A stretch of 64,000 nt of DNA from Meira nashicola. Taxonomy: Eukaryota > Basidiomycota > Exobasidiomycetes > Exobasidiales > Brachybasidiaceae. Both the position numbers and the translations under genes were made by a program. The stretch is from NCBI GenBank assembly GCA_001600355.1, contig BCJU01000001.1, positions 4,898,013 to 4,962,012 of the forward strand, written 5' to 3'. The notes under the pieces are model-generated. The model was not told where the DNA came from. It ran no database searches and saw nothing but the letters and a program-made list of their open reading frames with translations. The number at the start of each line of letters is the position of its first letter. The stretch's first letter is position 1. This document shows, one piece after another, positions 1 through 64,000 of this stretch.

Positions 1-1431
1 GATAAGCGAATGGCGAATTACGCGCATTCGCACTTGCTGCCGGCGGTGGAGTTGACTTTGCCGATTCCATCATTGTTTTGAAATTAGATGGAAGTTGATG
101 ATCCAATTTGCAGCCTTGCACGAGATAATGATGATGATGGTGGTCGTAGTCTTAAGATGATACAATTTCCCGCTTTGTTGGTCAGCGCGTCTCTTTGCTT
201 CTATGCATACAAAATGAAAATAATTATCGCCGATGCTGATGACCTTTTCGTCATTTATTGAGCCGATCCCGGTTCCAATTTGCATACGTACGTACACTTG
301 ATGAGAAGGAAGCGAAATAAAAGGGTACTCAATCAATTAGAAAGTGAACACAGCTTTGCATATTCATCAAAAAAAGGTCATACCTCGGATTAGCGTGCAA
401 CAAAAGGACAAAATGGCATTTTACCTCTATCAAAAAGTACATTCACTTGCATCTCTCTTTAATAATGCAACTTCATCACACTTGTCTTCTTCCGAAAAAT
501 AAGATCTGTAATCATCATACTATCGGTGGACAGGGGTCTGGCCGTTTTGGGGAAGTTGATCAGTGTACAAATCCTGCATGTGTTAGGTTTGCTTGTGTGT
601 TTCTTTGCAAATGCAACCAACACTTTACCTTTTCATGCACTTTCTCACTCAAAAACGCGTACCCCTTTTTCGACTTTTAAGTTTATTTTGATCGTCGGTC
701 TTAGGTCGCGTCTTTTAGGGGCTCCAAAGCACGTGCAACATTTATACTTTTTTCAAGCTCACAAGTGCGGGAGGGCAACACCTTGCTCAAAATGTTAAGC
801 AAAGTAACTTTCCAATTTATTGATAACTTTCACCATGAGGAGTCCTCAATGAGAATCACTAAGATCGCACAAAGGCTGGTAACCTACTTAGTGACTAGTT
901 ATTATAAAATCTTGATGGCATCTATACGAATATAAGCATAGCGGTACATATATTACTCAGGAGTCTTTTTTGCTTGAGAAATGAAAGAAATTTTAATTTT
1001 CCATTTCTCAGAATGAAGAAGAGGAGATTAGCCTTTAAGCAGTGAGATATAAAAAGAAGCAGTAGAACAGCTACATCACACGATACGCCTTGTCCTGGCC
1101 TGAGATAGACTACATACGTACCACTTATACATACATAGAATAATAGCCAAGCGGGGTCACGCAATCAGTGATTGCATAAATTTTTACGCGTATGCTTCAC
1201 ACGCCAAAAGGACATTCATTTCTCCACACGGAAATCTAGGGCTATCGGTGTCTCCTCCGTTCAGGTCCCAATCGCATATAAATTGGCGTTCACATCCATC
1301 CGTACAAATTCCGCTGAAGGGGATTTCATACTCAGTCATCCGCCTTTATTGCACATCCAAAGACGGCAATACGCCCTTCTATTAAGAGTGAAAAAAGAAT
1401 ACGACAACCATCAAGCGACTTAGTAATCAGG
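1..1431. other. Left-edge spacer, no supported gene
   Basis: I see no convincing gene here. Short open frames exist on both strands, but they are composed of low-complexity residues, lack recognisable motifs and mostly begin at non-ATG codons. The last 250 bases before position 1432 are presumably the promoter and 5' leader of the Rab gene. A short TACA-type repeat lies near 1128-1138. Confidence 0.6.
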
Positions 1432-2248
<817 letters not shown>

Positions 2249-2733
2249 CTTACTTTTGGATGTCATCAAACACTGTATAATAGTCACAATTTGTATACTT
2301 TACCTGGCTTTTTCATTAATCTTGCAATGCTATGCGCTACGGACTTTCTATGAGTGCATTATCCTTAAAACATTCACAGAAGTGCTTTGAAGTTCAAATA
2401 TACATGACTGTCATATTCTTGGTCATGATCCACAACTAAGATAATCAGGACATGGTCATCTCTCCATCACGTGTTGCGTATAAGAGAAGACGCTATCATT
2501 ACTTACGCACACGCAGTACACGGACGCGCATTATAAAAGATGGCGTAAGAGCAGTGTCTCTCAAAGTGTTGTTCAATGTGCTTGTGCGCTTTAATCAAAA
2601 ATAAAAGCACGGCTTCTCAGACGTTCTTTTTCCAGAATTAAAGCGTTAGTGGAATTATTGATTGAATGTGTAAGAAGAAAGTTATTTGACATACCATCAT
2701 CTGATCAAAAGTCAAAAAAAATAACTTGCAATC
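2249..2733. other. Spacer between the Rab gene and CCT3
   Basis: This spacer holds the 3' end of the Rab gene and the promoter of CCT3. No open frame with recognisable content is seen, and no RNA gene. Confidence 0.5.
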
Positions 2734-4410
2734 ATGGCAGGTCAACAACCCGTGTTCGTAATGAACACAGGTCCAGAAAGACAACATGGACGTAAAGCAC
2801 AAATTTCAAATATCACAGCAGCAAAAACTGTTTCGGATGTGATCAGAACATGTTTAGGACCAAAAGCTATGCTCAAGATGATTTTGGATCCAATGGGAGG
2901 TATTTTATTGACAAATGACGGAAATGCAATTTTACGTGAAATTGAAGTTGGACATCCAGCAGCAAAGAGTATGATCGAGTTAAGTAGAACACAAGATGAA
3001 GAAGTTGGAGATGGAACGACGAGTGTTATCATCTTGGCCGGTGAAATTTTAGCACACAGCTTGCCACTCTTAGAGAGAAATTTGCATCCTGTCGTTATCA
3101 TTTCTGCATACAAGAAAGCATTAGCAGAAGCACTTAATATCATTGAATCGATTTCTACAAAAGTTGATGTGAATAACGAAGAAGAGATGTTAGCTTTGAT
3201 CAAAACTTCCATCGGTACAAAATTCGTTTCGAGATGGTCGGATCTGATGTGCAAATTGGCACTCAAAGCAGTCAGAACAGTTGCAGTCACAGAAACAGGT
3301 GCAGGATCAAAAGAACAGAGAACAGTTGACTTGAAAAGATATGCTCGCGTAGAAAAGATTCCAGGAGGCGAGATCGAGAGCAGTCGTGTTTTGGACGGTG
3401 TCATGTTAGAAAAAGATGTCACACATCCAAAGATGAGAAGAAGGATCGAAAATCCAAGAATTTTGTTGTTGGATTGTCCACTAGAGTACAAAAAGGGAGA
3501 AAGTCAAACTAATATCGAGATCACAAAAGAGGAAGATTGGAATAGAATTTTGGAAATCGAAGAGGAACAGATCAAACAGATTTGCAATACGATCATCAAA
3601 TTTAAGCCTGATTTAGTATTTACAGAAAAGGGTGTTTCGGATTTGGCACAACACTTCCTTTTGAAACAGAACATCACTGCTATCAGAAGAGTACGCAAAT
3701 CAGACAACAACAGAATCGCCAGGGCAACGGGCGCAACAATCGTTAATCGAGTTGAAGATTTACGTGAGAGCGATGTCGGTACCCGCTGTGGTTTATTCCA
3801 TATTGAAAAGATTGGAGACGAATACTTTACCTTTTTGGAGAAATGCAAAGATCCAAAAGCATGCACAATTCTATTACGCGGACCGAGCAAAGATATTCTC
3901 AACGAGATTGATCGTAATTTAGCTGATGCTATGTCTGTTGCTAGAAATGTCGTCTTTGATCCTCGTTTGGCACCAGGAGGAGGAGCAACAGAATTGGCAG
4001 TCGCAGCAGGATTGCACGAATATGCTCGCAACATTGAAGGTATAGAAGTGGCACCTATTCAAGCAGTTGCTAATGCTATGGAAGTAATCCCACGTACTTT
4101 GATCAACAATTGCGGAGCAAATGTGATCAAGATCCTAACTGCTTTGCGTGCAAAACATGCAAACGGAGAACATTCATGGGGTATCGATGGAAATGCAGGC
4201 GTAATCGTTGATATGAAATCGTACGGATTATTAGAGAGTGCAGCTGTCAAGATTCAAACTCTAAAAACTGCAATCGAATCCGCCTCTTTACTCTTACGTG
4301 TTGATGATGTCGTTTCAGCTAGAAGGCCTCGCGAACAAGGTGGCGGTGGTGGCGGTGGAGCTCCCCAAATGGCTGAGCCAGAAGAAGGCGGTATGATGCC
4401 AGAGATGTAA
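2734..4410 (+). CDS. CCT3: T-complex protein 1 subunit gamma (TRiC/CCT chaperonin)
   Basis: This is the gamma subunit of the cytosolic chaperonin TRiC/CCT, which folds actin, tubulin and WD40 proteins using ATP. The single-exon product has 558 residues, close to the usual 530-560. Group II chaperonin signatures are all present: the N-terminal MLKMILDPMGG stretch, TNDGNAIL from residue 60, GDGTTSV at 92-98, and the FDPRLAPGGGATE segment near 408-420 in the second half of the equatorial domain. The tail is Gly-rich (about seven glycines) and ends in Met/Glu-rich residues, a variation of the GGM-type tails of this family. The ATG at 2734 sits after an A-rich leader and directly precedes the conserved N-terminus. 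The assignment to gamma rather than another subunit rests on overall resemblance. Confidence 0.96.
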   Translation: MAGQQPVFVMNTGPERQHGRKAQISNITAAKTVSDVIRTCLGPKAMLKMILDPMGGILLTNDGNAILREIEVGHPAAKSMIELSRTQDEEVGDGTTSVIILAGEILAHSLPLLERNLHPVVIISAYKKALAEALNIIESISTKVDVNNEEEMLALIKTSIGTKFVSRWSDLMCKLALKAVRTVAVTETGAGSKEQRTVDLKRYARVEKIPGGEIESSRVLDGVMLEKDVTHPKMRRRIENPRILLLDCPLEYKKGESQTNIEITKEEDWNRILEIEEEQIKQICNTIIKFKPDLVFTEKGVSDLAQHFLLKQNITAIRRVRKSDNNRIARATGATIVNRVEDLRESDVGTRCGLFHIEKIGDEYFTFLEKCKDPKACTILLRGPSKDILNEIDRNLADAMSVARNVVFDPRLAPGGGATELAVAAGLHEYARNIEGIEVAPIQAVANAMEVIPRTLINNCGANVIKILTALRAKHANGEHSWGIDGNAGVIVDMKSYGLLESAAVKIQTLKTAIESASLLLRVDDVVSARRPREQGGGGGGGAPQMAEPEEGGMMPEM

Positions 4411-4848
4411 GAAAATAGAGGGTGAACTTGAACAATACAAAAGTAGTAACCATTGTACATTACATATGTCAAGCATTCTTTTGTTCAGTGGGTTAATGCA
4501 ATATGGTCATAAAACCGTTTGAGTGGGTGAATTCATTCTCTTTATACATACATTTATTCGTGGTCGAATCTAAGCTGAAGAATGTGATATGAATTGCAAT
4601 TGATGATGTATTGTGACCTTCCATTACTTTACAAGGTTACCAAAGTTGAGGATTATTGATCAGAGAGATAAAACATAGATTGTAGGTAATAAGAGGTAGG
4701 AAAAAGGGATGATGCAGATGTATTTCAAAAAAGTACGTTGGTAAGTGTACGAGAGACATAGTGTGTGTGTGTGAATATACATGGTATATGTGGATAATCG
4801 AATGTCCTTAATTGGAGCGATTGAAAGTCTCTTCTCTCGAAAGCGTGC
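4411..4848. other. Convergent 3' spacer
   Basis: CCT3 and the TBC-domain gene end toward each other here. There is a GT dinucleotide run at 4761-4773 and nothing gene-like. Confidence 0.5.
4761..4773. repeat. (GT)n microsatellite
   Basis: Six and a half GT units lie between the two convergent genes. Confidence 0.8.
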
Positions 4849-7800
4849 TTATTGGCCAGCATGTTGACGCTTAACGGGTGGTGCAGAAGAAGATCTTGAA
4901 ACGCTTGCTGCGCTAACTGATTGGGATCGTCCTCTCGTGGCAGGATTCAAAACGGTGCTGCGAACCAATTTGGATGCTTGACGTGATAATTTACGCATCT
5001 CTCCATCCTTCAATTTCACGCTCAAAGCGCAAGGGATCACATTTTCAGGCGTTAATAATTGTTGTGGTGGATGCAATAACAATCGTAAAGCTTCTCCTGA
5101 ACCAGGACAAACTCTTTTATCCATCAGTGGATCACGTAAAATTCGGACGACTGCTAATGCAACTCGTAAGATCCAAGAAGGTCCTTCGAAAAAGAAGACG
5201 TCCCAGGCACGTAACAAGGTTTGCCATGGAAGAATTCTTGAAAACAAAGGTAAAAGCCAATTGGGAGCAAAATTGATAGGTTCAACGTTGAGCTCAATTA
5301 AACGAGCGGCGAGTTCTGGATCCATAGCTTGAAGTAATTGGCCAAACACGATTCCGTCTACGTGCAATTGTTTCATTTCACCAGAATAGTATCCTTCCAT
5401 GTGGACGTCACGTAACAAAGCACACAACAACCAAAATGCTTCTTCGGCTGGCATTTGAATGAGCAAAAAGCCTGCCACCAAATTCATACCTTGGGTATAA
5501 CCAACAATTGGATTGTAATGCACGTATGCTTTGAGAATTGCTTCAAGATCGGCAACGCCTTCGCTCTTGGGACCCATAAACTGTTTATGATCAGGATATG
5601 CACGTTCAAGATCCTTTTCGATGGCATCATACAATGCTTCCTTTCCACGTTTGCCTTTTGCGCTTTGACTAACTTTGCACAATTCTTCGAATAGTCCAGG
5701 TCGTCTACGAACATGAGCGCTTGCCAAGAATGACCAAACATTTGCTCGCATTGAATGGGGTATTCCATTGTGAACCATCTTTTTGACTTTTCTGCCCTTC
5801 TTTGCTCCTGCTACATCATTCTCTCCCACAATTTGACGCCATGCTTTCAATTCTTCTGCGTCTTCCATTGGGACAGGAATCGATGGACCAGTTCCAATCA
5901 TAAAGCCCATATTATCAAAAGAAACGTTGGCGGGATTGATGTTAGCAAAAGCAGCATTAGCACCAGAAAACATTTTTGTAGGACTGTTAACACCTTCTGC
6001 AGGGCCACCGAGTTGGCCTTGCCTTCCGGTTGGTGGTTGTATCTGAGAGGAAGGTGATAGTGGAGAAGGTAGGCGAGAAGGCGAAGATCCTAATCCCGGA
6101 GCTTGTGAATTGTTGCTCGGCGAGGCTGAAAGTGCTCCTGAAGGCGAATAAGGGCGCATCCCTGCGCCATTTCCGGATTGTGCAGACAAAGGGCTAGGGC
6201 TGCGAGAGGGGGCATTATTTTGACCTGAATGATTTGATGTTGTAGGAGGGATCATTAATGCGGTCATTCCGCCGTGAGGACCTGGTTGTGGATTGCTTGG
6301 ATTCTTTCTCAATTGACCACTTCCTACCCGCTCACGATGAGAAGTTCGATCGGATGAAGTGCGTCTGAAATTGCTAGCAGATGGCGAAGGTAGAGCACCT
6401 TCAGTCAATCTCATGAATGAATCGTTGCGTTGATTGTTTGGTCGAGGGATATTTTGTGTATCAATTCGTATTGACGATCCATCAGTCGAAGATCCAACTT
6501 CTTGTGCGCGCCTAGCCATAAGATTACTGCCAAGTACTCGATCGCTCGACGGTCTCGAAAAATGTCCTGACTCTTCCATTGCTGCAGGCATAGGTGGAAC
6601 AAAGTTTGAACCATCGCCATGCATGCCAGGCATTCTTGCATCTTGAGGTGACATTGGTCCCGCGCCTGCTTGATGACGGGCACCCCTGAGGTTTCCCATA
6701 GACGGCCGTCTGCGCGGATCAAAGTTACCAAAGCTACCGCTTCCACTTCCACTTGCAGTCATTCCGAGACTATGATCGCTTGAAGAAACACTACCGGCTT
6801 CCGCTTTCCTTCTCAAGCTTGAAGCAACGTTTCCTGTCGGTACAGGTGGCGCAGCTGTTGGTCTTCGATTGGACGAAGATCGTAAAGCGATAGCAGGCTG
6901 CCTATGTCCTAAGTCTGAGCTGTCAACTCGCAACAAAGGAGAAGCAGGTGTACTGCGTGCAATGTTGAGAGATTCGACAGATTTGGTGGGTGTCAATCTA
7001 GCACCTAAACTGTTCGTCTTCCCATTCAAGAGTTTAAAGTCGAAATTGGGAAAAGCAACGCTATCACGACCATAAATTTCGTAAATGGAAAGTGTGTGAT
7101 CTTTACGACGAGCGTCTTCTTCTGATTCAGAAGTGGTGGTCATTGTTGAAACGGAATCTTGATTTTGAGTATGACCTGAGCCAGGTGCACGAATGCGCGG
7201 AATGACGCCTTCAAACGAGCCGGAAGGCGGTAATCCATTTTCGGCAGATTTACTCGTTAGAGGAGATTCTCCAGACGAGATTGGTGAAGGAGGTAATGTG
7301 TTGCTCATATTCAAATTTGCGATCGCTTTGCCGCTCAGCGTTCCTCGAGCTAGTGATTGTCGCCGTAAATCGACACCGTTCTCTTTTGTAGGAGTATCAT
7401 GTGAAGCCGCACTGAAGTTGCTCGCTGTACTTGCGCGAGCCCAAGGAAGATGGGTATCCGATTCATTATCAGAATCGCTGTCATCTGCAATGCTGGCTTT
7501 TCGTGCAATTGCAGCACGAGCATGACTTTCGTCAGAAAGAGGAGGTGTTGTTACCCCAAGTCGAGCCATCTTTCCGTTCAAGCCCTTTTTCGAAGGATTG
7601 GATTGTTCAGCGTATTGTCGATCGTTTGATGTGGATGAAGTGTCTGTAGTCTTGCCAAAATAAGGTCGATCTTGAGTAGCATTCGAATTTACACCTGCAC
7701 TTTTACGACTTCCGGAAATTTCGATCGAACCATCTTCTTCGTCAGAATCGACAGCTGTAACAGGTATTCCTGGTGGTACTTGAGAAGCATGTAAGTTGGC

Positions 7801-8163
7801 CGCTTCAGATTTGCTCATCGGTCGCAAAGTAGATTCACGAATAGCGCCCACTCCGCTCCTCCGCATCAAGACAGGCTTTTTGAGTTTGCCATGAAATTGG
7901 ACGTGTGCGCCTTTAAATCTTCCGACGACGCCTTCGCAATATCCCAAAAACCAAGCATCGGCGTCTGAAATCATACTTCTACCTTTACTGCTTTCCGATT
8001 GTGCCTCATCATCCAATTTACGAAGAACGACAATTTTTTCNCCTGCCATAAACATAAGATCTTCTAGATCTGTAGCAGGATTATCGATCAATGCAGTACA
8101 TGACCCAATCCCTCCTTTTTGTAGAGCGAATCGGGTCCAGGCATTGAGAGTATGTGCGTCCAT
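4849..8163 (-). CDS. SH3- and TBC-domain Rab GTPase-activating protein
   Basis: This is a predicted Rab-GAP of 1104 residues in one exon. An SH3-like domain lies near residues 20-100 (ending GYCEGVVGRFKGAHVQF). A long Ser/Pro-rich disordered middle follows, and a TBC domain occupies about 795-1015. Both catalytic fingers of TBC GAPs are present: the IxxDxxR motif (IEKDLER, near 848-854) supplies the arginine, and GYTQGMN (near 889-895) supplies the glutamine. GAP activity is therefore expected, though the target Rab cannot be read from sequence. The window has one ambiguous base at 8041, the third base of codon 41. The codon reads GGN, so the residue is glycine whatever the base. The start at 8163 is an ATG immediately before a plausible N-terminus. 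It converges on CCT3. Confidence 0.9.
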   Translation of the reverse strand: MDAHTLNAWTRFALQKGGIGSCTALIDNPATDLEDLMFMAXEKIVVLRKLDDEAQSESSKGRSMISDADAWFLGYCEGVVGRFKGAHVQFHGKLKKPVLMRRSGVGAIRESTLRPMSKSEAANLHASQVPPGIPVTAVDSDEEDGSIEISGSRKSAGVNSNATQDRPYFGKTTDTSSTSNDRQYAEQSNPSKKGLNGKMARLGVTTPPLSDESHARAAIARKASIADDSDSDNESDTHLPWARASTASNFSAASHDTPTKENGVDLRRQSLARGTLSGKAIANLNMSNTLPPSPISSGESPLTSKSAENGLPPSGSFEGVIPRIRAPGSGHTQNQDSVSTMTTTSESEEDARRKDHTLSIYEIYGRDSVAFPNFDFKLLNGKTNSLGARLTPTKSVESLNIARSTPASPLLRVDSSDLGHRQPAIALRSSSNRRPTAAPPVPTGNVASSLRRKAEAGSVSSSDHSLGMTASGSGSGSFGNFDPRRRPSMGNLRGARHQAGAGPMSPQDARMPGMHGDGSNFVPPMPAAMEESGHFSRPSSDRVLGSNLMARRAQEVGSSTDGSSIRIDTQNIPRPNNQRNDSFMRLTEGALPSPSASNFRRTSSDRTSHRERVGSGQLRKNPSNPQPGPHGGMTALMIPPTTSNHSGQNNAPSRSPSPLSAQSGNGAGMRPYSPSGALSASPSNNSQAPGLGSSPSRLPSPLSPSSQIQPPTGRQGQLGGPAEGVNSPTKMFSGANAAFANINPANVSFDNMGFMIGTGPSIPVPMEDAEELKAWRQIVGENDVAGAKKGRKVKKMVHNGIPHSMRANVWSFLASAHVRRRPGLFEELCKVSQSAKGKRGKEALYDAIEKDLERAYPDHKQFMGPKSEGVADLEAILKAYVHYNPIVGYTQGMNLVAGFLLIQMPAEEAFWLLCALLRDVHMEGYYSGEMKQLHVDGIVFGQLLQAMDPELAARLIELNVEPINFAPNWLLPLFSRILPWQTLLRAWDVFFFEGPSWILRVALAVVRILRDPLMDKRVCPGSGEALRLLLHPPQQLLTPENVIPCALSVKLKDGEMRKLSRQASKLVRSTVLNPATRGRSQSVSAASVSRSSSAPPVKRQHAGQ

Positions 8164-10340
8164 ATTGGAGAAATTTTTAGGTGAAAAAGAATGTCGGAAA
8201 TGAAATGATAGATGTCTACAAAACGTTCATAGGTTGCTTGATTCAAGAGATGTGCTGATCTTTTTTGTTTAATTTACTGGCCAAGGATGGATATATTATG
8301 ACCGTGTTGGTGTGAGAAACGAATGTGCTAAATTACCCTCGATGAATTGCCCGTCAAGGGTGAATGCGATCCGAAGAGAAATGAAGTATTGGAAATGCAG
8401 AGAAGGATGCTATTATTGAATGGTGATAAAAGAAATGTCCTTGAATTGTGCTTTTTGATCGTATTATTTTCGAGTGTCCTGCCCAGATACGTGTGCTTTC
8501 TCTACTTTCAATTCACTCTTTTTAGGAGAAAATCGATATCGCAACGACTTGCGCGTTTGATAGCGAGAAAGAAAAGAATGAAACGATGGCGACTATAAAC
8601 GCCTACGAACGATTTGTGACACTTGATGACGATGAAGTAGAAAAATGAGAAAATAGAATCATGTGTATATGTCATTCATACATACAACAATTCATCTTGC
8701 CCTATGGGAAGGAGAAATTTGAGCTAATGATGGAAAAGTGATTAAGTGCATCCATCGACTGTCTGTCCCCCCTGCGATTCCTTGCTTGATTTAGTGCGTG
8801 TGAGTATAAATATACATATATGCAGAACGCTGGGTAGGATACATATGTACATATCCAGTCAGATCAACCCTCAAAAAAACACTGAAGAGATCAACAAAAT
8901 AGTTTACGCTGATCATGACAAAAAATGCAGTACATAACCCCATTCATAAGCACATCACCTGTAGAAATGAGAAATGTAGAAATTTAGCCTAATTTTTGGT
9001 GAATGTACGCACTAAAGCCGAAGAAAAAAAAAGGTACATGAACGACATATGTACATACTTTCTCAAGCCCACACCTGCGCCAGCGCGCGCGCTTCCGGCT
9101 CACGCGTTTCTCTATTTGTTTTCGTTAAATATGCTTCGTAGCGCAGCTTGTCATTAATTGTGGTAACTGTTAAAAGGGCTGAATGACAGAAAAGGGGAAG
9201 TCGCCGCGTTGTTCATAGCAGCGTGCCGAATGCTACGAATCGACTCTTTCATCTCATGAGAAATAATTACGGATCACTTTTAGATTATAAGTGCTCGGAC
9301 GTGTCAGTTCCTTTTTTTGTCAATCATACAAAATTCTTTTTGAGAGGTCCAAAATGATGGAGAATTTGGAGTAAAGCGCAGGCACGCAATCGGAGAACAA
9401 AACGCGCTTTTGTTTATCGGCATCATTGAACGCGTATGTATGTACATTTGTAACATATAGCAGCGGCTTAATTCTGATAAAACAAAAAAAAATATCTACG
9501 AAGAGGAACGCGTTAATTTTCTTTCAGCCTTCGTGCGTGCGGTGTGCAGTAGTAGTGCAGGATATGAATGCTTGATGCCCGTTGAGTTCTTCTTAACCAA
9601 AATAAAAATTATGCAGCCAAAAATGCAACCGAAGAAAAGAATGCGAGCGGCATGTACTAAGTTTCGCTTCAAAAACTTATTAAACAAAACAATAAAGGGG
9701 AAAGCTTACATACATACATACTTAAAAAAGACAGGAGCCTTAAATTGAATAGACGCCGAAGGTTAAAAAGATAAAGGGATAGTTCGTTCATCTTTTGCAT
9801 AAATTTGTGTAGGCGGTTCAGAGCGCTAAAAAAGCCAAGCAAAATGTTTGCATAGATTGATTGCCTTCGGGATTGCGCGGGCTGCCAAAAAAGAGAGCAA
9901 AAGAGGTAGGTATGTATTGGGAGTAAGAGGAGTTGACCGGCGATCTAGATATAAACACCAGATATTGTAGATGCATACAACATCGAAAAGATGCCGCACA
10001 TAAGCCAAACTATAAATTAGCCTGTCATAATCGATACATACGCACATACTCTATGACATATTGAAATATTTGACATAAGTCCATCTCGAGCTTTGATTGT
10101 TTCGGATCCATTGTATGCATGACATGCTTTACGCTAGAAGTTTGTACGAACTCTTTTCCGATCTTGATTATGTGTTAGTCATGAAACTTGGCAATCGGAT
10201 CGACGGCTTGCATATCAATCAACGTATGTATGTAGGAACAGAATTGTTGAAATTATCCGAGATTAATGTTTTTGACAAATGCTAGGTGTTTGATATTTGT
10301 TCTGCTTCAAGATTTGATACAAAATATGGGTATTTCCTTT
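8164..10340. other. 2.2 kb spacer without a supported gene
   Basis: The right-to-left TBC gene starts at the left border and the FBXW4-like gene ends at the right border. Between them I see only short frames, mostly from non-ATG starts, with no recognisable motif. The spacer holds TACA-type tetranucleotide runs, for example 9707-9721, and a CpG-rich patch near 9070-9105. Confidence 0.5.
9707..9721. repeat. (TACA)n microsatellite
   Basis: Nearly four tandem TACA units. The same tetranucleotide (or its complement TGTA) recurs in other spacers of the window. Confidence 0.8.
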
Positions 10341-12077
10341 TTACTTTGTAATCCATAGAGGTAAATTGCTATGCTCTAAAAGCATATCCGAATGTCTATA
10401 ATAGGCCACCTTCCCCTTTTCCAATTCATATTCCTTTGCTGCGTTTAATTTGACGAGTTGATCGTTCCAGGTGATTTGATCAATATGACTCGCCCCATTC
10501 CGCAAATCTACCTGCCATAATTTTTGATCGGTAACACCGAATATACGATCGAAATTACCTGCAAGAGAATACGTTGGCGATTGACTAGGATGAGCAGCAA
10601 ACATAGACCATCCTTGTCGTTCGATATCTGGAATATTTCCGCTGTCTCTTTGATCAGCATTGGACACTATTTCTTTTTCTACTTCTTGATTATTCTTGTC
10701 TTCCTCTATACACTTGAATGCTTCTCGTACATCAAACATTTTCACAACACCGTGACGAGCCGTTCCTGCCGCAATTTGCGTTCCATCCTGACCTACTCCC
10801 GTCAAGAGGCAATACATTGCACTTGGATCATACTTGTCATACATCATACTCATGGCACTAGAATCGTCCGTCTCTATTGCTCTGATAACATCAAAAGTTC
10901 TTAGCTTGCCGTCAAAACATCCAGCATAAAGTACTTGCCTAACACTTTCTCTGCAATTCACGCGGGCAGTCTTGATCGAATATATTGAAACTCCATCACA
11001 GTGTAATCTAGCAATGCGTTCTGGTGTTTTCGTTAGATCCGATGTAAGCGAGTATATCAATATTCCTTCACGGCTTCCAGTTCCAATTGCGACCCAAGTA
11101 GGATATCTGAACGATGACTCGATTTTAGCAAAACATGCGCTCCATACCCGACCATTCACTTTCCAGTAGGAGAGAGGTCGAACATTTAAAGCTTCATGTG
11201 TCACTTTATGCTGACGTGCCGTTTGCGTCTTACGTACCGATAAAAGCCATACATCGCCTTGTTTTCCGCAGATTGCCAAGAGGCCCGAATCCGGACATGA
11301 TGTTAAAGTCTGAATGGCGATACCTGAATCCATTAGATCGTGCCAGAACCAGATCAAATGTACTCTTGCTTGCATTCCCTTGCGTAACTCTATTCTGACG
11401 ATCTCGATCAAACCATTCACTCGAGCAAGAGCAACGAGAGTTCCTTGTTTGTTCAATACAGCCGAAGCACAAATATCCCATACAGCCGTTGCTCCAATAG
11501 CATTTTTATTCCATGCTCTTCTACCTTTTCTCCTTCGATTTTGCGCAATCCAAACTTTATCTAGATTTGCAGGATTTTCTAATTTGAAAATTGAGCAATT
11601 CTCCATCTTTATCGGTTGACGTTTTTCTAGCTCAATGTTTGGCCAATATCGCATCTCACAGCGCATCAACAATATCAGACCGTGTGGGAGTAGATGCAAT
11701 TGACAAAACGGAACAAAGGTTGAATTTGAATCTGTTGCATTTCCAGCTTCATTCGTTTTGCCGAGTGAAGCGTTATCCAAGTCGCATTGTGATGCAAGGA
11801 GTGTGCGAGTCTTCCATGCCAGATTAATCCGTAAAATTTCTTTGGCTGAAATATAATGTCCCTTGCGAATCTGATCTTCACTCAAAGCACGTAATTCGCT
11901 ATTCAAAAGCCGAGTCCACCCAAATTGTTGAATGAAATTCCGTACATATCTACATGTTTGCTCTAATCTTGCCAACGATTCAAGGTCAAGGAATGAAAGA
12001 ATTGTCGCTAATACATCCGCATTAAGATTTGTAAGTGTTGTTCTTTTGACATTCAAATCATTAGATGGTTTTGTCAT
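10341..12077 (-). CDS. F-box/WD40-type protein resembling FBXW4
   Basis: This is a predicted substrate receptor of an SCF ubiquitin ligase. The 578-residue single-exon product begins with an F-box at about 17-58 (LNADVLATILSFLDLESLARL, followed by TCRYVRNF). Degenerate WD40-like repeats form the rest, including DPSAMYCLLTGVGQDGTQIAAG followed by HGVVKMFDVRE, and SPTYSLAGNFDRIFGVTDQKLWQVDLRN near the end. The order of these blocks (a short LRINLAW-type linker after the F-box, then YCL...GVVKMFD, then YSL near the C-terminus) matches what I know of FBXW4 and its fungal relatives. The repeats are weak, so the propeller is inferred. The start at 12077 is ATG. The neighbour on the left is a gene-poor spacer; the DUF1765-like gene lies on the same strand upstream. 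Confidence 0.75.
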   Translation of the reverse strand: MTKPSNDLNVKRTTLTNLNADVLATILSFLDLESLARLEQTCRYVRNFIQQFGWTRLLNSELRALSEDQIRKGHYISAKEILRINLAWKTRTLLASQCDLDNASLGKTNEAGNATDSNSTFVPFCQLHLLPHGLILLMRCEMRYWPNIELEKRQPIKMENCSIFKLENPANLDKVWIAQNRRRKGRRAWNKNAIGATAVWDICASAVLNKQGTLVALARVNGLIEIVRIELRKGMQARVHLIWFWHDLMDSGIAIQTLTSCPDSGLLAICGKQGDVWLLSVRKTQTARQHKVTHEALNVRPLSYWKVNGRVWSACFAKIESSFRYPTWVAIGTGSREGILIYSLTSDLTKTPERIARLHCDGVSIYSIKTARVNCRESVRQVLYAGCFDGKLRTFDVIRAIETDDSSAMSMMYDKYDPSAMYCLLTGVGQDGTQIAAGTARHGVVKMFDVREAFKCIEEDKNNQEVEKEIVSNADQRDSGNIPDIERQGWSMFAAHPSQSPTYSLAGNFDRIFGVTDQKLWQVDLRNGASHIDQITWNDQLVKLNAAKEYELEKGKVAYYRHSDMLLEHSNLPLWITK

Positions 12078-12528
12078 ATTGTCCTATTGACAATCTCTTC
12101 CATACCCTGCTCGTTTTCCCCGTTCCTACAATAACACCGCCGGCGCACCAGCTCTAGGCTGTCTTCCCTCCTCTTCTAGCTACCCTCCAGATTGATCAAT
12201 CTTGTTGATTGTTTGTTGAATCGAATTTGTTTGGCAAAGTATGTTCATTGAGATCGATAAAGGATGATGATGTTAGTAAGGAAAAACGAAGAAATCGGTC
12301 TGCACGACTCCACCTTTGAATGCAGGCTTATGCATTGATCCTCACGCGTGGCGCAGGCGTATGCATACATCCTCACCTTTTCACATATATTACAGTCCCT
12401 TAAAACGAACGGTCAAGATGATTAAAAAGTGCATGTTAAATTAACAAATTTAGGTAAATACAATAGAAATCATTTCTAAAATCAGTATCTATCCAAATAC
12501 AGTACGATGAACAATTCATTGTTTGAAA
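12078..12528. other. Promoter of the FBXW4-like gene and 3' end of the upstream gene
   Basis: This is a 451 bp spacer on the minus strand. It contains a G+C cluster with GCCGGCGC at 12139-12146 and a TGGCGCAGGCG patch near 12349-12359. No gene is seen. Confidence 0.5.
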
Positions 12529-15500
12529 TTATTCGCTCCACATTGCCGGCCATTGAATAGGTAATCTGGGCACTTGAGGTGATTCGGTATCTTCTTGTGA
12601 ACTGAAAAAGTCATCATGTTCTTGAACCGTTTGTTCATATTCACGTAAACTTTGAACTGCATAAATGTGTAATGTACGATCGTATGGTTGTCCGATCACA
12701 AATACTGAAGCACGATTCTTTTCGTTCGTTAGAGCAGAAGTAGGCGTTCCACGAGATCGTACTGTACCTTCATCAAGCGAACTTTTACCGCTTGTCGTCA
12801 ATTGATCATCTTCTCCTCTTTCAGTCAAATTATCACCTTCAGATTCAGACTCTCCATGCACAAGGCTATAAGCAGGTCCGGGTAATAAAGATCTTCTGCG
12901 TGAGAATGCACGTGAAATACGTTGTTGAGAGGGATCATTGCCGGTCGTTCCATCTGGTAAACCTCCAACTCCTGGCAAAGGATTTTGCAAATCGAAACTC
13001 ATTTCCGAATTGATATGTTCATTTGCTGCAGGTAAAGCAGAAGCATCGTTATCCATAGGAGCACTAGGAACGTCATTGCGAGCTTCATGAGGTGTATCCT
13101 TGTGACCTGCCTTTGGCTCAAAGTGAAATTCTAAACCATCTTCAGCTCTTGGAGTGACGTCACCATCATCACTTTCTCTTGCTGTGAAACCCGATCGATT
13201 CATTTCATTTTCCGCCTCTGTTTCTTCATCATCGTCTGAGAAGATATCGATTTCATCCAATCTTGGCAAAGTGTTTCTTGGTTGGTTGAAAATTTTTGGC
13301 ATTTCATTAGTCATATTTTTATGACCTGCTCCACCCCCCAAACCTGATCCACCTTTACTTCCTTTTGCTGATCCTTTTCCTCCCAAAGCTCGAAGCCATT
13401 TCGCTGCTCTAGATTGAGCTTTGCTTTCAGCTTTGTTCGATAAGACTGGATCCGGCAAACCGATACCTAAAACACGTTCTGCTTTCGTGACTGCAGAAGC
13501 TGATGTCTCCATTTTGTGTACAGAAGGCGTATGGCGAATCGTGCTAACGAAAGATTGAGGTCTTCGTTTAAACCGCGCGAAATCATCATCTTCGTCACCT
13601 TCTGATTGAGAATCACTTGAAGAGATAGGAGGAGAAAGTTCATCGTGTCTTTTACGTATTTCATCCAATCGTTTGTTGAACAATTTGATCACTCGAACGG
13701 ACGTCTTCCCTTTAGGATCATCGTCTGGGTTGGAGAAATCATTGATGCGTGCCAATCGGAAAACAAGCAAGTGCAAGAAATACGCACGAATGGTAAATGA
13801 CCAAGATAAGAATAATTTTTGGAAAATTGCAGGATGCAGAAGAATGTCTTCAAAAAATCGTTCTCGATGTTGTCGGGTATCTGTCAACACGGCAAAGTTT
13901 GAATAACAAAACGCAATCGTTCTCATGAGAGCAAGAGCATGATCGGCATCTTTCAATAATAACCAAACCGTTTGCAAAAGGAAATCGATATCAACGAATT
14001 CTGCTACGACCATCTCTGCATTTTCCATATGGCTTAAAACACCATCGAGCCAATCCAAAAGACAAAAGACGCCTTGTACGTCATACAAAGATGTACGTTT
14101 CACCAGACATTTGACGTGAATGCCAAGCATTGCAGCAAACATGCTTGTTCGTGTCGTTGCAGATGATGTTCGAACGATGTCAACAACGATTGCAGTACAA
14201 CGTCGATTTGCTGCTTCCAAGTGTCTTGGTTTACCGGCTGTACTTCCGGATAAGACATTGGCCGTTTCACCTGGATTGAAATTCTTTTGCGAAGATAGCG
14301 TTGTGACGGAAAGAATATCTCTATGCACCAAACTGAGGCATTTCTGATGAATACATGTGGCTAAATGAGCGAATCCAGGACCTCCAAAGAACAATTGTCG
14401 ATCCAATTCCAAATTAGCGCCAGAATTCTTTTGTTGTTGGCTAGCAAATGCTCCAGCTAATTGACGATGATAGCTACGACAAAAGCTAAAGAACAATTCC
14501 GAATCATCGGACTGCCATCTTCTCAACCAATTACCAGACATTTCCACCTCAACATGTTCTTGTCTTACTAGGAATCGATCATCTTCTTCAGTTTGGCCGG
14601 ATTGAGAGTCGAGCATCTTCAAATATGAACGTGCATCTTCGAAACAGAAGTCGTGTAACCAGGTAGAGAATTGACCTTTGAACTTTTCCCATTCTACTGG
14701 CTGACGATCGTTCCACTGAGCTTCGTTGGCCACTCTTTCAAGAGCAAAGCGATTAACTGGAAGTGCACGTAGGAGCTTGCTCGCAACACCTTCAATACGG
14801 AAAAATGCTACAGCTAAAAGACGGCCTGAAAAGATGAGTGTGTTTTGATAAACACCCTTCTTGTTCAATTCGCCAATTGCATAATTCAAAATGTGACCCA
14901 AAACTCCAAAGAATGTTTCTTGATCTTCTGCATCATTTTCCAAAATATTCGAGTTGAAGTTGCGCGATTCAATGATGCATGCGATACTTTCTAAAATTGC
15001 GCCACGATCAGCAGACGTTTGTATGGATTGTAATTCCACCAATAATTGACGTATCCAATCAAAGAACAACTTCCTTCGTGCTTTCGCTGCTTGATAAGGT
15101 CCAGGTCCGGTTACACGAGTATCTGGAGTTTCTGCTTCCAATGCCAAGAATGGCAGTAAAACAGTCCGTAGCAATTGTCCTTTGTCATTTGTACTTTGTG
15201 CAGGGATAGCTTTAAAGCGAAGCAATGACGCTTCAACTTCTGCCCAAGCACTCGTAGGTAAAAGACTAATTGCATCTGCGCTTTCATCTCCATCAAAAGG
15301 ATCATAATCTGAGCTGTTGAATGTGATGATTTGACCGTCAGCTGCTTTTCCTGCAGAAAGTGTACCATTGTCTGATTTTGTAGGGGTCCATGAATAGCCA
15401 TCTTGGATCAAGGGTGAATTAGACAATTCCAATGAAGCAAGTGGAGATTTGAAAGGTGCACTTATGGGAGACTTTTGTGTGCCATCCCCTTTAGTCGCCT

Positions 15501-18500
15501 TACCTGTCTGCGATTCGGCATTCTCCACAGCCGAGTTTTCATCCACTGTCGTCTTTCTCACAGGAAGACCTCTGCGGGTTCGTAAAAGGGCATCAGGAGG
15601 CACGAATGTACTGGGATCGATTTGTGGAGTGCCATCTTTGGGCTTGAATGACTTTGACGTGAGTGCAAATTCTTGATTGAATTTGTCTTCAAGATTTGTA
15701 CTCTTTGTTGGCGTTCTCGTCATAACAGAATCTCCATTCTCGGTTGTTCTGTTTGGGGTATCTTGAGTAGGCGTTTGAGGTAAACCGGCAGATGAATTAG
15801 CATAGCTCGATGATGTAGAAGAAGAAGGTTGTTCAGAAGCGGGAGAAGGGGTATCATCCAAAGTTTGCATTGACGCAATTCGGTTTCGAGATTTGACAGG
15901 TATAGCAGGCTTGGGTGATGGTGTACCAATAGCAGTGAGAGAACTGGTGCTCGGCGTGACGACTTGAGCACTGTCCTCTGTGGAAGGAGAACGTGAAATT
16001 GTAGAAGTACTATTAGATCGATCTACTGCTTTACTTTGCCTTGGTGGAGTTTGAACGGGCATGACTGGAATAGCAATTGGAGGTAAGCCTTGTTGGCCCA
16101 ATACAGATGCCAAAAGGGGCGACGTAAGAGGAACACTAGGTCTGTCTGAAAGAGAAGGACTGAGGTTCCTAGAGGAATTTGGGGCAGAATACATGCTCTC
16201 TGGCGACCTTTCTTGCATATGCACACCGGCATTTGCTATGATTGCAGGATGATTGGGATCCACCCTTCTTGCATTACCGGCATTTCTGGGCACATCGCGA
16301 GAAGTTCGAGAACCGCTCTCTGACACATTCGATCCTCTTCGTCCTTCTTGTTGATCGTATGGGTGATTAGATGGCAAACCTGAATTATTCTCATAATCGC
16401 GTGCTGTGGAAGCAGTCTGGGTGTTATGCGACCATTCTGAAGAATTTGACGGACGACGAGGAGTTGGCGTTCTACGACCAGAACCATTTGCTGAAGGTAC
16501 TGGCGTTTTGCCTCTATCTTGCTCGCCTATTTCATCGTAGTTGGTCATACTTTCGCCAGTTCGGAAGCTATCGAAGCTTTTGACCGAAGGTGCAGTTCGA
16601 GGACGTGAAGTGCTTGGTGGATATGCGGAAGCGTATTCTTTTGACGGCAAACGTCCAACGATACGTGGCCTTACAGGACCGTTTGCTCCTCCCTCTGATT
16701 CTTCACTGAGCCTATGTTGAAGTAATGGCGAAGTCCATGATCCGTTTGATGGTAATCGTGAAGGGTCTTGATTGGACATATCCTCAGCTGCTGTATGATT
16801 CGTACCCATCATCCGACCAGAAGTATTCGAAGATGTTCGCGAATGCTGCCAAGCGGCAGTACGATCAAGGCTGTGTTGTTTTTGCTGCTGACGACCGGAA
16901 TCAAAAGTGTGCTGCGAGGATTGTGATGCATTCGAATGATGTTGTGTAAAAGAGGTATTAGATTGCAATTGATCTCCCGTAACAGGCTGTGGACTGCTAA
17001 TACTTGTGATAGCCGTCGAAGGCCTAGAATTCCTTCCACTTCTGCTAAACATATTCTTGAATCCACTTTTGACCTGCCCTGCGATATCCTTTGTACCTGA
17101 AGAAGAGCGTGGACGATGACCCGATTCAGAATCGGCAACAGTTCCACTGCTAATTGATCTACCTAACCCACTAATGGAGAAAGAACGTTTTTCGTTTGCG
17201 TTAAGATCGGAGATATTGTTTGTCGCTGATGATTGAGAAGCTGAACGTTGGGGAACGCCGACTGAATCGTGTTTTTCTTCCTTATCAACGTTCTTATTTC
17301 CACCACCAAAGACCGATTGAGCTGCGTCACGAAGGCTGGAGAGTGAATGCAAGCTCGATTGTGAGCCAGATCTATGCTTATAAAGGCTACCCTTACGGCT
17401 GTGATTGCTACCGCCTCCTATACTAGATACACTACCGCTTGAGCCATGTCCTCCTGAATTTGCATAAACTCCTGAACCTTTTGATGAATTGGAATCATGA
17501 GCACCCTGAGCGCTGGTCTTACGTCTTGTGCGCGTTGTAGAAGGTGGATTTGACATGGATGCAAATCCACTCGTGCCCATCATTCTACTGGCTTTTTCGA
17601 AAGATGCTTTCTTACGAGCATTCTGACTTCGAATCGAAGGTACATCGTCATCCATATCATCTCGTGTGGAATGAATTGAAGCATTTGATTCATCCACTGA
17701 TTTTTGACCTCCGCTCATCCTTCGTGATGCTTGTAAATCAGACTCAGAACGTTGAAATGTCGTGCGAGGATCTGAATGGCCTTCGGAAGTAGTCGGTCTT
17801 GCTCGTCTCGTCGCAGAGCTTGTATTTGCAGGTATCGAAGAAGAAGAAGAAGAAGTTGTTTTGACAAACGATCCTAAAGCTGCTCCTGATGTTGAACCGA
17901 ACGAAGGTGTGATAGCCGATTGAGCAGTGCGAGGACGTTGAGAAGCGCTTAAGATGGACAACTTTTGACGAGCACCAGTTGCGCCGATGGGAACAAGAAA
18001 GTTTCGCATATTATTACTTGCATTAGATGCAGATGCTGTAGTTGCTGCACTTCCGTTGGATGAGATACTATCAGTCCTTGTTCGATTGAGATTTGCACTC
18101 TCACTACTATCGTTCAAAGAGCCATTCGTTTGACCGGAATTCAAAGCGTTATTGGATGCAACATGATTTTTGTCCATTCCATTAAAGCCTGAGCTATAAT
18201 GACGTCGAACTTGTTGATCATGTTGATTAGAATGCATTGTAGAATGCGTTGTTTCGTACGATGAATTTCCGTTGGAAGCGATTCTACGTGCATACGTACT
18301 GGAAATGGGACTGGCGGAATTGTCCATATCTGAATTAAAGGAAGCGTGAGAGAATCTACCGGCTGAATCGGGCTGGGCTGAAGAAGTCGGTATTCCTAAT
18401 GCACCCGGTAGAGATGAACTGGATGCTGAAAAGGATGGCTGTTCGTCGTGTTGTACGGGACCATTTGTTCCACTTGTGGAATGAATCGTATCCCAACCAG

Positions 18501-18606
18501 GTTTGTAGGAAAGTGAAGATGTTGAACCGTTTCGTTCTTTACCATCAGAATAGATTCCAGGTTGTATAGATTGTACTACTTGAGGCTGATAAATATGGTT
18601 CGCCAT
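12529..18606 (-). CDS. Very large Ser-rich protein with a DUF1765-like (UPF0592) region
   Basis: A single exon encodes about 2025 residues. The frame is open 14 codons further upstream, but only to a TTG, so I take the ATG at 18606 (MANHIYQPQ). The first about 1100 residues are Ser/Thr/Asn/Gln-rich and look disordered, with many short basic-Ser patches. A folded, mostly helical region spans about 1130-1620, beginning with the stretch AKARRKLFFDWIRQLLVEL and ILESIACIIESRNFN. This resembles the fungal DUF1765/UPF0592 family, whose function is not established to my knowledge. The C-terminal 350 residues are again low complexity with acidic clusters (SDDDEETEAENE) and a Gly/Lys/Ser patch. The family call is from memory of the pattern and is moderate; the existence of the gene is not in doubt. 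Confidence 0.8.
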   Translation of the reverse strand: MANHIYQPQVVQSIQPGIYSDGKERNGSTSSLSYKPGWDTIHSTSGTNGPVQHDEQPSFSASSSSLPGALGIPTSSAQPDSAGRFSHASFNSDMDNSASPISSTYARRIASNGNSSYETTHSTMHSNQHDQQVRRHYSSGFNGMDKNHVASNNALNSGQTNGSLNDSSESANLNRTRTDSISSNGSAATTASASNASNNMRNFLVPIGATGARQKLSILSASQRPRTAQSAITPSFGSTSGAALGSFVKTTSSSSSSIPANTSSATRRARPTTSEGHSDPRTTFQRSESDLQASRRMSGGQKSVDESNASIHSTRDDMDDDVPSIRSQNARKKASFEKASRMMGTSGFASMSNPPSTTRTRRKTSAQGAHDSNSSKGSGVYANSGGHGSSGSVSSIGGGSNHSRKGSLYKHRSGSQSSLHSLSSLRDAAQSVFGGGNKNVDKEEKHDSVGVPQRSASQSSATNNISDLNANEKRSFSISGLGRSISSGTVADSESGHRPRSSSGTKDIAGQVKSGFKNMFSRSGRNSRPSTAITSISSPQPVTGDQLQSNTSFTQHHSNASQSSQHTFDSGRQQQKQHSLDRTAAWQHSRTSSNTSGRMMGTNHTAAEDMSNQDPSRLPSNGSWTSPLLQHRLSEESEGGANGPVRPRIVGRLPSKEYASAYPPSTSRPRTAPSVKSFDSFRTGESMTNYDEIGEQDRGKTPVPSANGSGRRTPTPRRPSNSSEWSHNTQTASTARDYENNSGLPSNHPYDQQEGRRGSNVSESGSRTSRDVPRNAGNARRVDPNHPAIIANAGVHMQERSPESMYSAPNSSRNLSPSLSDRPSVPLTSPLLASVLGQQGLPPIAIPVMPVQTPPRQSKAVDRSNSTSTISRSPSTEDSAQVVTPSTSSLTAIGTPSPKPAIPVKSRNRIASMQTLDDTPSPASEQPSSSTSSSYANSSAGLPQTPTQDTPNRTTENGDSVMTRTPTKSTNLEDKFNQEFALTSKSFKPKDGTPQIDPSTFVPPDALLRTRRGLPVRKTTVDENSAVENAESQTGKATKGDGTQKSPISAPFKSPLASLELSNSPLIQDGYSWTPTKSDNGTLSAGKAADGQIITFNSSDYDPFDGDESADAISLLPTSAWAEVEASLLRFKAIPAQSTNDKGQLLRTVLLPFLALEAETPDTRVTGPGPYQAAKARRKLFFDWIRQLLVELQSIQTSADRGAILESIACIIESRNFNSNILENDAEDQETFFGVLGHILNYAIGELNKKGVYQNTLIFSGRLLAVAFFRIEGVASKLLRALPVNRFALERVANEAQWNDRQPVEWEKFKGQFSTWLHDFCFEDARSYLKMLDSQSGQTEEDDRFLVRQEHVEVEMSGNWLRRWQSDDSELFFSFCRSYHRQLAGAFASQQQKNSGANLELDRQLFFGGPGFAHLATCIHQKCLSLVHRDILSVTTLSSQKNFNPGETANVLSGSTAGKPRHLEAANRRCTAIVVDIVRTSSATTRTSMFAAMLGIHVKCLVKRTSLYDVQGVFCLLDWLDGVLSHMENAEMVVAEFVDIDFLLQTVWLLLKDADHALALMRTIAFCYSNFAVLTDTRQHRERFFEDILLHPAIFQKLFLSWSFTIRAYFLHLLVFRLARINDFSNPDDDPKGKTSVRVIKLFNKRLDEIRKRHDELSPPISSSDSQSEGDEDDDFARFKRRPQSFVSTIRHTPSVHKMETSASAVTKAERVLGIGLPDPVLSNKAESKAQSRAAKWLRALGGKGSAKGSKGGSGLGGGAGHKNMTNEMPKIFNQPRNTLPRLDEIDIFSDDDEETEAENEMNRSGFTARESDDGDVTPRAEDGLEFHFEPKAGHKDTPHEARNDVPSAPMDNDASALPAANEHINSEMSFDLQNPLPGVGGLPDGTTGNDPSQQRISRAFSRRRSLLPGPAYSLVHGESESEGDNLTERGEDDQLTTSGKSSLDEGTVRSRGTPTSALTNEKNRASVFVIGQPYDRTLHIYAVQSLREYEQTVQEHDDFFSSQEDTESPQVPRLPIQWPAMWSE

Positions 18607-18821
18607 TTCCGTGCCTCCGTAACGCCTTGGATTGCGTAAGAGGCACAAGGGCTGCTAAGGATATAATGATGTTGATTTTGGATTACTTGAATGTCATGAA
18701 TTATAAGTCACCTTTTCGCCCATCAAATAAGAAAAAGAAAATAATAACAATTTGACCAAAATGTTTTTCGAGAGAGGATGAAGTAACCAACAAAAGAGGA
18801 CGGAGTGATGATTCCCTAAAA

Positions 18822-18844
18822 ATGGAATGGGATGGGATGGGATT
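18822..18844. repeat. ATGGG pentanucleotide run
   Basis: Four imperfect-to-perfect units (ATGGA, ATGGG, ATGGG, ATGGG) lie in the spacer upstream of the DUF1765-like gene. Confidence 0.7.
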
Positions 18845-19017
18845 GTCATCTATACGAAGGATAAATGCTTTCCGTCAAATTGAATGCATTTCTTGACGGC
18901 GGCGTCAAGCTGTTCTGATAGGAATTAATGGAACAATGAGGCACTTTTTCACTCTTTTTATTTTGCATTTCATTATGTGTTGGTAATACGCACGATCACG
19001 CTATTAATTTTTCTTAT

Positions 19018-19031
19018 AGAGAGAGAGAGAA
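19018..19031. repeat. (GA)n microsatellite
   Basis: Purine dinucleotide run of about seven AG units in the same spacer. Confidence 0.75.
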
Positions 19032-20547
19032 CAGTGCGCTGCGCACGCCGTAATTAAAGTTTATACATATGTAAATGCATTTTGATCTTTATCTGCACAT
19101 CAATGAGAAGCGCAGTGCAAGACTACCAAGGAAAAAAGGAAGGGCCCGTGATGCACTACATATATATACCACAATTATACATCTTTGCAAGTTTAAAACA
19201 AATTTATGCGGGCGTAGATTAATATTCTTTTTTTCTGATAACACAACAACAAAGTCAAACGAGCAATCATTTCTTATAAATGATGAAACATAATGATCGT
19301 CATACATTATCTTTTTCTCGTACGTTGAGTAAGGTAAGTGTGTATTCATGCAACGCCCTTCGTTTTGCATCCAATGATGACCTTCTTTTTTTGCGCCGAA
19401 TTTTGTTGTTTAGCGTGTTTTGGTTGCAGCAAAGATTACAGAGCCATTACGCCACAAATAGTTCACTCAGTTTGACCACCGGCGTATGTATATTGTGGTT
19501 GTTCTTGATATTGAATTAGGTAATCATATATTTGTCCATCATCATCGCTTTCAATAGATATATATACAGAATTATTTGTGTTTATTCTTCGTAGAAAAGA
19601 CAAACTTTAATACGCGCTTGCAATTGATGATGAATAGCTCAATCATCTCAACGGTGATTGAATCAAATGTCAGGAACAGTTGTTTTTTCGCACGAGTTAA
19701 AATAATAAAAATAATAGTGTCATTATTTATATTTCAATCATATTCAAAGTCTGCAATTTAAATTTTAAACAAGCCATGGTGTCCTTGTGACGTGCGGATG
19801 TTACGCCTTTGATAGTCTTTAAGAGTATGATGTGATTCTTTTATACTCAGACCGGAGACAATGATTTAACCAGACCCACAAAAAGATATAATGGGTCATA
19901 TTTTATTAGCGGCGTGGTTTGAAAATCATTATAAAATTTTAAATCTCCTCCTGTTTAATAAAAGATGATAAAAAGAACAATAATTACATTACATACTTTT
20001 ACGAACACCGCGCCCTTTTTCTTTAATCTCGATTTTATTGAATGTTGTTAACCGTGTAAAATATAGATCGTCGGCGGTAAGCATCGCTTTGCTGTGTTCT
20101 ACTGCTGTGTTTCTTGGCATCAACCTTTCGGCGCCGGATTTGACAGGAGTTTAAGATGACGAAAGATTTCCCTTATTAGTATTATTATTGAAGGCAAAAG
20201 TAACTTCAAAGCGCCTCTTAAAATTACACAAAATACTAACACTGCCCCACTAACACGCCCGCAAGTCAAAGAGCGCCTCTCTGTGTATTTTTTGTCCCTC
20301 TCCAATCCCTTTTATGCAGGGCAAACGCCCTTTTCTTTAATGGCGAGAAATAGGAATGGCGAAATACATGAATGCATTCCAAAAGGGTATAAAGTAACCC
20401 CCTTCTTTGTCCTTTGAACTTGTCCTTCTTTTTCATTTTATCCCACACCATTCGCATAAAAGTTTAATTATTTTCTTCTTTCTTTACAACAACAACAGTT
20501 AAAGTCAAAAAATATTTACTACAAATCTTCTTTTCTTCCAATTAACA

Positions 20548-21166
20548 ATGACGGGAACACGTACTTTTTGCTTTTGTTTACCAACTCGATTAGGCGTTTT
20601 AATCCTTGCACCTTTAACATTTTGTTTCGCACTGATTTGCAGTGTTGTCGCTTTAGTTGGTTTAGCAAGACATCATGATAGTTTAGGTTTAGCTCAAAAT
20701 TTATTCTTAGGATTTTTGGGTTCAATGATGGCTTTTACCGCTTTAGCTTCTTTATTCGGTTTCATTGGTGCAATTTTAGCAAGTTATAAAATGGTTTCAA
20801 TTTATGGTTCTTCTTTATACATGTCTTTCTTATCAATCTTGGTCACCGGAGCGGTCAACTTTGGTATCACTTGGCATGACCGGGATGATTTCGTTCGTGA
20901 TTGCAGAGCAGATAATAGGGATATGTCTAGAAAGGATTGTAGACATGTGAGTAATGAGAATATGCTAAAAGTATAAACATATATATTTATCATCCTTTCT
21001 CTCCTTCTTTCAGACTTTCAACGTAGGTTGGGGTGTCACTTTAGCTTTTTGGATTTTGGCAATGTTGGTAGGCATGTACCTGATCCACATTGTACGTCAA
21101 TATTCAAGACAATTACAAGAAAAGCACTATAGAAGCGAAAATATGGTGCAATATCACAGCGCTTAA
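20548..21166 (+). CDS. Small four-helix (tetraspan) membrane protein
   Basis: I do not recognise the family. Exons are 20548-20946 and 21014-21166, joined across a 67 bp intron (GTGAGT...CAG, phase 0), giving 183 residues. Four hydrophobic segments are clear: about 12-38, 51-78, 85-108 and 137-160. Between the third and fourth helices is a short charged loop (HDRDDFVRDCRADNRDMSRK then DCRH) with two cysteines, which would lie outside the membrane if both ends face the cytosol. The C-terminal tail is basic and polar (VRQYSRQLQEKHYRSE). The layout resembles fungal MARVEL/SUR7-like tetraspans, but I see no diagnostic motif. Splicing is required: without it the frame ends 10 codons into the intron and loses the fourth helix. 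Confidence 0.8.
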
Positions 21167-21338
21167 ATTGCAAAAATAAATAAATAGCCCTTACGTTTAC
21201 AGGTATATTCGATATTGTACATAGATTTGATACTTGAAATTTCCACCAATGCTCCCTTGATGCAATTGGCGTTCTTCTTTTTGTACACAAGCTTCCACAT
21301 GTTATACACGTGCTTTACTATAAATTACAATGGTTCTA

Positions 21339-22805
21339 TCAAAATTTCTTTGGAGGTCGCCCTCTTGGCTTTTTCGAACTTGATTGAATCTCTTCCTCCT
21401 TTGCTGTACGCTTTGATAGATCAAAATATTTCTGAGGATGAACTTTGCTATCCCTCACTATCCTTTCCCATCTATGTTGAACGTCATCCGAAGAAACACC
21501 ACGGGGCCTCAATGGAAAATAGCCATCCCAATCGATCTCCTTTACTCTCCAAGGATCACGCAGAATCACTTGTCTTGTTGACTTTACGCTTCGTGCCAAA
21601 TAACGTACCAATTCTACCTCTGATCCGATCAACCAAGTATCTGGCTCCTTTTGACGTTCTGATTGTAATCGTTCAATATGCTTGCCTATCGTGGATCTTT
21701 TGCGAGATGTTGGAAGGTGCTGCTGAATCAAGGCAGGCCGTGCGCCCAGAGCCTCGAATAGGGTTTTAATTTGTTTCTCTTCTTCAGCAGTAAGGCTTTC
21801 TTCCTGTACCGAGACTTTGTCATCCTCATTTATCAAGTCATTCTTCTGCGAAGCACAGAAGCAATCAATAGCCAATCTTCCATTTCCTATTTCGCGTGAG
21901 ATTGACTCCCAATTCGATCCATGACCATTGTCCCTATGCATTTGAATTGATTTCTGCAGTTTCACAAGCTCATCTTCAGTCCAATCCTTCTTATTCAAAC
22001 CAGGCCTCTCTTTCATTAGCCATCGAGTTCGACAACTTTCTGGTGTATGTGCCTCGCCCAACTCACGCGCTATCAGTGTCCAATCCAATGTATCTTTATC
22101 AGAGGATGGCATCGAATGTTGCAATAAATCTTCATCGGTCATTTGCAGGATAGTTTCAAATACGTCTTCTTTCTTGCCATCATCGGCCATTCGAATAGCC
22201 GCAATCTTCTTGCATTGCTTTAATACAATCTCTTTGAGCCTCTTCACATCCTTTTCTGACCAATCAAAAGTCGACAAAGAAATTCGAAGATCTTCAACCT
22301 CTTTTGCTTGATATGCAATTCGTGGAATCTCTTGATATATGTCTGGAAATAGCGGAAGTTTAATCTTTTCCGAGTGAAGAGGGATTGAATCACCGCGAGA
22401 GAGATGGTCTGACAAGCTATCCGCATGATCAAGATATTCTGTCAATTTCTCTGTCTCTCCAATCGCCAATCGTACTTGTGAGATAGCGAGCTTCAATGTG
22501 TCCGAATACTGTTCATTAGAGATGAGCAAATCGTTAACCTCCTTTCGGAATTCCAGCAACTGCTGAAGCTCTCCATCATCAGATTTCTTTGATTCTACTC
22601 CTTCATCATCATCATCACCATCATCTGAAATGACATCTACATCATTGTTCGAGCTAACCAGCAACTCTTTTGCCATACGATACCCTTCACCAGATTCATG
22701 AAGCCCTGTCTTGGAAAGCATCAAATCAATAAGGTCGTTTGGCCATACATCATCCTGACTGAGCATGACAGTCTTGCTCGAGCTAGCTGCTGCATTGGTA
22801 TCCAT
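21339..22805 (-). CDS. Myb/SANT-repeat nuclear protein with C-terminal AT-hook
   Basis: The product is predicted to bind DNA. It has 488 residues from the ATG at 22805 (MDTNAAASS). After an acidic region (DDGDDDDEG) and a helical segment come Myb-like repeats. One spans about 180-270, including DWTLIARELGEAHTPESCRTRW. The next begins NKKDWTEDELVKLQKSI and continues GSNWESISREIG near 290-330. A third, diverged one follows toward the C-terminus. The last residues, KKPRGRPPKKF, are a canonical AT-hook (RGRPPKK). The repeat spacing recalls SNAPC4-type Myb proteins, but I cannot assign orthology. The frame is open another 200 codons upstream, through the divergent promoter and into LUC7. That extension has no domain and is treated as antisense chance. 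The gene converges on the tetraspan gene (172 bp gap). Confidence 0.82.
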   Translation of the reverse strand: MDTNAAASSSKTVMLSQDDVWPNDLIDLMLSKTGLHESGEGYRMAKELLVSSNNDVDVISDDGDDDDEGVESKKSDDGELQQLLEFRKEVNDLLISNEQYSDTLKLAISQVRLAIGETEKLTEYLDHADSLSDHLSRGDSIPLHSEKIKLPLFPDIYQEIPRIAYQAKEVEDLRISLSTFDWSEKDVKRLKEIVLKQCKKIAAIRMADDGKKEDVFETILQMTDEDLLQHSMPSSDKDTLDWTLIARELGEAHTPESCRTRWLMKERPGLNKKDWTEDELVKLQKSIQMHRDNGHGSNWESISREIGNGRLAIDCFCASQKNDLINEDDKVSVQEESLTAEEEKQIKTLFEALGARPALIQQHLPTSRKRSTIGKHIERLQSERQKEPDTWLIGSEVELVRYLARSVKSTRQVILRDPWRVKEIDWDGYFPLRPRGVSSDDVQHRWERIVRDSKVHPQKYFDLSKRTAKEEEIQSSSKKPRGRPPKKF

Positions 22806-23085
22806 CCTTTCTCGCCTAAAAATGCTATCCAAATTGGCTACATTTTGCCAATACCACGCGATACATGATGTTGGTTGTATGGATTCAATGTGTTGATGTT
22901 TTTTTACACGCGTTTGAAATGTATGTACGCTGTAGTCTATTCTAGAAGCAGAATGGGAAGAAATTAATTTGTGTAAAGCACCACAACTTTCAGTACGTAG
23001 CGCGATCAGCCTCACGACATCCATATGTACTCTCGAACATTCGACTTCATCATTCATTGAGAAGAGGTGGAATAGGTTACCAAAA
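22806..23085. promoter_or_regulatory. Divergent promoter of the Myb/AT-hook gene and LUC7
   Basis: The 280 bp between two ATG codons reading away from each other must hold both promoters. No specific site can be named. Confidence 0.6.
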
Positions 23086-24117
23086 ATGGGCAGAAAGGCG
23101 GAGGTGCAAAGGGCACTTTTGGAAAAGTTAATGGGGCCAGAAGCGATGGGATTAACGACACAACAATTACACTTTACCGATGATAAAGTTTGTAAAAACT
23201 TTTTATGTGGAACATGTCCACATGATTTATTCAGTAATACAAAAGTGGATTTAGGAACATGTCCAAGATCGCATTTGAGTAAATTAAAGGAAGAATATAC
23301 ATCTGCAATCACAAAAGGCGAACAATATCCTACCTTTGAAGCAGAGTATGAAGATAACATTCGTGCATTCATGGCAGATATCGATCGTAAAATTGCTGCA
23401 AACAAGAGAAGGATAGATCAAACGCCAGAAGAAACGCAAAGGTTTACAAATTTGATGAGAGATATTGCGGATGTTGAAAAAGCAATGAATGATGCAATGG
23501 CAGAAGTGGAAAGGTTAGGTGAAGCAGGTCAAATTGAAGAATCTTTAGCTGAATTACAAAAAGCCGAAGCACTTAAAGTGGAAAAAGCAGATCGTGAAAA
23601 AGAATTACAAATCTTAAGTGATACAGCAGGCGCAAGTGGACATCAAAAACTTCGTGTTTGCGATGTTTGTGGTGCCTATCTTTCCATCTTGGACTCTGAT
23701 AGGCGACTGGCAGATCATTTTGGAGGAAGGATGCATTTGGGGTATGTAAAATTACGTGAAGTTATTACGGAATTCGACGCCCGTCGCGACAGAGGTGAAG
23801 ATCCTCGAAGACTCATTGCAGCAGGAGTAGGCTGGAGACCGAGTGATCGGAGAAACAATGGCCCTCCATCCTCCTCAAACGGTGCTCCGCCTCTTGGACC
23901 GGCTGCTGAATTTGGAAGCGGATACACCAATGGACATACAGGCGCACGACCACCTCAAGGTTACCCGCCTTCTACAGGCTCATACAGGCCGCCGCCGGAA
24001 GATGACTATCGGTACAACAGATCAGATAGGGATCGAAACGATAGACGAGATTATCGTGATCGTGACAGGTATGATCGTCAACGGTCGCGTTCGCCTGCTC
24101 CTCGTTCTTATCGGTAG
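23086..24117 (+). CDS. LUC7: U1 snRNP-associated splicing factor, Luc7 family
   Basis: Luc7 stabilises U1 snRNP on the 5' splice site. The frame opens earlier, but the ATG at 23086 gives the family N-terminus (MGRKAEVQRALLEKLMG), for 343 residues. The first zinc finger is CCCH-type, with Cys36, Cys44 (CPHD), Cys59 and His63. A long coiled coil follows (about 105-180). The second finger is C2H2-like, CDVCGAYLS then ADHFGGRMHLGY (about 190-225). The tail is Arg/Asp/Tyr/Ser-rich (DRDRND, RDRDRYDRQRSRSPAPRS), a short RS-like domain. All family hallmarks are in order. It faces the Myb gene divergently and converges on ADE2 134 bp away. Confidence 0.95.
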   Translation: MGRKAEVQRALLEKLMGPEAMGLTTQQLHFTDDKVCKNFLCGTCPHDLFSNTKVDLGTCPRSHLSKLKEEYTSAITKGEQYPTFEAEYEDNIRAFMADIDRKIAANKRRIDQTPEETQRFTNLMRDIADVEKAMNDAMAEVERLGEAGQIEESLAELQKAEALKVEKADREKELQILSDTAGASGHQKLRVCDVCGAYLSILDSDRRLADHFGGRMHLGYVKLREVITEFDARRDRGEDPRRLIAAGVGWRPSDRRNNGPPSSSNGAPPLGPAAEFGSGYTNGHTGARPPQGYPPSTGSYRPPPEDDYRYNRSDRDRNDRRDYRDRDRYDRQRSRSPAPRSYR

Positions 24118-24251
24118 GAACCATCTGATCAATCCGCAAGCATCTGTACTTTTAGCATTTTTGGGAACTTCAAAAAGGTGTAGCAAAGGCAGCACCCATT
24201 GTATATCATATTTCACAATCTATAATACTATAGTATTTGCATATATTAAGT

Positions 24252-26135
24252 CTATTTTTTCACTACATAATCCCATCCTTGCTCACGAAGTTTTTCCACC
24301 TTACCTAATACTTCTTTTTCCATACTATCCATATACTCTTGCATTCGTTGTAGAACTTCAACATCAGCACTACCAACAATTCTAACAGCCAAAAGGGCAG
24401 CATTTGTGCTATTGTTGATTGCAACAGTGGCTACCGGAATTCCCCTTGGCATTTGAACGATGCTATGTAATGAATCAACACCATCCAAAGTACTTCCTTT
24501 TACCGGTACTCCAATCACGGGTAAAGCAGTTTGAGCTGCTACCATTCCTGGCAAATGAGCCGCTCCACCAGCACCTGCGATAATCGCTCTTAACCCACGA
24601 GCGGCGGCTTGACGGGCGTATACTTGCATACGTTCTGGCGTTCGGTGTGCAGAAACGATTGTGAGTTCAAATGGGATTGCAAACTTTTTCAAAATTTGAG
24701 CGGCAGGCAACATGACTGGAAGATCAGAGTCAGATCCCATGATGATACCGATCAAAGGGTGAGGATGTGAGAAATCACTCGAAACTGGCTTATCAATCGT
24801 TTCCTGTAAGGATGCATATCTGCCTCTGAACAATTTATCGGGAGAAACATTTGTTGCTCCTTGAATTGTAAGCTCTTTTGGTAAAGAAGATCCTGAATCG
24901 GCAGCTTTTGTAGCAATGTCCAAAGCATCAACTAAAATTTGATAACGCTCGCGTACTTGTGCATCATTATTGCCCACAATAGTAATATGTCCCATCTTTC
25001 TACCTCTTCTACACCCGCTCTTACCATACAGATGGGCTGTAGTGCCCGGAACACCTAAACTTGCTACCACTGGTGCAAATGTTTTCTCGATTGCAGCTTT
25101 GTCTGCATCCAAATCAGCTACACCCAAAATGTTGAGCATGGCGGATGAGCCTACTTTGAGTGCTGTACTGCCAAGGGGTAAATCAAGGATAGCACGAACG
25201 TGATTCTCATATTGACTTGTTTCGCATGCTTCGATGGTGTAATGTCCACTATTGTGAGGTCTAGGAGCGATCTCGTTTAGAAGCAATTCACCATTTGACA
25301 TTAAAAACAATTCAACGCCAAAGACGCCTGCTCCTTCCAATTCTGCTACGGCTTTCTTTGCAACATCTTGTGCCCTTTGCGCAACGGCGGGATCATTATG
25401 ACGTAGTGGCGCAAAGACACTATGACAGATGCTGTTTTCGTGATACGTTTCAACTGCTGGATATGCACGCACTTCCCCCGAAACGCTACGAACGACCATG
25501 ACTGCCACTTCTTTTACAAAAGGTGCCCATTTCTCGGCGTACAAACCTCTTGATCCAGCGCCAAGTGAATCTACAGCTTTTGAGGCATCCTCAATATTCT
25601 TCAAAACGTAATTTCCCTTTCCATCGTATGCTTGCGTTCGGCTCTTGAGCATGAGTGGTAGACCAAATTGCTTCACAGCTTCACCAACTGCTTCCACTTG
25701 TAAAGGAGCAACTTTTGCAGCTCCTGCTTGAGAGGATTCTGCATCTTCAGGTCCAACTGACGCAAATTCTGCTACAGGAATTCCTTTTCCAGACAAGAAT
25801 CGTTTTTGCAAATATTTATCTTGAATAAGAGCAATCGTTTTAGGTGTTGGATGAATATGTTTCACAATACCTTTATCTTGCACATTTTGCAGTGCTTTTG
25901 CATCAACGTGTTCGATCTCCACTGTTAATATATCAACACCTTTCGCTAATTCTTCAATCTTGGCAGCGTCACTGAATTTTCCATCAATATGATGTTCGGA
26001 AGAACAAATTTGTTTTGCGGGAGCTGTCGTTCCTACGTCCAAAAGGTGTACTTCAACATTCAATCTAGATGCTGCTTCAACGAACATTCGTCCAAGTTGA
26101 CCTGCGCCCAAGACGCCAATTTTGCGTTCTTCCAT
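24252..26135 (-). CDS. ADE2: Phosphoribosylaminoimidazole carboxylase (PurK-PurE fusion)
   Basis: The enzyme converts AIR to CAIR in de novo purine synthesis. The product has 627 residues from the ATG at 26135 (MEERKIGVLGAGQLGRMF); the frame extends 35 codons upstream without family resemblance. The N-terminal half (about 1-390) is the PurK-type ATP-grasp domain, with the GAGQLGRM nucleotide/substrate loop, HPTPKTIALIQDKYLQK, SRTQAYDGKGNYV and NEIAPRPHNSGHYTIEAC. The C-terminal half (about 455-620) is PurE, with GIIMGSDSDLPVM, SAHRTPERM, IAGAGGAAHLPGMVA and GVPVKGSTLDGVDSLHSIVQ. This fused order is the fungal form, slightly longer than the 571-residue yeast protein. It is divergent from the Gemin2 gene across 292 bp. 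Confidence 0.98.
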   Translation of the reverse strand: MEERKIGVLGAGQLGRMFVEAASRLNVEVHLLDVGTTAPAKQICSSEHHIDGKFSDAAKIEELAKGVDILTVEIEHVDAKALQNVQDKGIVKHIHPTPKTIALIQDKYLQKRFLSGKGIPVAEFASVGPEDAESSQAGAAKVAPLQVEAVGEAVKQFGLPLMLKSRTQAYDGKGNYVLKNIEDASKAVDSLGAGSRGLYAEKWAPFVKEVAVMVVRSVSGEVRAYPAVETYHENSICHSVFAPLRHNDPAVAQRAQDVAKKAVAELEGAGVFGVELFLMSNGELLLNEIAPRPHNSGHYTIEACETSQYENHVRAILDLPLGSTALKVGSSAMLNILGVADLDADKAAIEKTFAPVVASLGVPGTTAHLYGKSGCRRGRKMGHITIVGNNDAQVRERYQILVDALDIATKAADSGSSLPKELTIQGATNVSPDKLFRGRYASLQETIDKPVSSDFSHPHPLIGIIMGSDSDLPVMLPAAQILKKFAIPFELTIVSAHRTPERMQVYARQAAARGLRAIIAGAGGAAHLPGMVAAQTALPVIGVPVKGSTLDGVDSLHSIVQMPRGIPVATVAINNSTNAALLAVRIVGSADVEVLQRMQEYMDSMEKEVLGKVEKLREQGWDYVVKK

Positions 26136-26427
26136 CTTTGGCAAAATTTTGATCGAAAAGGTGATGATTGTCAGGAAGATTTCGGAAAGCGGACAAAATT
26201 TTGACTTTTTAATTGAGCCAAATTTGACGTGACTCTGCAAAGCTGCAGGTGTTAGTGCAGCGCAGCGCCGGCGCTTGAGACAGAAATCCTAAAAAAATTA
26301 AAATTTAGCGCATGCACTAAGAAGAATGAATGCACACTTTTTTCTCCACACCCAATCAACCTCACCCTTCGATATCTTCATCGTCAAGTCTAATGTTGGA
26401 GCTCTGTGATCATACGGAATATCTAAA
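26136..26427. promoter_or_regulatory. Divergent promoter of ADE2 and the Gemin2 gene
   Basis: This short bidirectional spacer contains a G+C palindromic block at 26257-26274 (GCAGCGCAGCGCCGGCGC) in otherwise A+T-rich DNA. A near-identical block lies at 43357-43374. Confidence 0.6.
26257..26274. promoter_or_regulatory. G+C-rich palindromic block, copy 1
   Basis: The 18-mer GCAGCGCAGCGCCGGCGC contains the perfect palindrome GCGCCGGCGC (26265-26274). It lies between ADE2 and the Gemin2 gene. No factor can be assigned. Confidence 0.4.
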
Positions 26428-27427
26428 ATGAGCTACAAGAGGCCTAGAAATGATGACGATGACGACGAGCCTGGATGGCAAATTGAGGAGAACTCTGGAA
26501 ATCAAATCTTACCTGTAGCTATTTTACCGGCAGATTTTGATGGTATACCTTTGGATGGATCACAATACTTGGCAGTCGTTCGGAAAGAAGCTAAAGCAGC
26601 TCCATCTATAGCTAGATATAAGGGTTACTCTTTGAAAGAGGCTGCGTTCGAGTCTGTAGATTTAGGTATAGAAGATGATAATCTTCTACCTCCTCCGGAA
26701 TGGCGCGACAACTTTTTACACAAATTCAGGAATATGCGTGAATCTCTCATGTACCGTGTTCAATCAGGGCATCAATCGCAAGAAGGCTTACCAAAAGGAA
26801 AGAGTGCCAAGAAATGGTTCAAATATTTGCATGGGCTAGAGCCAAGGATAGATGAATTCTCTGAAGATGAAGAAGAGCTTGTGGAGAAAGATGGCAAGAT
26901 AAATCAAGCAAATTCCGATTTAAAGGGAGAAAACCCGAGACTGAGGCCGCCAAAGGATAGCCTTCTTCGTACTTTTCAAACGGTGAGTGAACTTATCTTG
27001 AGAAGATTAGTAAAGATGCTTTCAAATACTGACTGTTTCCCCTTTCATACCCTCCTAGTCACACATCATGAACCTTTTACACAATTTTATCATTTGGCTG
27101 GACGAGGATTGGTACAAGCCAAAAGAAGAGCCGGAACGATCTTTACGACCAGCAATAGAAACTTTTCATTCTCAATGGCTTTTCGCGCTTCTGGCTCACT
27201 TAGAAGAACGTTTAGTGGGGGACGATGTAAGCGTCTTGCGTCAATTAGCACGTTCATGCATACATCGCATTTTACACTCGAGAAATGCCCGTATGACCAA
27301 AACCGAAGACTCTATCGACATGGAGAGAGAACAAGGTTGCTGGATCATCATTTGTGCAATCGTGGGCGTATGGGGTCAATATGATCTATTAGACGACGCC
27401 CGCACTACCTTACGGCAGCCGCTTTAG
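26428..27427 (+). CDS. Gemin2/SIP1-family snRNP assembly factor
   Basis: Gemin2 (SIP1; Brr1 in yeast) holds Sm proteins during assembly of spliceosomal snRNPs. Exons are 26428-26982 and 27059-27427, with a 76 bp intron (GTGAGT...TAG, phase 0, CTGAC branch-like site near 27030), for 307 residues. The N-terminal signature QILPVAILPADFDGIPLDGSQYL then VRKEA matches the family start. PPPEWRDNFLHKFRNMR and the C-terminal block (FIIWLDEDWY, then FALLAHLEERLVGDDVSVLRQLAR, then WIIICAIVGVWGQYDL) fit the helical Gemin2 fold. An acidic patch (SEDEEELVEKD) lies in between. Both exons are needed to carry the full domain. Read without splicing, the frame continues through the intron but loses the conserved C-terminus. 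Confidence 0.88.
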
Positions 27428-28366
27428 GATCCGCATCAATGACAGAGGACCCTGAAAAGCTCATAAATTGATTTCGATCTGGAAATAAAATTCACTGTAC
27501 ACTATACATAATTGACTTCTTAATTTTACAAACGTTGTATTCTATCATGATGATGAACATCAATCAAACTATCTTCTCATCCTTAGCGTCTTGATAGAGT
27601 GGGCGTATGCAACGTAGAAGAAAGTTCAGCTTAACCTACATTTCAGGTAAGGCACTGTACTACTGCTCAGAATAATGTTCCGATCTATTATCACGCTTAA
27701 TAGCGCTTTAATGGCAACTTAATTTTGACAGAGGAGAGCAGTGTGTGCATTTAGATATAATTTTATTTTGTGACATCGCGCGTGCAATTTTCTTGTCCTG
27801 CACTTGAACAGAGAAATTGCACACGCATGTAAAGAGAACACGAATCGAATACCCGCGTCATCGGTAATGGTCATTTGACAAGACTCCTAATTCCATCTTA
27901 TCCTTCGAAAAGGGCTAAGGAGATCATCGCCTATCTTTGGCAGCAATCTTTTTCTTATAAAATCACGACGTACGAACACTTCTTATCGTTGGTATTCAGT
28001 GAAGCATTATTGACTGAAAATTCTTCGGAGAAAGAGGCTCTGAAAAGAGTGGATGCAATTTTTTTGACGAAAATTTACGATCGATTTACACAAAATCGTA
28101 ATTATCACCTACGACAGAAAGAAACACGTAAAAATCTCTTCACTTTCGTTCGAGCTGGTCTTGATACGCAATTTGCTGAGAATTGACCTTCAAAAAAGTC
28201 AAATTTGGAAATTCGATCCTTCGAAGCTTTCATTTGACGACTTTTACGACTAACGATTGAAATTCTATTCAAAGAATACATAGCTATCAAAGGTCGAGAA
28301 AAAGAGGGGCTTCATCCGCGCAGATCATTTGCTTTTTGAAGCGAAACCTTCCCTTTTACAGCCGTC
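27428..28366. other. Spacer before the SH3-RA adaptor gene
   Basis: This 939 bp spacer contains one frame (27875-28186, plus) that starts only at TTG and has no recognisable domain. I do not call it a gene. The rest is A+T-rich. Confidence 0.5.
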
Positions 28367-31300
28367 ATGGCACAACCGCGACCTGTTCTAACGGTAGATG
28401 TCAATGCTGCTCAACAATCTTTACGTAGAGCAGGTCCCAGTAAAGCGATGAACACGCATGCAATGGCATCTGCCCAAGCTCCACAAGGGAATGGGCAGCA
28501 ACAAAGACAAAGCAGTAATGGAATACGTCCTGGAGATATTATCTCCGAAGATGATTTAAACGCACAAGGTGGATTTAGTAGTGATGAAGAAGGAAATGAT
28601 GGTTATGATACGGGTGTCAATCGTCAACAGATTGCAGGAAGAGGTGGCGCATATGGAAATCGTCAACATGCGCAACAAGAATACTCACTTGACAGTCAGG
28701 ATTTTGCCGATTCCGATTCTTCTGAAGGAGACCAGTACGGTCAAGAGGCAGAAGGGGAAATGGGATCTGATGAGGATGATGGTCAATACGATGAGGAAGA
28801 CGATGACGAACTCTCTTCAAGTCCTAGTATACCTGATGAAAATATCGATTTTGACCTTGTTTATGCATTGCACAACTTCATTGCAACTGTTGAAGGTCAG
28901 GCAACCGTTAATAAGGGAAATAGTCTAACATTACTGGACGATTCCAACTCTTACTGGTGGCTCGTACGTGTGTTGCGAACGCAAGAAGTGGGCTACATTC
29001 CTGCAGAGAACATCGAAACACCATACGAACGACTTGCCCGATTAAACAAACATCGTAATGTTGACCTGACTTCGGCCACAGATGATGATCATAACCAGGT
29101 GCCCGAGGGAATTATAACCAGCCACTTGGTCAAACAACGTAGCTTCGGCAGTCGAGGTATTTCTTCTCATTCTGGCAAACTATCTGCTCTTTCTCGTCGT
29201 AATCACGGCATTAAGCCCAAAAGGCTCAGCGATGTGAACGAGGATAAACGTGGAGTACAATTCGGACCTCCAACATACTTGGAACATAGCGGTAATGAAT
29301 ATTCCGATGACGAGGAAGATGATGAAGATCATGATATGATAGAGATGGATGAAGATGAAGGCGATCTTTCCGAAGAAGAAGATGAAGGTGTAGAGGAGGA
29401 GCCTGAAGAGATTGTCGAACCTCGAGTTCAGAATCAGCAGAATAATCAACGTGCCCGGGGAGCAATGGGTGCCGAACATATGGAACCCGATGATGGCATG
29501 GATTGGGATGCTAGAGAATCTGAACGAGTTCAAAGAGCCCAAGAAGAGCGAAATGCAGCTAGACAAGCGGCGCAAAATCGTTTAGCAACTCAAACGGAAC
29601 CCAATTCTTCGGTTCAACAAGGTCAAAATCAGGCACAAGTTGCACAACAGCAGCAACAGGTGAGACAGCAAGCGCAACAACAGCAAGCGTATCAACAACA
29701 GCAAGCACAACAACAGCAAGCGTATCAACAACAGCAAGCACAACAACAACAACTTCAGCAATCTAATGCTGCAAGATCTGCTCAGCCTACTCAAGCACGT
29801 CTATCATTGCAAGAGCCTAGCAGGGCCACAGATCGCTTGTCCACAAGCACAACTTCTTCCAACGGATCTGCTGCAGGATTCCTACCATCACAAGTTCAAG
29901 CTTCTCGAGATCGTGCTTCAACAGATGGTAACGGTCCGAATGCTGCAGTTATAACGAGTCCTGAAAGTAACAAGCGTGACAAACGGGCTAGTCATCGTAA
30001 ATCTCGTGGTGAAGATGATGTGTTGGAAGAGAAACAAGGAAAGAAGCGATCCGGAGTATTCAGTGGATTATTCTCTCGATCGAAAGACAAAAAAGAGCGA
30101 AAAAGCGGTCATTTCTCTAACAGTAGTCTGGAGAGCGACCCTACTAGATTATCAGAAGACAGTAATCCACGTCAAAGTCTTACAATGTTAGGTGGAGCAT
30201 CCTCTAATGCTGGCCGCGCTTTGCAAGAGAGAGACCGTATTCAACAAGAAGCTTATCAGAGACAATTTTTGCACGATGGCAGAGGTGATCAAAGACATCA
30301 AAGGCCAGGTAGTTTGATCGCAACGCCTGGATCAGCTCCTATGCTCAATGTGATTCGTGTGTTTGCCGGTAATGATATCGATAGCGCTGCTACATTCAAG
30401 ACAGTATTACTCAATCAGTCCACTACTGCTGGAGATTTAGTTCGTCAAGCAATGCAGAGATTCCGTTTGGGTGCTGGTCATGAGATCTCACAATATTGCC
30501 TCACTGTCAAGCTGGTTGAAGGAGATGAACGCATTCTCCAAATCAGTGAAAAACCTTTGCAAGTGTTCGACGAGCTTAGCGAAGCAATTTCTAATAGTAA
30601 CGAAATGCGCACCATTCCTAGCGTCAAAAGATCCAGTGTTGGTTCTATATCTTCCATCTCCTCAAATTTGAGCCTTAATCCCGCCATTCTTCGACTCGAG
30701 AGCGATTTCAGTGATGATCACAACGTGAAATTCTACCTTCATCGCAGAGGCCAGCTTGGAGGAGATGGTACTTTGTCAACATTTGATTCAAATGTTTTTG
30801 GTGATATGTCTTCCAATACAGGCCTGAGCCCAAGTGGTGGAGCTGCACTACAATTGTCAAGCGATAGCAATGCCGATGTAAGTCGTTCATCCGGGCAATT
30901 ATTGGACCCCAACGATTCACTTAATAACACAACACAATTCCATCGTTTCCCTCTACGGCTTCTCATCTTCCCGTCCGACTTGCCTGAAGGCACAGTGTTT
31001 GACCCTCAAACGAACGCTTTAGTGCCAAAGAAGGTACTGGAAACTCGCGGACCGAATGCGTTAGTGCCTGGCGAAGGAGTGCCGCAAGATTATCGTGAAA
31101 AGATTTTGGCTTTGCCTCGTAATACTACAGTAGCAGAAGTTGTCGAGCAAGGTTTGGAACGATTTGGAATTCTTGAAGGAGTGGTAGAGGGAGGAGATGA
31201 TGTTGAAGATCGAAGTGGTCGACGTCGTAGCAAGGGTCGTATACGTTTTGGCTTGACGATAAAAATACAAGATCATGAACGTCAATTGCAACCTTCCAGC

Positions 31301-32812
31301 AGAGTTATGGAAGCATTCCCTTCTGCTCCAGTCATGCGACCTGCTACAACTAATAGACGTTCGAAGCGTGGAAGTACGGATTCAGCGATGCTATTGAACT
31401 TTGTTGATGATTTACGAGCAGAAGATCCGATCTTCATCTTGCGCCAGATGCAAAGACAGCACCATCGTAGCGCGAGACCATTAAGTCCAACTGAAAATAT
31501 TTTGGCAAACCGACAAGATGAACGTCGTCAGGCTGAATTGGGTACCGTTGCTCCGACTCCATCTAATCGTGCACTGGAAGAAGTACGAGGAGGAGCAGCA
31601 CCGGCAGATTTGGAACTGCAAGGAATGAGCAGACAAGAGATTATTGCTGCACAAAGAGCAGCAGCAAGAGAACGTAGAGCGGCAGTTCTGGGAGCGCAAC
31701 CAAATGATGAAAATGGTGTGGACGTTATGCTAGATGACAAATCACGATTGCGTAGTTCAAAGATGCTAGATACCGGCAGAATTCGTTATTCTTTCATTCC
31801 TGTTTCTGGTGAAGAACATGACATTAGTGCAATCGTTGAAGATGTCTTACGAAGCGAGAATGCTTCCATCAATGGTTTATTAGCAGCACCAAATCGTCCT
31901 GCAATGCATCAAGGATCGCGTACAGCAAGCGCTACTACTATTGAAGATTACGTTAGTGCTCCAGGCTCACCAATTCGAGCAAGTCCGTTGAGTTTGCGAG
32001 AAGCACACATCACGCAACCGTCACCAGGGGCAGGATCCGGTTCACTAAAGAGTGTTCGCGGAGGAGGATCTTCAGATGATGCATTTGAAAGGCTCATAAA
32101 TCAAAGCGAGAGTGGTAATCGATCGGTAGAAGAGAAGATCGATCAAGTGCTTTCACGATTGAACAGCACTAGCAGTCCGACAGCTTATGGTCAATCATCC
32201 CAAGCAGCGCAACCAAGTGTGCCTCAACAACGTGTCGCAGGTCAACAGGCACAGGCTCAAGGAGGATCTATTACAAGCTCACACGATACAGCAAGTCCTA
32301 CTTCGGGAATGACACATCCTTCTGTTGCAACTGCGCCAACACCATTGTCTACATTGACTGCAACGGCAGGAACGGTAGCAACAGCTCGCCAAATTGGCAG
32401 TGATGCAAGTACGGGAATTTCTTCTCGCGGATTAGGCAATAATATCGGTTCAAACATGCAAGCTCTTTCATCTTCATCTACGGTAGGACCTAGTTTATCT
32501 GCTAACAGAAAGACGCCATTGCCATCTGCTTCTATGACTGATTTTGGCATTTCGCATTTGTACGCTGTTGCTGAAGCAGCAGCACGTAGAAAGCCTCCAA
32601 GAAAGCGCCGATCGAAAGTATTCGGTGTTGCAAATTCATCAATTCAAGAAGAACAAGATTTCCTACCAACAGTTGCCGGACTTTTCCCGCCACAAGCTCC
32701 TTTCATTGAGGACAGACGTATCAAGGATGCTTATGGACCTATAGGAAAACAATTGAACGGTTTGGAAGATACTCTTGATCGACTCTTATCGGATGCCATG
32801 CGATTGACATGA
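28367..32812 (+). CDS. SH3 and Ras-association (RA) domain adaptor with a Gln tract
   Basis: A single exon encodes 1481 residues from the ATG at 28367. The N-terminal 155 residues are acidic and disordered. An SH3 domain lies at about 161-222 (DLVYALHNFIATVEGQATV, then DDSNSYWWLVRVLRTQEVGYIPAENIETP), followed by a conserved-looking basic extension (YERLARLNKHRNVDL). Long acidic runs (about 305-350) precede a Gln/Ala tract (about 405-466). An RA-type ubiquitin-like domain begins near 660 (MLNVIRVFAGNDIDSAATFK, TAGDLVRQAMQRF, then VKLVEGDERILQISEKPLQVF). A second, similar segment may lie near 860-980 (PLRLLIFPSDLP, TTVAEVVEQGLERFGI). The C-terminal 450 residues are disordered with helical, Arg-rich stretches. 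Such fungal SH3 proteins are associated with polarity and MAPK scaffolding; the exact orthologue (for example a Bud14/Tea4-type protein) is uncertain. Confidence 0.85.
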   Translation: MAQPRPVLTVDVNAAQQSLRRAGPSKAMNTHAMASAQAPQGNGQQQRQSSNGIRPGDIISEDDLNAQGGFSSDEEGNDGYDTGVNRQQIAGRGGAYGNRQHAQQEYSLDSQDFADSDSSEGDQYGQEAEGEMGSDEDDGQYDEEDDDELSSSPSIPDENIDFDLVYALHNFIATVEGQATVNKGNSLTLLDDSNSYWWLVRVLRTQEVGYIPAENIETPYERLARLNKHRNVDLTSATDDDHNQVPEGIITSHLVKQRSFGSRGISSHSGKLSALSRRNHGIKPKRLSDVNEDKRGVQFGPPTYLEHSGNEYSDDEEDDEDHDMIEMDEDEGDLSEEEDEGVEEEPEEIVEPRVQNQQNNQRARGAMGAEHMEPDDGMDWDARESERVQRAQEERNAARQAAQNRLATQTEPNSSVQQGQNQAQVAQQQQQVRQQAQQQQAYQQQQAQQQQAYQQQQAQQQQLQQSNAARSAQPTQARLSLQEPSRATDRLSTSTTSSNGSAAGFLPSQVQASRDRASTDGNGPNAAVITSPESNKRDKRASHRKSRGEDDVLEEKQGKKRSGVFSGLFSRSKDKKERKSGHFSNSSLESDPTRLSEDSNPRQSLTMLGGASSNAGRALQERDRIQQEAYQRQFLHDGRGDQRHQRPGSLIATPGSAPMLNVIRVFAGNDIDSAATFKTVLLNQSTTAGDLVRQAMQRFRLGAGHEISQYCLTVKLVEGDERILQISEKPLQVFDELSEAISNSNEMRTIPSVKRSSVGSISSISSNLSLNPAILRLESDFSDDHNVKFYLHRRGQLGGDGTLSTFDSNVFGDMSSNTGLSPSGGAALQLSSDSNADVSRSSGQLLDPNDSLNNTTQFHRFPLRLLIFPSDLPEGTVFDPQTNALVPKKVLETRGPNALVPGEGVPQDYREKILALPRNTTVAEVVEQGLERFGILEGVVEGGDDVEDRSGRRRSKGRIRFGLTIKIQDHERQLQPSSRVMEAFPSAPVMRPATTNRRSKRGSTDSAMLLNFVDDLRAEDPIFILRQMQRQHHRSARPLSPTENILANRQDERRQAELGTVAPTPSNRALEEVRGGAAPADLELQGMSRQEIIAAQRAAARERRAAVLGAQPNDENGVDVMLDDKSRLRSSKMLDTGRIRYSFIPVSGEEHDISAIVEDVLRSENASINGLLAAPNRPAMHQGSRTASATTIEDYVSAPGSPIRASPLSLREAHITQPSPGAGSGSLKSVRGGGSSDDAFERLINQSESGNRSVEEKIDQVLSRLNSTSSPTAYGQSSQAAQPSVPQQRVAGQQAQAQGGSITSSHDTASPTSGMTHPSVATAPTPLSTLTATAGTVATARQIGSDASTGISSRGLGNNIGSNMQALSSSSTVGPSLSANRKTPLPSASMTDFGISHLYAVAEAAARRKPPRKRRSKVFGVANSSIQEEQDFLPTVAGLFPPQAPFIEDRRIKDAYGPIGKQLNGLEDTLDRLLSDAMRLT
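29675..29740 (+). repeat. Two perfect 33 bp tandem copies inside the Gln tract
   Basis: Copies at 29675-29707 and 29708-29740 are identical and encode repeated QQQQAYQQQQA units in the SH3-RA adaptor. Further CAA/CAG-rich DNA flanks them on both sides. Confidence 0.9.
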
Positions 32813-34655
32813 GGGGTAAGACGAGAAAGAAGAACGAAAAAAGTCAAGTTTTTATTATTGTATTCTATCGATTCATTAATGGTCAAAGAAGATGCAGTGA
32901 AGCTAATGGATTCATCTATTCACTGCATATACGCCTCATCACACAAAACTCACCTTTCCCTATATGTATGTTTCCTTTTCGACCATCAACTTCTTCGTCT
33001 TTTTTTATATGTTGTATGAAATGCGTACCCTTTTATTTACAGACCCATGTTTATCAGAATATAGTAATGATTATTTTTATGAACTCACGTTTGTCAGCCC
33101 CAATTTTTAGGTTGTGTCGGCACTGCGTCCGACTTGGCACCTGAATACTTCGTTTCCGATATGCCGCAATGCACAACGTCAGAGTATAGTCTTTGTTGAG
33201 GCCTTTAGCAATTCCTTTCTGCTGGTCAGGCAGGAATGTGATTTTGACCCTAATTCCCCTCTATTCTTATATTGTATCCTTCTTCGTATGCTTTATCAAC
33301 TTTGAAAGTATATAGATGTGGACTAAACAATGGTAAAAAGAAAACTTTTAAAATAGGACTTTATTATGACATATCTAACATTATACTAAAGACTAAAAAA
33401 GGAAAAGTCTTTTTACCTCAGATCTTTTCTCTCTCATTCTATTCTCTTATAAAACTCTTATCAAAGTTTTTACGCCTGCCATTATTTCTTATCACGATAA
33501 ACAATACTGTTTGATCATTATTATTAGTTATATTATCGGAATTTAATGTTCCTACGGATGCTAGTGTCATCTTAAAAATGTTTAATCTCAAGCCCCTTTT
33601 AAGCTTCTTTACTTCTATTCCGTGCAGGAAGCGTACGTACCATTGACATATGGTTAGCGTGGGCGACTTTTTTCTTTCTAGCGCAAATGCATTGATACAT
33701 ACACATGTATATGAAAGGCTAATTCCTCTCCTGGAAAGTGCTTTGCATGATTATATTGTCCATTTAAATTAAGTCTTCATTTCATAAGCATCGCTCATGG
33801 GGTGTAGCTGTTGTGGCTTTCTATACAAAGCAAAGCTGATAAGATGAATAAAGATCACTTTTTTATTTCTAAGCAAGTCTAGACCCTCCAAGACGAGGAC
33901 TATTTCAATATATTTGAGAGACTTCGGACTCCCGTAAATGCTGTGACAATCTACCTCCCTTATTTCGTTGCCGCCGGTAAGGATAAATGTGTTTTCTTTT
34001 ACTAAAAAAAGACAATTCTTGGCAATCACTTCTTTTTCTGTGGGTAAATTTATTAAATGACATCATTTTCATGCCGAAAGAAAGAAGTCAAGATTCTACG
34101 TGTGGCTAAATGGCTGTGTTTTCCAAGTAATTGCTGATAAACAATTCTTGGCTTACAATGAAAATTATATTATTATACATTTTCCTGGTCTCAGATTGAG
34201 GGCATGGAATTGCGGGAACCATAGAAGGGGGGTATGCTTCTTCGGCACTTTTCCCGTTTATCTTCTTATTTTTGCTATCTTTTTTGCGCTGACAGTTGAA
34301 CCCTTTTCTAAAAGTCAACGCGTTTTATTTCTTTTTCTTTATATGAGATCTCGAGACCCTTGGGACTGAGTTTTAACGAGCATAGATCGGTGGTCTATTA
34401 CAGCTTGCATCATTCTAGCTTTCAATAGAAGATACTCTTACATATAGTACGCACATATATCATTAGTATGTGCAGGGAACAAATGGACAGAATGTTTAAT
34501 TGTCTTTTATTGGATCGACGCAAGGAACGCCATAAATTAGGCAAATGAGCATGATGATGTGATTTTACTCTGAAACGATTATTCTTTTTAATGCCCTATC
34601 AACTTCTAATTACCTTTTACAAGCGGGCTTATAAAATACCAAAAGAACGATCTTC

Positions 34656-34673
34656 TATGTATGTATGTATGTA
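34656..34673. repeat. (TATG)n microsatellite
   Basis: Four and a half tandem TATG units. Confidence 0.85.
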
Positions 34674-35320
34674 CGCCAAAGAATAATAAATCAACAAGCG
34701 TTTCTTTTTTCCTTCTTCTCTCAGCGCACCATGCGCGCCTTTGGAGAATTCTAGTTCAATTTTTCTTAACTTGCGGAAGACAAAGATTCGCGCCCCTTTT
34801 TTACCTGAATTTGTGCGTGTTGCTGTGCAAAAAAAGGGCCCCGTGGAAATAAGTTAAACATGCTGTGCTGTGTACAAACACGTTATTTTTACATACACGA
34901 ACGAACCAAAGGTCCATATTAAAAGGGCGATATTAAAGCGGGAAGAATATGCACGGGAGCAGTGAAAGAACCATTAAAGGGAAAGAGCGGCACTTGAAAG
35001 ATGCATTGTGCCAGCGTGCATAGTATGGGGCACTGAATCGGCATAAAATGAAAAAGTTGTATTCTTCTTTCCGATAAACGGCATTGGGCGTCGGACGATT
35101 GTGTAAATGCGCTTGCTACACCTTCTTGTTGTTGTTGTCGTATTTGTTGGTCTGGAAATACAAATTCACGCAATGTTGGCTGACAAGACTTGAAACTTGA
35201 GCCTCGCTAGTGCAAACGGATTGGAAAACCCGTCGAAGGACCCCCTAAGATCGGCATCTTGAGTGCTGATATGCCATGTGTTTTAGTCAATTGAATTTGG
35301 TTTCCTGCATGTCCGAGCAT

Positions 35321-35344
35321 ATGTATGTATGTTCATACATACAT
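35321..35344. repeat. Perfect inverted repeat of tetranucleotide units
   Basis: The arms ATGTATGTATG (35321-35331) and CATACATACAT (35334-35344) are perfect reverse complements separated by TT, so a head-to-head microsatellite could fold into a hairpin. It lies about 250 bp upstream of the secreted-protein gene. Confidence 0.85.
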
Positions 35345-35460
35345 ACAAAGGTTTGAATACGATTCATAGTGTAATCCGAAACTGTGCCCCCTTCTTGCCA
35401 CACATTTGAGCGCGCAAAACATACATATATATTTTGCCATCCAAATCTCAACAAGCTTTT

Positions 35461-35595
35461 CATATTGTTACCACCACCCATTCCTACTCTTTTATTTGTT
35501 TTCGTCTTTTTTTCAATTGTCGAAACATTTACATACCCTTCTTTGATCCACTTCACACTTTTTGAACGCGAATCACCTTTTTTCTTATTTTCAAG
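35461..35595 (+). promoter_or_regulatory. Pyrimidine-rich promoter/leader of the secreted protein gene
   Basis: A strongly C+T-biased stretch runs almost to the ATG at 35596. Such tracts are common around transcription starts of highly expressed fungal genes. The exact start cannot be placed. Confidence 0.35.
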
Positions 35596-36201
35596 ATGCA
35601 ACTCTCAAGCTTACTTTTGGCCGGTACTGCCATGGCAGCCGTCGTTTTCGCTCAAGACGGTAAACCAAACATCAACACCCCAAACCCATTGATCCAATGC
35701 CAAAACTACCAAATTACCTTCTCCGGAGGTTCCCCACCATACAACTTGTACGCAACCAAGGAAGGTCAATTCGGCGCTATCTTGGCCCAAATCGGATCTG
35801 GTGTTACCGGTACATCTTACACATGGAAAGTTAACCTTGCTTCCGGTACCGCCATCAACTTGTTCATCACTGATAACGCTGGTCAATCAAACACATCCGG
35901 TGGTGCAACAATTTTGGGTTCCAACGACAGCAGCTGTCTAGGTACCGCAAACACATCCAGCGCTGCTTCCGGTGGTGCTTCTTCAACCGGAAGTTCTTCT
36001 CCTAGCTCTACCTCAGGTGCATCTTCCTCCAGCCGCAGCTCTTCAGCTGGAGCTTCCTCCAACACAGCAGCTACCCGCAGCTCTTCAGCCGGTGGCGCTT
36101 CTCAAACCTCTCAAGGAAGCGGTAACGGTGCTTCTCAATTGACTGGCTTCTCCGCCGCCGTTGCAGGTGCTGTCGGTGTTGTCGTCGCTGCTTTGGTTTA
36201 A
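35596..36201 (+). CDS. Secreted, Ser-rich, probably GPI-anchored cell-surface protein
   Basis: The product has 201 residues. A signal peptide (MQLSSLLLAGTAMAAVVFAQ, cleavage near residue 20) precedes a compact beta-sandwich-like domain of about 95 residues. That domain has two cysteines (in LIQCQNYQITFSGGSPPYNL and NDSSCLG) and a TSYTWKVNLASGTAINLFI core. A Ser/Ala/Gly/Thr linker of about 60 residues, likely O-glycosylated, follows. The last about 20 residues are hydrophobic (FSAAVAGAVGVVVAALV), with small residues (GNGAS) just before them as a possible omega site. This arrangement is common among basidiomycete wall proteins. Codon use is strikingly biased toward C-ending and optimal codons (AAC, ACC, ATC, TTC, GGT), unlike most neighbours, which suggests very high expression. 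The precise role is unknown. Confidence 0.88.
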   Translation: MQLSSLLLAGTAMAAVVFAQDGKPNINTPNPLIQCQNYQITFSGGSPPYNLYATKEGQFGAILAQIGSGVTGTSYTWKVNLASGTAINLFITDNAGQSNTSGGATILGSNDSSCLGTANTSSAASGGASSTGSSSPSSTSGASSSSRSSSAGASSNTAATRSSSAGGASQTSQGSGNGASQLTGFSAAVAGAVGVVVAALV

Positions 36202-37246
36202 AGTACTCACGCTTAAATCCGTGTGACGATTCTTGACACGGATCCCCTGAAAAGGAATTAAATGGATGTTTAATCGATCAAGCATGATCACCTGCTTGGT
36301 ATTTTTCAATATCTTCGGTCGATTCCGGACAGATCATGTTTTCCTTTCTTTTGAAAACCGTTTTGCATTTTATTTTATGATCAAACGACAATAAAATATA
36401 TTTTGATTTTTCCAATGTTCTCTTTTAGATGCATGATAATTCAAAGATTTTCTCATCTAAAATTGAAATATTGATAACTTGTCTCCTTATCTTTTCTTTT
36501 TTTTGACTTACTCAATACCGCATTATAATTTATTTCATCATCAGCTTCTTTGCTTTACTATGTGAATTGTGTGCGGTTATTATTAATGAAATTCGTTTAG
36601 ATGATATTCTTATCGCCTGTCACTATCACGCAAAATTGGTTCATAAAGTACGGAATCATTCACACCCTTTTCGTGCCATCATGTCACATTAATTTGTTTT
36701 CACTGCAATCTAAGATCACCCATGATAGATTAAGAAAAATATCGTTCCCATTCATCAAAAGTCTAACTGCGGTGTTCAATCGCTTTCAATGATCACCCAA
36801 AAAAGGGGTTCGTCCAAAATAAAAAGGTGCCTGATGAGTTTTTTTGAGCGAGCGCTGTGCACGGTTGCCAAGTGTTCCAATGAAGCGTGCGTGCGCAAGT
36901 GCTCGCTTGTTGTATGACGCATTGCATCCATTGTTACTAGAATAGAAACCAGTTAGCGTAAAAACTTTAAAAAGTTTCTCAAAAATATTGCTGGCATAAA
37001 AGTTGTAAACAATCAGCTTAGCGTCATGAAGATCGACACGGTCTCCTTTATTTCTCTGATTATTAAGCAAGCTACAAGTTTCACGTGAATCCTTATTTTT
37101 TAAAACGGATTTAGTGAAAAGGAACTCCACCAGATTTCCGGAGTTTAAGAATAGTACTTTCTGATAAACACAATCAATCTTTCATTTGGTGATAGAGACA
37201 GAAATGCTGGTGAACTTAAAGCTTCGGTAGCATTTTGTGGCGACTG
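36202..37246. other. Spacer upstream of the HemK-type gene
   Basis: This A+T-rich stretch of about 1 kb carries the 3' end of the secreted-protein gene. Small frames on both strands have no motif. No RNA gene is seen. Confidence 0.5.
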
Positions 37247-38422
37247 ATGAGTATTGGCAGAATAATAAACAATGGCTCACCACTTTTCCAATCTTTAAGA
37301 CCAAGGCTGGTATGGATAAAACCGATTACCTGTTTTAGAGCATTTAGCCAGATTAGATCAAGATCGGAAGTTGATGCGATTCAAAAAGAAAGACTTGAAA
37401 AAGCACTGAGAGAGTTGGTTGAATTTCATAAGAATAATGTCAAGATCGGTCTTGTGAATAGATCTAAAGTTATACGAGAAGCGGAAGAACAAGCACATCG
37501 AGAATGGAATTGGTTAAAGGATGAAATTGGATTGAATACTACCAAAAAGCTTGATGCAATCAAAACAGAAAAGATTATAAGGCTCACACAAAGGCTGTTA
37601 AATAATGAACCTATCAGTTATGTTCTTGGAAATCAGCCTTTTGGACCCTTGTTGATCAAATGCGCCCCTCCAACCTTGATCCCGAGACCTGAAACAGAAG
37701 CATTGGTAGAGCATATATTCGATCAACTCAAGGATACATTCCGGCAACATCTTCGTCAGCAAAACGATGAAGCGAAACCATTGCGAATATTGGATCTCTG
37801 TACAGGATCAGGCTGTATATCTTTGCTAATTCGTCATCGTTTGCTCGAATTGATCAGCAAGGAGACATATACCAAATTTCAAAATCCAGCATTTCAAATT
37901 GTCGGTGTCGATATAGCTGATTCAGCTTTGCAGCTTTCTAATGAAAATTTGGCTCTATACAATCACGGTGAAGACTATGGAAAGCTTGCTTCGCAATACG
38001 GTAATCTTGTGCTTATTTCTTTTGAGCAAGTAGACATGCTAAACGATACATCAATTCGTACCTTTATCGCTCAACATGGGCCTTTTGATGCGGTGCTTTG
38101 CAATCCTCCTTATATACCCGCAAAAGAATGGAAGGAATTAGATGCAAGTGTACGAGACTGGGAAGATCGTTTAGCTCTCGTTGGTCATCCTGATAATGAA
38201 TCGGACGGCTTGTTATTCTATAGACGATTAGCTGACCTGGTCGACAGACATAATCTGTCGGCATCGTCAGTAAATCAACATTTCCCTTTGGTGGCAACAG
38301 AGGTTGGACATGATCAAGCAGAGAAAGTTAGAGATATTTTCACTGGCCAAAAGAAGCTATCGCTACTAGAAATTTGGACAGATCCTTTTGGGAAGCAAAG
38401 AGCAGTCATTGCAAAAATGTAG
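37247..38422 (+). CDS. MTQ1: Mitochondrial HemK/PrmC-type release-factor glutamine methyltransferase
   Basis: The enzyme methylates the glutamine of the GGQ motif in a peptide-chain release factor using S-adenosylmethionine. The frame is open from a TTG four codons upstream; the ATG at 37247 gives 391 residues. The N-terminus (MSIGRIINNGSPLFQSLRPR) is basic and lacks acidic residues, as expected for mitochondrial import. An N-terminal helical domain includes EPISYVLGNQPFGPLLI and TLIPRPETEALVEHI, the HemK family signature. The SAM-binding motif ILDLCTGSGCISLLI is near 180-194, and the catalytic NPPY is at residues 286-289. These together separate it from other methyltransferases. Mitochondrial rather than cytosolic (MTQ2-type) identity is inferred from the full-length N-terminal domain and presequence. 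Confidence 0.92.
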   Translation: MSIGRIINNGSPLFQSLRPRLVWIKPITCFRAFSQIRSRSEVDAIQKERLEKALRELVEFHKNNVKIGLVNRSKVIREAEEQAHREWNWLKDEIGLNTTKKLDAIKTEKIIRLTQRLLNNEPISYVLGNQPFGPLLIKCAPPTLIPRPETEALVEHIFDQLKDTFRQHLRQQNDEAKPLRILDLCTGSGCISLLIRHRLLELISKETYTKFQNPAFQIVGVDIADSALQLSNENLALYNHGEDYGKLASQYGNLVLISFEQVDMLNDTSIRTFIAQHGPFDAVLCNPPYIPAKEWKELDASVRDWEDRLALVGHPDNESDGLLFYRRLADLVDRHNLSASSVNQHFPLVATEVGHDQAEKVRDIFTGQKKLSLLEIWTDPFGKQRAVIAKM

Positions 38423-38596
38423 TCTACAATTTTAATATTATAGAAAGGGATTCGGAATAGCACTTCTTCAGTAGAGACCACCCAAATCTTACATCATATC
38501 TTTTCACACGAAACAGCTGCATTTTCAATGAAACGAGAAAGTAGATTGTACAAGATGTAAAGGTTGCAGATATGTGTGTTTTGATAAAGAATGCAT

Positions 38597-39625
38597 CTAA
38601 GCTTGAGCGCGAGTTTTGCTTCTCTTGCCGGTTTGTGCTTGGAAACCAGTTTTGATGGTTGTGACGGATCGTGTGGAACCACATGATTCACACGTCATGA
38701 AATAGATACGGTTTTCCTTTGTCAAACTTGTTTGAGGTGATCGACACGTCTTGCAAGTAACGTATTCTACAATGTACTTTCTCAACACCTTTTCAATTTG
38801 AGCAGGTTGGAAACGACCACGAATGACCAAACGTTGACTACCATCAACGGAACCAACAGTACCCAATTCTGTAAATAGATATTGAATTACGTGATCAGGT
38901 TGACGATGCATGCGCTTGCAAATATCAATCACATTGGCGAAAACAGTCTTCTTTGAACCATCTCTTTGAACGACTGGTGGAACAATGACATATCTTCTCT
39001 TTTCACCAGACAAGGCAGGATTTTGTGCACGTAAAGTTGAGAAAATTCTTCCTAGAAGCTCTTGATATGTATAGTCACGATCACTTCCATGCCATGTTTC
39101 AACGTTCTCTTTGTGTCCCTCTTTCTCTTCACCTTCTCCGTCATCTCGTGCAAATGGATCATCGCCTAGATCGGCATCATCTGCACCTTCATCCTCGCCT
39201 TCTCCTCCAGCAGCAGCACCTTCACCCAACTCTTTCTCAAACGCTTCCAAGTCAAATCCTCCCTTTTTACTCTTTTTCTTTTTCTTCTTCATTTCTCCAA
39301 AATCTAGATCTCCATCAGGAACGGCTTCAGCGGCTTCTGCACCTGCTTCGGTTGCCGTTCCATCTGCTGCTGATTCTTCGGTTGCGTCTTCGTTCAAGTC
39401 CATAGGGATTGCCTTTTTCTTCTTACTTTTCTTTTTTAGACCTCCAAACATGTCGTCTGGATTCTCTTCTGCTTCACCGGCATTCTCTGTTGGAGCAGAT
39501 GTTCCGTTTGCCTCTGCTTCAACATTCTCACCACCGTCTAAGTCAAAATCAACGAATTTTTTCTTACTCTTCTTTTTTAGTCCCGGCTCGAATAGAGGCT
39601 CATTTGTTGGATCTTCCGAAGCCAT
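38597..39625 (-). CDS. SUI3: Translation initiation factor eIF2 subunit beta
   Basis: eIF2-beta is part of the ternary complex that brings initiator tRNA to the 40S subunit. The product has 342 residues from the ATG at 39625 ([13 protein letters not shown]). Three lysine blocks typical of the N-terminus are present ([44 protein letters not shown]); in the family they bind eIF5 and eIF2B-epsilon. The core domain follows ([19 protein letters not shown], then [20 protein letters not shown] and [20 protein letters not shown]). The C-terminal zinc ribbon uses CKTC and CESC (about 293-319). Every landmark is present. It is divergent from ATP3 with 520 bp between. Confidence 0.97.
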
Positions 39626-40145
39626 CTTGTCTTTATCTCGTGAATGGTATCGATGAAAGTGTAAAAGGTGAAGCTGAGCTTCACACAAAGGTATGGCAAA
39701 AAGCTTCCTTTCCCAGGTTATTTCTCATCCTTTGCACGCGTCCATACGCCCGTGACTCCAAAAAGTGTATTACAGTAAGATTGTATTCCACTTTCTTCCT
39801 TTTTCAATACAAAAAGAGCAATACAATTCTTAGCTTTGATCTGATCAGCGCGCAGTCACGCTTGTAAGCTTTCTCGGAAAAGATCGCGCGCGAGCCCAGG
39901 AAGAAACGAAAGAGCAAGCAATGAAGCACTTTTGCGCCCACCCAAGCTTTGGCTAAAGGCTAAAGCGCCCTTTCCTCCGGCGCGGCAACTGTTGCAAGCT
40001 GGCTTCCTTCTAGGGCGTACTGGAGGTGTGTGTACACACATGCGTAGACATCAAAAAGCTTCTGATCTTCGCACGGGTTGAGATCTATCACCATCATCAC
40101 CTTCTTGTGCGCGCGCTTGTTCGATTCGACTATAGATCATTCGTC
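39626..40145. promoter_or_regulatory. Divergent promoter of eIF2-beta and ATP3
   Basis: This 520 bp bidirectional spacer is more G+C-rich than other spacers, with CpG-rich patches (near 39885-39895, 39975-39985 and 40108-40116). No specific site can be named. Confidence 0.5.
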
Positions 40146-41093
40146 ATGGCCTCGCTCGCACGTACTGCCGTTCGTCCGGCTTTGTCGGCTGGAATGGTTA
40201 TGCCATCTGCTGCTGCCCGTGTTTCGGCAACTGCTGGTTTCCACTCTTCAGCAACACAGATGAGCACTTTGCGTGAATTGGAAGGAAGAATTAAGTCCGT
40301 CAAAAACATTGAAAAGATTACCAAATCCATGAAAATGATTGCTTCCACTAAATTGGCAAAAGCTCAACGTGCTATGCAAGCTGCTAAAGCATACGGTCAA
40401 ACCAACGATGAAGTTTTCAAAAATGCTGAAGCTAAACAAAGTGATGGTGGTAACCAACTATATGTCGTCGTTTCTTCCGATAAAGGTTTATGCGGTGGTA
40501 TTCACTCTTCCGTCTCAAAACGTACAAAGTCTGAATTGAAACAACTCGGTGGTGCTGCAGGATCTGCTGAAAGTTCCGAAGGTCCAAGACTCGTTGTTTT
40601 GGGTGACAAGGCAAAAGCACAATTGTCTCGTTCTTTGGGTAAAAACATCGCCATCTCTTTCAATCAAGTCGGTAAGGACGTTCCCACATTTGCAGATGCA
40701 AGTGCAATCGCTGACAAGATCATCGCTAGCGGTGTCAAATTCGACCAAGTCAACATCGTCTACAACGCATATGTTTCCGCCATCTCTTTCGAATCGAACA
40801 TCTTGACCGTTTTCGGTGAAGAGGCATTGCGCAATGCTGCCAACTTCAACGCATACGAACAAGAAGATGATACCACAAAAGATTTGGCTGAATTTGCATT
40901 GGCAAACGCAATCTACGCTGCTTTGGTTGAAGGACACGCTGCTGAAATTAACTCCAAGCAAAATGCTATGGACAACGCATCCAAGAACGCTGGAGAGATG
41001 ATTCAAACTTTGGGAATGGCCTACAACCGTGGTCGTCAAGCACAAATTACCAACGATTTGATTGATATCATTACTGGTGCTTCTGCCTTGTAA
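40146..41093 (+). CDS. ATP3: Mitochondrial F1F0-ATP synthase subunit gamma
   Basis: The gamma subunit is the rotating central stalk of mitochondrial ATP synthase. The frame opens earlier, but the ATG at 40146 begins a clear mitochondrial presequence (MASLARTAVRPALSAG, Arg-containing, no acidic residues, to about residue 38). The mature start STLRELEGRIKSVKNIEKIT follows. The conserved N-terminal helix (KSMKMIASTKLAKAQRAM), SSDKGLCGGIHSSV, and the C-terminal helix MDNASKNAGEMIQTLGMAYN then NRGRQAQITNDLIDIITGA are all intact. It has 315 residues, the usual size. Codon use is biased toward optimal codons, consistent with abundant expression. Confidence 0.98.
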   Translation: MASLARTAVRPALSAGMVMPSAAARVSATAGFHSSATQMSTLRELEGRIKSVKNIEKITKSMKMIASTKLAKAQRAMQAAKAYGQTNDEVFKNAEAKQSDGGNQLYVVVSSDKGLCGGIHSSVSKRTKSELKQLGGAAGSAESSEGPRLVVLGDKAKAQLSRSLGKNIAISFNQVGKDVPTFADASAIADKIIASGVKFDQVNIVYNAYVSAISFESNILTVFGEEALRNAANFNAYEQEDDTTKDLAEFALANAIYAALVEGHAAEINSKQNAMDNASKNAGEMIQTLGMAYNRGRQAQITNDLIDIITGASAL

Positions 41094-41335
41094 GCAAGTT
41101 AGATGATAAGAATGACCGCTGCAACTAAGAGTGCATGTGGTTCGAAATATACTACACTTATAATCAGTAGAGGATTGATGTTTGTTCAATCCTTTGTTCA
41201 TACATCAGTCAGTTGTGAATGAAATGCAAATCGATACAGAAAATTCATGGTTCCGTGATGAGAAAGAAAGAATCTATCATTATTATACAAAATGAAGTAG
41301 AAGTACACTACAAGGTCTAAGACCTATTGAACAGC
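41094..41335. other. Convergent 3' spacer
   Basis: ATP3 and the CCDC174-like gene end toward each other here. Nothing else is seen. Confidence 0.5.
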
Positions 41336-42340
41336 TTACTTATCGCCTTTATCATCGAGGCCACCGCGAAATTTTTTAGTTGTGTGCCTTTCCTCATGCA
41401 ATTCGTCAATTTGACGTTTACGTATTTCTTCGTCTTGACTGAATTGGAAAAAGCCAGCACCCCTATACCGTTTCTCCGAACGTGAATCGAAATGATCTGC
41501 AGCTGAACGCTTGTAAGATCCTGCCCCTTCTTTGTTTGCATTTTCACGGGCTCTTTGAGCAAGATCAGGTTTATAAACGGGAAAGTTTGTCGAAGGGCCA
41601 TAAGATACCATATGATCATCGTTTGAATTTTCTTCTGCTCTTTGCTGTTCTCGGTGAACGTGTCTTGGCAATTCACTTTTACGTACCGTTCTCGTTCTGC
41701 CAAATTCGTCTTCGTATTCTACAAAGGGATCTTCAGCATTGCTTAGCGGTGTTAGATCTTGAGGAAGAGAGTGATCTTCTCCTTCTTCTTCGCTGCCATC
41801 ACTGACACCGGCAAATCGTTGTGCCTCTTTTCGATCCCAATCGACTAAAGAATCTTGAAATTGTTCTTCACTAAGACCACCAGTTCTACCTCTTTGAAGC
41901 TGATCGTATAATTTTGCCTTTCGTTCCAAGGCAGCTTTGATCTTGTTTGAATGATCATCTGATTTGTAACTCTTGTTCGAGCTAGTTTCGCTCCTTTTAA
42001 TCTCGTCACGTTTAGACGATCGAGCGATCACATTTGGTGAAGGACGCTGGAATGCCGATAATTTCTAATTATAGACGAGACATTTATTTGTCAGTGAGAA
42101 GGAAAGCATAATGTCATCATTTTTATCCTCTTCTCTTACCTTTTCACGTTTACCCAAGAGTTCTTCTTTGTCATGTTTGCTAGACTTCTTCAAGCTGGCT
42201 TTCAAGTCAGAAAATGAACTTGAGTTGGATGAATTCAATTTTGAGCTACTTTTACCCTCTACTTCATCCTCCTTTTCGCCAGTAACTTTTGACTTGCTTC
42301 TGACTTTTGAAGAGAAATCCGACCAAGAACCTGATGACAT
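41336..42340 (-). CDS. CCDC174-like nuclear coiled-coil protein (DUF4078-type)
   Basis: Two exons on the minus strand are 42340-42140 and 42064-41336. The 75 bp intron has GTAAGA as donor, a CTGAC branch-like site and ATTAG as acceptor, phase 0. The ATG at 42340 gives MSSGSWSDFSSKVRSK, for a product of 309 residues. Landmarks are SDLKASLKKSSKHDKEE, then a Pro/Ser-Asn segment (QRPSPNV), ALERKAKLYDQLQRG, and FVEYEDEFGRTRTVRKSELP. The C-terminal block GAGFFQFSQDEEIRKRQIDEL completes the match to the CCDC174/DUF4078 family. The human member is nuclear and linked to the splicing machinery and exon junction complex. A second in-frame acceptor (TTCCAG) lies 18 bases further and would drop six residues. 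Function in fungi is inferred only. Confidence 0.8.
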
Positions 42341-43356
42341 AATATACGCCTGAATAATCACATCAAAGGACGCCAAGCAACAAATTCATATATAAAGTCT
42401 ATATGCAATGCTATCTGTCATGCAATCATGATTTTCACCAATATTTTAAAAGTCCGTTCATTTGTCAGACATGGTCAACTGCATGGTTGGAACATGCTGA
42501 ATGCGCGAGGAACAATTAGGAACGCAAATTGGAAAATCTAAAAAGCCTTCTTTTTTATTTTGGAAAAGTGTATGCAGTGCAAGCACGCGCCGCGCCTCGC
42601 CTTTAAGCAACTTTTGATTCACTTTTCTCAAGTGGCTTTTTCATTTTATTTTCCAAACAAAAAAGTGCGGATAAGCAAAAGGCATTTTAGAGAAAGGTGT
42701 AAAGCATTTGAGCCGCAGGTATGAAAACGGGACGTAAAGTTAAAAGAAGGAAAGGTGTGGATTTTATGGATGAAGTTTAAATTATGAAATGGTTCAAGAG
42801 TGTTTATCATTCAATTTCGAGGCTATGTATTAACTTTATGCTCTGTTGAATGTCTCGAATTTGGAACGGACAGAATAAAAGAGAATAATAATCTTCAACG
42901 GACTCAATCAAGCATCAGGTTCCTGAACGAGATGCATCGCTGATGTAGTTTCCGATCTCATGCTACGCATAAAGATATAAAAATAAACAAAGCAGTAAGC
43001 CGATTGCTGTACACATTATAGACTACAGTAGAGCTGCTTTTTCATCACAAAATGAAAGAGTCCCCTCTTCTCCCTGCATACGCTAATACGTGCTATTTTG
43101 TGGAGATTTGGTCACGCTATTTTTTATTTTATTCAAAGAGGGCGCCGTTCAATGCTTGGCTAACAATATGCTTGCGTGTGATTTTACAATAGAACGGCGG
43201 ACTTGCATGTATGTATTTGACATCATGATTGAATTGAATGTTTGTATGCACTTCTTTATGATATCTTGCATTGAAATTTGATTCAATGAGAATAGTAGCA
43301 TTCGAGCTAGTAATTTACATATTCAGAAAGAACACAGAGGTGGGAAAGAAAGTTCT

Positions 43357-43374
43357 GCAGCGAGGCGCCGGCGC
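43357..43374. promoter_or_regulatory. G+C-rich palindromic block, copy 2
   Basis: GCAGCGAGGCGCCGGCGC matches the block at 26257-26274 at 16 of 18 positions and contains the same palindrome GCGCCGGCGC (43365-43374). It lies about 660 bp upstream of the RhoGAP start. Confidence 0.4.
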
Positions 43375-43415
43375 AGCCAATTTAAAACACCCAGTTTGTG
43401 CCTTAAATGAAAGCG

Positions 43416-43427
43416 TGCATGCATGCA
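43416..43427. repeat. Alternating TGCA tract
   Basis: TGCATGCATGCA is a self-complementary purine-pyrimidine alternation. A longer, less regular copy lies at 62009-62030. Confidence 0.7.
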
Positions 43428-44033
43428 GTGTGTGATTCAGTAGTTTGTAAAGGTGAGACTTTATTTGGTGTTATGTTCTAATTTGGTATTAATCGTGTCA
43501 TCTTTCTAATCTTCATCATCAACCTTTTAATTTATCGCAACTCTCTGCCATCATCATCACCATAATTATACAAACGCAAATCCGTTAATGATGCTCTAGC
43601 AAAGCGCCAAGAATAAAGCAAGGACAAAGCAAATCAAACTTCATCAGCTTGTCAACGCTCTGACCCTTAGGGTCCTTTCTTTCTTTCTGTCAATTGACTT
43701 TGCAAGATTCCGTTTTGAGGTGGGGCTGGTAAAAGCGGAATTCCTTCCTTCTCCTGTCGCAGCTTCTTTTTCTTTTTGCTCTTAACTCGCTTTTCTTCTT
43801 CTTGCAACTTCTCTTCGTTCACCTTTCTTGACTTTTTAAAAGTCTTGCCGATCTCTAAATTGAATCGCGTTCACAACGATCCCAAAATAGGACATACAAA
43901 TGAAACAATAACGATCAGTGCGCCTTCATCTTATTTATTACTTGTCATCAATTCAACACCGGTTCGCCCTTTTCATCAATACACAAACGTTTTTATACGG
44001 AGAGCCGAGCATAACAAGCCTTTTTATGCCGGA

Positions 44034-47000
44034 ATGACGACCGAATCAAGAATCCCTCACAGGGCTGAAAGGTCTCCAATACAGTCAAAGTTTCAGCGTC
44101 ATCAAAATGATGTTGATGTAGGCAGACCTTCTTCTCGGCTGTCCTCTTTTTCTCCTTTTCGTAGAAGCACTCATTTTTCTACTCCTTCTCAGCACATCCA
44201 AAATTCACCTACACAATCATTCTCTTCGGGTCGGTCTGGCAATCAAAGCTCAATCGGTGGAATAGGTGAAGCCCCTCAAGCTATCAATAGATCACAGCCA
44301 TCATCATCATCATCATCATCCTCTTCTAGAATTCCGTTCAAACCACCAAAGCCTGCTGCATTGCGAGTCAAGAAAGCGAAAGCATTAAGCATTTCACTTT
44401 TAGGAGGAGGAAACAATAATAATCCTGACGAATCAAATAATCGTCTTTATCGACCTCAGAGCAGTTTTGCAATGAGAGACACACCAAAGACAGCGATTGG
44501 TATCACAAACGAAAGATCTACAGAGATGAATTCAATGACTTTGCAAGAGGCTTTGGCAGCTGATGATGGAGGAGACCGTTATCCTTCAATGCCAGGAAGG
44601 ACAAGGAACAAGAGGGAAATGCCACCCAGATCATCTTCAGCTCTGGATTTCTACCGGGCAAATGGTCCTAGTAAAGGTCTATCCAACCGCGATTTCCCAT
44701 CACCCGTCAAAAGATACCAACTTGCAACTTTCGAGGATTCCAAACAAGGCGAGCAATCGGATGACGATGATTTGGTCATCATCGGCGCGGATATCACATC
44801 GCCAAAGATTCACCAAAAAAGAAGAAGCGCATCTTTCTCGAGTAATACAACATTGGACACCGATAAAGCTCTACGATCTGCGCCACTGCCACAATCACCG
44901 CAAGGCTGGCCACTTGACACAGCCCGTGAACTGCTTTCTGCCTCTTCAAAAGGTCCACTTTCAAGTCCACCAGTTCAATCTAGGAATGGCATCGATGAAT
45001 TCAAAGTATCCGATAGTCAAGCTTCGTATAGTCATCTTCCACTACGAACGAATGGGTCAGGTCCTACGGCTTCTCCGTTTTTGAACACTTTCAATGTACG
45101 TGCACAAATGCAGCCTGCTATTTCTCCCAAATTGAACAGTGAAGGTTCTTTCTCGAATCTCTCGTCTCCACAAAGTCGAATTCCAAGACGAAAGGCAGCC
45201 CCTGCTCCCTTGGGAAAAGCAGACATCCTTCGGAGCATACAAGGTGCTAGTAGCGATTCGTCCAATCCGAGTTCCCCTTTATCCACCCACGGCAATTTAC
45301 CAACCAGTCCACGTCGCACTCCTTCGCATAAGCGTAATCCATCTTCGTCTGAAATCAGTGATTCAACAAAGCATTTCCAATTGCCTAGACAAAGGAACCG
45401 GTCTCAATCGCATGTATTTGGAGCGGCAGAATTAGGCAGTTTAAATGCTGATTTAAGTCGTCTGGACAGCAGCAGTGATTTTACTTTGGAAAGCACGAAA
45501 AGCAAAGCATCTGAAAACTTTCTTCCGCAACATCCTCTATCTGCTCGGACAGAAACAATTTCTGCTGGCCGTCAAATGCTATCAGAAGGTCCTGTTCCCT
45601 CTACACGTACAACAAGCAGAACTTCAAATATTGTTCCCCCTCCATTACGAAAGAATCGTTTGACCAAATTAGGTACACAAGAATCACAAGAGCATGGTGT
45701 GCCTGCAATTGGGCGAATGCATGATGAACGATATAAATTACCGGGCATGTCTAATGGATCAACCGGTAATCAAGCTACTTCTTTACAAGGATGGGGTCAA
45801 CAAATAGGTGGAATGGGAGCAGCTGTAGGCAAACGAGGATGGGATATGTTTAAGCAATGGAATCATTCAACGAACAACAACAACAACAATCCTCCCTCCA
45901 CACAAGGATCTAAGTACAGCCATACATCGCGAAACTCGATTAGCACAAATAATGAAGCTACAAGAAAGTGGATTTCTGCATTGGAAGGACCACAATCGAT
46001 GGGAAAAGCTGCCGGACAAAGTACAAGAAGCGGTGTATTTGGTGTGCCTTTGCATGAAGCTGTTTTGTTTACCCGTTTGGGAAGCACAGACAAGCCAAGA
46101 ATTCAATCGCCCGGCCGAACGCAAATAACAGCGCTTGATTTGGGTTCAGAGTTCAAGATTGAACTACCAGGCCTCAAAGCACCTTCGCCAATTGACACAC
46201 ATGGAAAAAATGAATTTTTCGAACGAAGACCAGTCGATCGTGGAGAAGCTAGATTGATATACTTGCCAGGCCTCGTGGTTCGATGCATAGAAGCGATAGA
46301 ATCATTTGGAATACATGAAGAAGGTATTTATCGGCTGTCTGGTAGATCGTCACATACGACAAAATTGCGTCAAATCTTTGATGCACCATTGCAAAAATCA
46401 CTTGGCTTACACAAAGCAGCGGATTTACGTTTGGCTGATATTGGACCTGCAGATTTGGATTTGAATAGCGTTTGCAGTCTTTTGAAATCTTATTTGAGAG
46501 AGTTACCGGATAATTTGATTCCCGAAGAACAGGCCAACAAGATGAACGCAAATGTAGCGAAACATTGTGGAATCCAAGCGGTAGGACCACCACTTCTTCC
46601 TGGCGTTCCGAGTTCGAATGGCAAAGGTGAATTAGAACAAGCAATGGCGATCAAATTGGCAACTTCCGGACCTAATGCTACACCACAAGACCAGACCAAT
46701 GTTGGAGCAAAGATTGCCGATGCAATTCTTGAAACAATGTCCGAATTACCGGCTGTGAATTGGTACCTTTTGCGTGAATTGTCTATGCATTTGGCCGATT
46801 TGACAAAGCCAGAAGTAAGTGAGCGGACAAGGATGACATTATCGAATCTGTCCTTGGTTTTGGCACCAACTTTGGCCCTTTCTGTACCACTGATGCGAGC
46901 TATGGTGGAAGAACGTGACATAATTTTTGGTCAATCATGTCCTGCTATTGATCCTGATTTGGACAGTACCGATGAGAAATTGTCAAGATCAACTGACTCA

Positions 47001-48011
47001 AATGTTACCAATAGATATATTGCACCAGCGAACAATTTAGGTCTTGCAATGCCAAAACAGCCATCAAATCGAATCAGCATGGCAACTGTAACTGACAAGC
47101 GCAAATCGACGAGTAGTGTTATGACATTGCAGCCAGGCAAAACGCCGAAAGCCTCAAAGAATCCGATTCATGGCGATTCCTATCTTTCTGCTGAAAAAGC
47201 TCCAGTCCACGCTCTATTGGAAGAAGATGATCCGGATTTATTCACTTCACCTATTGCTGCCCAATACATTCGCCAACGCAAAGCATCTATTGCAGGTTCG
47301 TTGGATTGTCTCAGCTTGAAGAGTGAAGGAAGTTTTGGAAGCGGACCGAAAACACGGGTTCACCCTGCTCTATTGCACGATAATCAGAGCAATTCGGAAC
47401 GAGTACAACCAGACATATCGCAAAGCACGAGTTTGACACCATCACCATTGATTCCTCAAGCAGGTAATGATACCCTCTTGAGTGATCGCGATTCGATACA
47501 TTCTTCTGGACCGAGTGACGATTTCTCATCTGCAGCAAGTAGTTTGGGAGCCAGTACGAGTAGTGGATCTATTCATGGTTCTTCGCCTTTGTTACCACAG
47601 TCTGATCGTTTACGTTCTAGTAGCAGTAATGGTAGTATTAGTGCTCTTGATCGCCCTCGACCAAAGACTGGATCAACTGCGAAATTTTTCAGCGCATTGC
47701 CGAAAGTTAGGACAAATGCTGCACCTCACTCTAGGGTTGCATCCAATGCATCTGCAGGAACGATTTCAATTCAATCTATTGCCAATTCAACGAATTCAAA
47801 CGGAAGCAACGAAGGACCGACAACACCCGTTGCACAAAAGCGCGAAATTATTGGTGCTCCTCCGTTGATTAACGTAAAGTCGATAACATCGGACAATGAT
47901 GATGCAGCAGGAACAAAAACTGTCCGTGCATCACCCGAACAAAAGAGATACGTTGATGAATCACCAATGGATATGCAAGCTATACGACAATATTGGTCAA
48001 AGCAAAGGTGA
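44034..48011 (+). CDS. Large Rho GTPase-activating protein
   Basis: The product is a predicted negative regulator of Rho-family GTPases. The first ATG of the long frame is at 44034 (MTTESRIPHR), giving 1325 residues in one exon. The first about 660 residues are Ser/Pro-rich and disordered, with a poly-Ser run from a TCA repeat. The RhoGAP domain spans about 666-965: FGVPLHEAVLF, then LPGLVVRCIEAIESFGIHEE, GIYRLSGRSS with the arginine finger at Arg767, LLKSYLRELPDNLIPEEQ, and MTLSNLSLVLAPTL. An insertion of about 45 residues sits inside the domain before the IADAILETMSELPAVNW helix. The C-terminal 360 residues are Ser-rich and end in a short conserved-looking MDMQAIRQYWSKQR. Neither PH, C2 nor SH3 domain is visible, so membrane targeting is unknown. 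Confidence 0.9.
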   Translation: MTTESRIPHRAERSPIQSKFQRHQNDVDVGRPSSRLSSFSPFRRSTHFSTPSQHIQNSPTQSFSSGRSGNQSSIGGIGEAPQAINRSQPSSSSSSSSSRIPFKPPKPAALRVKKAKALSISLLGGGNNNNPDESNNRLYRPQSSFAMRDTPKTAIGITNERSTEMNSMTLQEALAADDGGDRYPSMPGRTRNKREMPPRSSSALDFYRANGPSKGLSNRDFPSPVKRYQLATFEDSKQGEQSDDDDLVIIGADITSPKIHQKRRSASFSSNTTLDTDKALRSAPLPQSPQGWPLDTARELLSASSKGPLSSPPVQSRNGIDEFKVSDSQASYSHLPLRTNGSGPTASPFLNTFNVRAQMQPAISPKLNSEGSFSNLSSPQSRIPRRKAAPAPLGKADILRSIQGASSDSSNPSSPLSTHGNLPTSPRRTPSHKRNPSSSEISDSTKHFQLPRQRNRSQSHVFGAAELGSLNADLSRLDSSSDFTLESTKSKASENFLPQHPLSARTETISAGRQMLSEGPVPSTRTTSRTSNIVPPPLRKNRLTKLGTQESQEHGVPAIGRMHDERYKLPGMSNGSTGNQATSLQGWGQQIGGMGAAVGKRGWDMFKQWNHSTNNNNNNPPSTQGSKYSHTSRNSISTNNEATRKWISALEGPQSMGKAAGQSTRSGVFGVPLHEAVLFTRLGSTDKPRIQSPGRTQITALDLGSEFKIELPGLKAPSPIDTHGKNEFFERRPVDRGEARLIYLPGLVVRCIEAIESFGIHEEGIYRLSGRSSHTTKLRQIFDAPLQKSLGLHKAADLRLADIGPADLDLNSVCSLLKSYLRELPDNLIPEEQANKMNANVAKHCGIQAVGPPLLPGVPSSNGKGELEQAMAIKLATSGPNATPQDQTNVGAKIADAILETMSELPAVNWYLLRELSMHLADLTKPEVSERTRMTLSNLSLVLAPTLALSVPLMRAMVEERDIIFGQSCPAIDPDLDSTDEKLSRSTDSNVTNRYIAPANNLGLAMPKQPSNRISMATVTDKRKSTSSVMTLQPGKTPKASKNPIHGDSYLSAEKAPVHALLEEDDPDLFTSPIAAQYIRQRKASIAGSLDCLSLKSEGSFGSGPKTRVHPALLHDNQSNSERVQPDISQSTSLTPSPLIPQAGNDTLLSDRDSIHSSGPSDDFSSAASSLGASTSSGSIHGSSPLLPQSDRLRSSSSNGSISALDRPRPKTGSTAKFFSALPKVRTNAAPHSRVASNASAGTISIQSIANSTNSNGSNEGPTTPVAQKREIIGAPPLINVKSITSDNDDAAGTKTVRASPEQKRYVDESPMDMQAIRQYWSKQR
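44301..44320 (+). repeat. (TCA)n trinucleotide run coding poly-Ser
   Basis: Seven TCA-type codons in a row lie in the disordered N-terminus of the RhoGAP, continued by other Ser codons. Confidence 0.85.
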
Positions 48012-49090
48012 CGCAATTTGATATCTTCAAATTTTCTTCTTTTACTTCATTCAATCATTTTTCTTTTATTATATCATCAGCACTTCGTCATTTCTTTCTC
48101 AATTTCCTTGCACGTATTTTACTCATATATTTCTGTGTCGAATCATTCAAAAAGTTTTTTCCTCTTAAATACTGCTAATTCGAATTGAATATGCCCAAGT
48201 CAAAAAGATGATCCGATCAATCAGATAAAGATTAGTTGGCGTAGACTATCATGCAAAGACCAGACAATCGCCAAGAAAAAGGCGTTGAGGTTAATTTCAA
48301 AAGACAATGACGAATTATTAGAGTAGATTTACCGAATCTCTTTTGAAAGAGGTTGTTCAGACCATTTTATATTGGTCTTGAAGGTTTGTCACAATCCGAA
48401 ATGAATACGTAAATGAGCGATCGATCGGGCGAATATTAGCGGGTATTGCGAGCGGTAACTGTTGTACCCGCGTGGACCCCTGCATGCATATAGAGGTTTA
48501 GCGTATGAAACCGTAAAACAAAAAAGTAACACGTCGGAAAAAAGTCTTTTTTTTTCTGTTTCATTTTCGTGCAGTTTTACAGTACGTATCGCTGATTGAA
48601 TTACCCTTCCGTGTGCAAGCGTGTGTGTGTTGTTTCTCCGACGGGGTGGAGATGTCAAAAGTGGATTTTCTTAGTTCTTATTTTATTTTTGGGTATTTTG
48701 GCGCAGAACAGAAAAAGTGCTTACCAAATTAAGCTTCAGCCAAACTTCTTTTCATGCATTTCATTCTTTTATTTAATTGGTGGTATTCGTCATACATTAC
48801 CTCTCATCTCGGATTATATCATGCTTTAAAAGGTTGTTTATTAACTCATTGTGTGCTAAAATTTGCTTCCTTCAACGCTCGTACATTAAACGATTATACG
48901 CTTTTTTCGTAGGCAGTCGAAACGAGACCAGCAAGATCCAGCATTATTTATAATCGGTGGTGACGATTACGATTTTTACGATTATTACGACATCAATTGA
49001 CCTTCTACATTCAATCATTGGATTGTCATTCTTTGCAATTTTGTGCTATGCTTCTTCGTTTCGCTTGAAAGGTTTTCAATTTTGGTAAAT
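48012..49090. other. Upstream region of the peptide synthetase
   Basis: This 1.1 kb spacer between the RhoGAP stop and the synthetase ATG contains an iron-type GATA box (48220-48228) and a second GATA core on the other strand (48246-48251). The remainder is A+T-rich, and its short frames carry no motif. Confidence 0.55.
48220..48228 (+). promoter_or_regulatory. ATCAGATAA box, candidate site of an iron-responsive GATA repressor
   Basis: The nonamer ATCAGATAA equals the extended consensus ATCWGATAA known for fungal siderophore-repressing GATA factors (SreA/Sre1/Urbs1 family). It lies 863 bases before the synthetase ATG. A further core on the opposite strand (TGATAG, written CTATCA at 48246-48251) is 18 bases away, and paired GATA cores are typical of these promoters. 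Function is inferred from the match and the gene downstream. Confidence 0.5.
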
Positions 49091-52000
49091 ATGGGATACG
49101 ACCCAATTCCTTTTCCGGATTTAACCGGATTACGTACAACTGCTCATGATCGGCATACATCTACTTCATTCATTCAAACGGAAAAGGTCTCTTCCGTGAG
49201 CTTAAAAAGTTTAAATGAATTAGCTAGCAGGCTTAATCAAGATCGCACATATCAGGATATCATCATCGCTGTCTCATTGGTGGTTCTGACGCACCTCTTA
49301 TCTCCGGAGGATGAATGCAGCGCACAAATTGCTTTATTGAATCAAGATGATGATCGAATTATCCTGCAAAATCTAAAAACTACTCGACAAACAAGAAAAC
49401 TTTTGCAATTGTCATCAATACTTGAGCAAATCTATCAGACCGATTCATCAGACAACTCAAAAATAACAGGTACGGACAATGCAATTTTGTTCTCTAGTGA
49501 AAATAAGTCAGGATTGGTGCAGAATCCCGAACTGATCAAAGATGCAGCATTCATGCTCATAGTTGAGCATCTTGATGATGGAAGATTACAATTGCAAGCT
49601 AAAGCCTCGCCACGCCATCACACCGTTCAATCTGCCGACCTCCATCTGGATCAAATAAATGCGTTGCTCAGTAGTATATGCGATGCCGACGGTCAACAAG
49701 ATACCCCACTTTTTTCGACAAGTCATTTTGACAAACGCTTTTTGGCCATTGATAATGAGAAAGCTCAACAAGCATTACAAGACATTATCTCTGGCGATCT
49801 TGAGAAGGAGCGCTTCGAATACCAATTCGAAAAAATAGCAGAGAAACAACCGAATCATATCGCTCTGGAATTTCGAGCTAGCACAAAACATTCTGCAGAT
49901 GATAGTGAGGAAGGCAATATATCGATGAATTACTCTCAAGTCAATCAAGCCGCTTCTCAAATCGGACATGCGATTCGAAACCATTCCAAATTTCACAAAC
50001 GAACAAAGGAAGGACACAATGTCGTAGCTCTATTCTTGGAGAAAAGCCATTGGACTTACATTGCCATCCTTGCAGCTCTTAAATCCGGTGCAGCTTGGTG
50101 TCCGATTGATACAGACTGGCCTTCAGCAAGACGAAAAGCGCTTTTGGCAAAATCCGGTGCATCAATAGTATTATCGGCTGGAAAAATGGTCAAAACAGCT
50201 CTATTAGAAGATCTTCCTGAAGGCATGGATATGATTGATTTGGATAATTTGAGCAGTTCGGGTTATATTGAACCCACAAGTGCTATCCAACGTGGTCGCT
50301 CATCAGATGATCTTGCTTACTTGATTTGGACGAGTGGCACGACAGGCTTACCAAAGGCAGTTGGAATACAACACAAAGCAGCTGTTCAAGCTTTACGTTC
50401 TTTGCAGGAAGTTATTCCTCATCAAGATGGTAAGAAGATTCGATATTTACAATTCTCGGCATACAATTTCGATCTGATGATCTTGGATATGTTCTACACT
50501 TGGGGCCTAGGTGGCACTTTAATTTCTAGCACTAGAGCGACATTATTGACTGACTTAATAGGCATTGCGAATGTCACACAAGCATCTCATACTCTTCTCA
50601 CACCTGCTGTGATGGCAATGACGCCAAGAGAATCTATACCTACCCTCAAAGTGGTCATCAATGGTGGTGAGAAATTGAGTCAAACAGTAGCTGACATATG
50701 GAGTAAAGATTGTTACTTGTTAAATTTGTATGGACCGGCAGAGGCCACGTTGATTGCTATGAACAGGCGTGTTCCGTCAAAAGATGTCATCAAAGCACCA
50801 AATATTGGAAGAGCATTACCCACAACTTCATGTTATGCGATCGACGCTGAAGATAACCTTGTTATAAAAGGAGCAGTAGGTCAATTGGCTCTAGGAGGAT
50901 ATCAATGTGCATTGGGTTACATTGGTGATGAAGTCAAAACGAACGAAAAGTTTCATCAACATCCAATCCTGGGTCGAGTCTATAAAACTGGAGATATGGT
51001 CAGACAGCTTCATAATGGAGAGTTTGAATACCTTGGCAGGGTGGACGATCAAGTCAAGGTGAATGGGATTCGTATCGAACTTTTAGAGATAAACGCAACT
51101 ATACGTTCATCAGTAGAAGCAATAAAGGATAGCGAGACGCTCCTGGTTATTGCTGAAGGAGGAGCACAAAAAGATGGTTCAGAGGCTCAGATTGTCAATT
51201 TCTCTGTTGTTCCCACACCAACAGGAATCGAAAAACAACTTCTTCGTCTGGATGAAGAGGCGCTTCAAATTGCATCTGCCGCTATGGATTTTGCCCAAGC
51301 CAATTTGCCGACCTATATGGTCCCATCCCTGTTCTTGATTGTGGATCATTTTCCCAAAACATCTAGTGCAAAGGTTGACCGTGAGGCACTCAAATCAGCA
51401 TTACGTGAGATCGATGTACTTGATTGGCAGAACAGACTTGCATCATCAAAAGCTGTGTCATCTGAGGAAGGCAAGCAGCCTAATGAAGCACTTCAAAATG
51501 AAAGTATATTAAGAGAAAAGCTTGCATCCATCTGTTTGATAAATGAGAGCAAGGTTGGTCGCTATACACCATTTCCGCAAATGGGTTTAGATTCAATTCG
51601 AGCAATCACTCTTGCTAGGAAACTGAATGCAGCAGGCATGCAAGTTTCAGTAGTCGATATATTGAATCATTCCACAGTAGAGAAACTTGCGCTTTGTATC
51701 TTGAGCAACTCAGTCAACAGCGTTTCACAAGATGATAAGGCACGCAAGATTCTAGATAAATTCGATCAAACCCTGCGCTCATCTATAAGTTCTTTATTTG
51801 GGAAGGCAGAAATTGATCGAATCTTGCCTTGTACGCCTTTACAGGAATCCTTGATTGCAGAAACTTTGCAAGATTCAGCAAGATATTGGCTCCATCGTCT
51901 CTACTCTTTACCAGAGCAACATGATTTCTCACGGGTGAAAGAAGCTATCAATGAGGCTGTAGATAGAATAGAAATTCTTCGAATGGCTTTTGTTGGCAGA

Positions 52001-55000
52001 GATGCATTCAAAGACAAAGATGTCTTGCCTCGTACTAGTTTTGCACAAGTTGTTCTGAAGAACGTCAAGGTCAAAGTTCTTGAGGTGCAAAATGTTAAAG
52101 ACGTCAATGACGAAGCAATCGCTCGACACTCAATGGAATTGCACAACATCAGAATCCTGGATAACCAGTGTCCTCTAGGATTCACTTATTTCAAGCATTC
52201 GAATAAATTGGTTATGCATATTCATCATGCTCTATACGATCAAACATCATTAGAATACATTGACAATGCTTTTGATAAAGCATGGCGTGGAATTGCTATT
52301 GATGGTATCGAGCCATTCTCAAAAGCTATTCCAAGTATCGTTGATCTTGACGAAAATACGATCGTCAAGAGAAAGCAAGCCTGGGAAGAGCTTTTAGCTC
52401 CATATCCGAAAGGAGAGATGATCACACTACCTAAACTTTCTATGCATGAAGATGAAATATTTGGCTCATCAATCGAGAGTAGAAGATTGGTAAGCTCGAT
52501 TAAATATGTAGATCTGACCGAAAAAGCTCAAGAATTCGGTACATCCGCTCGACCATTATTACAAACTGCTCTTGCTTTCGTGCTTGGCCGTCTCTGTGAT
52601 ACTGAGCAAATCATGTTAGGAGATGTAGTTTCTGGACGTGCCATATCTTCGCATCTGGATAATATCGTTGGTCCTGTTTTGGCAACAATGGCTGTGCCTA
52701 TCGCACTTCACCAAAACTCAACTTTTAAAATAATTTGGGATCAAGTAGGCCAATTTCATAATCGAGCTTTACCTCATGCTCACTTTTCTCTAGGGCAAAT
52801 TCGACAAATACTTGCTTTACCACGCGCATCAGAGACTTTTCATGCTGTTTTCGCTTTCGAACCTCCTGCTGATAAGGATGCACCTGTTCATGAACCTGCT
52901 ATCAAAGCGTTAGGGAATTATGGTATCGCGGTAGAGCACAGTTTAGCAATCGAAATGGAAGTTGATCCAAGCGGAAATCTGGCCATTGTTCTTAACGCCA
53001 AGAAAGGGATGATCGATCCAGTTTTGGCCGATCAGTTTCTCGATGAGCTTGAAAGTGCGATCTTGCAATTATTGAATTGTCCAGATGTACCTCTCTCTTC
53101 GATTGAGCTCGGTAAGAATGGACGTATAGGATCCGTTTCCCGCTTCCAGGTACCTGAATCAATCATGAAAGCCAGTAAATCGCCTTGTTATACTGGAATT
53201 TATCAGCATTGCGAAAGTGAACCAGACAAGATTGCTGTTGAATTTCATGAGCGTGTAGAGAGACCTTTACAATCATCTTTGGTGTCTTATTCGCAACTTT
53301 TGGAAAAGTCGTACAAGCTTGCACAACATTTATTAGCAAGTGTTCCTATCAAATCAGTCGTAGCTGTCACTATACCCAGATCACTTGACACTTATATTAC
53401 CCTTTTGGCAATTCTACGAGCAGGATATGTGTATTTGCCAGTTGATGTTGCACTTCCCGATCAGCGCAAGGAAGTACTCTTACAGGAGAGCAAGGCGAAA
53501 TGTCTCATTTGTCATACGAGCACCGCATGGCTTAAAGACACAGAAGGAAACAATCAAGTTAAAGTGATACGTATGAACGAGCTCGCTTGGCAACATACAT
53601 CATCACACGAAATCACCTTACCAAAAGTTGATATGCAGGATTCGGCATATATTTTGTTCACTTCAGGTTCGACTGGAATTCCAAAAGGCTGTGTACTTAG
53701 CCATGAGAATCTTTCGGCAACTTTAGCATCGTTTGGTAAAATGTACCAAGAATTCGCTCCAGGCTCATTTGATAAGGATGTTCGATTTTTAGCAAGAAGT
53801 ATTGAATCCTTTGATGTGGCTTTATTAGAAGCTCTTCTGCCGTTACAATACGGTGCAACAATCGTTACCGCACCTCGTCATGTGATTTTATCTGATTTGG
53901 GCAAAGCGATGCAAACTTTCAAAGTAACACATGCAGCTGTTGTACCTTCTCTCTTCTATATAGAAGGACGTAGGGTGTTACCGTCAGATTTGCCCAATCT
54001 TCGCGCTTTAATCGTTGGAGGAGAAAGGTTAACAAAAGACATTCTTGAAGCTTGGTCATCTTCTACCGTGCCGCTGCTTAATGCATACGGTCCAACAGAG
54101 GCCTGCATTGGTACATCGATTGCTAAAGTTCGACCGAATCTTTCTACAGGAAATATTGGTAAACCGTTTGGAAGTACACAGTATATTGTGCTCAAGAAAC
54201 GGATAGAAAATTCCGACTGGAGCTGTGCGATGAGAGGAGAATCAGGCGAGCTCTGCATTGCTGGTTTACAAATAGGACAATACTTAAATCAAAATGGATC
54301 AGACGCTTTTATTGAATGGCAAGGTAAACGTCTTTATCGAACTGGAGATGAGGTGTTCATGTGGCCTGATGATTCGATCGAGTATATTGGTAGAATTCAT
54401 GGTGATACTCAAGTCAAATTACGTGGTGTTAGAATTGAGCTTGGAGAGATCGATCATGTTATTAGTCAAAACGAGAAAGACATACGATCAATAACACGCT
54501 ACCTTTCTCATCCTAACCACAAACATCAAATTGTCATGTTTGCCGCTTCATCAACTTCAAGCACAAGGTCTGATGAGATACGACAAATAGACTCCGAAGA
54601 AGGTCGCATGATGAGAAACAAGCTCTTTAAGCGATGCAGGGATAGCTTACCATCCTATATGGTACCTTCCGTTATCGTGACGTTGAATTACATACCACTA
54701 GCTGCCATTTCAGGTAAATTTGACGTGAAGAAATTGAACGCTTGGTATATTTCGCAGAGTGAAATTGAACGGTTCCATTCAGAGGATACACAAGACGACG
54801 ATGAATCAAGTTCAAGAGCTTTGACTGAAGTTGAACAAATTATCAAGAATGAAATAATTCGCATGTTTGATGTGAGCAAGTTGAAGCCGTCAACGGATCT
54901 ATTCGCTCTTGGTCTTGATAGTCTCAAGATCATTGCATTATGTGGGGCGTTAAATCGTTCAGGACTTCAAATCGAGATTAGTGATGCGATGTCCAATCCT

Positions 55001-58000
55001 TCTATTGAAGGTATTGCAAAGAATTGTGGGACATTGCCACTGACGCAAGAATTGGAGAAGAAGACTGACATGAGTCGATGGGACCAATTGACTGCTACTG
55101 TGCAAAAATGTGTAGATGAAGACGTGAGGGTAGAATATGCGCTTCCCTGTTTACCGCTACAAGCTTCAATGGTTTCACAAACGCTGTTGGAATTTCAACA
55201 ATGGCAAGAGATGCCAAAGAAAGATTTACGTTTACGATACATAAATGTTTCACGATACAAAATATCGAATATTGAGATCGGCACAAAAGAGACAGTGAAG
55301 CAGGCTTTCAGAGCTATTTTATCAAGACATTCGATATACCGAACAGCTTTCGTAGAAGCTGATGATCAGATAGTACAAGCTGTTTTAAATGCAAATGACC
55401 TGAATGAGGTAACCATCAAAGAGGATGAAGAGTGGGAAATGGCTGCTGTCAGAAGCTTAGCAGAGAATATGCATCGCTGTCCGCCACTGAGATATCGGAT
55501 CACTCAAGAAGATGGATCGCAAGATATGTATTTGGATCTTGTGATCCATCATGCACTCTATGATGGTGTTTCTCTCGACGCTTTTTTTGCAGAAATAAAT
55601 TTTCATCTTACATCGGATAATGACAGTGCAAAACTCAATGGCACAAGCTTTGACAGCATTATTAAAAGAGTTGAACAAGTCAAGAAGGAAGACCGCTTAC
55701 AATACTGGCAAAAGACTCTAAACGGTTGCGATATTAATTTCTTCCCTTGCTTGACTGGCTATCAAATCAACAAGGAGCAACAAGATCTCAGCGAGATTCG
55801 ATCAAGACTCAAAATACCTCTTAGTAGTATTCAACTTAAAGCGAAGGAGAAGAAAGCAACTGTTGCTATGTTGATCTTGCATGCTTTCGCTGAGCTATAC
55901 TCAAAATATGTTGGAGAATCGGATGTAATCATTGGCTTGGTTTTGAATGGAAGGTCTAGTGAAGAAGAAGTGATTCATGGACCATGCGTTAATACAGTCC
56001 CATTCCGATACAAGCGTGAGAAGGATGATGATGCTATTCAACAAGTCCGACAATCTTATGCTCAAGCACTGCAATACCAGCATGTTTCCCTTGCAGATCT
56101 TGCTCGCCAATTTGAAGCAAACAATGGACTGTTTAACACATTATTTTCTTTTTCTGGCTCGACAGGGGAGAAGAAGCAAACTTGTTTTAAAGAAGTCTAT
56201 TCCAATCTACTTACCGAATATCCATTTGCTATTGAAGTAGGTTTGGATTCGGAACAAGATGGAATTGATATCTTGATAGCATTCGATAAATCTTTCATTC
56301 CTCTTCAGCAAGCTGAAATATTTATTTCGCAATTAGATTCAATCTTGCATAGAGATCATCATAAATTGGAGGATGCAAACTTTACAAAAAGTGAATCGTC
56401 TATCGAGAATCAAGATGCAGACAAGGTGTCGATCAAACATTTTGTTGATTTGTTCTTGGAGCAAGTCGCTCTTCGGCCGCAAGAAGTAGCATTTGCATTT
56501 ACGGAAAATTTGGAGGACAATGCTCAAACTTGCACCTATGAAGAGTTAAACAAAGTCAGTGATGTGATCGCTTTCAATTTAAGCAAATATTCAGGTGATA
56601 TTGTTGGTGTTCATATGTCCCAATGTGCGCAAGTTTATCCACTTCTTGTAGGTATTTGGAAAGCTGGCAAGACATATCTTCCTTTAGATCCAAAATTACC
56701 CGCAGATCGTTTGGATTATATCGTTTCTCTCACAAAGCCTAGCATCGTGGTTGTTCTGGAAACAAGTGCCGTACATTCTCTATTCAAATCTTCAAGTCCT
56801 ATCCCTTATTCTGAAGTCTGCTTCAAAGCATCCGATCATCAGGACAACATAGTAAAGACCAAGACGCTCGATGATATGGCTTACATTATGTTCACATCAG
56901 GCTCGAGTGGCAAACCTAAAGGTGTGGAAATATCACATCGTGCCTTGGCTGCTGCTTTAAGATCGTGGAAAGAAATATTACCTCATACACCAGGAAAATC
57001 ACGCATGCTTCAATTAGCATCACCTGGTTTTGATGTTTTCTTGATTGAAGTATGCATGCCTTTAGCATTAGGTTTCTCTTTTGCTTCTGCGCCAAAAGAT
57101 GTTCTCCTTGATGATTTAGAGAAAACATTTCATCGTTTACAACTCACAATGGCAGATTTACCGGCTGCATTGGCTACAACAGTTCATCCATCTAATTTGC
57201 CCAAATTGGAATGGCTCATGAGTGGAGGAGAACAAATGGATCAAAGAGTGATTGATGCTTGGAGCACTACAGGATTAATAAATGCATGGGGTCCAACTGA
57301 AGCTACAATTGGAAACACGTTAGGATTTGTTGAACAAGGCAGGAATAGGAATTGGATTGGATATGCTTATCCTACAAGTTCATTATATATCTTACAGCCT
57401 GATTCGAACGAAATTCTTCCACGTGGCTGTATTGGTGAAATTGCAGTCGGAGGACCTCAATTGGCAAATGGATATTACGGCAATCCATCTTTGACTGAAG
57501 AGAAATTTATTGATGTATTTATTCCAGGGCAAAGTAAAGGAACGATTCGACTGTACCGCACTGGTGATCGAGGTAGAATGTTATACGATGGTAGTATTGA
57601 ATGTCATGGACGTATAGAAGGTGATGGACAAGTAAAGATTAATTCGCAAAGGGTAGAATTAGAAGAGATTGAAATTGCATTGAAACGGCAAAAAGGAATC
57701 ACAAATGCAAGTGTTTTATATCTTTCACACCCTAAAATTCGTTCTCATCAATTAGTCGCTTTTCTGACAGCCAAAATTGAACTGTTAAACGGAAGTCAAG
57801 ATAAATCCGATCAAGTTATCTTGTTGAAAAATGAAGAAATATCCACTGAGCTTTCTCAACAATGCTTAACGAATGTAGCTCAAAGCTTGCCTGCTTATAT
57901 GGTACCTCAACATTGCTTCATTCTTGCTTCAGCATCTTTACCCTTGACACCGAATAACAAAGTCGATATCAAGAAATTGAAATCATTCTATGCTACACTA

Positions 58001-61000
58001 GAACCAAATTCATTGGGAGAGGCAAGAAGTAACACAAAACGTACAAGATTTACAAAGCCGATGGGCGAGACAGAAAAACGATTGCAAAAGCTCATCTCAG
58101 AATTCGCCGGCGTTAGTGAGTCAGAAATCGAATCGCAAACATCACTATATCGTTTCGGAATAGATAGCATTTCGGGTCTTCGCTTGGCTCGTTTTTTGCG
58201 TGACCGAGGTATAAAAGGTATTAGAGCGCAACTTATCTTCTCAGCTCCCACGGTTGCTTCAATTGCAGCCAGTATTGAGCAAAGCGACTTGATGAGCAGC
58301 AAGACGAAAGGTGATATCAGTGTAAGTCTTTCAGACGAGCTGAAGCATCGTCTAAGCCAAGAGGGCAATTTTCAAGCTTTCCCATGTACTCCGTTGCAAA
58401 ATGGTATGTTGTTGGAATCTCTCGTGAAAGAAGGTGATCTTTACATCCTTCATCAAGTATTTCGATTCAAATCTGAGTTTTTAGAGCGAGTCAAGGATGC
58501 TGTAGCAGTGTTGATCAAGCGGCATGAAGTTTTGCGATCATCTTTTTATTTGGTAGATGGTCAATTCACTCAAGTCATACGTCAAAATGCCAAATCGCAC
58601 ATAGATGTTGTGAAAACAGAGCAGGGCATGTCAGAGAAAAGCAGTATACGTCGCATTCAAGAGCGACATCGGGCAAAGATAATGTCAGAAAAAGGCCTAG
58701 AAGATGGAACTTTCCATTCTTCCATCATCAAGGGAGAAAAACATTCACTTTTAATTTTGACTTTGCATCATGCATTGTACGATGGAGAATCATTGGAATT
58801 GTTGGTAAAGGAATTAAGGCAATTGGTGAAAAATGGAAAGATTGATGAAATAGGTCCACGGTACAGTGACATTTTACCAGCTCTCTTACCATCGCCTGAT
58901 GCTGCTGATTACTGGGTGCATAGGCTCATGCACAGACAAGACTCGCTCATCCCAAGATCATCTTCGCACAATTTAAGATCGTATGATATATCATGTGATA
59001 TGAACATACAGAAGAACGATCTCGTACGATTCGCAAGAGAAATGAGTGTCTCAATTCATACTATTGCACTTTACTCCTACGCAAAATTATTGGCAGGACT
59101 CACTGGTCAGCTCTGTGTAACGTTTGCAGAGATTTTCAGTCTGCGCAATAATACGGATTTGCATGGATCGGAAACTATTTTTGGACCATGTTTCAACACA
59201 ATTTTGACGTCAATAGAAGTACGAAAGAATGAATCAACGATGGAAGCTTTACAACGATTGCAAAGAGAGATTGACCAAGGAAGAGAATATCGTAATGCTT
59301 CTTTGGCTGATATACAACGTGGCTTGATTAAACAGAGAGGTAGTTCCTGCAAGATTGACGCTTTATTTAATATGCAAGTCTTGCTTGATGAAACGATGAG
59401 TGAGGACAATGAAATAATCTCACTCTGTGAGATGGAAGATGATGGTAATCTTGATTCTACACAGTATGCTTTAAATTTTGAATTCGTTCAACGAGGAGAT
59501 ATGCTATCTTTAGTGATCAAAGCACATCAAGAATGTTTCAGCAAAGAACACTTATTAGAAACCGTCAAGAATTTCGAAAGCATTTTTAATTTCACGATCA
59601 AGAAGCCTTATGAATTCTCCACTGAGATGCCTCTGCCTCTAAACTCCCTCGAAGGATTACGTTCCGGATTAATTGATAACGATCAAAAGCAATTTTCCAA
59701 ATCATCTTATGCGCAGGATTTGAAGGATAGGAGTAATGATTCGCCCTTGCAAAGTCTCATGTTTGATACAATCGGTACTGTTTTACAAATTGATTCGACA
59801 TCTATCTCTTCGGAAACTCTTCTTTCTAGCATTGGATTGGATTCAATCGCATCTATGCACCTTGCTACTCGTTTGAGAAAAAAAGGTGTCAAGGTAGGAG
59901 TAGCGGATATCATTCAAGGTAAAACGGTCGATGGGATCATCGCAAAGATGCAATTTCGAGAGGATGAAACAAGTAAAGAACATCGAAATGGAGAGTTGCG
60001 GAAAATCGGAGAACACGAAAAATCCCTTATTGCTTCTGTTGCTAAGCAAATTGATCGAAGTGCCAATGAAATCGAAGGATGTTTGCCAACCTTACCAGGT
60101 CAATCTTTCGAACTGATTCAAAGTGGTGAGAGTGGTATTTATGTTTTTGCATATCAATTCAGAAAAGGTGCAATAGTTGATGTGGATAGATTACAGGAAG
60201 CTTGGTCTGCGTTGCGGGCCCGACATTCAATTTTACGAACTTCCTTCTTGGAACCAAATGAAAATTCAACTGGTTGGCAACAAATCGTTTTGACCAAAGA
60301 TGCAGATTCAACAAGTAAGATTGACAGCCATTCCATTCAAAAGTCGTTCATGACAGCAATCGAAGAAGATGGATTAGATTGGTTTACTTCAAAGATTCGA
60401 GTTCTTCTTCAACCTGGAAAGTGTCCTGCCGGAATAAGTTTAATACACAGTCCTGGAGGGGATGTGCTTTTGATACGATTGCATCACGCGCTTTATGATG
60501 CTTGGTCACTTCCGATATTGATGCAAGAATTCGGTAATCTTTACGATAATCGTAAGCTAGAAGATGTACCAGATTATACTACCTACGTTCGACAAGTCAG
60601 CCAACAACGTAAAAAGCTTTCAAATATTGCGCAAGAATATTGGAAGGACATTTTAGGTGATCAACAAGTACCTCGAATCCCTTTCAAGTCAATTGATCAT
60701 TCTAGCAGTCGAGAGGGTAAATCATTCATCTTTTTGCAGAATGCACTTACCAATGTCCGTGAAAGGGAGAAAAGGTTAATAAGATGTTATGGTGGACTTC
60801 CAGCATTGATAATGGCATCTTGGGCAACAATTTTGACGTATATCTGCAAACCTACAAACTCAATGAAATCGACATTTGGACTTTATTTGACTGGAAGGAA
60901 TGAATCATTTGATGGTATTGAACGAATGACGGGAAATCTTACGAATATTGTTCCAGTGGTTGCATCAATGGAAGAGACAAATCTATGTGTTTACGATACG

Positions 61001-61429
61001 TCAAAAAGTGTCTTGTTGCGTTTGGCGAATCAAATAAAGACTCAATTGGATGAACATAGTCATTTAGATTGCTTCACTTCAATAAAGGATATCTTGGATT
61101 GGACTGGAAATGACGTGATACCATGGAATAGTACTTTGAACTTATTATGGCCACGAGAAGAAGGTTTAGTGGATAAAGAAGCAAATTCAACTTTCACTAT
61201 GATTAAAGATCTTTTAACTAAACCGTATGAAAAGAAGAATGACAAATGTGAAAGAGATATTCGTTCTATTGATGCATACGCTAATGTGCAAATTGACATT
61301 CAATTCGATCCAAAGACTGATAATTTACATTTTGGCGTTAAATGGGATAATGCATTATGGTCTTCTTCTCAAGTGGAAAAGATTATGCATGATTTTTGCC
61401 AACTCATTCAGGTGGGAAGTGCGGAGTAA
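49091..61429 (+). CDS. Nonribosomal peptide synthetase of the ferrichrome (hydroxamate siderophore) type
   Basis: A single 12.3 kb exon encodes 4112 residues from the ATG at 49091 (MGYDPIPFPDL); the frame extends 16 codons upstream to a GTG. Reading motifs in order gives A1 (TSGTTG at 414, YGPAEA near 545), T1 (GLDSI, Ser835), C1 (HHALYD from 1045), A2 (TSGSTG near 1523, YGPTEA near 1663), T2 (GLDSL, Ser1944), C2 (HHALYD from 2153), A3 (TSGSSG near 2600, WGPTEA near 2731), T3 (GIDSI, Ser3026), C3 (HHALYD from 3226), T4 (GLDSI, Ser3585) and C4 (HHALYD from 3798). There is no thioesterase; the protein ends in C4, as in fungal ferrichrome synthetases, where terminal C domains cyclise the hexapeptide of Gly/Ser and acyl-hydroxyornithine. 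All four carrier serines and all C-domain histidines are intact. The exact siderophore cannot be read. Confidence 0.9.
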   Translation: MGYDPIPFPDLTGLRTTAHDRHTSTSFIQTEKVSSVSLKSLNELASRLNQDRTYQDIIIAVSLVVLTHLLSPEDECSAQIALLNQDDDRIILQNLKTTRQTRKLLQLSSILEQIYQTDSSDNSKITGTDNAILFSSENKSGLVQNPELIKDAAFMLIVEHLDDGRLQLQAKASPRHHTVQSADLHLDQINALLSSICDADGQQDTPLFSTSHFDKRFLAIDNEKAQQALQDIISGDLEKERFEYQFEKIAEKQPNHIALEFRASTKHSADDSEEGNISMNYSQVNQAASQIGHAIRNHSKFHKRTKEGHNVVALFLEKSHWTYIAILAALKSGAAWCPIDTDWPSARRKALLAKSGASIVLSAGKMVKTALLEDLPEGMDMIDLDNLSSSGYIEPTSAIQRGRSSDDLAYLIWTSGTTGLPKAVGIQHKAAVQALRSLQEVIPHQDGKKIRYLQFSAYNFDLMILDMFYTWGLGGTLISSTRATLLTDLIGIANVTQASHTLLTPAVMAMTPRESIPTLKVVINGGEKLSQTVADIWSKDCYLLNLYGPAEATLIAMNRRVPSKDVIKAPNIGRALPTTSCYAIDAEDNLVIKGAVGQLALGGYQCALGYIGDEVKTNEKFHQHPILGRVYKTGDMVRQLHNGEFEYLGRVDDQVKVNGIRIELLEINATIRSSVEAIKDSETLLVIAEGGAQKDGSEAQIVNFSVVPTPTGIEKQLLRLDEEALQIASAAMDFAQANLPTYMVPSLFLIVDHFPKTSSAKVDREALKSALREIDVLDWQNRLASSKAVSSEEGKQPNEALQNESILREKLASICLINESKVGRYTPFPQMGLDSIRAITLARKLNAAGMQVSVVDILNHSTVEKLALCILSNSVNSVSQDDKARKILDKFDQTLRSSISSLFGKAEIDRILPCTPLQESLIAETLQDSARYWLHRLYSLPEQHDFSRVKEAINEAVDRIEILRMAFVGRDAFKDKDVLPRTSFAQVVLKNVKVKVLEVQNVKDVNDEAIARHSMELHNIRILDNQCPLGFTYFKHSNKLVMHIHHALYDQTSLEYIDNAFDKAWRGIAIDGIEPFSKAIPSIVDLDENTIVKRKQAWEELLAPYPKGEMITLPKLSMHEDEIFGSSIESRRLVSSIKYVDLTEKAQEFGTSARPLLQTALAFVLGRLCDTEQIMLGDVVSGRAISSHLDNIVGPVLATMAVPIALHQNSTFKIIWDQVGQFHNRALPHAHFSLGQIRQILALPRASETFHAVFAFEPPADKDAPVHEPAIKALGNYGIAVEHSLAIEMEVDPSGNLAIVLNAKKGMIDPVLADQFLDELESAILQLLNCPDVPLSSIELGKNGRIGSVSRFQVPESIMKASKSPCYTGIYQHCESEPDKIAVEFHERVERPLQSSLVSYSQLLEKSYKLAQHLLASVPIKSVVAVTIPRSLDTYITLLAILRAGYVYLPVDVALPDQRKEVLLQESKAKCLICHTSTAWLKDTEGNNQVKVIRMNELAWQHTSSHEITLPKVDMQDSAYILFTSGSTGIPKGCVLSHENLSATLASFGKMYQEFAPGSFDKDVRFLARSIESFDVALLEALLPLQYGATIVTAPRHVILSDLGKAMQTFKVTHAAVVPSLFYIEGRRVLPSDLPNLRALIVGGERLTKDILEAWSSSTVPLLNAYGPTEACIGTSIAKVRPNLSTGNIGKPFGSTQYIVLKKRIENSDWSCAMRGESGELCIAGLQIGQYLNQNGSDAFIEWQGKRLYRTGDEVFMWPDDSIEYIGRIHGDTQVKLRGVRIELGEIDHVISQNEKDIRSITRYLSHPNHKHQIVMFAASSTSSTRSDEIRQIDSEEGRMMRNKLFKRCRDSLPSYMVPSVIVTLNYIPLAAISGKFDVKKLNAWYISQSEIERFHSEDTQDDDESSSRALTEVEQIIKNEIIRMFDVSKLKPSTDLFALGLDSLKIIALCGALNRSGLQIEISDAMSNPSIEGIAKNCGTLPLTQELEKKTDMSRWDQLTATVQKCVDEDVRVEYALPCLPLQASMVSQTLLEFQQWQEMPKKDLRLRYINVSRYKISNIEIGTKETVKQAFRAILSRHSIYRTAFVEADDQIVQAVLNANDLNEVTIKEDEEWEMAAVRSLAENMHRCPPLRYRITQEDGSQDMYLDLVIHHALYDGVSLDAFFAEINFHLTSDNDSAKLNGTSFDSIIKRVEQVKKEDRLQYWQKTLNGCDINFFPCLTGYQINKEQQDLSEIRSRLKIPLSSIQLKAKEKKATVAMLILHAFAELYSKYVGESDVIIGLVLNGRSSEEEVIHGPCVNTVPFRYKREKDDDAIQQVRQSYAQALQYQHVSLADLARQFEANNGLFNTLFSFSGSTGEKKQTCFKEVYSNLLTEYPFAIEVGLDSEQDGIDILIAFDKSFIPLQQAEIFISQLDSILHRDHHKLEDANFTKSESSIENQDADKVSIKHFVDLFLEQVALRPQEVAFAFTENLEDNAQTCTYEELNKVSDVIAFNLSKYSGDIVGVHMSQCAQVYPLLVGIWKAGKTYLPLDPKLPADRLDYIVSLTKPSIVVVLETSAVHSLFKSSSPIPYSEVCFKASDHQDNIVKTKTLDDMAYIMFTSGSSGKPKGVEISHRALAAALRSWKEILPHTPGKSRMLQLASPGFDVFLIEVCMPLALGFSFASAPKDVLLDDLEKTFHRLQLTMADLPAALATTVHPSNLPKLEWLMSGGEQMDQRVIDAWSTTGLINAWGPTEATIGNTLGFVEQGRNRNWIGYAYPTSSLYILQPDSNEILPRGCIGEIAVGGPQLANGYYGNPSLTEEKFIDVFIPGQSKGTIRLYRTGDRGRMLYDGSIECHGRIEGDGQVKINSQRVELEEIEIALKRQKGITNASVLYLSHPKIRSHQLVAFLTAKIELLNGSQDKSDQVILLKNEEISTELSQQCLTNVAQSLPAYMVPQHCFILASASLPLTPNNKVDIKKLKSFYATLEPNSLGEARSNTKRTRFTKPMGETEKRLQKLISEFAGVSESEIESQTSLYRFGIDSISGLRLARFLRDRGIKGIRAQLIFSAPTVASIAASIEQSDLMSSKTKGDISVSLSDELKHRLSQEGNFQAFPCTPLQNGMLLESLVKEGDLYILHQVFRFKSEFLERVKDAVAVLIKRHEVLRSSFYLVDGQFTQVIRQNAKSHIDVVKTEQGMSEKSSIRRIQERHRAKIMSEKGLEDGTFHSSIIKGEKHSLLILTLHHALYDGESLELLVKELRQLVKNGKIDEIGPRYSDILPALLPSPDAADYWVHRLMHRQDSLIPRSSSHNLRSYDISCDMNIQKNDLVRFAREMSVSIHTIALYSYAKLLAGLTGQLCVTFAEIFSLRNNTDLHGSETIFGPCFNTILTSIEVRKNESTMEALQRLQREIDQGREYRNASLADIQRGLIKQRGSSCKIDALFNMQVLLDETMSEDNEIISLCEMEDDGNLDSTQYALNFEFVQRGDMLSLVIKAHQECFSKEHLLETVKNFESIFNFTIKKPYEFSTEMPLPLNSLEGLRSGLIDNDQKQFSKSSYAQDLKDRSNDSPLQSLMFDTIGTVLQIDSTSISSETLLSSIGLDSIASMHLATRLRKKGVKVGVADIIQGKTVDGIIAKMQFREDETSKEHRNGELRKIGEHEKSLIASVAKQIDRSANEIEGCLPTLPGQSFELIQSGESGIYVFAYQFRKGAIVDVDRLQEAWSALRARHSILRTSFLEPNENSTGWQQIVLTKDADSTSKIDSHSIQKSFMTAIEEDGLDWFTSKIRVLLQPGKCPAGISLIHSPGGDVLLIRLHHALYDAWSLPILMQEFGNLYDNRKLEDVPDYTTYVRQVSQQRKKLSNIAQEYWKDILGDQQVPRIPFKSIDHSSSREGKSFIFLQNALTNVREREKRLIRCYGGLPALIMASWATILTYICKPTNSMKSTFGLYLTGRNESFDGIERMTGNLTNIVPVVASMEETNLCVYDTSKSVLLRLANQIKTQLDEHSHLDCFTSIKDILDWTGNDVIPWNSTLNLLWPREEGLVDKEANSTFTMIKDLLTKPYEKKNDKCERDIRSIDAYANVQIDIQFDPKTDNLHFGVKWDNALWSSSQVEKIMHDFCQLIQVGSAE

Positions 61430-61900
61430 AGAAGATGTATAAAACACACATGTATTATATATGCATCTCGTATAAATTCAATATAGAAGCTAGTGCATTA
61501 AATCTCCGTGACTTGCAAGGTACTCTACCTAGACTACATAGTCTACATACATCTTTCGTTCGCGTTAGCTTTTAAGCGAAATTTAATATTAATTAGTAGC
61601 TTGGATATGTAAGGGTCTTTGGAAAGCTTTAAAATAAGATCGTTGATGCAATTTGTGCATAGCTGCACCCGCAGATAAGACTAATCGTTGAAGGTAGAAA
61701 TATGTGCTGTAAAATTTGAGAAATATCATTTTACACTAACAAAAAAAATAAATAAAATCTCCGAGAAAAAGAAGGCGAGTATAAATCAAAATGAGCCCGT
61801 TTATAGTACTAAATTGTGATGGAATATAGTTCAAATAGTCTATGTGACTTTATTGATAAAACTATCATATGGGTAAGCCACAATTATTAACAAGTTAGCC

Positions 61901-61918
61901 CTGCGCTGCACAGCGCAG
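61901..61918. repeat. Short perfect inverted repeat CTGCGCTG-CA-CAGCGCAG
   Basis: Eight-base arms flank a two-base centre, embedded in A+T-rich DNA 470 bases after the synthetase stop. It shares the GCAGCGC word with the G+C blocks at 26257 and 43357. Confidence 0.7.
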
Positions 61919-62008
61919 CGCCCCCACGGAATATTATTACAGGCGTATGGTGTGATGATGCAAAGTAACGGAAATTTTATTGATGATGGAGCTAAAAGTG
62001 CATGATAT

Positions 62009-62030
62009 ATGCATGCGTGCATGTATGCAT
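62009..62030. repeat. Alternating ATGCATGCGTGCATGTATGCAT tract
   Basis: An almost strictly alternating purine-pyrimidine tract of about 22 bases, rich in TGCA, in the spacer downstream of the synthetase. Confidence 0.6.
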
Positions 62031-62439
62031 TGTCGTAGGACAAGTTGTCTGATTGATATAAGGTGTTACACGTACCGCCTGTCAATCATTGCCCCTACTA
62101 AAAGAGAATGATTTGCAACTCTACTATATTAGGTTACTTGATAATATATCTACTTTCATTTCAACCAATTTGTTGACTTCATCTTTGTATTGTTTTGTGA
62201 TTTGTCGATCAAAGAGAAAAGGCGAACCAAGAGTATAATATACATACTTTCTTCTGCGCGAAATTGCAAGTACGGCTTCCGCCCTATTCTGACTTCGAAA
62301 GAAGGAGCGGCGCCTTTTAAAAATTTATGAAGGAGCACGGACACTGTATTCCAACAAAGTTGAAAAGATTTAAAACAAGCTCATCTCTTTCTCTTCCTTT
62401 CTTCCACAACAATCCATACCAATCCTTTCGAATTCCATA

Positions 62440-63465
62440 ATGAGTACCTTATCCGATTCAGGCGACATTTCGATAGAATCTAATGGCTTTCAAAAATCCC
62501 TTCAAGTTTTATCTACTTCACCTATCAAATCGCAATCGAGCACTAAAACACTTCGTCGTAAACGTAGTAGTGCAAATGCAGCATTAACATCAAGACCTTC
62601 TCTTTTGAATTTACGCGGTGATAATCGTGTTCAAATTTTGAACAAAGCGCAAATGTCACCAACTTCGAATAAAATGCTTCATGCAAATTTATTAGGATTA
62701 ACTTCAAATTTGGACGAATCGATGAATTTACCAGAAAGTATGACAACTCTTACGATTGGAAATGATCATTTTTCAGATACAAGTGAATTTAAATCGGAAA
62801 GTGTATTTAGTTCATCTGCCACTGATTCGGAAACAAGTGCTACTTTCTCGGATGGATCAATGTCAAGAAGGCAAAGTTGGGATGTAGAAGAAGAAAATGG
62901 TTGTAACTTACCGATCAATGAAAGTATCGAACGTAACAGGTTGATTCTAGCTCATATCATCACAACTTATGATCAAAATGACAACATTCAAAGTAAGACT
63001 CTCGGTCATGCACTTATTACGCCCAATATATTGATCACCAGCAATGCTCAGATTACTCCAATTCATGATTTGAACAAATGGACAAGTTTGCGTGCAACAG
63101 TGGAACAATCTAGAATCGTTGCTATGTGTGGAGATGAAAGAAAGAGAACGTTTGAGATGGAAACTGAACATACAATTTCATCAACAAAGTATGTCTCAAC
63201 GTTTTATTTACAATCAGACATGAATGCATGTGATGGCGAAGAAGTAGGACAAAGCGGAGGAAAGCTTTTCAAGATTATAGTTCACGGCTTAGGAAAGTTT
63301 AATGAAGCCAGAATGGAATCTTTGCCTGAACAATTAAGTGCACTTATCCGTCAATCAAGCGAAATAGAAGAATACTCTAGAGCTGATCAACATATCAAGG
63401 TGAACAGCGGTGATGCTCAAATTGTCTCCAAGATTCTTCGGCTAGTGGCAGAGAATGATGTGTAA
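62440..63465 (+). CDS. Protein of unknown function
   Basis: I do not recognise this 341-residue protein. The ATG at 62440 follows a pyrimidine-rich leader, and the frame is open with no need for an intron. The N-terminal about 150 residues are Ser/Thr-rich and disordered, with a basic patch (TLRRKRSSANAAL) and a Ser/Asp/Glu run (SSSATDSETSATFSDGS). From about 160 to the end the sequence is more ordered and beta-rich in appearance. Segments include RLILAHIITTYDQND, LGHALITPNILITSNAQITP, KYVSTFYLQSD and LFKIIVHGLGKFNEARMESL, ending in a helical LPEQLSALIRQSSEIEEY and SKILRLVAEN. No signal peptide or membrane helix is seen. The C-terminal part could be a PH-like or other small beta domain, which is only an impression. 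Confidence 0.75.
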   Translation: MSTLSDSGDISIESNGFQKSLQVLSTSPIKSQSSTKTLRRKRSSANAALTSRPSLLNLRGDNRVQILNKAQMSPTSNKMLHANLLGLTSNLDESMNLPESMTTLTIGNDHFSDTSEFKSESVFSSSATDSETSATFSDGSMSRRQSWDVEEENGCNLPINESIERNRLILAHIITTYDQNDNIQSKTLGHALITPNILITSNAQITPIHDLNKWTSLRATVEQSRIVAMCGDERKRTFEMETEHTISSTKYVSTFYLQSDMNACDGEEVGQSGGKLFKIIVHGLGKFNEARMESLPEQLSALIRQSSEIEEYSRADQHIKVNSGDAQIVSKILRLVAENDV

Positions 63466-63740
63466 AAGAAAAGCAGAAGTGGTTTCGTGTATCATAAGAA
63501 AGTCTCTCTATTGTCTCCTTCCTTCCCTGGTTTTGCTATTGTCATCATGTCATCATACCTATATATCCAAACTTGAATCAATTTATCATGTGTTTGATCC
63601 ATGATGAGTATTCAAAGTGTGTACACAATAATGTCCGAAGAGATAGAAACCGACGGCTGTGCTACGATCAGCTTCTATGGAAATCTCATCGTTTCTTCTT
63701 CTTTAAACATTCACTATCATTATCTCATGGATCGCACTTC
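63466..63740. other. Short spacer before the right-edge gene
   Basis: This holds the 3' end of the unknown gene and the promoter of the secreted-protein gene at the edge. Nothing specific is seen. Confidence 0.45.
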
Positions 63741-64000
63741 ATGTATTCATTTCACATCTTATTTGCCCTGTACGCTCTCCTAATCCTTAATTTTGTTGAG
63801 AGCAAAGATGAAAGCTTCATTGAACGTCAATACAAGCTTGCCTTGGAAATGCGATTCGCTCCAGAAGTGACTTTGATTAAACGCGAATATAAGGATTGTA
63901 TAGTGAGTATATCCCTTCTTCACTCCCCCGCATAGAATCGTTCAAATCTCAAAAGTATATTCCTAATGTTACCAGAAAATACCATGCTCAACAGATAAAC
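63741..64000 (+). CDS. Start of a secreted protein, cut by the right edge
   Basis: The ATG at 63741 begins MYSFHILFALYALLILNFVE, a clear signal peptide with a hydrophobic core, followed by SKDESFIERQYKLALEMRFA. The first exon ends at 63902 with a GTGAGT donor. A 73 bp intron ending in ACCAG at 63975 would join it in phase 0 to KIPCSTDK, which runs off the window. Intron length, donor and phase agree with the other introns here. Without splicing the frame meets a stop at 63933-63935. The remainder, and so the family, lies outside the window. Confidence 0.55.

Follow-up and report, generated by a model that had tools for sequence, protein, structure and literature searches.

A probable Type I (Sid2-type) ferrichrome synthetase with an N-terminal half condensation domain in a Meira-like exobasidiomycete

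Introduction

What would a fungal siderophore synthetase make if its three complete modules were followed by a single terminal T-C unit? The question is raised by an NRPS gene at 49091..61429 (+) of the window, the 64,000-nucleotide stretch of DNA analysed here. A preliminary description of this DNA regarded the single terminal T-C unit as odd and suggested that it might alter module iteration, and perhaps ring size, in an otherwise ferrichrome-type enzyme. Six ferrichrome synthetase architectures were described by Bushley et al. in 2008 (PMC2644324). One of these, Type I, consists of three A-T-C modules and one terminal T-C unit and is known from sid2 of Ustilago maydis, the product of which is ferrichrome and for which one glycine and two N5-acetyl-N5-hydroxy-ornithine (AHO) adenylation domains were predicted (PMC2644324). 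The single T-C unit is therefore the published plan of a ferrichrome-making enzyme, and the expectation of altered iteration or ring size is not supported.

Our reading, to which we give a probability of about 0.85, is that the gene is a Type I (Sid2-type) ferrichrome synthetase of a Meira-like exobasidiomycete that would release desferri-ferrichrome by the steps proposed below. The enzyme type is a known one; what is added is the Sid2-type ferrichrome synthetase of a Meira-like fungus.

Results

The gene is one open frame of 4112 codons with a single terminal stop, a run without stops that has a chance probability of about 10^-113 at the base composition of the window. Its start coincides with the first Met of the Meira miltonrushii protein, MAYDLIPFPDLTG. 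Three AMP-binding, four Condensation and four PP-binding stretches were recognised by Pfam in the encoded protein (P0001), and no thioesterase was found by the same scan of its 4112 residues. The domain order according to profiles derived from this protein and related ones is A-T-C-A-T-C-A-T-C-T-C. All four carrier serines (S835, S1944, S3026 and S3585) are in place, and all four C domains carry HHALYD. The preliminary description had reported this order, the single frame, the missing thioesterase and the intact carrier serines and HHxxxD motifs, and in these respects it was accurate. It had also considered that a degenerate unit might have been missed: no further A, T or T-C unit was found by Pfam or the built profiles, but a half condensation domain at the N terminus had been overlooked. 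The full layout is (half-C)-A-T-C-A-T-C-A-T-C-T-C.

The affinities of the domains were examined in trees of 93 A domains and 135 C domains, both drawn from 31 proteins (the query, a second NRPS of the same genome and 29 proteins chosen by hand from two listings of 120), with SH-aLRT as the only support measure. A domains shorter than 350 residues and C domains shorter than 280 were excluded, among them one Pyrenophora A domain, one CsNPS2 C domain and Acaromyces C4, and each omission lowers the numbering of the domains behind it by one. Outgroup trees combined 16 of the 31 proteins with eight other NRPSs taken from those two listings, each outgroup contributing its first three A and first three C domains. 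The 24 outgroup A domains formed a clade of their own (SH-aLRT 99) with no ferrichrome-family A domain inside it; in the corresponding C tree the outgroups split over more than one clade and the root was weak (73).

The first complete module comprises A1 (49814..51457, +), T1 (51482..51703, +; Ser835) and C1 (51809..53065, +; HHALYD at 52223-52240). A1 lies beside SidC A2 with SH-aLRT 100, with and without outgroups, and the first module of SidC is absent here. The second module consists of A2 (53186..54802, +), T2 (54815..55030, +; Ser1944) and C2 (55127..56350, +; HHALYD at 55547-55564), and the third of A3 (56441..58045, +), T3 (58055..58279, +; Ser3026) and C3 (58370..59590, +; HHALYD at 58766-58783). 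T4 (59732..59953, +; Ser3585) has no A domain of its own and precedes the terminal, predicted cyclising domain C4 (60068..61411, +; HHALYD at 60482-60499). C1 to C4 pair with SidC C2 to C5 at SH-aLRT 99, 97, 99 and 95 (99, 99, 99 and 95 with outgroups), and C4 belongs to a clade (SH-aLRT 100) that unites the terminal C domains of the proteins sampled.

The pocket codes obtained by alignment are DLLLIGLLIK for A1, DVLVIGAIGK for A2 and DVILMGAIGK for A3. Among the 16 Type I proteins read, the ending GAIGK occurs in every A2, in 15 of the A3 domains (the remaining one is cut short) and in no A1. The same ending is found in A3 of Aspergillus SidC, of the Botrytis protein and of Fusarium NPS2, with the variants GGIGK in Pyrenophora NPS2 and GAIMK in a five-C enzyme of Violaceomyces; Type VI codes end in GFIGK, as in CsNPS2 and the Coprinopsis enzyme, or in GLIGK. 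Fifteen of the 16 Type I proteins have DLLLIGLLIK or DLMLIGLLIK as their A1 code, the Malassezia protein being the exception, and this near constancy suggests one conserved substrate, of the glycine type by homology with SidC. The 10-residue code failed to predict substrates for A domains of this family (Bushley et al., PMC2644324), so substrate calls made from it are weak. Comparison with solved structures points the same way for the predicted AHO-type domains: the hydroxamate-ornithine adenylation domain SidN A3 (PDB 3ITE) is the best match of A2, with 267 bits, and takes rank 7 for A3 (192 bits) and rank 21 for A1 (143 bits). The stretch compared was longer for A2 (672 residues) than for A3 and A1 (545 and 548 residues).

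A2 might alternatively not be an AHO domain at all, with A3 alone loading T3, T4 and, backwards, T2, and A2 either idle or loading glycine. In the trees without outgroups A2 and A3 sit in separate clades and A2 has no firm placement with SidC A3, and strict A8 and A10 motif patterns fail to match A2. Against this, A2 groups with SidC A3 at SH-aLRT 99 once outgroups are added, is of all domains of the protein the closest to SidN A3, shares its code ending with all its Type I counterparts, and carries core motifs A3, A5 and A7 as well as the A10 lysine, which was found by alignment. We regard the alternative as very improbable and take A2 as an acyl-hydroxyornithine-type domain. A3 is probably of the same type, given its code, its match to SidN and its joining of the A2/SidC A3 group and the Type VI A domains, at SH-aLRT 88 and only with outgroups.

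Among the matches listed the closest is a protein of Meira miltonrushii (Brachybasidiaceae, Exobasidiomycetes), 76% identical over the full length, and two further proteins match at 75%. In contigs of bacteria and archaea the only relative was one bacterial NRPS stretch with 24% identity. In a count with domain length filters, which took in the query and the top 48 other proteins of the listing, the Type I plan was present in 38 of these 48 best-scoring relatives (39 of 49 with the query); those sharing it include Ustilaginales proteins named as ferrichrome synthetases, and the named ones are mostly from Ustilaginomycotina. Of the ten that lack it, three have six modules, five are shorter, and in two a domain fell below the filter, T3 in one and C4 in the other. 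The first His of HHxxxD is altered in C4 of 16 and in C2 of 15 of the 39 plan-sharing proteins, and the T1 serine pattern is missed in four, so that the intact motifs are a feature of P0001 rather than of the whole type. U. maydis Sid2 itself was absent among the matches listed, and the orthology is thus to relatives of Sid2.

The other described architectures fit less well. The protein has three full A-T-C modules, one T-C unit and no thioesterase, as in Type I. Pfam and the profiles show only one A-less terminal T-C unit, where Type II (SidC) has two. The NPS2 lineage (Types IV and V) has six C domains and an NPS2-group terminal C domain, whereas the present protein has four and its C4 falls with SidC C5; Type VI has one A domain followed by T-C units, and there are three A domains here. 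The closest relatives, the domain trees (including those with non-siderophore NRPSs) and the A-domain pockets together uphold the earlier suggestion of a ferrichrome-type enzyme with a cyclising terminal C domain.

A scheme for Type I synthesis has been proposed from SidC biochemistry (PMC10192304), in which SidC A2 made glycine chains on its own carrier in vitro even with its C domain inactivated, and SidC A3 supplied AHO both to the T domain of its own module and to A-less T domains downstream if their C domains were present. By analogy, a phosphopantetheinyl transferase would arm T1 to T4, and A1, as the homolog of SidC A2, would activate glycine and build tri-glycine on T1 without a condensation domain. 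A2 would load AHO on T2, and A3, behaving like SidC A3, would load T3 and reach the A-less T4, which it could serve because T4 has its C3 and loading in SidC needs the downstream C domains. C1 would then join tri-glycine to the first AHO, C2 and C3 would each add the next AHO, and C4 would close the ring, freeing a hexapeptide, desferri-ferrichrome. With two AHO-type A domains one A-less T-C unit would be enough, and neither a second terminal T-C unit nor a change of ring size would be needed. The most likely product, judged from the domain content, is a six-residue ring, ferrichrome.

A less likely product, to which we give a minor chance, is a ferrichrome relative that differs in a backbone residue, in the acyl group of hydroxyornithine or in ring size, with seven residues if A1 contributed four glycines. 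The glycine specificity of A1 comes from homology alone, ring variants such as tetraglycylferrichrome are known (PMC10192304), and two acetyltransferase-like genes in the genome would allow more than one acyl group; the nearly identical A1 codes of the Type I proteins and the ferrichrome made by Sid2, likewise of Type I, argue instead for ferrichrome.

The N-terminal half domain (49118..49744, +; residues ~10-218) corresponds, by profiles and the predicted model, to the C-terminal half of a condensation domain from which the active-site half with HHxxxD is missing. In the predicted model it packs on A1 as in complete C-A pairs, and the stub and A core together superpose on the C-A pair of Txo1 as one body. 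The most likely explanation is that it is a remnant of a C domain that formerly stood ahead of A1, and its retention is probably due to the support that the C-lobe gives to the A domain. We consider it improbable that the domain was recruited separately for an unrelated role, for instance in docking of a partner. Its fold is also known in single-lobe acyltransferases, with dihydrolipoamide acyltransferases of similar length among the Foldseek matches of the stub (rank 7 and others), and in the C-lobe tree the N-termini of Type I proteins fall together on long branches with their source not placed; in that tree the SporReil, Botrytis and Armillaria N-termini fill less than half of the kept columns, and some are spread over the alignment. 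The profile matches to C domains, the superposition on Txo1 and the VIA search, in which the 50 rows shown were all C, heterocyclisation, X or related NRPS or PKS domains, speak against recruitment, as does the scoring against domain classes (10 sequences per class, five draws), in which 14 of 19 Type I and 11 of 12 Type VI N-termini scored best with the SidC C domain that stands ahead of the corresponding A domain. We therefore retain the remnant of a C domain as the preferred explanation.

Which C domain left the remnant is less clear. The best-class scores of several Type VI N-termini were just 3 to 11 bits, Basidiobolus gave a near tie between two classes, and those of nine SidC-type N-termini were mostly like those of shuffled letters (best 6.6 bits). 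In profile comparisons the Type I N-termini matched SidC-type C1 at 97.8%, Type I C2 at 96.9%, six-module C1 at 96.5%, Type I C1 at 95.9% and SidC-type C2 at 92.3%, and barely matched SidC-type C3-C5, Type I C3-C4 and Type VI C domains (0.1 to 29%). For Type VI N-termini several C classes were nearly equal (96.8 to 98.1%). The N-termini of SidC-type proteins matched a single class at 94% and each of the remaining C classes at 4% or less. The stub itself is secure; its exact origin is not settled by the tree, the scoring or the profiles.

A second siderophore-type NRPS is encoded on the contig of the window, at C1:4765966-4773606 (+) (locus L020:1467-9107), ~173 kb upstream of the NRPS of the window. 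Its 2547 residues, counted from a mechanical TTG start, have the order A-T-C-T-C-T-C of Type VI, the basidioferrin/coprinoferrin plan, with SHTIYD in the first C domain and PHTHYD in the last. Its A domain groups with CsNPS2 (SH-aLRT 100), and relatives occur in Ceraceosorus and Sympodiomycopsis. Two synthetases in one species were also seen in Violaceomyces palustris, which has a Type I and a five-C Type II-like enzyme (P0012 and P0087), and U. maydis likewise has both Sid2 and Fer3 (PMC2644324).

Three proteins have six complete A-T-C modules: P0010 of Basidiobolus meristosporus (6834 aa) and P0031 and P0033 of Rhizophlyctis rosea (6693 and 6793 aa). Their terminal C domains lie inside the ferrichrome-type terminal C clade, that of P0033 in the C-lobe tree, and in the outgroup tree the A domains of P0010 and P0031 lie outside the clade of other NRPSs; the codes of Basidiobolus A4-A6 end in GAIGK and those of A1-A3 do not.

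The 17.88-Mb genome (20 contigs) was searched for the remaining pathway genes. Its strongest match for an ornithine monooxygenase of the SidA/Sid1 type is a candidate at C3:2606999-2608240 (E 2.7e-58), which lies near the housekeeping genes for GMP synthase and a carbamoyl-phosphate synthase small chain; the Pfam family is broad and also has matches in 12 of 14 control genomes, and the candidate is therefore named by the strength of its match. Acetyltransferase candidates are two PF13523 matches above the cut-off on contig C2, and phosphopantetheinyl transferase candidates lie at C1:4308410 and inside a 1916-aa frame on C5. The window holds 19 frames of at least 200 aa, of which the NRPS and 16 of the 18 others were scanned with Pfam, a scan outside which short exons fall; no siderophore gene was recognised among these 16. 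The neighbours include a chaperonin, a RabGAP, a purine-synthesis enzyme, an ATP synthase subunit and a protein with a translation-initiation-factor domain, with a RhoGAP just upstream, and three scanned frames had no Pfam match. A 341-aa frame without a Pfam match lies downstream of the NRPS at 62440-63462 (+). The upstream stretch contains one WGATAA where 2.2 are expected, and thus no sign of iron-GATA control. Since the monooxygenase candidate is on another contig near housekeeping genes, the pathway is not clustered with the NRPS; its genes appear to be present in the genome and unclustered at this locus.

Discussion

Judged from its sequence, the gene adds a Meira-like fungus to those with a Sid2-type ferrichrome synthetase, and the comparison shows how frequent the plan is among its relatives. 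The overlooked half domain bears on how such enzymes can be handled. If it is a required scaffold, this would agree with the high instability reported for a SidC A2-T2 pair lacking its C domain (PMC10192304) and would tell where such enzymes can be cut. Truncated C domains are mentioned for other NRPSs in a figure abbreviation (PMC6737921). No account of a half C domain at the N terminus of Sid2-type enzymes was found in open-licence full texts, a scope that most subscription papers fall outside.

A hexamodular ancestor was proposed by Schwecke and by Bushley, whose survey of one chytrid and two zygomycetes turned up no candidate (PMC2644324), and siderophore activity and siderophore-clade A domains have been reported for Basidiobolus (PMC7466969). 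The six-module proteins look like that ancestor in their domain plan, and we found no paper that says so in its title or the start of its abstract. They would make the reconstructed ancestor testable in living fungi. Our tentative view, held at somewhat less than even odds, is that ferrichrome-family synthetases were shortened from the N terminus more than once, each time with a break between the lobes of a C domain, because the C-lobe has to remain and hold up the A domain that comes first: Type I would have kept it ahead of the glycine module and Type VI ahead of the hydroxy-ornithine module, and the long form would survive in the co-linear six-module enzymes of Basidiobolus and Rhizophlyctis.

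Among known systems the closest counterpart is Sid2 of U. maydis, with which the present enzyme shares three A-T-C modules, one terminal T-C unit, the lack of the first SidC module and, with A3 probably of this type, two AHO-type A domains. It differs in being 34-36% identical to relatives in Ustilaginales and near kin, and in a genome that has its monooxygenase candidate on another contig, whereas sid2 is said to lie in a ferrichrome gene cluster, reportedly so named in the title of the 2001 sid2 paper by Yuan. SidC of Aspergillus (Type II, ferricrocin) shares the C domains, C1-C4 being equivalent to SidC C2-C5, and the first two A domains, A1 and A2 being equivalent to SidC A2 and A3, but carries an additional module at the start, and a single AHO A domain serves its two A-less terminal T-C units. 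The Type VI enzymes CsNPS2 and Cpf1 (basidioferrin and coprinoferrin) share the AHO part of the line and the N-terminal half C domain; they have one A domain and no glycine part, a plan that the second NRPS of this genome fits. SidN A3, the best solved match of A2, comes from another fungus and an enzyme with another product, epichloenin A (PMC3642064).
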